Below, piece by piece: positions 1 to 43,140 of a stretch of 43,140 bases of DNA (within the stretch, counting starts at the first letter, position 1; the number at the start of each line of letters is the position of its first letter). The notes under the pieces were generated by a model. That model was not told the DNA's origin. It saw only the letters and a list, made by a program, of their open reading frames with translations, and made no database searches. This stretch comes from Methanothrix sp. (GTDB taxonomy: Archaea; Halobacteriota; Methanosarcinia; Methanotrichales; Methanotrichaceae): NCBI GenBank assembly GCA_030611205.1, contig JAUWQF010000002.1, positions 1 to 43,140 on the forward strand, read 5' to 3'. The position numbers and the translations under genes are program-made.

Positions 1-393
1 CGCAAGACGATCCCAGCCCAAGAAAACGCTGGCCTTGTAGCAGATGACTTCGTTGTGATAAACCATTATCAAGCGAGTGATTCTGAGGGCGCTAAACACA
101 TACTCACTCCTTATTTCAACCGCTAATGAACGCTAATGAACGCTAATATTTTCTTTTAATTCGCGTTCATTCGCGTTCATTCGCGTTCATTCGCGTTCAT
201 TCGCGGTTTTACCCTCCGATTTTGACGATCTAGCCACGCTCGACCACGATCTTGCTCTTTTTGTTTTTGTACATAAAGTATAACTTTATGTGCACAAGTA
301 AATGTGAGCGTAAGCGCACATTTTCTTGGCGGAACGTGCATATAACTTCTTTGAGATGCTCCATTAAGTATCAAGTCTAAGGTTCATGACTAT
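1..393. repeat. Long interspersed repeat B, copy 1 (interrupted by element A)
   Basis: Bases 1-260 and 355-393 match 20426-20706 almost base for base, and the part around 207-275 recurs at 42991-43063 in the opposite orientation. Inside it, 120-146 and 161-206 are inverted arms built from a 10-base unit (GAACGCTAAT / GCGTTCATTC), so the middle can fold into a long hairpin. The right arm has about four units here against about two in copy 2, which suggests slippage. Unlike copy 2, this copy carries about 90 extra bases (267-355) including a double-hairpin element. The match begins at base 1, so the repeat probably extends beyond the window. No intact gene is seen in 1-510 on either strand. Confidence 0.85.
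267..328 (+). repeat. Double-hairpin repeat A, copy 1
   Basis: The 62-base element starts TTGTACATAAAGTATAACTT. It contains two palindromes: ACATAAAG-TATAA-CTTTATGT, then AAATGTGAGCG/CGCACATTT, and ends TTTTCTTG. The same design occurs at 9992-10053, 10054-10114, 36871-36927 (diverged, reversed) and 43075-43137 (reversed). It lacks coding capacity and resembles a small non-autonomous (MITE- or REP-like) element. The mobilising enzyme is not identifiable in this window. Confidence 0.8.
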
Positions 394-510
394 AATGACC
401 CTGGTTCGCCAGGGAACACTCTGGGCGGAAATTATTGCCATTTTTAGGAGGGGGTCCGGAATAGGAATTGACGGCTGGCGCACTTCTTTGAGCCTTTCAA
501 CACCAGGATA

Positions 511-753
511 TCATCTGGAGAGACGTCCTCTGGTGGTCACGAGGTCCACATCCCTCCCGAATAGTTCTTCGAGGAAGAAGACCAGGCCCATGAAGTTTCT
601 GACGGTAGGATCCTCGAACTCCACGAGGACGTCGACGTCGCTGGTCTCCTTCTCCTCGCCCCGGACATGGGAGCCAAAGATCCCTATCTTCCGGACGCTG
701 AATCGCCTCTTTATCTCCTTCTCGTGCTCTTTCAGGATCTTGAGCGTGTCCAT
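511..753 (-). pseudogene. MNT-type nucleotidyltransferase, 3' end decayed
   Basis: The protein (about 80 residues from Met at 753) carries the minimal nucleotidyltransferase signature GSHVRGEEKETSDVDVLVEF, meaning GS followed by the DxD metal-binding pair, and then the family's ELFGRDVDLVT strand. Proteins of this family (MntA/KNTase-like antitoxins that modify a HEPN partner) usually continue 15-20 residues further. Here a TGA stops the frame just after VTTRGRLSR, and the same frame reads on with a plausible remnant (YPGVERLKEV). No HEPN gene follows. It is either a slightly shortened gene or, more likely, a broken antitoxin half of a MNT-HEPN pair. A longer reading from 876 has no family support. 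Confidence 0.65.
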
Positions 754-833
754 ATAGTCAGGCTTCCTGGTGATTCTGCTCGGCAGCATGCTGAATGTGA
801 TGTACGGGAGGAGCGAGGCTGAAGCCATGGCTT

Positions 834-1020
834 TTGTTGCTGTCAATCCTTGCGCTGCTTGTTGCTTTATCAGCATCCGATGAAGCCAGCGGTATTGTAA
901 CCTACGTTGTAGACGGCGACACCTTCGATGTCCAGATAGAGCACCATCGAAAGAATCCGGCTGGCAGATGTAGACTCACCGGAGATGTCTACCCCAGAAG
1001 GGGCCATTAAGCGTTCTGGA
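834..1020 (+). pseudogene. Secreted thermonuclease (SNase) gene, frameshifted and truncated
   Basis: A hydrophobic signal-like stretch (LLLSILALLVALSAS) is followed by GIVTYVVDGDTFDVQ, the first strands and the DGDT motif of staphylococcal-nuclease domains. Near 943-950 the frame shifts by one, and the adjacent frame continues with IERIRLADVDSPEMSTPEGA, the next SNase motif with the R and D/E active-site region. After about 1020 there is no more homology. The remaining two thirds of the domain, including the second catalytic Arg, are absent. A ribosome-binding-like GGGAGGAG lies at 805-812, but no ATG follows in frame. It is a dead fragment. Confidence 0.75.
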
Positions 1021-1040
1021 GGGGGTTTTTACCGTTGGGG

Positions 1041-1087
1041 TAGGTTAGAAAAAAAAAGGCGGAAAGCCGACCAGGTTCCGTCGGCTT
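1041..1087 (-). terminator. Hairpin and T-run terminator of the VWA gene
   Basis: Read on the minus strand, AAGCCGAC-GGAACCTG-GTCGGCTT forms an 8-bp hairpin that begins at the VWA stop codon. It is followed by TCCGCC and a run of nine T. Archaeal termination mainly needs the oligo-T; the hairpin adds support. Confidence 0.7.
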
Positions 1088-2606
1088 ATTCTATTACCGA
1101 TATCTGCATATCCTCTTCAAATAAGTATCTCAGTTCTTCGCCCATATCGCCTCTGCCTATCCAGAACTGCTTGGCAGCGCTCACCGTGCATTCGGGGTTG
1201 TGTACATCGGTCGCCGTGGCGAAGAAGACGTACTTACCACTGTAGAACTCGTCTGAGACCTTGAAGTCCGCAGGCAACGAGACGTACGTATCGCCCGGAT
1301 AGATGTCCGGCACGAAGGTCCCGATGATATGCGTCTTGGGTGTGGGATCGACATAACCGTAGGATATGGCTATGCGCCCCACATCGTCCTGGTTGTTGGT
1401 CACCAGCACCCGGTAAACGACCGTGTCGCCCTCGTTGTACACGTTCTGGTCTGTCAGAACCTCGACCGTCAGACATGGTTCCGGACAGAGGGGGCCAAAG
1501 CCACATTCTGTCGTGAATACCTTCACAGTGCTCCAGCTGCAGATCCGTCCGTAGACCGTCACCTCGATGACACCAGCATCGCCCGCGCAGACAGGATCAA
1601 CGATGGCGCAGTAGGCCTTCTTGCCCACGTCGTACACCAGATCGTACCGGTGGCTTATCCCCTCGTGACATGCCACGAACATCCAGGCGTCGGTGTAACC
1701 AGGTCGATAGGGTATGAGCATCCTGTCTCTGCCCTTCAACTGCACGCAGACCTCCAGCCTGTCGTCATCACAGGTGGCATCGCCCACGACATCAAAGTTG
1801 CAGGAGAGCACTCCGGCGATATCGTCCAGTATGGGCTCCAGGGTGGCCCCCGACCTGATCAGGTAGAACTTGCCACCGGTATCGAAGGCCATCTTTATTA
1901 CCGAGTCTTTGTCAGGACCGATCACGTAGACCGTTATCCCATTCGCGGTCAGTGCGGATATCACCCCGCCCAGGGTGTTCCCCTCCTTGTTACAGCAGTC
2001 TCCATCGGGATGGGGATAGGCGTCGGTTATCAGAACTACTATCTTGCTCACATCTCCGCCTCTCCACTTCTGGTCGGTCACCGTGTGCCTCATGGCCGCC
2101 AGGATCGACTCGGGCTCGTCTGCACCACCACTTGCACTCAAACCGCCGATCCAGGACTTGAAGGTGCTGGAGCTGCTGGTCAGAACGCCTCCATTGTAGA
2201 CTTTGTAGGCGAAGTTACCATCGTCACCGCAAGTCTCACCACCGCACACCAGGTCAAAGTCCTTGAACTCGGTCAGACCAAGCCGATAGTCTATACCGGA
2301 AGATGCCAGTTTGTCGGCGAAGCTTTTGGAGACCGTCTTCATCTCGCTGATCTCTTCACCCATGCTCCCCGTGGTATCGAAGACGAATACTATGTCCACA
2401 TTCTTTCCGGTGACGCAGTCCAGATACCTCTGCAGCTCTTGACATGGTCCTGTGGGTGCTGCTGCCAGAGATTCCGCCGTCCTAACCGCTACAAAGTCCA
2501 TATCGGGTATTTTTTCCACCGGCGTATATTGTGATATTACAGGCGGTGCTACTAAAATGAGAAATATAGTTACCGCCACCAAAACTGCACATTTGTGTCT
2601 CATCAT
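1086..2606 (-). CDS. Secreted von Willebrand factor type A domain protein
   Basis: The 506-residue protein starts with a signal peptide (MMRHKCAVLVAVTIFLILVA), so it probably acts outside the membrane. Residues about 68-270 form a VWA domain: the MIDAS motif DTTGS follows the first strand (VDIVFVF), and later strands read KIVVLITDAYP and ITVYVIG. The domain contains several Cys pairs, fitting an extracellular, disulfide-bonded fold. The C-terminal half (about 280-506) is beta-rich, again Cys-containing, and has a CARDB-like stretch (YNEGDTVVYRVLVTNNQ). There is no C-terminal membrane anchor or sorting motif. The start has GAGG six bases upstream, and a TATA box lies at 2664-2675. The role is probably adhesion or ligand binding; the ligand is unknown. 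Confidence 0.85.
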   Translation of the reverse strand: MMRHKCAVLVAVTIFLILVAPPVISQYTPVEKIPDMDFVAVRTAESLAAAPTGPCQELQRYLDCVTGKNVDIVFVFDTTGSMGEEISEMKTVSKSFADKLASSGIDYRLGLTEFKDFDLVCGGETCGDDGNFAYKVYNGGVLTSSSSTFKSWIGGLSASGGADEPESILAAMRHTVTDQKWRGGDVSKIVVLITDAYPHPDGDCCNKEGNTLGGVISALTANGITVYVIGPDKDSVIKMAFDTGGKFYLIRSGATLEPILDDIAGVLSCNFDVVGDATCDDDRLEVCVQLKGRDRMLIPYRPGYTDAWMFVACHEGISHRYDLVYDVGKKAYCAIVDPVCAGDAGVIEVTVYGRICSWSTVKVFTTECGFGPLCPEPCLTVEVLTDQNVYNEGDTVVYRVLVTNNQDDVGRIAISYGYVDPTPKTHIIGTFVPDIYPGDTYVSLPADFKVSDEFYSGKYVFFATATDVHNPECTVSAAKQFWIGRGDMGEELRYLFEEDMQISVIE

Positions 2607-2663
2607 AAGTTCCTCGCTTTGTCTCTTGACGATCAGAAGCCACTGATAATATATAGGTTCAGA

Positions 2664-2675
2664 CTTTATAAATAT
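2664..2675 (-). promoter_or_regulatory. TATA box of the VWA gene
   Basis: The minus strand reads ATATTTATAAAG about 60 bases before the ATG at 2606. This predicts a leader of roughly 30-35 nt carrying the GAGG ribosome-binding site. A second A/T-rich stretch (TATATATT) at about 2646-2653 lies closer but fits the consensus less well. Confidence 0.6.
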
Positions 2676-2699
2676 CTTGCCCTACAACATCTCAGGCAC

Positions 2700-2870
2700 C
2701 ATCAATATGCTAATTTGACGAACTTGATCTGCCCGCCGATGGTGGCCGTCATCGATTACGTTCTGCCGGTATTTCGCGGTCGGTATATGGTCGGGGGGAT
2801 AAATATTGCCGTGATTCACCATCTTGGGGTAGCCTGTGGTCCCGGAGGTGAAATAGGCAATAATATATTC
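2700..2870 (-). pseudogene. Fragment of an AMP-forming acyl/acetyl-CoA synthetase
   Basis: In the otherwise empty gap 2607-3115 the minus strand encodes [13 protein letters not shown], the AMP-binding P-loop (SGTTGxPK) of acyl-CoA synthetases. It is followed at the right spacing by [15 protein letters not shown], matching the family's HIVTAKYWQNVxDGG. Homology fades on both sides, and nothing else of a 550-650 residue enzyme is present. This is a roughly 150-base relic. Acetate activation by such enzymes is central in Methanothrix, so a paralogue elsewhere in the genome is likely; that is inference. Confidence 0.7.
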
Positions 2871-3115
2871 GTAGATATATATCCACAGCACGAAATAATG
2901 TATGTCGTGTCCTTGATACAGCTCAAGATGCGTTTATGGGATATCCTTTTATTCCCACAGTCGGTTCTATGAGATAGTCGTACATTGGTCATCGGTTAAG
3001 ACCAAAATTCCGCCCTAAACCGCTCTCTATTAACATGTGGATCTAGTGCCTGACTATCATAAACATCTGCGACTGTATTGAAGTCTCGTTGTATCCCAGC
3101 ATAGTTTATTTTAAG

Positions 3116-3412
3116 TTAGCCCTTTTCTAAAATCACTGCCCTGCTCAAAAACATTCTTGGCTTTTCAACAGGTTCTAAGTCGATTTCCTTAGCTTTCATT
3201 ATAGTTTCTTTAAACGCCCCTTTTGAAACGTGAAATAGTTTTGGTTCTACAATAAGAGCTATCCCATTTGGTTTTAATATAGATTTTATTTCTTCAAAGA
3301 ATTTTTTCTGGTCAGGAACTTCGTGAATCATATAAAAAGCTAAAACAAAATCAACATTTTCTGAGCCTCCTATTTTATTGATTACATATTGTTTACAAAT
3401 TCTTTCTGCCAA
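3116..3412 (-). pseudogene. C-terminal half of a class I SAM-dependent methyltransferase
   Basis: The 98 residues contain the post-motif-III part of a Rossmann methyltransferase: VDFVLAFYMIHEVPDQKKFF, then EEIKSILKPNGIALIVEPK and a typical end (FLSRAVILEKG). The N-terminal SAM-binding glycine motif and the first two strands are missing upstream of 3412, where the sequence turns into an unrelated repeat. It is clearly more AT-rich than the neighbouring genes, which hints at a foreign or relaxed origin. It could still be translated but should not bind SAM. Confidence 0.7.
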
Positions 3413-3432
3413 ACCTATGTCCGATAACTACG

Positions 3433-3499
3433 GTATATCTGCAATACTTCGCATATCATTCCATTTTGGCAGTATATCTGAAGTACTTCGTATATGCAT
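3433..3499. repeat. Two imperfect 27-28 base direct repeats
   Basis: GTATATCTGCAATACTTCGC at 3433 and GTATATCTGAAGTACTTCGT at 3472 start two near-identical units with a period of 39. The second contains the palindrome GAAGTACTTC. They sit between the methyltransferase fragment and the 3' end of amzA. They could be operator-like sites or the footprint of the rearrangement that removed the methyltransferase 5' end. Confidence 0.55.
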
Positions 3500-3576
3500 C
3501 CCTCTGGACGAAAACTTTCCCTCTCCAGAAAATCTGGGGATCAAAGATGCCGGGACCCCGGAAGATCCGGCCCGGT

Positions 3577-4095
3577 CTACAAGCGCACCGCCTGACCGGA
3601 TCTTCTGAGGATCTCTGCGCACCCGCTGCAGTACCTCCAGTCCTTGAAGTCGGTGTCCAGGATGCTGTTGGAGAAGTACATCACGCATCTTCTTTCAGGA
3701 CAGTGCGCCAACCCGAAGACGTGGCCGAGCTCGTGAACAACTTCTTTGAGCGCCCTGAGCTCCAGCAACAAGACGTCTTCCTGAAGCTCGTAGAACTCCT
3801 GTCTCAACCTCCGAAGAGATATCAGCGCCCTCCTGTCATCGGCCAGGCCGAAGACGAAGTTCAGCCCCTTCACGAATATATCGACCTCGGTGATCCCCAA
3901 GGTGACTTCGCCTTCCCGGGAGAAATCATAGAGGATCTTCTCACCATCGAACTGGTCCCTCTCCCGGACGTACGCGCTGGCAGGAACCCTCGTGGCAGGG
4001 ATCACCTTCGCCGCCCCGAAGATCGATGCGATCCCCTGTTCCAAGGTATTTATCAAATCCCGATCCACGGTTCCCACGGGTTGGAGGAGTATCAT
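3577..4095 (-). CDS. amzA: Archaemetzincin family metalloprotease
   Basis: The 172-residue protein has the archaemetzincin zinc motif HELGHVFGLAHC (residues about 121-132), meaning HExxHxxGxxH with the family's extra Cys. It is followed by CVMYFSNS, the Met-turn, and a further CSGC pair, for a second zinc site. Length and motif order are those of the family (about 180 residues), and there is no signal peptide, so it acts in the cytoplasm. Members are presumed peptidases; the natural substrate is unknown. It lies downstream of the winged-helix gene with a 114-base gap that I cannot assign. Confidence 0.93.
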   Translation of the reverse strand: MILLQPVGTVDRDLINTLEQGIASIFGAAKVIPATRVPASAYVRERDQFDGEKILYDFSREGEVTLGITEVDIFVKGLNFVFGLADDRRALISLRRLRQEFYELQEDVLLLELRALKEVVHELGHVFGLAHCPERRCVMYFSNSILDTDFKDWRYCSGCAEILRRSGQAVRL

Positions 4096-4209
4096 GAGTC
4101 TCGCCTACATCCCTCTTCTCGCAGAAACGATCTCTCACAGTATCGCTGGCAGAAGAAGCAGAAGGTCATAGTCTATCCGAGATGGTCGGACCCAGGTCAT
4201 CGTCCCCCC

Positions 4210-4671
4210 TCACCGGGCCATCATGGCCAGGATGGTCCTGTCCAGCTCTTCGGCAGCCCGACGCAGATCTTCGTCCTCTTCGTCCTTGAGCCTGGCCGCA
4301 TCTCTTCGCAACGGCCCCAGGCAAAGCGCCGCCTCCGGTCCCGTGACCTTCACGTCATCGATCGCCTTTCTCAGCCTCTCCATCCTTCCCCAGAGACAGC
4401 CGGAAGACGCCAGGACCTCGATAAGGTTGGCGAGAGCTGAAGCCACCTTCTCCCCGTGATCGGTCAGCTCCAGATACCTTATCCGCCCTTCGAGACGGGA
4501 CCTTATAAGGCCCATCTCCTCGAGCTGGATGAGTATCTTGGTGGTGTGGGGGAAGGTGGAGTCGATCTTCTTGGCCACCCTGGAGGCGTAGGCCGGATCC
4601 AGGTCTCTCACCGCCAACAGCGCCTGGGCAGGCTTCTCCCTTAGGAAGAAGAACTCGCGTCGTTCAGCCAT
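4210..4671 (-). CDS. Winged-helix transcriptional regulator (MarR/PadR-like)
   Basis: Residues about 10-85 form a winged helix: two helices, a recognition helix within DSTFPHTTKILIQLEEMGLI, and a wing ending GRIRYLELTDHGEKV. That arrangement is usual in archaeal MarR-type regulators. The C-terminal 70 residues are helical and acidic (LKDEEDEDLRRAAEELD) and probably dimerise. The ATG follows the lipoprotein stop by five bases, so the two are almost certainly cotranscribed. The target is not evident; regulation of its own operon is the simplest guess. Confidence 0.8.
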   Translation of the reverse strand: MAERREFFFLREKPAQALLAVRDLDPAYASRVAKKIDSTFPHTTKILIQLEEMGLIRSRLEGRIRYLELTDHGEKVASALANLIEVLASSGCLWGRMERLRKAIDDVKVTGPEAALCLGPLRRDAARLKDEEDEDLRRAAEELDRTILAMMAR

Positions 4672-4676
4672 ATTCT

Positions 4677-5546
4677 TCAGGCGGTCGGTCCCGTATCCAG
4701 AGGGACTATGAGCGGAGCGTTCATAGCCTCCTCGGGCGGCGCTATCACCAGGGACTCGTTGTAATCGTAGAACCTTCTTACCTCATCGGTCTCGAAATCC
4801 AGCCTCAGGTCACCGAGATCTCCCGGCGGGACCGCCATCATATCCGCCGTCGCCATGTACTTGGTGTTGATCTGGCTCCTCACCGGCAGATAGGTATCCT
4901 CCGCTATCCAGACCGACCAGTCCATCTCGCTCCCGTTGATGAAGAGCTCGGTGAGGTTTATCATGAACAGGAACCGAAAGTCCACAGACCCGATCTGACC
5001 TACCATGATCCCGTAGCTGGTATCGTCGTCGGGATGAACCTCCAGCTTGTAGCAATCCACACCATCGACCTTATCCGATCCCACGACCTCCATCTCGGAC
5101 CGACTGAGCATCTCCACCAGGTGCTTCCCCTGGTTCGCCCTCTCCACACCGTACTCCGGATAGGGCTGCTGGAGCCTGGTCCAGTTCTCCCCCAGCTTCT
5201 GGTATATCATATCGTCCAGGTGGTAGGTCTCTCTTTGCTCCTCGATGCTCTGGTTGCCGTCCAGGCTCTTTAGAGTGATCGTGGAGCTCTCCATCGTGCT
5301 CTTGCCGGTCAGGTTGATGGCTCCTGCCCAGCTCAGTGACATCTTCTCACCCTCGGCGATCCCCATCCCCGTGAGGTTGCTGAACTTTACGGCCTGGTCC
5401 ATCGTTATCTGGTACCTGTAGGTGTCCAGATCATTGACCGCGTCTGTTGTCGCCAGCATAATCTCTTCTGCGCTGGGTTTCTTCTCTCCGATACAGCCTG
5501 CAAAGACCGCAACGATCAAGACCAGCACCAATAAAATCCTCTTCAT
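4677..5546 (-). CDS. Lipoprotein, LolA/LppX-like fold suspected
   Basis: The 289-residue protein begins MKRILLVLVLIVAVFAGCIG, a lipoprotein signal with lipobox VFAGC. The mature protein is therefore tethered to the outside of the membrane by Cys18. The body (DAVNDLDTYRYQITMDQ near the N-terminus, later YHLDDMIYQKLGENWTRL and VDGVDCYKLEVHPD) has the alternating pattern of the LolA/LppX-type half-barrel seen in many archaeal lipoproteins. Several NxS/T sites fit surface glycosylation. It is first in a likely unit with the winged-helix gene. The fold assignment is inference and the function unknown. A weak TATA-like TTTAAA lies at 5663-5668. Confidence 0.8.
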   Translation of the reverse strand: MKRILLVLVLIVAVFAGCIGEKKPSAEEIMLATTDAVNDLDTYRYQITMDQAVKFSNLTGMGIAEGEKMSLSWAGAINLTGKSTMESSTITLKSLDGNQSIEEQRETYHLDDMIYQKLGENWTRLQQPYPEYGVERANQGKHLVEMLSRSEMEVVGSDKVDGVDCYKLEVHPDDDTSYGIMVGQIGSVDFRFLFMINLTELFINGSEMDWSVWIAEDTYLPVRSQINTKYMATADMMAVPPGDLGDLRLDFETDEVRRFYDYNESLVIAPPEEAMNAPLIVPLDTGPTA

Positions 5547-5715
5547 ACGATCCCCGAAACTCCTTTATCCCGCCCGCGACCTGGCCAGGCAGCCGATCGG
5601 TGCCTGCCGGGGCCGTACGATCATCTTCTGAACCCTCTGGCAATTAGGTCGAGGCCGCCGGATTTAAAGTCTTCCCGCAGCTCCCTATCCTTCGACGAGT
5701 ACCAGACCCGGGCGT

Positions 5716-6630
5716 TCAGTCGTGCCTCACGAACTTCTCGCCGGTGATCATCTCGAAGAGCCTGGTGTAGATCTGGCTGGTCTGGTCGATGACGTCATCC
5801 GGCAGCGGTGGGATCTCGGGTTCTGGCGATCCGGTGTTTCTGGCGTCATAGAGCCGATCCTTGTACCCGATTCTGCGGTAGTGCTGGCGGACAAACTCCT
5901 TGCTCAGATCGACGAACTCTCCCTCTTCATACTGGGTCTTGGCCCAGAACCGGTCCTCATCGGCGGTCCCGTAGACGTCTACCACCATAATGTTCCGGTC
6001 CTGGTCGAAGGCGAACTCCTTCTTCCCGTCGACGTGGACGAGGCCGCGCGTTTCTACCTCTCTTTGGATATCCTCGTCTATCCTGAGCACAATCTCCGTG
6101 ATCTCGTCGTACTCCGCAGGGGTCAGCCCGGACAGCTCCAGGGCGCTCGACCTGTCCAGGAGTCTGTCTACCCTCTCCAGCTTGGTGGATACCTCGACGT
6201 AGGGATCTGGTAGCTGTTCACCGTACTCCACGGTATGGCCTTTGGGAAAACCGAGCACCTCGGGACCGATATCGCCCCCCCTCAACCGGTCGTAGATCGA
6301 ACCTGCCACGTACCACCTGCATATCACCTCCAGGGGGATCAGGTAGTTCTTGGACCGGTTTGTGATATCTTCCGGGTTGATTATATCCACCTTCCTGACC
6401 AGCATCCCGTTCGGCGGAAGGTACCTCTCGAAGTGTGTGGCAATCCCCATCCTCTTCGCCCGATCGAACCAGTAGACCCCTTCCCGGCAGAGCGTCTCCC
6501 CCTTGGAGGGGATCATGCTGGGCGTCACCTTGTCGAAGACGGAGATCCTGTCTGTAAACCTGAACTCCAGCTTCCGGCCGAGGTCGTAGACCTCTTTGAC
6601 CGAGCCCATCCTCAAAGGCTTGCGATCCAT
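5716..6630 (-). CDS. purC: SAICAR synthase, PurC
   Basis: This is phosphoribosylaminoimidazole-succinocarboxamide synthase, joining CAIR and aspartate at the cost of ATP in purine synthesis. The 304-residue protein shows the family order: GSVKEVYDL near the N-terminus (ATP-binding glycine loop), FTDRISVFDKVTPSMIPSKG, the signature YLIPLEVICRWYVAGS, LELSGLTPAEYDEI, and VDGKKEFAFDQDRNIMVVD. It is longer than the bacterial 240-residue form, like other archaeal and eukaryote-type PurC. It stands alone, away from the purLQS operon. Convergent or operonic partners are not seen. Confidence 0.96.
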   Translation of the reverse strand: MDRKPLRMGSVKEVYDLGRKLEFRFTDRISVFDKVTPSMIPSKGETLCREGVYWFDRAKRMGIATHFERYLPPNGMLVRKVDIINPEDITNRSKNYLIPLEVICRWYVAGSIYDRLRGGDIGPEVLGFPKGHTVEYGEQLPDPYVEVSTKLERVDRLLDRSSALELSGLTPAEYDEITEIVLRIDEDIQREVETRGLVHVDGKKEFAFDQDRNIMVVDVYGTADEDRFWAKTQYEEGEFVDLSKEFVRQHYRRIGYKDRLYDARNTGSPEPEIPPLPDDVIDQTSQIYTRLFEMITGEKFVRHD

Positions 6631-6699
6631 CGGTCGTCCTATTCCGGGTTAGCTGATAACCCTTTTGCTATCCCAGACCGACGTGGAAGTTTTTGTGAG

Positions 6700-6712
6700 A
6701 AGTAAAAAAAGG
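6700..6712 (-). terminator. Oligo-T terminator after the thermosome gene
   Basis: The minus strand reads CCCCTTTTTTTACTT about 55 bases beyond the thermosome stop, a typical archaeal T-run stop signal. It lies before the purC promoter region. Confidence 0.55.
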
Positions 6713-6766
6713 GGTTGTGGTTGGGGTTTTGATGAGAATAAATAAAATAGGGATGGGGGGGAGATC

Positions 6767-8419
6767 TCAGTAATCACCCATATCGCCCATACCGCCCATG
6801 CCGCCGCCCATGCCGCCGCCCATGCCGCCCATGTCAGGAGGTGCGCCGCCTGACTTGGAGGCGATGACGTCGTCGATCCTCAGGATCATGATCGCGGACT
6901 CGGCTGCGGAGTTGATGGCTTGGGTCTTCACCCTCAGAGGCTCTACGACGTTCTTCTTGAGCATCTCTGTGGGTTTGCCGGTCTCCATATCCAGGCCCAT
7001 AGTCTTGCCGCCCTTATCGTGGCTGCTGCGTAGAGCGACCAGGGTGTCGATCTGGTCGAACCCGGCGTTCTCGGCCAGGGACTTGGGGATTATCTCGGTG
7101 GCGTCGGCGAAGGCCTCGATGGCCAGCTGCTCTCTGCCGCCCACGGTGGACGCGTACTCTCTCAGCCTCAGGGCCAGCTCGATCTCGGGTGCGCCGCCAC
7201 CGGCCACCAGTTTTCCATCTTCCAGGGCCACGCCAACCACGCGGAGGGCGTCTTCCATCATCCGTGCCAGCTCGTCAACCACGTGCTCGGTCCCGCCCCG
7301 GAGGATGATGGATACGGACTTGGGGTTCTCGCACTCTTCCACGAAGGTCATGGCATCGTTGGCGATCTTTCTCTCTTCGACCAGGCCTGCCTTGCCCAGC
7401 TCGCTGGTACTCAGGTCCTGGATGCTGGTGACGATCCTGGCTCCGGTGGCCCGGGAGAGCTTCTCCATGTCGCTCTTCTTGATCCGCCTGATGGTGAAGA
7501 CCCCTGCCTTGGCCAGGAAGTGCTGGGCCAGGTCGTCGATGCCTTTCTGGCAGAAGACCACGTTGGCTCCGGCGTCCACGATCTTGTCAACCATCGCCTT
7601 GAGCATCATCTCTTCCTGGTCCAGGAAGGCCTGGAGCTGGTCTGGTGAGGTGATCTCTATCTTGGCGTCGACCTCGGTCTTCTCTATCTCGATGGCGGTG
7701 TTGAGAAGGGCGATCTTGGCGTCCTTGACCTTCTTGGGCATGTTGGGGTGGAGACGTTCCTTGTCGATCACCATGCCGTAGATCTGCTGGGTGTCGGTGA
7801 CCCCGCCGCCTACCTTCTTCTCCACGGTGATGTTGTCTATGTCGACGCTGCCATCCTCGTCGACGACGGCCTTGACGGCCTTGACGGCCAGGTCTGCCAG
7901 GTCGTCCCTGGCCATCCCGGACCCCTTACCGGTCATGGCGGTGATGGCGATCATCTTCAGGAGATCATCGTCATCGGGGGTGACCTCGACAGCCATGTCA
8001 TTCAGAACCGCCATGGCTTTGTCTGCCGCCGCCCGGTATCCTGCGGCGATCACCGTCGGGTGGATCTCCTGTTCCAGAAGCTCTTCGGATTTCTTGAGCA
8101 GTTCGCCGGCCAGAACGACCGCGGTAGTGGTGCCGTCGCCGACCTCATCATCCTGGGTCTTGGCGATCTCCACCATCATCTTCGCTGCTGGGTGCTCGAT
8201 GTCCATCTCTTTCAGGATAGTTACGCCGTCGTTGGTGATGACGACGTCGCCCAATGTGTCCACCAGCATCTTGTCCATGCCCTTGGGACCCAGGGTGGTT
8301 CTTACCGCGGCGGCTACTGCCTTGGCGGCCATGATGTTTGATCTCTGAGCCTCGCGGCCTTCGGTTCTCTGACTGCCTTCTCTAAGTATGAGTATTGGCG
8401 TTTGACCTAGTCCTGCCAT
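6767..8419 (-). CDS. Thermosome (group II chaperonin) subunit
   Basis: The 550-residue protein is a CCT/TF55-type chaperonin subunit that forms the double-ring ATP-driven folding machine of the archaeal cytosol. Seen are [14 protein letters not shown], the ATPase motif [18 protein letters not shown] (about residue 92), the apical domain, [17 protein letters not shown] and the Gly/Met-rich tail ending GGMGDMGDY. Length and motifs are normal. The start ATG has the strong ribosome-binding site GAGGTGG six bases upstream. A TATA box is at 8469-8477, giving a leader of about 28 nt. Which paralogue (alpha, beta or gamma) it is cannot be told here. Confidence 0.97.
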
Positions 8420-8468
8420 GTTATTCCACCTCTTATTGATCAGAGTTGATTGCAGGGTGTTTAAACTT

Positions 8469-8477
8469 CTATATAAG
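8469..8477 (-). promoter_or_regulatory. TATA box of the thermosome gene
   Basis: CTTATATAG on the minus strand lies about 50 bases before the ATG at 8419. It matches the archaeal consensus well. I see no obvious palindromic heat-shock operator overlapping it. Confidence 0.7.
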
Positions 8478-8593
8478 CGTTGTGGACTGGCGTGATCGGG
8501 TGCCGCGGAACCTTCGGTCTGATTCGCTCGAAGTATACAGTGCTATATTGTGTACAATGAGTATATATCTGGGGGCAACCGCCGCCAGGAGGC

Positions 8594-8734
8594 CTACTTC
8601 TGGGATAACGACCTCTGATAGGCCTTCCATCCCGGGCACCAGCCGGTATGCCACTTCCAGATCCTGGCGATCGGTGAGCCGGGGTTCCTCTCGGCGTAAC
8701 CCCTCAGAGGGCACTTCTCACAGGGAGCGGTCAT
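8594..8734 (-). CDS. Small Cys/Trp-rich protein, 46 residues
   Basis: From the ATG at 8734 the peptide reads MTAPCEKCPLRGYAERNPGS and then IARIWKWHTGWCPGWKAYQ. The CxxCPLR start, the WxWHT motif and a WCPGW motif look selected rather than random. I recall similar short CxxC...WHTxWCPGW proteins in methanogens but cannot name a family. Three Cys and one His could bind a metal. A TATA-like TTTATA at 8756-8761 (minus strand) lies about 25 bases before the ATG, so the mRNA would be leaderless, which supports this start over longer readings. Confidence 0.6.
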   Translation of the reverse strand: MTAPCEKCPLRGYAERNPGSPIARIWKWHTGWCPGWKAYQRSLSQK

Positions 8735-8950
8735 GATACTGTCATCGTCGAGATGGTATAAAGAATTTCTGTAGCTATCCTGGCGGCAGGCTCGGTCGGC
8801 CATACGTTGCTGATGAGTCGTATGCACTATCCCTTCCAGGGTCCCGTCGCCGCCGGTTATCCGTCACCGGATACTTCGTCGGCTCTATATCTACCTGAAC
8901 TCCGCACGATTAGGCAATGTACTAGCAATAGGTTGACATATTACATGCCC

Positions 8951-9925
8951 CTACATGAAGCGGTCCAATGTACACTGGCGCCTCGATATCGGCTCTCTCC
9001 TCTCGGGTCGCGGTTCCGGGATCCCGGGAAAGACCGTTGGAAGACCGTAGCGTCTGGAGACCTCGTATATCCTCTTCAAGAGACCGGATAGGTAGGCGGT
9101 ATCCCGTGGTCCGGAACCGAACTTGGGGCCGAACCGTCTTGCCGGATAGAGCTCTTCGTATCTCTTTACCAGCGCAGGAAAATGCCTTCTTAAGACGCCG
9201 AAGCACATATCCCTCTGTTTTCCGCTGCTGGTGACCCTCAAGGGTTCTGGAACGACGTACTTGCATCCGTTCTCAGCGGCTCTCGAAAACAATAGGTCCA
9301 GCTCTTCATCGGCGTCCGAGATGAAGGGGAGTACCGGCATCAGTATAATGCCGGTCTGTACGCCGGCATCGGATATCTTCTTCATGGCCTCTAGCCGGTC
9401 GAGGGGAGAGCACGTATAAGGCTCGAATATCCGAGCATGATCTTGGTTCAGGCTCGTCAGCGAGAAGGAGACGTTCACAAAGACACCGGAGTCGTTCAGC
9501 TCTTCCAGCAGGTCCAGGTCTCTCAGTACCAGGTCAGACTTCGTCTGGATGAGGAGGGGTATCCCGTACTCGACAATCACCTCCAGAGACGACCTGATGA
9601 GCTTCTCTCTCTGCTCTGCAGCCTCACAGTCGTAGCCGTCCAACAAGATCGCTTTGGTCTTGTCCAGGCTTGGAATATTGCTCTTCAAGACCGAGACGGT
9701 ATTGGTCTTTATCTTGACCTCGTCTTCATGTATGAACTCGTTATGGAGTTCGAAGCAGTACCGACATCTCTTGGAGCAGCCCATGTAGGGTGAGAGCCTG
9801 TACTCGTAGACCTCCTTCTTGATGAGATCGCGTGGGAGGAAGGCCCCGGCTTTTCTGAACGCCGAGGGCGTCTCGTACTTGGTATAGATAATATTTGGGT
9901 TATTGTCTCCCAACCGTGGCGTCAT
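8951..9925 (-). CDS. Radical SAM protein, SplB-like
   Basis: The 324-residue protein has a CxxxCxxC cluster motif (CSKRCRYC, residues about 50-57) preceded by YRLSPYMGC. This is the arrangement of the spore-photoproduct-lyase-like/Rv2578c-type radical SAM group. TIM-barrel strands follow (LLIQTKSDLVLRD, VFVNVSFSL, QTGIILMPVLPFISD). The C-terminus is basic (RRYGLPTVFPGIPEPRPERR). These proteins bind a [4Fe-4S] cluster and cleave SAM; the substrate of this subgroup is not established. The ATG has GAGGTAAGAT directly upstream. It is transcribed alone. Confidence 0.88.
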   Translation of the reverse strand: MTPRLGDNNPNIIYTKYETPSAFRKAGAFLPRDLIKKEVYEYRLSPYMGCSKRCRYCFELHNEFIHEDEVKIKTNTVSVLKSNIPSLDKTKAILLDGYDCEAAEQREKLIRSSLEVIVEYGIPLLIQTKSDLVLRDLDLLEELNDSGVFVNVSFSLTSLNQDHARIFEPYTCSPLDRLEAMKKISDAGVQTGIILMPVLPFISDADEELDLLFSRAAENGCKYVVPEPLRVTSSGKQRDMCFGVLRRHFPALVKRYEELYPARRFGPKFGSGPRDTAYLSGLLKRIYEVSRRYGLPTVFPGIPEPRPERREPISRRQCTLDRFM

Positions 9926-9991
9926 ATCTTACCTCGATATCTCCACAATCTTATCGTGGGGTCTTCGTCGTATTCTTTAAGGCTTTTGTCC

Positions 9992-10053
9992 TTGTACATA
10001 AAGTATAACTTTATGTGCTCAAGTAAATGTGAGCGTAAGCGAACACTTTCTTG
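9992..10053 (+). repeat. Double-hairpin repeat A, copy 2
   Basis: This is 62 bases, nearly identical to 267-328, including the ACATAAAG/CTTTATGT palindrome and the GTGAGCGTAAGCG second stem. It is directly followed by copy 3 in the same orientation. Together they fill most of the gap 9926-10269, which has no gene. Confidence 0.85.
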
Positions 10054-10114
10054 TTGTACATAAAGTATAACTTTATGTGCTCAAGTAAATCCGACCGAAG
10101 GGAGGATTTTCTTG
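10054..10114 (+). repeat. Double-hairpin repeat A, copy 3
   Basis: This is a tandem neighbour of copy 2. The first palindrome is identical. The second stem is of another type, AAATCC-GACCGAAGGG-AGGATTTT, shared with 43075-43137. The two stem types therefore occur behind the same first hairpin. Confidence 0.85.
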
Positions 10115-10221
10115 GCCGGATAAAGTATCCAGTCCTCTACGTACGGGTCGAAGGGACCACGGCTCGTGATCTGCCCTCCCGTTACGGAGAGCCGCGACGT
10201 TCTGGGCCGGGCTGGCGATAA

Positions 10222-10230
10222 TTTATAAGC
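10222..10230 (+). promoter_or_regulatory. TATA box of the coiled-coil/YkgJ unit
   Basis: AATTTATAA lies about 44 bases before the TTG start at 10270. A ribosome-binding GAGGTGAG stands eight bases before that TTG, which fixes the start. Confidence 0.6.
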
Positions 10231-10269
10231 TCGCAGTGTCCTTCCCGTACCGAATGAGGTGAGAACGGC

Positions 10270-11547
10270 TTGAGTTGGTTCAAGAAGATCTTCCGCAGAA
10301 ACGAAGGCGGCAAAGCAGAAGAGACGGCTTCCTGCCTCGCCTTTTCGGACCTCCCTGGATGGCTGGACAATAGATCGCACCACCCGGGGTTCGATAAGAC
10401 CGTCCAGGACCTCTACGCCCAGATAGGCCAAGCGACAAAGGAGTTCGACCGCAGTCTTAAGAAGCTGGAGGCAGCTTCGCCTCCAGAAGACGTTCCTCCC
10501 AGGCTCTTGAAGGCGGGAACCGCCTCTCGGGACGCCGTAAGAAAACAGATGGAACTCTTGTCCGAGAAGCTGAAGCCGCCATCGGATATCGATTCTGCGG
10601 AGGAGTATCATTCGGTCATACTCAAACATCTGGAGAATACGGTCCAGAAGTTCGATAAGGCTCGGAAGTACACCGCCGCCATCTTCCCCGAAGAGTTGGA
10701 GACGATAACCACCGATCTGAGCCAGTTGACCCGCCTGCTTGCCGAGCTCGGTGAGGCGATCGATGGAAGAAAACGCCGGTTGATGAAGTTCGGGGCGGCC
10801 AGGGAGCTGGCCATCCGGGTCCAGGAGGGCCACCGTCAGATGGGTTCGCTCGAAAGCGAGATATCAGAAAAGGAGGGAAAGCTCGCCCGGCACCGGGCCT
10901 CGGAGAAGGGTCTCCTCTCAGAGCTCGACGAAGTGAAGTCCAGCGAAGAAGGGCGGAGAAGAGAGACGCTGAAAGAGGATCTGGACAAACGGCGCCGGGC
11001 GCTGGAGGGGGTCGAGGCCGAGATGGTCGATCTCGTCTCACCCATGACCAAGGCGCTCAGGCGGCTGATAATGCAGGACTCGAGCGATCGGATCAGCCTG
11101 CGATACCGGAGCCGCTTCGAGCAGCTCATCGCATCGCCCACCGAGGCCCTGGAGAAGAGCATCTCCGGCCCACTGGAGGAACTGAGATCGAACGTCGACA
11201 GCCTTGGTCTCCGAAGTAAGAAGAAGGAGAGGATCCTCGAACAGATCGATCACCTCCTGGAGACGAAGGTGCTGGAAGACCTCAAGGCCCTGCATGCCGA
11301 TCTCTCGGAGGAGATAAGAGGGATCAAAAGAGAGATCACCGAGGGCGGCCGGGAGGCGGCCCGGTTGGAAGAGGAGCTCGCCCGGGCAGGTGAGCGGATC
11401 GGCAGGATCGAGGCCGAGCTGGACCAGGCCAGAAAGAGCCTCGCGGCTATGGAAAAAGAGGCGGCAAGGAATGAGAGTAACCTGAGGGCGGCAATCGAGA
11501 AGATAGCGGGCAAGCCTATGGAGATCGATATGGGCAACGGGTGTTAG
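10270..11547 (+). CDS. Long coiled-coil protein
   Basis: The 425-residue protein starts at TTG (GAGGTGAGAACGGC just upstream). After a short basic, aromatic N-terminus (SWFKKIFRR) it is almost wholly helical with heptad-like charge patterns, for example ESEISEKEGKLARHRASEKG and later RLEEELARAGERIGRIEAEL. No ATPase, membrane or zinc motif is seen. The pattern recalls SMC-arm or prefoldin-like coiled coils but without heads. Archaeal neighbours of unknown function with this look exist. It forms an operon with the cysteine-cluster gene eight bases downstream, so the two products may work together. Confidence 0.8.
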   Translation: MSWFKKIFRRNEGGKAEETASCLAFSDLPGWLDNRSHHPGFDKTVQDLYAQIGQATKEFDRSLKKLEAASPPEDVPPRLLKAGTASRDAVRKQMELLSEKLKPPSDIDSAEEYHSVILKHLENTVQKFDKARKYTAAIFPEELETITTDLSQLTRLLAELGEAIDGRKRRLMKFGAARELAIRVQEGHRQMGSLESEISEKEGKLARHRASEKGLLSELDEVKSSEEGRRRETLKEDLDKRRRALEGVEAEMVDLVSPMTKALRRLIMQDSSDRISLRYRSRFEQLIASPTEALEKSISGPLEELRSNVDSLGLRSKKKERILEQIDHLLETKVLEDLKALHADLSEEIRGIKREITEGGREAARLEEELARAGERIGRIEAELDQARKSLAAMEKEAARNESNLRAAIEKIAGKPMEIDMGNGC

Positions 11548-11554
11548 GGTCAGC

Positions 11555-12211
11555 ATGAGCATACTGAACTCGAGACTGGCCGAGGCAAAGCGGCTCTGCC
11601 ATGAACGCCGGAGCGCGGTTTGCGTCGACCAGAAGCGCCGGGGTCTCCATCTGGAGTTCCTGGAGGAGAGACCCCACTGGTCGGTGCTCAGGCGCCAGGA
11701 GCAGTATGCCACCATCGATCGGGGCGAGAAGGTCCCCTTCGACATAGCCGTGCCTCTGCCCGCCAAAGACCCGCGTTCCCCAAAGGAGACGTCCGGGGGC
11801 GTGGAGCTGTTCTGGGAGACGTTCGAGTGCGCCCATTGCGGGAGGTGCTGCTACACCCCGGGCGCGGGGCTCTATCTGGAGAAGGAGGATATGGAGCGGA
11901 TCTGCGAGCATCTGGGCTGGTCCATGAAGAAGCTTAAGAAGCTCTGCCACTACGACAAGAGCCTCAAGATCTGGGCGCTCAAGCAGCCCTGTCCCTTCTA
12001 CGACCGGGAGGCGAAAAAATGCACAATCTACCCGGTGAGACCTCTCACCTGCACCCGGTACCCGCTACATCCGCCTCTGAAGGAGATGCCTTACCATCTG
12101 GCGGTGGACGCCTTCTGTCCTGCGGCCAGGGAGCTGGTCAAGGAGTCCCTTGGCTGGTGGATAATCTGCGAGAACAACTGGAAGGATATCCTGGAGATGA
12201 TGGGGCGCTAG
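11555..12211 (+). CDS. YkgJ-family cysteine cluster protein
   Basis: The 218-residue protein has the YkgJ (FliB-like zinc/iron-chelating) pattern: FECAHCGRCCYTPG at about residues 89-102, then PCPFYDREAKKCTIYPVRP and TCTRYP, with a late FCPAARE. These Cys residues probably hold a metal or Fe-S cluster. The N-terminal 85 residues are an extra, basic region not typical of the minimal domain. The start ATG at 11555 lies eight bases after the coiled-coil gene stop, with GGGTCAG as a weak ribosome-binding site. The function of the family is not firmly known. Confidence 0.88.
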   Translation: MSILNSRLAEAKRLCHERRSAVCVDQKRRGLHLEFLEERPHWSVLRRQEQYATIDRGEKVPFDIAVPLPAKDPRSPKETSGGVELFWETFECAHCGRCCYTPGAGLYLEKEDMERICEHLGWSMKKLKKLCHYDKSLKIWALKQPCPFYDREAKKCTIYPVRPLTCTRYPLHPPLKEMPYHLAVDAFCPAARELVKESLGWWIICENNWKDILEMMGR

Positions 12212-12274
12212 AAGAGGAGGAGCAGGTCGCTTATCCTCTCAGGTCGCGCCTTACCTTCCACCCCCCAGCATCTG

Positions 12275-12361
12275 CGATCGGGCCCATGTTCCGGGTGGTC
12301 GGGCTCGGCGCCACGGTGGCCAACGCCCCGTCGGAGGTGAGAGAGGAGGATCACGTCTCGC
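12275..12361 (+). pseudogene. C-terminal scrap of a HAD phosphatase (PGP-like)
   Basis: The plus strand encodes PMFRVVGLGATVANAPSEVR and then EEDHVS. This is the motif IV/C-terminal segment of archaeal phosphoglycolate phosphatases (family pattern MFRVVGxGVxVANAPxxVKEAADYVT). No upstream part or DxDGT motif is present, and one residue (the A of EEADHVS) is missing. It lies between the YkgJ gene and rubrerythrin and is a relic. Confidence 0.6.
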
Positions 12362-12402
12362 AGTACCAAAGCGCCAATATGTTCTGTAAGGAGGGAGAAC
12401 CT

Positions 12403-12978
12403 CTAATAATTCTCACACAAAAGCTCAAAGTAATCTCTCGGATGCGCACAGGCAGGGCATTCATCTGGTGTCTCGGTGCCTTCGTGAACATAGCCACAGT
12501 TTCTGCATCTCCACTTAACCACGTTGTCGCGCTTGAAGACCCTCTCTTTCTCAATGTTTTCGAGAAGGGAAAGATATCTCGTTTCATGCTCCTTTTCGGC
12601 CACTGCTATTGCTCTCATTACTGATGCAATCTCCTGAAAGCCCCCCTCATCTGCTATGCGTGCGAACTTTGGATACATCTGTGTATATTCGTGGTTCTCA
12701 CCAGCGGCCGCTGCCCTGAGGTTCTCCTTCGTATCTCCAATAACACCTGCAGGGAATGCAGCCGTAATTTCGACCGCCCCACCTTCGAGGAACTTAAAGA
12801 GCCTCTTGGCATGTTCCTTTTCGTTTTCAGCAGTGTCTGAAAATATGGCAGAAATCTGCTCGTAGCCCTCTTTCTTTGCCTGCGAGGCAAAAAAGTTGTA
12901 GCGGTTTCTTGCCTGAGATTCTCCTGCAAAAGCCGTCAGGAGATTCTTTTCTGTTCGGGTTCCTTTCAAACTCTCCAA
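12403..12978 (-). CDS. Rubrerythrin
   Basis: The 191-residue protein has a ferritin-like diiron domain with the paired ligands in GESQARNRY, ENEKEHAKRL, GENHEYTQMY and EKEHETRY. A C-terminal rubredoxin-like Fe(Cys)4 domain follows (CRNCGYVHEGTE...CPACAHP). Rubrerythrins reduce hydrogen peroxide in anaerobes, drawing electrons from rubredoxin; a rubredoxin gene lies at 21512. The start is TTG at 12978 behind AAAGGAGGGTG, a near-perfect ribosome-binding site. A weak TATA-like GTAAATAAG is near 13004-13012. Confidence 0.95.
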   Translation of the reverse strand: MESLKGTRTEKNLLTAFAGESQARNRYNFFASQAKKEGYEQISAIFSDTAENEKEHAKRLFKFLEGGAVEITAAFPAGVIGDTKENLRAAAAGENHEYTQMYPKFARIADEGGFQEIASVMRAIAVAEKEHETRYLSLLENIEKERVFKRDNVVKWRCRNCGYVHEGTETPDECPACAHPRDYFELLCENY

Positions 12979-13021
12979 GTTTACACCCTCCTTTAAGATG
13001 TTCTTATTTACCCTTCCACTA

Positions 13022-16222
<3,201 letters not shown>

Positions 16223-16397
16223 ATACCTTAATCTCCTCGTCCTCTTCCTCTACCTCTATAGGTTTACCTCTTAAAGGCCGCAAAGCCCTACATGGTCAGG
16301 GGATAAAAAGGCTATTGCTGGTGAGGGTCGGTTCGGTGGCGAAGATACGATAGTGGATAGTTATAGTCGCAGACCCACCGACGCTGCTCTTTCCCCT

Positions 16398-17597
16398 TCA
16401 CACCCGCCATATCTCCTGCGGGAGCTTCGTCAGCCTCTGCGCCCCGTCTGCGGTCGTATGGAACGTATCCTCGATCCCCACAACGCCCACGCCTGGATAG
16501 ATCATCTTCGGCTCCACGGCGATGGTCATGTTCGACAAAATCGGGTGGTCCACGGGGCCCAGCACCGGATATTCGTCTATCTCGAGGCCGACGCCGTGGC
16601 CTACGAATCCGCACTTGTCATCAGGCGGACCTCCCAGGTGGTCCTTGTAGCCGATGCCCACGGCCTTGGACAGGTCGAAGAGATCCCTTCCGGTCTTCCC
16701 AAAACCGAGCTCCCTGGCCACAGCCTCCTGAATATCCAGAGCAGCAATGTGAGCATCCTCTAATTCATTGGAGAGTTTACCGATGGAGAATATCCTGGTC
16801 TCGTCGGCGATGTATCCGTTGTACGCTCCTCCGTAGTCCACAAGCACAGGCTCGTTCCGCTTTATCTTCCTGAACCCTGGCCCCTGGGGCTGGAGCAGGG
16901 AGACGCCTCTTCCGCCCGTGGGAGATGCGACGAAGCTCGGAACCGCAGCGTTCGGGCCTGACATGAGGTGGCCCATGGGGAGCACGTGGTTGAACCTGCG
17001 GAAAAATATTGTGCCCTGATGTCCCAACGCCCGCATCTCAGCCTCCACCTTTCCTGCCAGCTCCATCTCTCTCATCCCCACCTTCAGGTGTTCCGAAACG
17101 GATGCGATGCCCGCGTCCAATATCCTCGCAGCTTCCTTGATCAGGTCGATCTCGAACTCCGACTTCACAGAGCGTATGATCTTGATTGTTTTTGAGACGT
17201 CGACGAGCTTCGCATCGCCTAGGGCACGTTCCACCCTTGAATAATTGTTGTACGGAAGAACGTCCAGCTGCAGGCCGATTTCCGCGCCCGAAGGTATCCC
17301 CAGGTCCGCTTTAAGGGTCTTAAAGGCCTTGAGCGGACTTACGTCCAACGGGGACTCCTGCCTGGCCCTCTCCAGGCTCTTTCTTATCATCACAACGGGT
17401 TGGGTGTCGGAGTCCTTGGGGATGTATACCAGCCCCTCCTGTGCGGTGCCTGAGAAATAGCACATGTCCACGGACCCGAACAATATCGCCCCGGTCATCG
17501 CTTCCATCTGGCGCCGAAGCCTCTCTATCCTGGCGTCGATCTCCGACTTCGGGTGCAGAACAACCTCCATCTTCTCCATCCTCTCCATCCTCTCCAT
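16398..17597 (-). CDS. M24 family Xaa-Pro peptidase
   Basis: The protein (up to 399 residues) has the creatinase-like N-terminal domain and a pita-bread M24 domain. The metal ligands are in VLVDYGGAYNGYIADETR (two Asp), FVGHGVGLEIDE (His), IAVEPKMIYPG (Glu) and GIEDTF (Glu). It should be a cytosolic metallo-aminopeptidase cutting X-Pro bonds. The start is ambiguous: the first residues read MERMERMEKMEVV, encoded by tandem 9-base units each bearing ATG and GGAG. A TATA box (ATATTTATA, minus strand) is near 17710-17718, leaving a leader of over 80 nt. Confidence 0.9.
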   Translation of the reverse strand: MERMERMEKMEVVLHPKSEIDARIERLRRQMEAMTGAILFGSVDMCYFSGTAQEGLVYIPKDSDTQPVVMIRKSLERARQESPLDVSPLKAFKTLKADLGIPSGAEIGLQLDVLPYNNYSRVERALGDAKLVDVSKTIKIIRSVKSEFEIDLIKEAARILDAGIASVSEHLKVGMREMELAGKVEAEMRALGHQGTIFFRRFNHVLPMGHLMSGPNAAVPSFVASPTGGRGVSLLQPQGPGFRKIKRNEPVLVDYGGAYNGYIADETRIFSIGKLSNELEDAHIAALDIQEAVARELGFGKTGRDLFDLSKAVGIGYKDHLGGPPDDKCGFVGHGVGLEIDEYPVLGPVDHPILSNMTIAVEPKMIYPGVGVVGIEDTFHTTADGAQRLTKLPQEIWRV

Positions 17598-17764
17598 CTC
17601 CTCCTCAGCCCTCTATCTCGTTCTTGAGGTCCGAAAGGTATCTTTTGGCATGGTGTCTTCATCGGAGCCATTCTTGGAGCGTTTCATCGCCGGTAAATAC
17701 TCATCTCGATATAAATATTAGACGATGTGATAACCATGGTGGCCCGTCCTCCGGTCAGATAGCC

Positions 17765-19042
17765 TCACCGCGTCCTGACCCGGACCAGAGAGATCAGCCC
17801 GCTCACCAGAACCAGCACCATCCCGACCATCACAACCTTCCAATCCAGCTGCAGTATGAGAAAAGCGCAGGTCAGAATGCCCATGAGAGGCAGGATGGGT
17901 AAGCGTCCTATGCTGAAGGGAACCTTGAAAGGTCTCGGAAGCTGGGGCTCTTTGTACCTCAGGTAAATCAGAGCGGAGTTTATCACCGCGAAGGTCAAAA
18001 AGAGGATGAAGTTGTTGATGTTGGCCACAAAAGCGATATCCCTGGTGAAGACCAGAACCATGGAGAGGACGGTGATCATGAGTATGGCCACCCAGGGGGT
18101 CTTTCTGGCAGGGTGAACCTTTGCCAGCGTCCGGGGAAGGGAGAAGGAGCAGGCCATGCCGTAGATCATTCTGGAGGCGGCAAGCATCATGAGGAGGACC
18201 GTATTGGCGGTGGCGAAGAGGGCTATCACCGATATGACGACGAAGGCATCTTCTCCCATGGCGGCGAAGGCTATGTCTGCGAAGGGCGCCTCGGACTCGC
18301 CCAGGGCCTCCCATCCCATCACGCTGACGGCGCTGACGGCCACCAACATGTAGAGGACGATGGTGATGATCAAAGCGATGATCAGAGCCCTGGGGATGGT
18401 CTTTTCCGGGTTCTTCGTCTCCTCGGAGAGCTTTACCATCTCCTCGAACCCCATGTAGGCGAAGAATATGAGGGCAGCGGCCTCGAATATCCCTTTGAAG
18501 CTATGAGGCATCTCCAGGTAGTCCACGCTTCCCAGGTGGGGGATACCTATGTAGATGATGAGGATCAGGCCCAACATCTCGATGAGGGTGAAGGCGATGG
18601 CCAGCCAGGCCGAGGCCTTTATGCCGTAGAAGAGGATTGCAGAGAGCAGCACGATCAAGACCAGGGCCGAAGATAGAACGGATGCGCCGAACAAGGCGCT
18701 GAAGTAGCCGCCGAAGCCGAGGGCCACGGCTGCCGATCCTGTTGCGCCGCTGAATATGATCAACCACCCGATGATCATGGCCGGTCTCAGGCCGAAGGCC
18801 TGGGAGGTGTACTCGTACTCCGCGCTCGCCTTTGGGAATATGGATGACAGCTCGGCATAGCTCAGCCCGCTGAAGACGGCTATGAGGGCGGCTATGGCAA
18901 AGGATATCCAGACCGAGTTTCCCGCCAGCCCGGCGGCCTTTCCTATGAGGGCGTAGATCCCGGCGCCGAGGATGATCCCCACGCCCGAGAGGGTCACCTC
19001 GAAGAGCCCCAGCTCTCGTTTCAGCCCAGCGTCTTGACTCAT
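17765..19042 (-). CDS. APC-family amino acid permease
   Basis: The protein has about 12 membrane segments and the APC opening motif LFEVTLSGVGIILGAGIYAL, followed by YAELSSIFPKASAEYEYTSQ, so it is a PotE/YjdE-like amino acid or polyamine transporter in the cytoplasmic membrane. The reading frame is open to 19108, but the TATA box at 19071-19084 would then lie inside the gene. Transcription should start near 19050, so I choose the ATG at 19042 (MSQDAGLKREL), giving 425 residues. The substrate cannot be told. It has no operon partner. Confidence 0.9.
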   Translation of the reverse strand: MSQDAGLKRELGLFEVTLSGVGIILGAGIYALIGKAAGLAGNSVWISFAIAALIAVFSGLSYAELSSIFPKASAEYEYTSQAFGLRPAMIIGWLIIFSGATGSAAVALGFGGYFSALFGASVLSSALVLIVLLSAILFYGIKASAWLAIAFTLIEMLGLILIIYIGIPHLGSVDYLEMPHSFKGIFEAAALIFFAYMGFEEMVKLSEETKNPEKTIPRALIIALIITIVLYMLVAVSAVSVMGWEALGESEAPFADIAFAAMGEDAFVVISVIALFATANTVLLMMLAASRMIYGMACSFSLPRTLAKVHPARKTPWVAILMITVLSMVLVFTRDIAFVANINNFILFLTFAVINSALIYLRYKEPQLPRPFKVPFSIGRLPILPLMGILTCAFLILQLDWKVVMVGMVLVLVSGLISLVRVRTR

Positions 19043-19070
19043 GATCGCCGCCGAGTTTTTAGCCCGCATC

Positions 19071-19084
19071 ATATTTATATATTT
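19071..19084 (-). promoter_or_regulatory. TATA box that decides the permease start
   Basis: The minus strand reads AAATATATAAATAT. The expected transcription start is about 25 bases on, near 19050, just before the ATG at 19042. The upstream in-frame ATGs at 19108 and 19072 would not be transcribed from this promoter. Confidence 0.7.
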
Positions 19085-19236
19085 ACTCTGCCCGGGTTTT
19101 AAACCCATGGAAATGTCGAAGAGGGTTTATCCGATGAAGGCGATATTCGTTCTCCTTGTTCAGTCTTCTGGCGGAGATCCGGCCGCAAAAATCTTAACGA
19201 TGGCCGTTCCTTCGTCTATCCAGATTGGTGCATCGG

Positions 19237-19869
19237 ATGCTCAAGATAATATCTTTCGACATGGACGGTACCCTGGTGAGCTCCAGGTACGTGGAAAGCG
19301 TCTGGCTGGAGCGCATGCCCGAGCTCTACGCGGCGCGGTACGACCTGGAACTGGAAGAGGCAAAGGAGCGGGTCTACGACGAGTACATGACCGTAGGCAG
19401 CGGGCGCCTGGAATGGTACGACCTCATGTACTGGCTGGCGTATTTCGACATCGATGAGACTCGCGAGTCTCTTATGAACCGGTACCTTGATCGAATCGAG
19501 GTCTATCCGGAGGTGGAGGAGACGCTGCAGATGCTCTCTGAATACGATCTGGTGGTCACCTCCAACGGGGCGAGGGCGTTCGTGGAGATTGAGATGGACG
19601 GGATCGAGCACCACTTCGTCGCCCTCTTCTCCACCACCTCGGACTTCAAGAAGGTCAAGGGCTCTCCTGAGGCCTACTTTGATCTCTGCAGCCACCTGGG
19701 CGCCAGGCCCGAGGAGGTGGTGCACATCGGCGATCATCGCTACTTCGATTACGAGGTGCCCATGGAGGCAGGGCTCCGGGCGTTCTATCTGGACCGGGAG
19801 AGGATGGAGTCCGGGCCGGATGTGGTGCACGATCTGAGGGAGGCGGCGGAGAGGATACTGGGGATGTGA
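19237..19869 (+). CDS. HAD-superfamily hydrolase
   Basis: About 210 residues, with motif I ISFDMDGTLVSS at the very start, motif II LVVTSNG, a motif III Lys (FKKVKGSPEAYF) and motif IV VHIGDHRYFDYEVPMEAG. A helical cap lies between motifs I and II. These are the elements of a Mg-dependent phosphatase or phosphoglycolate-phosphatase-like enzyme. The substrate is not inferable. I start at the ATG at 19237 (MLKIISFDMDG) rather than the in-frame TTG at 19225 because motif I normally lies within ten residues of the N-terminus. Confidence 0.88.
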   Translation: MLKIISFDMDGTLVSSRYVESVWLERMPELYAARYDLELEEAKERVYDEYMTVGSGRLEWYDLMYWLAYFDIDETRESLMNRYLDRIEVYPEVEETLQMLSEYDLVVTSNGARAFVEIEMDGIEHHFVALFSTTSDFKKVKGSPEAYFDLCSHLGARPEEVVHIGDHRYFDYEVPMEAGLRAFYLDRERMESGPDVVHDLREAAERILGM

Positions 19870-19926
19870 GGCGCCGTACCATCACCGGGCCGGGGACACC
19901 CGAACCTTTTTCATAGATCGGCGCTG

Positions 19927-20352
19927 GTGAAAAACTTCAAGGACCTGGAGTACTTCGAAGATGCCAACGATTGCTATTTCCAGTACCGGTGGAAGAGCCA
20001 GTGGAGAAAGAGCTGGCTGGAGTGGTCCAAGTACTCCGACTTCCTGATCTGCGCGGCCTGCGGGTACGGTGTCCGTCCGATCCACCCGCTGATTCTGGGC
20101 CTATCCGTGGTCGTGATATGCGCGATCTATTATCGGCGGAAGAACGCTATAAGGAGGCTCAAGGACGACGGCAGCGCCAAAGCGGACTTCAAAGACGCGT
20201 TCTACTTCAGCATGATGACATTCACCACGGTGGGTTACGGCGACTGGTATCCTCAAGACGAGCACAGAATACTCGTGATGTTCGAGGGGGTCCTGGGCTG
20301 GCTTTTGCTATCGCTCTTCCTGGTGACCCTGGCCAGCGTGATGATCCGGTAG
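19927..20352 (+). CDS. Two-helix K+ channel, probably N-terminally truncated
   Basis: The 141 residues hold two membrane helices (PLILGLSVVVICAIYY and GVLGWLLLSLFLVTLASVMI) around a pore loop with the K+ selectivity filter TTVGYGDW. The first 45 residues (FEDANDCYFQYRWKSQ...CGYGVRP) are the linker that, in related archaeal proteins I know, joins a longer N-terminal domain (often pentapeptide-repeat-like) to the channel. Here only a GTG start is available, and 57 unassigned bases separate it from the HAD gene. It may be a functional minimal channel or a truncated gene. Confidence 0.7.
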   Translation: MKNFKDLEYFEDANDCYFQYRWKSQWRKSWLEWSKYSDFLICAACGYGVRPIHPLILGLSVVVICAIYYRRKNAIRRLKDDGSAKADFKDAFYFSMMTFTTVGYGDWYPQDEHRILVMFEGVLGWLLLSLFLVTLASVMIR

Positions 20353-20425
20353 ATAGGTTAGAACGCGGGCTCGATACGAGCTTGCACCTTTAGTCCTGAA
20401 CGCTAAGTTTGGCACATATCCGATG

Positions 20426-20706
20426 CGCAAGACGATCCCAGCCCAAAAGAAAACGCTGGCCTTGTAGCAGATGACGTCTTTGAGATAAACCATTATCAAG
20501 CGATTGATTCCGAGGGAGCTAAACACATACAATCTCCTTATTTCAACCGCGAATGAACGCTAATGAACGCTAATAATTTCTTTTAATTCGCGTTCATTAG
20601 CGTTCATTCGCGGTTTTACCCCCCGATTTTGACGATCTGGCCGCGCTCGACCACGATCTTGCTTTTTTTTGCGCCATTAAGTATCAAGTCTAAGGTTCAT
20701 GACTAT
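20426..20706. repeat. Long interspersed repeat B, copy 2
   Basis: This matches bases 1-393 with about 280 shared positions and only scattered changes. The inverted arms of the 10-base unit are at about 20548-20574 and 20587-20614. Compared with copy 1 it lacks the segment holding double-hairpin element A; the gap lies after the T-run at about 20664-20672. On the minus strand it ends an open frame with SKIVVERGQIVKIGG and a stop, as does the copy at 42991-43056. Confidence 0.85.
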
Positions 20707-20762
20707 TCATCCGGTGGGCAAAGCCCGGCCAGGTTGATGGAGGTGAAGTAAGCAGACATGGA

Positions 20763-20858
20763 GAGGCCGTCCTACAATTCCAGCAGAAAGTTTTCCATCT
20801 CACGGAGGATGGCGTCTTCGCGTGCCTCCTACTTTCTGACTCACGCGAAGACGCGAAG
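20763..20858. repeat. Block shared with 36926-37020
   Basis: About 95 bases are almost identical between the two places, and in both the block lies directly beyond a GxxExxY fragment's tail. On the minus strand it can read EDAILREMENFLLEL and a stop, possibly the end of a lost small gene. Confidence 0.75.
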
Positions 20859-21053
20859 TCCTGATGTTTGTTCACACCCCGTCTGATGCCTTCCTTGAAG
20901 GTCGCTGCACCGAAGTTGATAAGCAATCAGACAAGCAGGTTCAGGAGGCGCAAGGACAGCTTCATAGACCGATTCGAGTAATCCCGGCCCGAGATCCCGA
21001 TGAAGGTGGAAAGCCGTATCCACCACGACGGAAGAAACTTCTTCCACATTCAT
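20841..21053 (-). pseudogene. GxxExxY protein, internal deletion (fragment 2)
   Basis: The 35-residue N-terminus is intact (MNVEEVSSVVVDTAFHLHRD, then LGPGLLESVYEAVLA with the GxxExxY motif). The sequence then jumps out of frame to the last 30 residues (LLINFGAATFKEGIRR). The missing middle of about 60 residues includes the PD-(D/E)XK-like core. The joint falls on CTTGCGC, which occurs at both deletion borders in the complete arrangement. The family (Pfam PDDEXK_3) has no proven function. This copy is dead. Confidence 0.75.
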
Positions 21054-21097
21054 CGACGAGTCCCCACCCTTCGCGGCTTCGCGTGCCCCCTACTTTC

Positions 21098-21409
21098 TTA
21101 TTCACGCGAAGACGCGAAGTCCTGATGTTTGTTCACACCCCGTCTGATGCCTTCCTTGAAGGTCGCTGCACCGGAGTTGATAAGCAATCCGACAGACAGG
21201 TTCAGGATGCGCAAGTAGGTCAACAACTGCTTGGCATGGACGGGGGCAAGCCTCTCCACGGATATCAACTCGATCACCAGGCTGCCGTCCACCAACAAGT
21301 CCACGCGGAGTCCCTCGTCGAAATGCATGCCATTGAAGTCAAAGGCAACAGACACTTGACGTTCCACCCGCAACCCGCACTCTTCAAGCATACGCGCAAG
21401 GACAGCCTC
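21098..21409 (-). pseudogene. GxxExxY protein, C-terminal part (fragment 1)
   Basis: This has about 104 residues from EAVLARMLEECGLRVERQ to the C-terminus, including the nuclease-like core RVDLLVDGSLVIELISVE, HAKQLLTYLRI and the tail GIRRGVNKHQDFASSRE. The N-terminal 31 residues are missing because the sequence switches at about 21410 to the start of a ferritin gene. An in-frame ATG at 21391 could still start 97 residues. Confidence 0.75.
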
Positions 21410-21494
21410 TGGAGAGGTACAAATAAGACGAGTAAAGCTCCCACCTGATCTGTTCGTTTAACGCATCCTGTACCTTCTCTTTAATCGTCGCCAT
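21384..21494 (-). pseudogene. Ferritin gene, cut after 28 codons
   Basis: From the ATG at 21494 (GAGGTGATGATCC upstream) the reading is MATIKEKVQDALNEQIRWEL, then YSSYLYLS, the first helix of ferritin with the E of the ferroxidase centre. At about 21410 it changes into the GxxExxY sequence and stops after eight foreign residues at 21384. The rest of the about 165-residue ferritin is not in the window. It lies 17 bases after the rubredoxin stop codon, so rubredoxin and ferritin once formed an operon. Confidence 0.8.
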
Positions 21495-21511
21495 CCAGGA
21501 TCATCACCTCT

Positions 21512-21673
21512 TCAGATTTCCTCAAAATCTTCCTTTCCAGCGCCACAGTCGGGACAGTACCAGTCGTCGGGCAGATCCTCAAAAGACGTACCCGGCTCGA
21601 TACCGGAATCGGGGTCTCCCTTATCTGGATCGTAGACGTATCCACAGACGGTGCATTTGTACTTCTTCGTCAA
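21512..21673 (-). CDS. Rubredoxin
   Basis: The 53-residue protein has two CxxCG-type knuckles ([14 protein letters not shown] and [11 protein letters not shown]) that bind one iron, and the aromatic core YVYDP...W. It carries single electrons in the cytoplasm, for example to rubrerythrin. I start at the TTG at 21673 because GGAGGTGAGATA stands directly before it and the family begins at this point; the ATGs upstream give an unlikely leader. A truncated ferritin follows in the same unit. Confidence 0.93.
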
Positions 21674-21870
21674 TATCTCACCTCCTATTATCGTCCCATC
21701 ATCTAGTCTAAAACACAGTCCATTGAGGATCATCGCAAGGATCACGTCACTTATTCACAATATATTATAAAATCTGGCCACGATACCCAATGTCCTGGAT
21801 GTGTTGTAGCTACTTCCATGATTGTTGCTCTCTTCCAAATCATAGGATGGGGTGCTAATTAAAAAAGGTT

Positions 21871-22074
21871 TTGGATACAATTTTGGAAAAATCCTATGGT
21901 GATGTGGCTGTTACTGCTGAATGTCGGATCCTGAGAACGAATGGATACTATTTCGAGAGACTGGATGAGGACGAAATATTCGACGTTCTGCACAAAATCG
22001 CCAGTTATGAATGCGGTCCAATACAGATTGAGATATGGGTGAAAAAGAAGAGTCGCAAAATGGAGAGGGGCTAA
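21871..22074 (+). CDS. Hypothetical small protein, 67 residues
   Basis: From a TTG start it reads on to KKSRKMERG with an acidic, ordinary composition (ILRTNGYYFERLDEDEIFDV). I do not recognise it. The preceding 125 bases are AT-rich, with AAAAAAGG as a weak ribosome-binding site. It may be a fragment. Confidence 0.35.
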   Translation: MDTILEKSYGDVAVTAECRILRTNGYYFERLDEDEIFDVLHKIASYECGPIQIEIWVKKKSRKMERG

Positions 22075-22092
22075 AGAGCAGGCCCCGTATAA

Positions 22093-22320
22093 CTATTTCC
22101 GAGCCAGACGTTCCAGTAGCTTGTGGTGATATTGCGTGACTTCTTGATATTCTTCACGTATCTCGGGGGGTATAGATTCCTCGTCTTTCGGTGCAGACCT
22201 GTGATCGGCGATCTTGCCCCTGATCATGCTCGAACTCTTCATAGACTTCACTTGTACTATCATACACTGTTTTGCCATGAAAATGACGAACCCAGGCTGC
22301 TTGTGCCTGCCGATTTTCAT
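22093..22320 (-). CDS. Hypothetical protein or fragment, 75 residues
   Basis: This is a basic N-terminal part (MKIGRHKQPGFVIFMAKQCM) and a helical, charged C-terminus (PPEIREEYQEVTQYHHKLLE). It has no family that I recognise, and the start could be a later Met at 22242. It lies convergent with the 21871 reading frame and divergent from purL. Confidence 0.35.
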   Translation of the reverse strand: MKIGRHKQPGFVIFMAKQCMIVQVKSMKSSSMIRGKIADHRSAPKDEESIPPEIREEYQEVTQYHHKLLERLARK

Positions 22321-22421
22321 TTTTCGGGCATGAGACTTGGTATCATGAACGTTTACTACCCACCAGCGACAAATTCATAACGATCTCCACAAGCCTATCT
22401 TCCTATAAGAGGTGTCATCTA

Positions 22422-24743
22422 TTGAGGATAATCGGTCATCCTGACCAAGAGGTCGAGACGAACCTGCGCGGCGCAGGCATCGGCCTCACGGTATCTGAGG
22501 CGCGTTCCATCGCAGATATTCTGGGGAGGGACCCCACCCTGCCGGAGCTCTTCAACTACGATACCATGTGGAGCGAGCACTGCTCCTACAAGAGCAGCCG
22601 GGCCACCCTCCAGGAGTTCCTGCATACCACCGGACCCAACGTCGTCCAGGGACCCGAAGAGGACGCGGGCATAGTGGCCATCGACGATACCTGGTGTGTG
22701 GTCATAGCCCACGAGAGCCACAACCACCCCAGCCAGATCTTGCCCAACGAGGGCGCGGCCACAGGCATCGGCGGTATCGTCAGAGACGTGAACTGCATGG
22801 GCGCCAAGGTGGTGGCCACCGCCGATCCGCTCCGCTTCGGCGACCCCAACGGCCCGGATGCCAACCACGTCCGCTGGGTGGCCGAAGGGGTGGTCGACGG
22901 GATCTGGCAGTACGGAAACGCTCTGGGCGTCCCGGTGATGGCCGGAGATGTGGTCTTCGACGATAGCTTCGATACCAACTGCCTGGTCAACGTGGTTGCC
23001 ATCGGTGTGGTTAAGAGAGACGAGATCATCAAGAGCAAGGCTCCTCCGGGAGCGGGCGAGAAGGGATACGACGTGATCCTCATCGGTAAGCCCACCGATT
23101 CCAGCGGCTTTGGTGGGGTGACCTTCGCCTCGGAGGCTCTGAGGGCGGAAGACGAGGACGCAAACCGAGGCGCCATCCAGATACCGGACCCCTTCCTGAA
23201 GAACGATCTCTTCAAGGCCAACCAGGACCTATTCGAGATGACCCGGTCGGAGGGGATCACCATCGGGTTCAAGGACCTGGGCGGTGGCGGGTTCACCTGC
23301 GCCTCCTCGGAGATGGGAGCCAGCGCAGGTTACGGCATGGACCTGGACCTGGACCTGGTCCACCGGGCCGGCGACCTGCCGCCGGAGGTGATCGGGTGTG
23401 CGGAGACCCAGGAACGTTTCCTCCTCATCTGTCCACCGGAGATGACGCCCAGGGCGCTGAAGATCTATAACGAGGACTGGGACCTGCCCAACGTCTACGA
23501 AAGCGCCAGGGCTTCGGTGGTGGGGAAGATGACCACCAACGGGCGGTACATCACCCGGCACAAAGGCAGGGAGACCTGCAATGTTCCCATCGAGCACCTC
23601 ACAGGCGGCATCAGGTATCAGCGAGAGGAAAAGCCGCGGAAGATGCACCATATGGAACCTGCAATCGAGGTTCCCCAGGACCTGAGCCAGGTCTTGCTCA
23701 GGGTACTGGCCTCGCCCAATACGTCGTCCAGGGAGCATGTTTACAGGTACTACGACACCGAGGTTCAGGGCAACTCGGTGATCCGGCCGGGAGAGGCCGA
23801 TGCAGGCCTGATCGCTCCTGTTCGGGGGGAACGTTTCGGGATCGCTCTTTCTGTTGACTCCAACCCCTTCTACGGCCGGATCAGCCCCTACTGGGCAGGA
23901 GCCACCGCCGTGGCCGAGGCCATGAGAAACGTGGCCTCGATAGGAGCCGTACCCTGGACCATGACCGACTGCCTCAACTTCGGCAACCCCGAGAAACCGG
24001 AAGCTTTCTGGGAGTTCAGAGAGGCTGTCAGGGGTCTCTCGGACGCCGCCAAGGCTCTCTGGCTGAAGGGTCACCAGGACGCTCCTGTGCCCATAGTTTC
24101 CGGCAACGTCAGCTTCTATAACGAGTCGCCCAAAGGAACCGTCGACCCCTCGCCCGTGATTGCCTGTGTCGGTCTCATCGATGATGTCGGGGACGCCGTG
24201 ACCATGAACCTCAAAGAGCCGGGGAACAATATATTCCTGATAGGGCCTCGGTTCGACGAGCTCGGCGGGTCCGACTATTACCGCACCGTCTGCGGGGCGA
24301 CGGGGGCCAACGTCCCCAAGGTGAGGTTCGATCAAGAGCGAAAGATGATCCACACCACCATCGACTCCATAGCCTGGGGGTTTGTGGTCTCCGCCCACGA
24401 CATATCCAACGGCGGTCTGGGGGCGACGGCCGCGGAGATGGCCCTGACCGGAAAGGCAGACCTGGGAATGGTGCTTGCTCTCGACCGGGCGGGCAGCTCA
24501 CGTCTCGGCACCGACCGGCTGATCTTCTCCGAGTCGTCCGGTTTCCTATTGGAGTGCCGGGCCGGGGCAGAGGAGGATCTGGCCGGACTGATGAAGGAGC
24601 GCGGCCTGGACCTGATGAGGCTGGGCGCTGTGAAGGATGCTCCTGAGCTGGTCATGACCCGCAAGGATAAGAAAGTGGTCTGCCTGGATCTGGAGGCGGC
24701 CAGGAAGGCCTGGACCGGGGGCCTGGTGGAGGCGATGAGATGA
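22422..24743 (+). CDS. purL: FGAM synthase subunit PurL
   Basis: This is the large subunit of phosphoribosylformylglycinamidine synthase, which converts FGAR to FGAM with ATP and ammonia from PurQ. The 773-residue protein is the small-type PurL that works with PurS and PurQ. Motifs seen include DTMWSEHCSYKSSR (about 46-59), SHNHPSQILPNEGAATGIGG, FKDLGGGGFTCASSEM and, in the second half, SAHDISNGGLGAT. The start is TTG at 22422, with AAGAGGTG ten bases upstream. Its stop overlaps the purQ start (ATGA). Confidence 0.96.
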   Translation: MRIIGHPDQEVETNLRGAGIGLTVSEARSIADILGRDPTLPELFNYDTMWSEHCSYKSSRATLQEFLHTTGPNVVQGPEEDAGIVAIDDTWCVVIAHESHNHPSQILPNEGAATGIGGIVRDVNCMGAKVVATADPLRFGDPNGPDANHVRWVAEGVVDGIWQYGNALGVPVMAGDVVFDDSFDTNCLVNVVAIGVVKRDEIIKSKAPPGAGEKGYDVILIGKPTDSSGFGGVTFASEALRAEDEDANRGAIQIPDPFLKNDLFKANQDLFEMTRSEGITIGFKDLGGGGFTCASSEMGASAGYGMDLDLDLVHRAGDLPPEVIGCAETQERFLLICPPEMTPRALKIYNEDWDLPNVYESARASVVGKMTTNGRYITRHKGRETCNVPIEHLTGGIRYQREEKPRKMHHMEPAIEVPQDLSQVLLRVLASPNTSSREHVYRYYDTEVQGNSVIRPGEADAGLIAPVRGERFGIALSVDSNPFYGRISPYWAGATAVAEAMRNVASIGAVPWTMTDCLNFGNPEKPEAFWEFREAVRGLSDAAKALWLKGHQDAPVPIVSGNVSFYNESPKGTVDPSPVIACVGLIDDVGDAVTMNLKEPGNNIFLIGPRFDELGGSDYYRTVCGATGANVPKVRFDQERKMIHTTIDSIAWGFVVSAHDISNGGLGATAAEMALTGKADLGMVLALDRAGSSRLGTDRLIFSESSGFLLECRAGAEEDLAGLMKERGLDLMRLGAVKDAPELVMTRKDKKVVCLDLEAARKAWTGGLVEAMR

Positions 24744-25537
24744 AGGTAGCGGTGATACAGTTCCCGGGGTCCAACTGCGAGCACGAGACCCTGGTGGCGG
24801 CCAGGAGCGCCGGTCTGGAGGGGGAGATCTTCAGATGGAACCGGCCGGCAGAAGAGCTATGCGACTTTGACGGCTACATGATCCCCGGCGGGTTCTCCTA
24901 CCAGGACCGGCTCAGGGCTGGAGCCATCGCCTCCAAGGAGCCGGTGATGGAGACCCTCAAAGAGGAGGCCGGTGAGGGCAAGCCTGTCCTGGGGATCTGC
25001 AACGGGTTCCAGATCCTGGTGGAGTCGGGGATGCTTCCCGGGCTGGACGGGGTAGACGCCGCCCTGGCCCAGAACGTGATGGTAACCAAAGGCGAGATAG
25101 TGCGGCGGGGGTTCTACTGCGCCTGGACCACCCTCAGGCACGACGCTGTCGCCGGGAGGTGCAGCGGCAGCTACCTCATCGAGAAGGGGTCTCTCATCGA
25201 TATGCCGATGGCCCACGCCGAGGGAAACCTGGTCACCGCCGACGAGAACCTGATCGAGAAGCTAAACGAGGAGAACCAGGTCGTCTTCAGGTACTGCGAC
25301 ACCGGGGGCGAGACGGGAAACGAGTTCCCCGTGAACGTCAACGGGAGCGTGGAGAACATAGCCGGCATTTGCAACCCCGAGGGTAACGTTCTGGGGATGA
25401 TGCCTCATCCTGAGAGGTCTTCTTTCGCCTGGCAGCTGCCCTTCGTCGATCCGGCAGCAAGGCGCCAGATCGATACACCTGGCCCAGGCAGGCTGATATT
25501 TGAGTCCATGAGACGCTACATCGAGGTGTCCAGATGA
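24740..25537 (+). CDS. purQ: FGAM synthase glutaminase subunit PurQ
   Basis: This is a class I glutamine amidotransferase supplying ammonia to PurL. The 265 residues include the oxyanion region IPGGFSYQDRLRAGAIA, the nucleophile in LGICNGFQIL and the His-Glu pair in MMPHPERSS. The start overlaps the purL stop by four bases, and its own stop overlaps the next start in the same way, so translation is probably coupled. Confidence 0.96.
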   Translation: MKVAVIQFPGSNCEHETLVAARSAGLEGEIFRWNRPAEELCDFDGYMIPGGFSYQDRLRAGAIASKEPVMETLKEEAGEGKPVLGICNGFQILVESGMLPGLDGVDAALAQNVMVTKGEIVRRGFYCAWTTLRHDAVAGRCSGSYLIEKGSLIDMPMAHAEGNLVTADENLIEKLNEENQVVFRYCDTGGETGNEFPVNVNGSVENIAGICNPEGNVLGMMPHPERSSFAWQLPFVDPAARRQIDTPGPGRLIFESMRRYIEVSR

Positions 25538-26007
25538 AGATAAACCTCCGGATCCGGCTCAAGATCCCGGATGCGGAAGCGGCGACCGTCAAGAACACCC
25601 TCGTCAGGAGGATGGGGTACGGCAAGGTGCTGACCGGCCTGGAGCGGGAACGGCTCTTTGTCCTGGAGGTCGATGACGCTGTCGAAGACCCCATGGACCT
25701 GGCCAGGAGGCTGGCCAGAGAACTGGTGAACGAGAACAAGGAGAGCTACCTGGCATCGGCAGAGGGCCTCGACTTCGAGAGGGGTTCGGTCCCGGTGAAG
25801 GTGGGGCTGCACATAGAGGATGGCGAGGCGGAGACTGTCCTTGACCGGCTCAGGAACCGTCTGGGGTTCTCGATGGTCAAGAAGGTGGAACGATCGGTCA
25901 TCTGGAAGCTCAAACTGGATTCCGATGATCCGGAGAAGCTGGCCAGAGAGATCGCAGAGGCCCTTTTGATCAACCCCCACAAGGACTTCTACGAGATCCT
26001 GAGATGA
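25534..26007 (+). CDS. purS: Tandem-duplicated PurS (PurS-PurS fusion)
   Basis: PurS is normally an about 80-residue protein that docks PurL to PurQ. This 157-residue protein contains the fold twice. Residues about 3-75 (INLRIRLKIPDAEAATVKNT to LVNENKESYL) and about 86-156 (VPVKVGLHIEDGEAETVLDR to LLINPHKDFYEIL) align through EA-TV, LxxRxGxxxV, ER, DP-LAR and the closing NxxKxxY. Position directly after purQ and the absence of any other purS here support the call. Usual PurS works as a dimer, so the fusion could be a one-chain dimer. It overlaps purQ and hef by ATGA at both ends. Confidence 0.8.
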   Translation: MKINLRIRLKIPDAEAATVKNTLVRRMGYGKVLTGLERERLFVLEVDDAVEDPMDLARRLARELVNENKESYLASAEGLDFERGSVPVKVGLHIEDGEAETVLDRLRNRLGFSMVKKVERSVIWKLKLDSDDPEKLAREIAEALLINPHKDFYEILR

Positions 26008-28295
26008 GCTACATAGAGCACCCCCTGATCAAGGAGGGGACGGTCGAGAAGCGTCTCTTCCAGCTGGACCTGGCGGTCAGCGCCCTTCAGGAGTCTACCC
26101 TGGTCGTCTTGCCTACGGGCCTGGGCAAGACCGTGGTGGCCTTGCTGGTCATACTGGTCCGTTTGGATAGGGGAAAAGTGCTCTTCATGGCACCTACCAG
26201 ACCCCTGGTGGAGCAGCACACCTCTTTTCTGAAGAACGTCCTGGTTGCGCCCTCCGTGGTGGTTCAGTTCACCGGCGAGACCCCACCCGAGCGGAGGAGG
26301 GAGATGTGGGACGAGGCCAGGATCATCGTCTCCACCCCCCAGGTGATCGAGAACGACCTTTTATCCAGGAGGATCAGCCTGAGGGATGTCTCCTGCGTGA
26401 TCTTCGACGAGGCTCACCGGGCGACGGGGAACTATGCCTACGTCTATATCGCCCAGAGGTACGAGAAAGAGGGGCGCGACGGACTCGTGCTGGGGATCAC
26501 CGCCAGTCCGGGGAGCAGCGCGGAAAAGATCGAGGAGATCTGTTCCAACCTGAGGATATCGAGGGTAGAGGCCAAAACAGATCAAGACCCCGACGTGGTG
26601 CCCTTCGTCCACCAGACGGAGGTCGAGGTGGTGAAGGTGACCGTGCCCAAAGAGATTCTCCAGCTGAGGAACCTCTTGGAAGATGTCCTGGAGCAGAGGG
26701 TCGAGGCTCTCTCCCGGCTGGATCCATCGGGCGGGACCACGAAACAGCTCCAGAGGGCTTCTAAGAAGGAGCTCTTGGATATGCAGAAGAGGTTGAGGAC
26801 CTCTATCGCCAGGGAGCCAACACCTTCGCTCTACCAGGCGGTCTCGGTGCTGGCGGAGGTGCTGAAGCTGAAGCATGCCGTAGAGCTGGCGGAGACCCAG
26901 GGCACGGAGTCTTTGGCCAAGTATCTGGAGCGGCTGGACATGGAGGCCAGGTCCCGGGGAGGGAGCAAGGCGGCCAAGCGCATCGCCGAGGACCCCCGGT
27001 TCCGGGAGGCGGTTTACACCCTGGAGCGACTGGACGTGGATCATCCCAAGCTGATGGCGGTCAAGGACCTGGTGGAAGAGCAGCTCAAAACCAAGGACGA
27101 CTCTTTGATCATGGTCTTTACCAACTACAGGGACACGGCGACCTCGGTTTTGGAGTTCTTGGAAGGTTCCGGGGAGGGTCAAGTCCGACCGGTGAGGTTC
27201 GTGGGTCAGGCCAGCCGGGCATCCGATGCGGGTCTGACCCAGAAGCAGCAGACGGAGATACTCCAGCAGTTCCGGGAGGGGACCTACAACGTGCTCATCG
27301 CCACCTCTGTCGGCGAAGAGGGGATAGACATCCCGGCAACAGACATGGTCCTGTTCTACGAGCCAGTGCCAAGCGAGATCAGGTCCATCCAGCGCAAGGG
27401 GAGGACGGGCAGGGCTCGCGCCGGGAGGGTGGTGGTCCTGGTGGCCCGCGGGACGAAGGACGAGGCTTACCGCTGGATCAGCGACCGGAAGGAGAAGGAC
27501 ATGCACAGGCAGATCCAGGACCTGGGCAGGTTTGAGATAGCGACGGCGGAGGCCAGGCAGACCCAGATCGGTTCTGTCGGGGTGGGGGAGAAGAAGGAGG
27601 AGGAGGTGGGTGCGGAGAGGGTGGAGGAGAAGAAGGAGAATGGGGGAGAGGAGGCCAGCGCCCTGGTCTACGTAGATTCCCGGGAGCGGACGATGGCCAA
27701 GCGTCTGGAGGCGCTGGGGATCGATATCGTCCTGGAGGTCCTGGAGGTGGGGGACTACGTGATCAGCGACCGGGTGGCAATCGAGCGGAAGACGGCGGCG
27801 GACTTCGTAGACTCTCTGGTCGGTGCGGACCGGGACCTCTTCCGGCAGGTGGGGGACCTGACCCGGACCTACGAGCGACCGCTTCTCATACTCGAGGGCC
27901 GGGATCTGTACGCCCGCCATGTCAATCCCAACCCCATCCGGGGCGCATTGGTCTCCCTAGCAGAGGACGTCGGCATATCGATACACCCCACGGAGGACGA
28001 GGAGGCGACGGCGTCGGTGAGCGCCTGGAGCGCCCGGAGAGAGCAGGAGGGGGCTGGCCGGGAGCCTTCGGTCCACGGACGGAAGACCGCCCGCACCCTT
28101 AAAGAGCAGCAGGAGGACCTGATCTCGTCGATACCGGGGGTGGGGGCGGTGGTGGCGCGGAACCTGCTCAAACACTTCGGGAGCGTGGAGAAGGTGGCAA
28201 CGGCGCCCCCGGAGGCTCTGCAAGAGGTGGAACTGGTGGGGCCGAAGACGGCGGAGCGTATACGGGAAGTTGTGGGCGGGGAATATAAGGGGTGA
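26004..28295 (+). CDS. hef: Hef helicase-nuclease (FANCM/XPF-like)
   Basis: The 763-residue protein acts on stalled forks and branched DNA. The N-terminal SF2 helicase shows Walker A PTGLGKT (37-43), DEAH (about 135-138) and motif VI QRKGRTGRA (about 462). A Glu/Lys-rich linker (about 525-550) leads to the XPF-type nuclease with VDSRERT (about 556) and the catalytic ERKTAADF (about 594), then a tandem helix-hairpin-helix (LISSIPGVG near 706, VGPKTAERI near the end). All catalytic residues are present. The gene is the last of the purLQS chain, overlapping purS by ATGA, an odd partner for purine genes. Confidence 0.95.
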   Translation: MSYIEHPLIKEGTVEKRLFQLDLAVSALQESTLVVLPTGLGKTVVALLVILVRLDRGKVLFMAPTRPLVEQHTSFLKNVLVAPSVVVQFTGETPPERRREMWDEARIIVSTPQVIENDLLSRRISLRDVSCVIFDEAHRATGNYAYVYIAQRYEKEGRDGLVLGITASPGSSAEKIEEICSNLRISRVEAKTDQDPDVVPFVHQTEVEVVKVTVPKEILQLRNLLEDVLEQRVEALSRLDPSGGTTKQLQRASKKELLDMQKRLRTSIAREPTPSLYQAVSVLAEVLKLKHAVELAETQGTESLAKYLERLDMEARSRGGSKAAKRIAEDPRFREAVYTLERLDVDHPKLMAVKDLVEEQLKTKDDSLIMVFTNYRDTATSVLEFLEGSGEGQVRPVRFVGQASRASDAGLTQKQQTEILQQFREGTYNVLIATSVGEEGIDIPATDMVLFYEPVPSEIRSIQRKGRTGRARAGRVVVLVARGTKDEAYRWISDRKEKDMHRQIQDLGRFEIATAEARQTQIGSVGVGEKKEEEVGAERVEEKKENGGEEASALVYVDSRERTMAKRLEALGIDIVLEVLEVGDYVISDRVAIERKTAADFVDSLVGADRDLFRQVGDLTRTYERPLLILEGRDLYARHVNPNPIRGALVSLAEDVGISIHPTEDEEATASVSAWSARREQEGAGREPSVHGRKTARTLKEQQEDLISSIPGVGAVVARNLLKHFGSVEKVATAPPEALQEVELVGPKTAERIREVVGGEYKG

Positions 28296-28450
28296 TCGAC
28301 CTCGGTCTACAACTCGTAAACGTTTTTATGAAGACTATCAAGGCTGACCGGTGCCCGATGTACATTGACGGGAGTATTCGGTGTGAAGATCAAGACGGAG
28401 ACCTCGTGCCATTGGCGCCAGGAATTCCATGACAGGAAGCCTCTCGCCCG

Positions 28451-28585
28451 GAAGAGCAGCGCCTGATATCGTCGATTCCGGGCGCGGGTGGTACTCCGGC
28501 GAGGTTTAGTTTTAATAGGGTGGGGCTGATGCGCGGGGAGGACAAAGGTATAGACCTCCTCGACTTCATTTACGAAGTGGGATAA
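28451..28585 (+). pseudogene. Possible decayed copy of the hef 3' end
   Basis: In the gap 28296-28634 one frame reads EEQRLISSIPGAGGTPARF, close to KEQQEDLISSIPGVGAVVARN of the Hef helix-hairpin-helix, with matching DNA over about 50 bases. It then runs on to MRGEDKGIDLLDFIYEVG and a stop, with no further likeness. I read it as a duplicated and decayed tail. The rest of the gap holds no gene that I can see. Confidence 0.4.
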
Positions 28586-28634
28586 GTTATTTTAGAGATG
28601 GTGATAAATTGATGGCACTGGTGGGTGAAGAGAT

Positions 28635-28868
28635 ATGCTGAACGTATTTTTGAGTTCTACTTTCAGAGACCTGGAAGGTGAGAGACGGCAAATTCTCGAT
28701 GACTTAGATAAAGCGCTTACCTCTGTGGGCATGGAGATCTTCGTTCCAGATGGAAGAGATCCTCACGATGTTAGTATAGATAATTTGAGAAATAGTGATG
28801 TCGTGATCTTTCTTATTTCTCCTTGGTATGGTACAACTATCGATGAATGTAAAATAAGGCCAGGCTAG
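28635..28868 (+). pseudogene. DUF4062 N-terminal domain, truncated
   Basis: The 77 residues read NVFLSSTFRDLEGERRQILD and DVVIFLISPWYGTTIDECKI, the start of the DUF4062 domain, a TIR/SIR-like Rossmann domain at the front of large, often defence-linked proteins. The frame stops at 28868. In the next frame, KARLVIEEMDTKQAKLFSQL and LGKFIAD (to 28942) may be another piece of the same gene. The region is AT-rich compared with neighbours, which suggests acquisition followed by decay. Confidence 0.65.
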
Positions 28869-29353
28869 TGATTGAAGAGATGGACACAAAGCAGGCCAAG
28901 TTATTCTCTCAATTGGACTTGGGGAAGTTCATAGCGGATTAGCCAAATCGATACCTAGCGGATTAATGTTTTGTTAGGCACTACGGTTATGACCTTGCTT
29001 GATATTGGTTTTTAGCACATCTTTGAGAGAGGAGTCTTAACCGATATCCTTATCAATTGGTGTGAGGTTATTCCAAAGAACAAACAATTAATATGAATCG
29101 ATCGTAAGTTATGACTAATTGGTACAGATTGTTGGACAAAATAGCGCCCGTTATACGTCCGGTGTGGCCGAGGATAATGAGCTGGAAATTATTCTCTGTA
29201 TTGTCTGCCTTGCGCTCATCTCCGACACCGTCGGGGTCGCGGTCTGATGCTGAGGATTTACAGTACCGGAGGTTCGCAGATCACCATCGGTTATTTTCGG
29301 GAGAATGATAGTCATTTAATCAACTAAAGTTACATTCAGTCAGACTTGGGGGT
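28869..29353. other. AT-rich gap without a clear gene
   Basis: Beyond the DUF4062 remnant (to 28942) there is no supported gene. A 65-codon frame at 29111-29308 has no family likeness or ribosome-binding site. No solute-binding-protein gene for the following ABC transporter is seen. Confidence 0.6.
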
Positions 29354-30430
29354 ATGATGCCGCCGGAAAACGCGATCGAAAGATCGGAACTGAGAGAGGA
29401 GTACACCCAGTTCGTCGGCCGGAAGCTGCTGGTCATGCTAGCGTCTCTTCTGGGGATCGTGCTGCTGATGGGGATCGCAACTACCCTGGGGTCGGCGGAT
29501 ATCAGCCCTGCCGAGGCCTACTCGGCCATACTGGCCAGGTTCCTGCCCGGTCAGTTCCAGACCACGGAATTCATAGATACCATCGTCTGGCAGCTTCGCC
29601 TTCACCGGGTCCTGATGGCCATATTCGCCGGGATGGGTCTTGCCGTGGCAGGAACCGCCATGCAGGGCATCCTCAGGAACCCCCTGGCCAGCCCCTTCAC
29701 TTTGGGGATCGCCTCCGCGGCCACCTTCGGAGCCTCGCTGGCCATAATCCTGGGCGCCGGGTTCGTCGGCGGCCAGTATCTCATCGTGGGAAACGCCTTC
29801 GTCTTCACCATGCTGGCCTCGATGATAGTCTACGGTCTGGCTAAGTACCGGGGGATCACCCCCGAGACCATGATCCTGGCGGGCATCGCCATCATGTACC
29901 TCTTCTCTGCCATGACCTCATTCCTCCAGTACGTGGGAGAGGCAGAAGAGGTACACGAGGTGGTCTTCTGGATGATGGGCAGCCTTGGTCGGTCGTCCTG
30001 GGATAAGGTCGGGATCATCGCCCTGGTTACCTGCGTATGCACCCTGATCCTGATGAAATTATCCTGGGACATCAACGCCCTGGGCGCCGGTGACGAGACC
30101 GCCAAGAGCCTGGGTGTCAACGTGGAGGTGGTCAGGGTTATCTGCATGGTGCTGGCCTCGCTGATAACCGCCAGCATAATCTGTTTCACCGGGACCATCG
30201 GGTTCATCGGTCTGGTGGCCCCCCACATAACCAGGATGATCGTCGGAGGCGATCATAGGTTCCTTATACCCGCTTCCGGGTTGGTGGGCGCGATCCTACT
30301 CCTGGGTGCAGACACCGTGGCCAGAACCATCATCGCTCCGGTAATCCTGCCGGTAGGGATCATGACCGCGTTTTTGGGCGTTCCGTTCTTCGTCTACCTG
30401 TTCATGAAGAGGAGGAAAGGGTATTGGTAA
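29354..30430 (+). CDS. FecCD/BtuC-type ABC transporter permease
   Basis: The 358-residue protein has about nine to ten membrane helices and FecCD motifs: RLHRVLMAIFAGMGLAVAGT, MQGILRNPLASPFTLGI, and GTIGFIGLVAPHITRMIVGG with the ATPase-contact EAA-like loop, and the DTVART motif. It would import iron-siderophore, haem or cobalamin through the cytoplasmic membrane. It overlaps the ATPase gene by seven bases. No periplasmic-type binding protein is encoded nearby, so one must be supplied from elsewhere. The substrate cannot be told from the sequence. Confidence 0.94.
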   Translation: MMPPENAIERSELREEYTQFVGRKLLVMLASLLGIVLLMGIATTLGSADISPAEAYSAILARFLPGQFQTTEFIDTIVWQLRLHRVLMAIFAGMGLAVAGTAMQGILRNPLASPFTLGIASAATFGASLAIILGAGFVGGQYLIVGNAFVFTMLASMIVYGLAKYRGITPETMILAGIAIMYLFSAMTSFLQYVGEAEEVHEVVFWMMGSLGRSSWDKVGIIALVTCVCTLILMKLSWDINALGAGDETAKSLGVNVEVVRVICMVLASLITASIICFTGTIGFIGLVAPHITRMIVGGDHRFLIPASGLVGAILLLGADTVARTIIAPVILPVGIMTAFLGVPFFVYLFMKRRKGYW

Positions 30431-31215
30431 AGATCACTATAGAGGACCTATCTTTCAGTTACGGCAGCAACAAGATCCTGGACGGCCTCGACATCGTGGT
30501 GGGCGACTCGGAGATCCTGAGCCTGGTGGGACCGAACGGGTCGGGTAAGACCACCCTGATCAAGTGCATCGACCGCATCCTCAAGCCCGAAGGCCGCATC
30601 CTCCTAGACGGGGGCAGAGATATCCGGTCCATGAGCTCAAAAGAGGTGGCCAGGTACATCGGTTACGTGCCCCAGTCCTCCTCGGGGTTTCTATCCACCA
30701 CCGTCTTCGACACCATACTCATGGGCAGAAAGCCCCACATGGGCTGGCGGGTGGGCGACGAAGACATAGACCACGTGGTGAAGATCATGAAGCTCCTCCA
30801 TGTCGAAGAGTTCGCGCTGAGGGACTTCAACGAGCTGAGCGGCGGCCAGAAACAAAGGGTCCTCATCGCCCGGGCACTCTGCCAGGAGCCGGAGGTCCTC
30901 CTGTTGGACGAGCCCACCTCCAACCTGGACGTGAAACACCAGCTGGAGGTAATGGATATCGTAACCTCTCTGGTCAAGAGTACCGGGATCTCCGCGGTCA
31001 TGGCCATCCACGACCTCAACCTGGCCGCCAGGTACTCCGATACCCTGGTGATGCTGAAGGACGGAAAGGTTTACGCCAGAGGCGACCCCAAGACCCTGCT
31101 CACCGAGGAAAACATAAGGACCATCTTCGGGGTAGAAGCGGTGGTGATAAATAGCCTGGACCGGCCCTACGTGGTGCCTGTGAGGCCTCTCAACGGCGAC
31201 GGGCACGATATCTGA
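30424..31215 (+). CDS. FecE/BtuD-type ABC transporter ATPase
   Basis: The 263-residue ATPase has Walker A GPNGSGKTT, Q-loop YVPQSS, signature LSGGQKQR, Walker B VLLLDEPTSNLD and switch His in AIHDLN. The C-terminal 30 residues (IRTIFGVEAVVINSL) follow the siderophore/cobalamin subfamily. The start is TTG at 30424, inside the permease's last codons. It powers the permease encoded just before it. Confidence 0.94.
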   Translation: MVKITIEDLSFSYGSNKILDGLDIVVGDSEILSLVGPNGSGKTTLIKCIDRILKPEGRILLDGGRDIRSMSSKEVARYIGYVPQSSSGFLSTTVFDTILMGRKPHMGWRVGDEDIDHVVKIMKLLHVEEFALRDFNELSGGQKQRVLIARALCQEPEVLLLDEPTSNLDVKHQLEVMDIVTSLVKSTGISAVMAIHDLNLAARYSDTLVMLKDGKVYARGDPKTLLTEENIRTIFGVEAVVINSLDRPYVVPVRPLNGDGHDI

Positions 31216-31499
31216 GCCGACCTGACCGGGGTATGAAGAGACGATTGAGACAACCGGGATGGAAGAGTCACCATAGGAAAAGGCAGAAGAGGGTGCCCAG
31301 GCCCGAGCCCGAGCACCGTTGTCAGGAAGACGATGGTGAAGCCATGTTTTCCACCACATCGGCGGCGTGTTGCCAACGAGGTCACGGTATGGCGAACACT
31401 CCACCAATCAATAGTAGATATTACTTAGTATTAAACTTTTCGGTTTAGGTATTACACGACGCTGTGTTTTGGTCACCGCTACATCGTACCGTGCCCTGG

Positions 31500-32387
31500 T
31501 CAGAGGGAGAACCTCTTGTACATCATGGCCTGGATGTTGTTGATCCCCAGCATTCTGGCCACGAGGCCGGCTTCGTCGCCCTTAAGGGTATGCGCCCTGG
31601 CCGGTGGTACGGGCCTACCGTCCCGGGCAAAGATCGCCCCACCCTTCATCCGGGGACAGATGTATCCGCCTGCGTCGCCCTGGACGAAGATCTCGCCACC
31701 CCGCATCTCGGTACCGGTGAAGTCCTCGCATCTTCCCCGGACCACCAACCTTCCGCCCCTCATCAGAACCCCCGTGTTCCTGCCCGCATTTCCACGAACG
31801 TCCAGCGACCCTGAGCGCATCAGTATACCGGCGCTCATCCCTGCATCTCCTTTTACCCGGACGGTTTTGTCCGCGACGTTCCTGGCGGCCAGGGTCTCTC
31901 TGACCAGTCCGTCCGCCAGGATCAGGTTTCCTTCGTCCAGGTGGTTGGGCTGGAGGATGGGGCCGCCCCGCTCCAAGACCTCGGTAACGGAGACGTACTT
32001 TTTATATCCGGTCTTGTCGGTCTCCACCTCGACTATGTTCCCTACGGGCGAGGCCACCTCGCCGCTGACGTAGACCGCACCTCGCAACATACTGATGCCC
32101 AGGCGGCGGCCCACGTCGCCGTCCACGATAATGTAACCAGTTCCTTCGATGGGGCCGCCTTCTCCCCCGAGTTTCACCAGATCGACGCCCAGGCTCGACC
32201 CCAACCGGCCACCGACATCGCCCCTGATCAGGACCGCCTCGCCACGTTTGAGGCCATCCACCATATCTCTGTAGCTAGAACCGCCCACCTTCTGAGGGGG
32301 GTCTAACCTCGTCCCCTGGTGCTGCCAGTAAAAATCGAAGGTGAAATCGCAGAGACAGTCTTCTCCCGAAGCCTCGATCTCTATCAA
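31500..32387 (-). CDS. GXGXG beta-helix protein, FwdC/GltB C-terminal-like
   Basis: The 295 residues contain repeated turns such as VRVKGDAGMSAGILMRSGSL, DVRGNAGRNTGVLMRGG and FVQGDAGGYICPRMKGG. That is the right-handed beta-helix with GxxG repeats of formylmethanofuran dehydrogenase subunit C and of the glutamate synthase C-terminal domain. It lacks the rest of either enzyme, and no fwd genes are adjacent. It starts nine bases after the DUF373 stop and is thus in one unit with it. It may be a structural subunit of an unknown complex; such proteins are sometimes mislabelled tributyrin esterase. Confidence 0.75.
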   Translation of the reverse strand: MIEIEASGEDCLCDFTFDFYWQHQGTRLDPPQKVGGSSYRDMVDGLKRGEAVLIRGDVGGRLGSSLGVDLVKLGGEGGPIEGTGYIIVDGDVGRRLGISMLRGAVYVSGEVASPVGNIVEVETDKTGYKKYVSVTEVLERGGPILQPNHLDEGNLILADGLVRETLAARNVADKTVRVKGDAGMSAGILMRSGSLDVRGNAGRNTGVLMRGGRLVVRGRCEDFTGTEMRGGEIFVQGDAGGYICPRMKGGAIFARDGRPVPPARAHTLKGDEAGLVARMLGINNIQAMMYKRFSL

Positions 32388-32396
32388 AGGATCACA

Positions 32397-33482
32397 TCAC
32401 GAGGTCCGTCTCTTCTCTGCAATCCATACGGATAACTTGACCCCCGCCAGGGCGATCAGTATGGCCAGGATCGCCGAGGCTGCCAGGTATTTGGCGCTCT
32501 GCCCGGGGAAGGCCAGATCGGTGTTGTTGGCCAGGATGAATACACTGGCGCTCCAGAAGATCAGTCCTGTGGCGAATATAAAGAAGGGATAGGAATAGGT
32601 GCGCTCGTCGCCGACGCCTTCGAGATAAAAGTCCAAGATCTTGCCCAGGTTGACACAGATCCCCGCGGCCACGTACCACCATACGCTGGCGTTGATGAAG
32701 ATCATGACCAGCGTGATGTAGCCGTACCAGATATCTCCCGTATAGTAGTCCCAGAACCTGGTGGCACCCTGGATGGTGGCGATCACCATCAAGACCGCAG
32801 CCAGGACATAGGTGATGAAGGCGACCTTTCCCCGGTATAGCGAACCCGTGAACGCCTGTTTGGTGTCGTCGATGAAGTCGTCCAGCCCCAGCCACCTGGA
32901 GAAGAAGTATATCCCCACCGCACCGGTGATGGCGACTACGGCCAGCTCAGACCTGCCGAGGATGCTGAATATGGCGTATATGAGAAGCGGGAGACTCATG
33001 AGGAGGAAGAGGGGGTGGCTGATCTTCGGATCCTCGAATACTTTCTTGAGCAGGTAGTAGGTGCTTTCCAGGTTGGGGCTCTGCTTCACCAGGACCCGCC
33101 GTACACCGTTGACCTTGACCCGCGACTGGATTATGGGGAGGATGGCCTCGTCCTCTGCACCATCGGAGACGACGATCACCCCCTCGGGGTGGAAACGCTC
33201 GATGAGGATATCGAGCTGCTCGGCTATCTTTTTGTCGGAGACCAAGCCGACGTTGGTATCGCCCGTCAGGGTGACTATCTCCACGTCCTTGCCCTCTGCC
33301 ATGAACTCGTCATAGGCCCTGATCCCGCCGAATATTGTATTGAGGTCCGAGTCCTCCGGATCGGCGGTCCCCATGGACAGAGCCGCTTCGGCGTTGGCCG
33401 CCCGCCCCACTACAGGACTATCGATCCCCGCCTTCTTTCCCAGGTCGTCGTCTCTGTCGATGCAGAGCACCAGAAGGTCCAT
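32397..33482 (-). CDS. DUF373 family membrane protein
   Basis: The 361-residue protein has a soluble N-terminal domain (MDLLVLCIDRDDDLGKKAGI, then EIVTLTGDTNVGLVSDKKIA and PEGVIVVSDGAEDEAILPII) with conserved acidic motifs of DUF373. About six membrane helices follow (about 150-350). The family is archaeal, membrane-bound and uncharacterised. The TATA box at 33507-33515 is about 28 bases before the ATG, so the message should be leaderless. The GXGXG gene follows. Confidence 0.88.
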   Translation of the reverse strand: MDLLVLCIDRDDDLGKKAGIDSPVVGRAANAEAALSMGTADPEDSDLNTIFGGIRAYDEFMAEGKDVEIVTLTGDTNVGLVSDKKIAEQLDILIERFHPEGVIVVSDGAEDEAILPIIQSRVKVNGVRRVLVKQSPNLESTYYLLKKVFEDPKISHPLFLLMSLPLLIYAIFSILGRSELAVVAITGAVGIYFFSRWLGLDDFIDDTKQAFTGSLYRGKVAFITYVLAAVLMVIATIQGATRFWDYYTGDIWYGYITLVMIFINASVWWYVAAGICVNLGKILDFYLEGVGDERTYSYPFFIFATGLIFWSASVFILANNTDLAFPGQSAKYLAASAILAILIALAGVKLSVWIAEKRRTS

Positions 33483-33506
33483 AGCTTGATCTATCCGTGA
33501 GGAACG

Positions 33507-33515
33507 TACTTAAAC
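33507..33515 (-). promoter_or_regulatory. TATA box of the DUF373 gene
   Basis: GTTTAAGTA on the minus strand is centred 29 bases before the ATG at 33482. This predicts transcription starting at or next to the start codon. Confidence 0.6.
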
Positions 33516-33579
33516 AATTCTCTGGTCACCGAAAAACCCAGAGAACCAGAGACGTATCTGGAAAAGATAAATAGTCACA

Positions 33580-33589
33580 AAATATATAT
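33580..33589 (+). promoter_or_regulatory. TATA box of the SCP2-like gene
   Basis: AAATATATAT is centred about 29 bases before the ATG at 33614. The mRNA would be leaderless if that ATG is used, or have an 18-nt leader for the second ATG at 33629. Confidence 0.65.
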
Positions 33590-33613
33590 GCCGCCCCCTC
33601 AATCTAAGGTTAT

Positions 33614-34111
33614 ATGAGGTATTTCGATATGAGGTATTTTGTATTTGTTGTCGCGCTGGTCTTGGCCGTCACCGTATCGGCCGCGGCTGCCCCGACCGCC
33701 TCGGGTACCTCCATCGACTTCGAGCTCATCCAGCATGGGGTCGAGGTTTACAACGCCAGCATGGAGAACGCGCCCGATATGGTGAAGAGCCTTCTAGGCG
33801 ATGAAAAAATCGAGATCAATATCATCAGGGAGAACGGCACGATCCTGGCTGCCGGGCTGTATATGGAGAACGCCTTGGTGGTGAAGACGGTTGAAGGGGA
33901 GATGGATTCTCCCACCGTCGTGATTGAAGGGACGGAAGATGCCATCACCAGGATCCTCGGTGCGGAGGATCCGGTAGAGGTCTTCCAGCAGGCCCGGAAC
34001 GACGGCGAGATAAGCATCACCGGCAAGACTTTCAAGGCGAAGTTTAAGATAGCCGCTGCCCTCTCCAGCACCACTCTGTTGGAGTTTTTAGCAGATGTAG
34101 TGACCAGATAG
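33614..34111 (+). CDS. Secreted SCP2-like protein
   Basis: The 165-residue protein has a signal peptide (YFVFVVALVLAVTVSAAAA), so it is exported. The mature part (INIIRENGTILAAGLYMENA, VVIEGTEDAITRILGAEDPV, ISITGKTFKAKFKIAA) follows the strand and helix pattern of SCP2 sterol-carrier-like lipid-binding domains in archaeal proteins. The start is doubled: MRYFDMRYF is encoded by two copies of ATGAGGTATTT, so the ATG at 33614 or 33629 may be used. The ligand is unknown. It converges on the thiC tail duplication. Confidence 0.7.
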   Translation: MRYFDMRYFVFVVALVLAVTVSAAAAPTASGTSIDFELIQHGVEVYNASMENAPDMVKSLLGDEKIEINIIRENGTILAAGLYMENALVVKTVEGEMDSPTVVIEGTEDAITRILGAEDPVEVFQQARNDGEISITGKTFKAKFKIAAALSSTTLLEFLADVVTR

Positions 34112-34255
34112 ATCTTTTTCGAATCGATATTATCTGCGACGATCTTGCAAGGGCAGAAGTCGCCGCACATGGTGCAGGTGCAGACCTGGCTGTCGAGGGG
34201 GGGCTCTCGGCACTTGCATCGCTGGCGGCTACCGGGCCGTTGGCCAGATCGTATC
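34112..34255 (-). pseudogene. Duplicated and decayed thiC 3' end
   Basis: The minus strand repeats the last about 140 bases of thiC (34306-34445). The cluster peptide CTMCGDFCPCKIVADNID and the upstream segment equivalent to AIDPVVAREIR are recognisable, but the frame is broken between them. It lies directly downstream of the real thiC end in the same orientation, so it is a partial tandem duplication. It overlaps the end of the SCP2-like gene by sequence contact only. Confidence 0.8.
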
Positions 34256-34305
34256 GTCTCTTACAGGAAGTATCCTGCCCGGCTTGTCCTCGATGCCTGG
34301 GCGGA

Positions 34306-35589
34306 TTACTTTTTCAGATCGATGTTCTCCGCAACGATCTTGAGAGCGCAGAAGTCGCCGCACATGGTGCAGACCCTGCTGTCGGTGGGGGACCTCTCGG
34401 CCCTTATCTCCCTGGCGACAACCGGATCTATGGCCAGGTCGAACTGCTCATCCCAGCGCATGTCCCGCCGGGCCCGTCCCATGGCCAGGTCTCTCTCCCG
34501 GGAGCCGTTCTTGATCATATCGCCGACGTGTGCCGCTATCCGGGATGCCATCACCCCTTCTCTTACGTCAGACTCGTTGGGCAGCGCCAGGTGCTCTGCA
34601 GGGGTCACATAGCAGATGAAATCGGCACCGTAGGCGCTGGCGAGGCTGGCACCGATGGCCGCCACAATGTGATCGTACCCGGGGGCGATGTCCGTGACCA
34701 GGGGGCCCAGCATGTAGAAAGGCTTCTCGTTGGAGAGCCTCTTCATGACCTTCACGTTTGCCTCGATCTCGTCTATGGGTATGTGTCCCGGCCCTTCCAC
34801 TATGGTCTGGACGCCGAAGTCGTGTGCCTGATCGGCCAGCTCGCTGTTTATTATCAGCTCCTGGACCTGGGTGCGGTCGGTGGCATCGTGTACGGCCCCT
34901 GCCCTCATCCCGTTTCCCGTGCTAAGGGTGACCTCGTGCTCTTTCAAGATCTCCAATAGGTAGTCGAACTCGCTATAGAGGGGGTTCTCTTTCTCGTTGT
35001 GGAGCATCCAGGCCACCATGAAGGCTCCGCCCCTGCTACACAACCCACCGAACCTGCCGCCCTGGCGCTTGAGCCTCTCCACGCAGATGCTGTTGATCCC
35101 GGTGTGGATGGCCATGAAGTTGGTGCCCGCCCGGGCCTGCTCCTCGTGGGCCCTGAAGAGATCGTCCTCGGTCATGTCTACCCCGGCCCCGTACTTCCTT
35201 ATGGCCTCGATGAAGGCCTGGTAGAGGGGGACGCTCCCCACGCTCAGGGAGGTGTTCTCGATCACTTTCTTCCTTATTTCGGCGAAGTCTCCTCCCGTGG
35301 AGAGCTCCATCAGGGTGTCGGCACCCGCGTCTTCGGCGGCCCTGGTCTTCCTGATCTCCATATCCAGGTCCACGATATCGCTGCTGGTGCCTACGGTGGC
35401 GTTCACCTTCGTCCGGAGGCCTTTGCCTATGCCCACCGGCCGGGTCTCTCGATAGGGGCTGATGGGGATGACGATCTTACCGCTGGCGATCCCCATCCGG
35501 ACGAACTCGGGGGTGACGCCCTCCTCCCGAGCCACGGCCTTCATCTCTTCGGTAATCTTTCCGTTTTTAGCGTCGTTTATGATTCCCAT
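34306..35589 (-). CDS. thiC: HMP-P synthase ThiC
   Basis: This is a radical SAM enzyme that rearranges the purine intermediate AIR to hydroxymethylpyrimidine phosphate for thiamine. The 427 residues contain NATVGTSSD, MELSTGGDF, RAGTNFMAIHTGIN, SRGGAFMVAWM, VEGPGHIPIDE, LGPLVTDIAPGYDHI and the C-terminal cluster motif CTMCGDFC. The cluster spacing is CX2CX3C, one residue shorter than the bacterial CX2CX4C. I start at the ATG at 35589 (MGIINDAKNG), because GGAGATCATTC precedes it and the TATA box at 35624-35631 is too close to the in-frame ATG at 35613. No TPP riboswitch is seen. Confidence 0.95.
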   Translation of the reverse strand: MGIINDAKNGKITEEMKAVAREEGVTPEFVRMGIASGKIVIPISPYRETRPVGIGKGLRTKVNATVGTSSDIVDLDMEIRKTRAAEDAGADTLMELSTGGDFAEIRKKVIENTSLSVGSVPLYQAFIEAIRKYGAGVDMTEDDLFRAHEEQARAGTNFMAIHTGINSICVERLKRQGGRFGGLCSRGGAFMVAWMLHNEKENPLYSEFDYLLEILKEHEVTLSTGNGMRAGAVHDATDRTQVQELIINSELADQAHDFGVQTIVEGPGHIPIDEIEANVKVMKRLSNEKPFYMLGPLVTDIAPGYDHIVAAIGASLASAYGADFICYVTPAEHLALPNESDVREGVMASRIAAHVGDMIKNGSRERDLAMGRARRDMRWDEQFDLAIDPVVAREIRAERSPTDSRVCTMCGDFCALKIVAENIDLKK

Positions 35590-35623
35590 GAATGATCTCC
35601 AGATATCAGTCATAAGTGAGTCG

Positions 35624-35631
35624 TATTTAAA
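35624..35631 (-). promoter_or_regulatory. TATA box of thiC
   Basis: TTTAAATA on the minus strand lies 38 bases before the ATG at 35589. Transcription should start near 35602, giving a leader of about 13 nt with the GGAGAT site. Confidence 0.65.
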
Positions 35632-35689
35632 GGTGATCGGGATGGTTAAAATTTTTCACCAAATATGATATAAAATTCAATCAAGACCC

Positions 35690-35699
35690 TTTAAATAAG
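35690..35699 (+). promoter_or_regulatory. TATA box of aroC
   Basis: TTTAAATAAG is centred about 50 bases before the ATG at 35746. The expected transcription start near 35720 lies just past the in-frame ATG at 35716, which argues for the later start. thiC and aroC are divergent with separate promoters. Confidence 0.65.
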
Positions 35700-35745
35700 G
35701 CGAGCGCCAAACATCATGCCTAGAATTTTCGGGCGGTTTCCACAT

Positions 35746-36834
35746 ATGTCAGGCAATGCTTTCGGCGCCCTATTCAGGGTCACGACATGGGGAGAGAGCC
35801 ACGGGCGCGCGGTGGGTGCGGTGGTGGACGGTTGCCCCGCGGGCTTACCATTGACCGAGGAGGACGTCCAGAAAGAGCTGGACCGGAGGCGCCCCGGTCA
35901 GAGCGAAATATCCACAGCTCGCCAGGAAGATGACCGGGTGGAGATCCTCAGCGGCGTCTTCGAAAGGAGGACCACCGGCACCCCGATATCGATGCTGATC
36001 TTGAACAAGGACGCCCAGCCCGGCGCTTACGAAGCTCTCAGGCATCGGCCCCGTCCGGGCCACGCCGACTACACGTACATCGCCAGGTACGGCATACGAG
36101 ACCACCGGGGCGGAGGCCGGTCATCGGGCAGAGAGACCGCGGGCCGGGTTGCTGCAGGCGCGGTGGCCAAGAACCTCCTCAACAGGGAGGGTGTCGAGGT
36201 CCTGGGTTATGTGATCGAGCTGGGGGGCGTCAAGGCATCGGTCACCGCCGCCGACCTCGCCCGCCTCGGAGAACTCACCGAGAGCAACCCGGTCCGCTGT
36301 CCCGACATCGAGGCGGCGGGGAAGATGATCTCCGCCCTGGAGGATGCCCGGCGGGGAGGCGACAGCCTGGGCGGGATCGTGGAGATCGTGGCCAGGGGTG
36401 TGCCTCCCGGTTTGGGGGACCCGGTATTTGATAAGCTGGATGCGGACCTGGCTAAAGCACTGATGAGCATAGGGGCGGTCAAGGCCGTGGAGATCGGCGC
36501 AGGTATCGAGAGCGCCCGGATGCAAGGGAGCGAGATGAACGATTCGCTGGTAAAGGGCGCGGAGGGTATCGAGTTCGAGACCAACAACGCCGGCGGGATC
36601 CTGGGCGGCATCTCCACCGGCGCGGACCTGGTCTGCAGGATCGCGGTCAAGCCCACGCCCTCCATCTCGCGACCCCAGCGGACCGTTGACCTTTCCACGG
36701 GGGAGCCGGTGGAGATAGAGATTAAGGGTCGTCACGACCCCTCCATCCCGCCCAGGATCGTGCCCGTGGCCGAGGCGATGGTGGCCCTGGTCCTGGCAGA
36801 TCACCTTCTCCGGTTGAGGACAGCCCGGATCTGA
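35746..36834 (+). CDS. aroC: Chorismate synthase
   Basis: This makes chorismate from EPSP with reduced FMN, the last common step to aromatic amino acids. The 362 residues begin [20 protein letters not shown] (FMN-site signature) and include [25 protein letters not shown] and [20 protein letters not shown]. The C-terminal [20 protein letters not shown] carries the catalytic Arg-His-Asp. I choose the ATG at 35746 because the family starts at this motif and the TATA position fits. It is monocistronic; repeats follow. Confidence 0.96.
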
Positions 36835-36870
36835 GGCCGATAAAACTTGACACGCTGCGGGCATCCAGAC

Positions 36871-36927
36871 AAGTAAATCCGCCCTCCTGTCGGATTTACT
36901 TTGAGTATATGATGTTATACATTATGA
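36871..36927 (-). repeat. Double-hairpin repeat A, diverged copy
   Basis: AAGTAAATCCG...CGGATTTACTT is a perfect 11-bp stem. It is followed by GAGTATATGATGTTATACAT, a mutated reverse of the first hairpin. The order and orientation are those of repeat A read on the minus strand. It opens the gene-poor stretch 36835-37485. Confidence 0.65.
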
Positions 36928-37220
36928 GGCCGTCCTACAATTTCAGCAGAAAGTTTTCCATCCCACGGAGAATGGCGTCTTCGCGCGCCCCCTACTTTCT
37001 GACTCACGCGAAGACGCGAAGACGCGAAGTCCCTCTCGTCGAAATGCATGCCATTGAAGTCAAAGGCAACAGACACTTGACGTCCCACCCGCCCCCCTCT
37101 CTCTTCAAGCACACGCGCAAGGACTGCCTCATAGACCGATTCGAGTAATCCCGGCCCGAGATCTCGATGAAGGTGGAAAGCCGTATCCACCACGCCGGAA
37201 GAGACTTCTTCCACATTCAT
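36915..37220 (-). pseudogene. GxxExxY protein, N-terminal part with deletion (fragment 4)
   Basis: It starts MNVEEVSSGVVDTAFHLHRD and continues through LGPGLLESVYEAVLARVLEE to FNGMHFDE (about 62 residues). It then jumps to the family tail RDFASSRLRVSQK and runs into the block shared with 20763-20858. The deleted part is the nuclease-like core. The joint falls on GGACT(C/T)CGCGT, present at both borders in the complete arrangement. Confidence 0.75.
36926..37020. repeat. Block shared with 20763-20858
   Basis: This is a near-identical copy, again directly beyond a GxxExxY tail with its CACGCGAAGACGCGAAG motif. Here the minus-strand reading is EDAILRGMENFLLKL and a stop. Confidence 0.75.
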
Positions 37221-37450
37221 CGACGCGTCCCCTCCCTTCGCGCCTTCGCGGCTTCGCGTGAGAGATGTTCTCCAATGATCTCATCGACGAGTCTCCACCC
37301 TTCGCGCCTTCGCGTCTTCGCGTGAGAGCTGTTCCCCAATGATCTCATCGACTCGTCCCCTCCCTCGTCGAAATGCATGCCATTGAAGTCAAAGGCAACA
37401 GACACTTGACGTTCCACCCGCAACCCACGCTCTTCAAGCATACGCGCAAG
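37217..37450 (-). pseudogene. GxxExxY protein, middle piece (fragment 3)
   Basis: Only about 30 residues of the family remain (VLARMLEERGLRVERQVSVA, FDFNGMHFDEG), namely the part between the GxxExxY motif and the core. The rest of the frame (SHAKTRRREGWRLVDEIIGE) is translated repeat. Upstream, at 37450, it ends abruptly next to the promoter of the membrane-protein gene. Confidence 0.7.
37237..37364. repeat. Tandem 64-base direct repeat
   Basis: Two units (37237-37300 and 37301-37364) each contain CTTCGCGTGAGAG, then CCAATGATCTCATCGAC. They separate GxxExxY fragments 3 and 4 and carry the CTTCGCG-type motif that borders all four fragments. Confidence 0.7.
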
Positions 37451-37458
37451 GACAACCT

Positions 37459-37466
37459 ATTATATA
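37459..37466 (+). promoter_or_regulatory. TATA box of the membrane-protein gene
   Basis: ATTATATA is centred about 24 bases before the ATG at 37486, so a leaderless mRNA is likely. The box starts only nine bases beyond the GxxExxY fragment, so the rearrangement stopped just short of, or created, this promoter. Confidence 0.65.
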
Positions 37467-37485
37467 CAACAAAAAACTAGACCGG

Positions 37486-38547
37486 ATGCAAAACCAGCGT
37501 AAGTCCATGCACATAATCCCCCGCCCCTTCATCCGCAGTATCGATGCCGGTGGGCGCTTAGAGGTATTCCTGGTGACCGCAATCACCACTATACTAGCGA
37601 TCCGCCTCTTTCTCCATCTGACCGGTTACCCCCAGCTTGGCGGTGGTGGACTCCACATCGCTCACGTTCTGCTGGGCGTCTTCATGATGGTCGCCATCGT
37701 CATCCTCCTCGCCTTTTTGGATAAGCACTCCGCCGACCTGGCAGCCCTGCTGGGCGGTTTCGGTTTCGGGGCGTTCATCGACGAGCTGGGTAAGTTCATA
37801 ACCAGCGATAACGACTACTTCTTCCAGCCGACGATAGCTCTGATCTACATAATGTTCATCCTCCTCTACCTCTCCTTCCAGGCGATCGTCGAACATGGCA
37901 GGCTCTCTCTCACCCCGCAGGAGAAGATTATCAACGTGATAGAGATTACCAAGGACGCGGTGATCGACGAGATGGACATCCAAGAAAGGCACCGAGCTCT
38001 GGAGCTGCTCGACGAATGCAACCCCGCCGATCCTCTGGTAGGGGCTCTGAGGGATGTACTCAAGGGCATCGATTCTGTGCCCGCCCCGGATCCCAGCCTG
38101 TACGCCCGGGCAAAAGGGCGGATGGGAAACCTATACGCCAGACTCGTAGAGATGACCTGGTTCGTCAAGGCCGTGATCGCGCTATTCGTCCTCCAGTCGC
38201 TGGCGACCCTATCCGTTGCCATCGCCCTGGTACTCTCCAAGACGCAGCAGGTATCTTTACCCATGTTCGAAGGACTTGCGGTGGCTGCCTCGGTCTTGGC
38301 AGCGGTCATCGTGCTGGCCGGTGTTCTCCGGATACGTCGTGATCGGCTTGCAGCGTACCAGCTCTTCAAAAACGCCATACTGATCCAGATATTCCTGGTC
38401 CAGGTCTTCATATTCTATCAAGACCAGCTTCTGGCCGTCTCAGGGCTGGCAGGAAACATCCTGACACTGGCGGTACTGCGATATGTGATCAGCCAGGAAA
38501 AAGCTACGGCAGCACGCCATGCGAGTGGTTCAGAACCGCCAAATTAG
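37486..38547 (+). CDS. Hypothetical polytopic membrane protein
   Basis: The 353-residue protein has about four N-terminal membrane helices (from LEVFLVTAITTILAIRLFLH to IALIYIMFILLYLSFQAIVE). A soluble helical segment of about 80 residues follows (TPQEKIINVIEITKDAVIDE through the 200s), then about four C-terminal helices. Acidic FGAFIDELGKFIT in a helix turn is notable. I recognise no family. The start fits a leaderless message from the TATA box at 37459-37466. No operon partner is seen. Confidence 0.75.
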   Translation: MQNQRKSMHIIPRPFIRSIDAGGRLEVFLVTAITTILAIRLFLHLTGYPQLGGGGLHIAHVLLGVFMMVAIVILLAFLDKHSADLAALLGGFGFGAFIDELGKFITSDNDYFFQPTIALIYIMFILLYLSFQAIVEHGRLSLTPQEKIINVIEITKDAVIDEMDIQERHRALELLDECNPADPLVGALRDVLKGIDSVPAPDPSLYARAKGRMGNLYARLVEMTWFVKAVIALFVLQSLATLSVAIALVLSKTQQVSLPMFEGLAVAASVLAAVIVLAGVLRIRRDRLAAYQLFKNAILIQIFLVQVFIFYQDQLLAVSGLAGNILTLAVLRYVISQEKATAARHASGSEPPN

Positions 38548-38603
38548 ATTGGTCGGCCACATCTTTTGTCAACGGAGTATTTGCATCGGTGTCCAGTAAA
38601 CGG

Positions 38604-38629
38604 AAAGTCTTATTAATAAGTAAGACTTT
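38604..38629. promoter_or_regulatory. Perfect palindrome over a TATA-like core
   Basis: AAAGTCTTA at 38604-38612 and TAAGACTTT at 38621-38629 are exact 9-base inverted arms around TTAATAAG. The core looks like a TATA box. The site lies 67 bases before the small gene at 38696, so a dimeric regulator bound here would block its promoter. Confidence 0.6.
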
Positions 38630-38695
38630 AATGGGCGCTTGTAGTCGTGGCCACGTGCCCCATGAGGCTATCGATGAAATGTAATGGAGGATTCC

Positions 38696-38869
38696 ATGTT
38701 ATCTGCTGAATATCAGATGGGAGAGGCGATCCTCGATGTGGGTCTGAAAGTGTCCCTACATCAAGAATTCGTAGAACTGCGCAGGAAGATAGATGGGATT
38801 CCGGATCCCAGGACCCGGGTTGAGATGCTTCAACTGATCTCAAAAATAGAGCAGGTATTGCTGTCATAA
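38696..38869 (+). CDS. Small hypothetical protein, 57 residues
   Basis: The peptide begins MLSAEYQMGEAILDVGLKVS and ends LISKIEQVLLS; it is helical, with no Cys and no membrane part. I start at the second ATG because GGAGG stands five bases before it (38686-38690). An ATG at 38684 overlaps that ribosome-binding site. I do not recognise the family. A palindrome at 38604-38629 suggests it is regulated. Confidence 0.55.
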   Translation: MLSAEYQMGEAILDVGLKVSLHQEFVELRRKIDGIPDPRTRVEMLQLISKIEQVLLS

Positions 38870-38911
38870 GATCGTGGCGATTGCAGGACTTGCCTCATAT
38901 CGCAAAATGAA

Positions 38912-38983
38912 TGCGGCTGCCGGGAATCGAACCCGGGCTATAAGCTTGGGAAGCTCATGTCCTAACCCCTGGACCACAGCCGC
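38912..38983 (-). tRNA. tRNA-Gly (anticodon CCC)
   Basis: The cloverleaf is complete: acceptor GCGGCTG/CAGCCGC, D stem GTCC/GGAC, anticodon stem TGAGC/GCTTA with loop TTCCCAA, T arm CCGGG-TTCGATT-CCCGG, discriminator A. There is no intron and CCA is not encoded. A TATA-like TTTATGA at 39010-39016 (minus strand) sits about 30 bases upstream and touches the 3' end of the SepCysS gene. Confidence 0.95.
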
Positions 38984-39017
38984 ACAGTTTCTCCTGGGGA
39001 GCCATTTCTCATAAAGG

Positions 39018-40229
<1,212 letters not shown>

Positions 40230-40248
40230 TCAGGCAGAGACGCCTGCG

Positions 40249-41166
40249 ATGTCGATTGTGATCGGGCACCGTGGTGCAAGAGCTCTGGCACCTGAGAACA
40301 CCCTGGAAGGCATCCGCGTGGCGGGAAGGTGCGGCGCCGATTTCGTGGAGGTGGACGTCAGGTTATCCGCCGACGGATCGCTGGTGGTCATGCACGACGA
40401 GACCGTCGACCGCACCACGGACGGGACCGGCAAGGTAGAAGATATGTCCCTGGCGGAGCTGGGGCGGCTGCGCGTGGACGGCGAGACTGTGCCCACCCTG
40501 GACGAAGCGGTGGCCCTGGCCGGAGAGCTAGGCATGGGGATCGTGGTGGAGATGAAAGAAGAAGGTCTGGAGGATCTGGTGGTCCGGGAGGTGGAAGGCC
40601 AAAAGGCCATCGTCTCTTCATTCTACCACGCCTCGGTCCGGGAGATCAAAGAGCTGGCCGAGATCAAAACGGGGATAATCCTATCATCTCTTCCCACCAA
40701 GCCCGTGGAGCTGGCCCTGTGGGCGGATGCAGACGTCATCTTTCCTAAGAGGGTCAGCCCCAACCTCTTCAAGAAGGCTCACCGGGAAGGGATAGAGGTC
40801 TACCCCTGGCTCGTCAACGACCCAGACCAGGCTCGATGGATGAACCGGCTGGGCGCAGACGGTCTGGCCACCGATGACCCCTGCCTGATCAGAGAGGCGG
40901 CAGACGAGCCCGTGAGAAACGTGGGCCCCGGTGAGTGCGAGTACTACCCCTGTCACCACTTCGAGGACCAGGACTGCACCCACTGCTTCTGTCCGCTCTA
41001 TCCCTGCAAAGACCCCGAGCTCGGGAAGTTTATCAGGACCAAGCGAGGCAAGAGGCTCTGGAGCTGTGTAGACTGTACCCTGGTGCACAAACCGAGGGTG
41101 GCCAGGTACCTGGCAGAGCATCCCGACGCCACGGCCGAAGAGCTGAAGAGAATCGACAGGAGATAG
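40249..41166 (+). CDS. Glycerophosphodiesterase fused to a Cys-rich domain
   Basis: Residues 1-225 form a glycerophosphodiester phosphodiesterase: IGHRGARALAPENTLEG, FVEVDVRLSADG, VVMHDETVDRTTDGTG, VVEMKE and a C-terminal DGLATDDPCLI. The catalytic His, Arg, Glu and Asp are present, but the domain lacks a signal peptide. Residues about 230-300 form a separate domain with eight Cys (CEYYPCHHFEDQDCTHCFC, then PLYPC, then SCVDC) and LAEHPDATAEELKRI. It resembles the cysteine-rich small domain (Pfam zf-like), usually a free-standing protein or one linked to cobalamin genes. The frame is continuous across the joint. Confidence 0.88.
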   Translation: MSIVIGHRGARALAPENTLEGIRVAGRCGADFVEVDVRLSADGSLVVMHDETVDRTTDGTGKVEDMSLAELGRLRVDGETVPTLDEAVALAGELGMGIVVEMKEEGLEDLVVREVEGQKAIVSSFYHASVREIKELAEIKTGIILSSLPTKPVELALWADADVIFPKRVSPNLFKKAHREGIEVYPWLVNDPDQARWMNRLGADGLATDDPCLIREAADEPVRNVGPGECEYYPCHHFEDQDCTHCFCPLYPCKDPELGKFIRTKRGKRLWSCVDCTLVHKPRVARYLAEHPDATAEELKRIDRR

Positions 41167-41257
41167 GCGAATGGCTAGGTCTGCAACCACCCGTTCGGAT
41201 TTTCATAATCGACGGTCTACGGAAAGACTTATCCACTTTCCGCGTATACGGCCGATT

Positions 41258-41719
41258 ATGAGACGAATTCTAGTACTGATGATCGCAATGCTGGCTATGT
41301 CCCAGGCCTGGTCTGTGATAGGGCAGCTGGATCTCAGTCCCGATTCGGAGGTTGAGCAGCTGACAGATAGTATGATGGCCTTCCTGAACGATACAGAAGA
41401 CCTGGACACATCCGGGCTTGTTGAAGATGCGAGCATACTGAACCTCACAAACGAGACCGCGCCGGACATCAACATCACCGGGACGCCTTCGTTGGATCAG
41501 TTCATGGAGACGCCTATAAACGAGAGCACGCTGGATAGCACGTTCGCCATCACTGGCTCCATGTGGGACTTCCTGAAGGGTGATGATATAGTAGCACCTC
41601 TCTACACGAGTGAGAGCGCGGTGGATATGAACACCACGTGGACCAACACCCAGAGGACGTTCCTGGGACTACCACCGGTAGAGACTGCACCGCTCTATAC
41701 AAAACACGTGATGAGCTGA
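41258..41719 (+). CDS. Secreted protein rich in N-glycosylation sites
   Basis: From the ATG at 41258 a signal peptide (MRRILVLMIAMLAMSQAWS) is followed by about 130 acidic, Ser/Thr/Asn-rich residues with at least six NxS/T sites (NDT, NLT, NET, NIT, NES, NTT). There is no second membrane helix, so the product is released or held at the S-layer. It has no Cys and no recognised domain. The frame is open from 41171, but the signal peptide fixes the later start. Confidence 0.75.
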   Translation: MRRILVLMIAMLAMSQAWSVIGQLDLSPDSEVEQLTDSMMAFLNDTEDLDTSGLVEDASILNLTNETAPDINITGTPSLDQFMETPINESTLDSTFAITGSMWDFLKGDDIVAPLYTSESAVDMNTTWTNTQRTFLGLPPVETAPLYTKHVMS

Positions 41720-41884
41720 GCTCATCGTCCGGACGAACCCGATCGGCGTTGGATCCATAGCGGTTACCTGTCGTGATCTTTAGTTTGGGCCTTGTCGTCC
41801 ATCGACGGGGGCGCGAGAATTTTTATCGGTCAGTGCCCGGCCTCCGGAAAGGTTAATAGCATGGGAGAGCCCAAGGCCGGACAT

Positions 41885-41973
41885 GGGCTCGTAGGGTAGA
41901 GGATATCCTAGCGGGCTTCGGAGAGTCCCCTCGAGGAAACCCGTTGACCTGGGTTCGATTCCCAGCGAGTCCG
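41885..41973 (+). tRNA. tRNA-Arg (anticodon UCG) with a 17-nt intron
   Basis: The acceptor is GGGCTCG/CGAGTCC, the T arm CTGGG-TTCGATT-CCCAG, and the anticodon stem GCGGG/CCCGT. The anticodon loop is split after position 37 by an intron at 41922-41938. A bulge-helix-bulge forms exactly: central 4-bp helix CTTC/GAGG, bulges GGA and AAA cut after their second base, and inner stem GAG/CTC with loop TCCC. Splicing leaves loop CTTCGGA with anticodon TCG. CCA is not encoded, and the discriminator is G. Confidence 0.9.
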
Positions 41974-42053
41974 TCTCGGCCCATATTTTGCCCGCCGAGC
42001 AGAAACTTTTTGTCCTGTTGTTGTTGTATACCGGATCTGCTGGTGGTGATGAC

Positions 42054-42986
42054 TTGATCGACCTCTTGGGGAAGAGAAAGCTAGAGGAAGAGATAGAGGA
42101 GCTGAGACGAACGATCGGTGAGCTGGAGAAAAGACGAGATGCCCTCCTGCAGACCGTAGACAAGCGCGAGGCGAAGATCAAGAAGCTAACCTATGCCCAT
42201 CAGGAGGTCAACCGCACCCTCAGAGCAGCCGAACAGAAGATCTCCGCCCTCCAGGCAAAAGCGCCTGCAGAGGAAACCGGAGAGGAAACGGGTACGGTGA
42301 AGGCCCGGTCCCACCACCTGAGACCTGCCGACCTGGAAAGGCTCCTGGATAAGCTTTCTACTCTTCGCTCTTCCCGAGAGGACCTGGTCTCTGCCTATCT
42401 TCGGGAGGAGACCGACGTCCTGCCCCAGGAGGCCCGGGATCTGGCTGATGATGTCAAGGGGGACCGGGGGCTGGTGATCCTCCACTGCCCTCTGCTCTTC
42501 ACCCTGGCCCTCGTGCCGCCCTTCCCCGGGCAGGAGGCCATGACTAGCGAGGGCAGGTCCTTCGAGCTGGCCCCACTGAGAGAGATGTTGGAAACACCGG
42601 TCCTGGTGATCTCGGCCCACGCCGGTGAGACCCTCCTGGAAGTAACATTAGGATCCAAGGAGCTTGCAGAACGGGTGGTGGTGAAAAGCACGGTAAAAGA
42701 GAAGCACTCCAAGGGGGGCTGGAGCCAGAAAAGGTTCGAGCGGCTGAGAAAAGAAGACATCCGCCAGCATGCAGACCTTGTCGTGGACCGGCTCTCGCCA
42801 CTGGTGGAGAGCTATCGGCCGCACCTTGCCTATGCTGTGATTAGCGGGGAGCCGGTGCTGACCAAGCTGATCAAGCCTGCCCTGGACCTGCCCGTCGTAG
42901 AGACGAAGATGGCCAGGTTCGGTGGTAAGCGCGCTGACCAGGTGCTGGATGAGGTTTATGGTTTTGTATTAGTACACAAAGTGTAA
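42054..42986 (+). CDS. Vms1/eRF1-like protein with GxxQ motif
   Basis: The 310-residue protein has an N-terminal coiled coil (KLEEEIEELRRTIGELEKRR, about 9-80) and a release-factor-like domain with VKEKHSKGGWSQKRFERLRK at about 225-245. The GWSQ matches the GxxQ motif with which Vms1/ANKZF1-type factors cleave peptidyl-tRNA on stalled ribosomes. The C-terminal fold (YAVISGEPVLTKLI) is the second eRF1-like half. I start at TTG 42054 because GGTGGTGATGAC precedes it and a TATA-like TTGTATAC is 27 bases upstream. Its last codons (LVHKV and stop) lie inside repeat sequence. Confidence 0.75.
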   Translation: MIDLLGKRKLEEEIEELRRTIGELEKRRDALLQTVDKREAKIKKLTYAHQEVNRTLRAAEQKISALQAKAPAEETGEETGTVKARSHHLRPADLERLLDKLSTLRSSREDLVSAYLREETDVLPQEARDLADDVKGDRGLVILHCPLLFTLALVPPFPGQEAMTSEGRSFELAPLREMLETPVLVISAHAGETLLEVTLGSKELAERVVVKSTVKEKHSKGGWSQKRFERLRKEDIRQHADLVVDRLSPLVESYRPHLAYAVISGEPVLTKLIKPALDLPVVETKMARFGGKRADQVLDEVYGFVLVHKV

Positions 42987-43063
42987 CTTTATGTACAAAA
43001 ACAAAAAGAGCAAGATCGTGGTCGAGCGCGGCCAGATCGTCAAAATCGGAGGGTAAAAACGCG
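42972..43063 (-). repeat. Repeat B core with first hairpin, copy 3
   Basis: GTACACAAAGTGTAACTTTATGTAC is the first hairpin of element A (42972-42996). It is followed by about 65 bases matching 207-267 of copy 1 in reverse (GCAAGATCGTGGTCGAGCGC...). As in copy 1, core and hairpin adjoin. Only two GAACGAACGCG-like units remain before element A copy 43075-43137 begins. Confidence 0.8.
42991..43056 (+). other. Mini-ORF in repeat B (21 codons)
   Basis: It reads MYKNKKSK then IVVERGQIVKIGG and a stop. Copy 1 has the same frame on the minus strand (230-274) but with a stop after KIVVERG. Copy 2 keeps the second half without the ATG. It may be the end of a lost gene or a peptide specific to the repeat; translation is not shown. 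Confidence 0.35.
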
Positions 43064-43074
43064 AACGAACGCGA

Positions 43075-43137
43075 ACGAGAAAATCCTCCATTCGGTCGGA
43101 TTTACTCGAGCACATAAAAGTTATACTTTGTGTACAA
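43075..43137 (-). repeat. Double-hairpin repeat A, reversed copy at the window edge
   Basis: On the minus strand it reads TTGTACACAAAGTATAACTT, then TATGTGCTCGAGTAAATCCG and ends GGATTTTC. The second stem AAATCC...GGATTT is the type of copy 3 (10054-10114). Confidence 0.8.
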
Positions 43138-43140
43138 TTA

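Follow-up and report, generated by a model that had tools for sequence, protein, structure and literature searches.

The window analysed here, a stretch of 43,140 nucleotides from a Methanothrix sp. genome, contains on its forward strand three consecutive genes of purine synthesis, purL, purQ and purSS in this order, the last of which encodes a protein composed of two PurS-like halves.

22422..24743, + strand: purL, small PurL of 773 aa with a TTG start as listed (TIGR01736, 704.5 bits)
24740..25537, + strand: purQ, glutaminase subunit of 265 aa (TIGR01737, 237.2 bits)
25534..26007, + strand: purSS, free-standing tandem PurS of 157 aa, ATG start and TGA stop (open reading frame listing, PF02700, AlphaFold2 model and family survey)
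25534..25764, + strand: N half of purSS, residues 1-77, a derived PurS domain (PF02700 match below cut-off; hhalign against single PurS)
25783..26004, + strand: C half of purSS, residues 84-157, more PurS-like (PF02700 match above cut-off)

According to the coordinates of the open reading frames, the successive genes overlap by 4 nt each, and the ATG of purSS falls inside the final codons of purQ. PurL and PurQ both score well above the NCBIfam cut-offs for small PurL and PurQ, and Pfam assigns to PurL a linker and AIRS domains and no PurS domain of its own. A PF02700 search of the source genome (a 95% complete draft in 181 contigs) gave no second match in addition to purSS. An earlier note on this DNA had described the gene at 25534-26007 as a PurS in the right operon position with no separate purS present, and it was correct in each checkable detail: purSS adjoins a small-form purL and purQ, and it is the only match of the PurS family in its genome. 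A Hef-like gene (26004-28295, + strand) with helicase, ERCC4 nuclease and HHH domains starts in the stop of purSS, with an overlap of 4 nt.

The whole 157-aa chain matches the Pfam PurS family in two stretches, with 43.1 bits for a cut-off of 22.2. Searched alone, the C half passes this cut-off (30.1 bits) and the N half stays under it (17.5 bits, E 0.0048). By profile-profile comparison the N half is nevertheless PurS-like, as hhalign aligned it with the single-PurS profile of the class at E 2.1e-5 (probability 77%) and with the C half at E 8.8e-15 (probability 98%), while ten column-shuffled N halves used as controls reached at most 0.55% and 0.83%, respectively. In these comparisons the two halves are closer to each other than to any single PurS. 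The chain also remains under the curated cut-offs of the NCBIfam PurS models (NF005019, 28.7 for 122; TIGR00302, 27.8 for 39; NF004630, 23.1 for 75), and is thus not filed as a single-domain PurS equivalog.

Sequence comparisons point to an asymmetric divergence, the C half being nearer to ordinary PurS and the N half more derived. The C half retains the NP motif of ordinary PurS where the N half has NE in the alignment, and their mean identities to single PurS are 0.23 and 0.19, respectively. The N half displays its own blocks, IPDAEA.TVKNTL.RR and LVNENKE, invariant or almost so in 40 relatives, and the conserved stretches of the C half are IEDGEA and LLINP.KD. The presence of distinct invariant blocks in each half means that neither of them is a relic. 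Mean identity within the 40 aligned rows is 0.71 for the N half and 0.68 for the C half, and the median dN/dS is 0.165 (199 pairs) and 0.193 (208 pairs), respectively, calculated only on pairs with a dS between 0.1 and 1.2 among the 780 possible per half. Both halves are under purifying selection. These values bear on the possibility that PurS function resides in the C half alone, which would still dimerise with its counterpart in a second chain and leave the N half as a spacer or regulatory domain. Although the C half is the only one to pass the PurS cut-off, and matches outside the Methanotrichaceae nearly always fall on it, we regard such an arrangement as improbable since the conservation of the N half equals or exceeds that of the C half, its dN/dS is low, and the two halves form a single PurS-dimer-like unit in the predicted structure presented below. 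Internal initiation yielding a separate C-half protein was also considered and rejected, since start codons are not conserved at the junction, where no codon position shows one in more than 17 of the 40 sequences.

The full two-domain protein was retrieved in 45 of the 50 Methanotrichaceae genomes surveyed, covering all 11 genera, which bears out the earlier description of a PurS fused to itself with two diverged halves per chain and extends it to the family. None of the five remaining genomes has a PurL match (0/5) or a true PurQ, the only candidate being one weak 37% match in G012, indicating that these assemblies lack the locus in its entirety. In a survey of the class (237 genomes), purSS was matched in 45 genomes and in none of the 187 outside the Methanotrichaceae. 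PF02700 was found in 207 of these 237 genomes at E<=0.01, and most of the matches listed outside the Methanotrichaceae are ordinary short PurS ORFs, the neighbouring family f6 having frames of ~975-1028 aa. At the level of the phylum (392 genomes, E<=0.1), 15 Methanotrichaceae members match end to end and the other 108 matching genomes nearly always do so over the C-half part only; no open frame spanning both halves was found among these 108 genomes from outside the Methanotrichaceae. Finally, a scan of genome_contigs with two short peptide patterns over 84,980 species' genomes, in which unrelated PurS-PurS fusions may escape, yielded 40 loci, 38 of them full-length, with titles referring to Methanothrix, Methanosaeta, Methanotrichaceae, Methanosarcinales or unclassified archaea. 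Methanosaeta sp. UBA204 is the nearest of these, at 96%. In all 38 full-length loci, purL then purQ lie directly upstream on the same strand, and hef is located within ~600 bp downstream of purSS in 10 of them.

The source genome being a draft in 181 contigs, the fusion might have been an assembly artefact or a local duplication in one genome. We give virtually no credit to this explanation, which is refuted by the presence of an identical two-domain frame in the 45 family genomes, including one- or two-contig assemblies (G011, G016, G047), as well as by the loci of the genome_contigs scan. A few irregular matches were met within the family. An apparent second purSS copy in CP086218.1 (L147; G014, 38 residues) abuts a run of N and is likely a scaffold artefact; there, at ~4899-5111 of L147, a second purSS end followed by hef comes after the N run, in a record titled chromosome. 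The fragment of G018 sits at a contig end (L148), and G033 has a weak second match covering residues 36-115 in a 1190-aa frame.

In an AlphaFold2 model computed with 40 family sequences (pLDDT 94.8, pTM 0.88), the strands and helices of the N half follow the same order as those of the C half. All of the model's top 19 structural matches in the PDB are human PFAS or Salmonella PurL, one-chain FGAM synthetases of the large type found in animals and many bacteria, whose N-terminal 142-156 residues align to residues 1-156 of the model (Z 10.6-13.8, rmsd 2.8-3.2, 138-147 residues aligned). Single PurS structures come next with Z 5.8-6.6 over ~75 residues, and unrelated folds remain at Z 3.9 or less. 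Foldseek agreed with this ranking, giving only large PurL among its hits at E<=0.001 (18 hits). The predicted structure thus has the two-domain arrangement in space of the large PurL N-domain. The earlier note had proposed that the fusion would fix the PurS dimer, and the model favours this reading as it superposes confidently and in one piece on this N-domain, which corresponds to two PurS units according to PMC3815217. The link with large PurL comes from structure alone, being undetectable by sequence: PF18076 (FGAR-AT_N) gave no row for the purSS protein at E up to 10, and a profile search against PDB sequences had 2yx5 as its only credible match.

Ordinary PurS (PF02700; 2yx5, 1gtd, 1vq3, 1twj, 2cuw, 2zw2, 3d54_B) resembles it by the fold of each half, the Pfam match and the operon with purL and purQ, but consists of one ~80-aa domain acting as a homodimer, whereas purSS has two diverged domains per chain. 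The N-domain of large PurL/PFAS (1t3t, 9nb3) likewise contains two similarly arranged PurS-like halves (Z up to 13.8, 147 residues), but belongs to the same polypeptide as the synthetase and the glutaminase, whereas purSS is a separate protein with 12-14% identity to it and no match to PF18076. A third comparison is offered by medium PurL (mdPurL), described as having ~200 extra N-terminal residues (PMC3261824), and by the PurL of family f6. Among seven loci fetched from f6 (L089-L095), PurL reaches ~975-1028 aa and two PurS-like N-terminal repeats are seen in the translations; Pfam, applied to two of these proteins, found two PurS stretches in the first, a single one in the second and no glutaminase domain in either. 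mdPurL and f6 PurL share with purSS the two PurS-like repeats, but these are fused before PurL and are not close to the purSS halves.

These resemblances raise the possibility of a gene fission, in which the chain would derive from a large or medium PurL by separation of its N-terminal domain, with no fresh duplication of PurS. Such an origin would agree with the large PurL N-domain being the top structural match, in one piece, and with the occurrence of PurS-PurS-PurL fusions in a neighbouring family. We consider it unlikely, however, given the sequence relationships of the halves. Against profiles of the two f6 PurL-fused repeats (M1 and M2, built from six of the seven loci), hhalign gave probabilities of 0.3% for N-M1, 0.6% for N-M2, 4% for C-M1 and 33% for C-M2, compared with 98% for N-C. 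A tree built from 61 domain sequences groups the N and C halves in a single clade (100/99) that excludes single and PurL-fused PurS. The lack of PF18076 match and the position of purSS, after purQ and not before purL, also argue against fission. Within the same tree each half forms one clade (93/76 and 98/91), which suggests that the duplication predates the split of the Methanotrichaceae, although this tree is based on 79 columns with long branches and AU tests leave alternative groupings of the halves unrejected (p 0.126-0.244). Archaeal large PurL is not represented in the tree because PF18076 matched only one of the 392 genomes of the phylum, below its cut-off. A tandem duplication within the Methanotrichaceae lineage is therefore the origin favoured, although not proven, by the sequence data, and purSS is probably convergent with two other forms, the N-domain of one-chain FGAM synthetase and the f6 PurS-PurS-PurL fusion.

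We consider it highly probable that purSS encodes a covalent PurS pseudo-dimer constituting the PurS component of a three-protein FGAM synthetase and resulting from a tandem duplication in the stem lineage. The PurS component of the formylglycinamidine synthetase (PurL + PurQ + PurS) would consist in these archaea of one two-domain chain, derived from a PurS gene duplicated in tandem in the stem of the Methanotrichaceae, separately from the duplications of large and medium PurL. Its two PurS domains are predicted to associate with each other as the two subunits of the ordinary homodimer do, forming a pseudo-dimer. By analogy with known PurS and large PurL, this pseudo-dimer would connect PurQ, the glutaminase, with PurL, the synthetase, allowing ammonia made by PurQ to reach PurL. 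The fusion would shift the stoichiometry from 2 PurS : 1 PurL : 1 PurQ to 1:1:1 and free the two positions to diverge. The further drift of the N half, together with the constraint maintained on both halves, makes it probable that the two halves have distinct contact surfaces. PMC3815217 reports that the whole N-domain of large PurL contacts both partners, with 1033 and 1919 square angstrom buried; by analogy, a clean split of the PurL and PurQ contacts between the two halves, as put forward in the earlier note, may be possible.

The fused chain might alternatively homodimerise into a four-domain PurS assembly, and the physiologically relevant form of PurS is indeed presented as disputed in PMC3261824. 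This assembly seems rather doubtful to us, since the 3d54 structure has two PurS per PurL (six PurS and three PurL chains, 2:1) and one two-domain unit suffices in large PurL. Returning to the covalent pseudo-dimer, a more extended interpretation is that purSS represents a re-invention, as a free protein, of the N-domain of large PurL, by a lineage-specific duplication and fusion independent of large and medium PurL and with the two halves acting as asymmetric partners for PurL and PurQ; our own judgement on this interpretation is evenly divided.

The correspondence between two PurS units and the N-terminal region of large PurL was exploited in PMC3815217, where an artificial concatenated "PurSS" was built for alignment and the function of the large PurL N-domain is said to be "not clearly understood". 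A natural PurSS, present in at least 45 genomes, can now be set beside this artificial concatenation. A search of the literature found no PurS-PurS fusion protein in titles and abstract openings; PMC3261824, which surveyed Methanosaeta thermophila, may hold a prior notice of it in a figure, where a symbol for "domain duplication" appears, probably referring to double-length PurE. The latter, reported in some methanogens in the same article, is also a self-fused archaeal protein of purine synthesis with a diverged second copy, but is a different enzyme. The existence of a natural covalent PurS pair argues for the dimer as the working unit, and the fusion makes it possible to mutate one half without the other, something a homodimer does not permit. 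If the proposed scenario is true, purSS would provide a living example of a step of the type "duplicate first, fuse to PurL later" toward the one-chain enzyme.

Two further features of the window lie on either side of the operon and Hef-like gene.

21512-21745, - strand: rubredoxin gene
28635-28868, + strand: short ORF matching DUF4062 (PF13271) over positions 2-67 of 82

The DUF4062 ORF is possibly a truncated gene. Upstream of purL, a 143-nt direct repeat, 94% identical between its two copies (20812-20954 and 21073-21215), is located in broken minus-strand ORFs whose match to PDDEXK_3 (PF13366) is split in two; they are read as a partly duplicated and disrupted PD-(D/E)XK gene.
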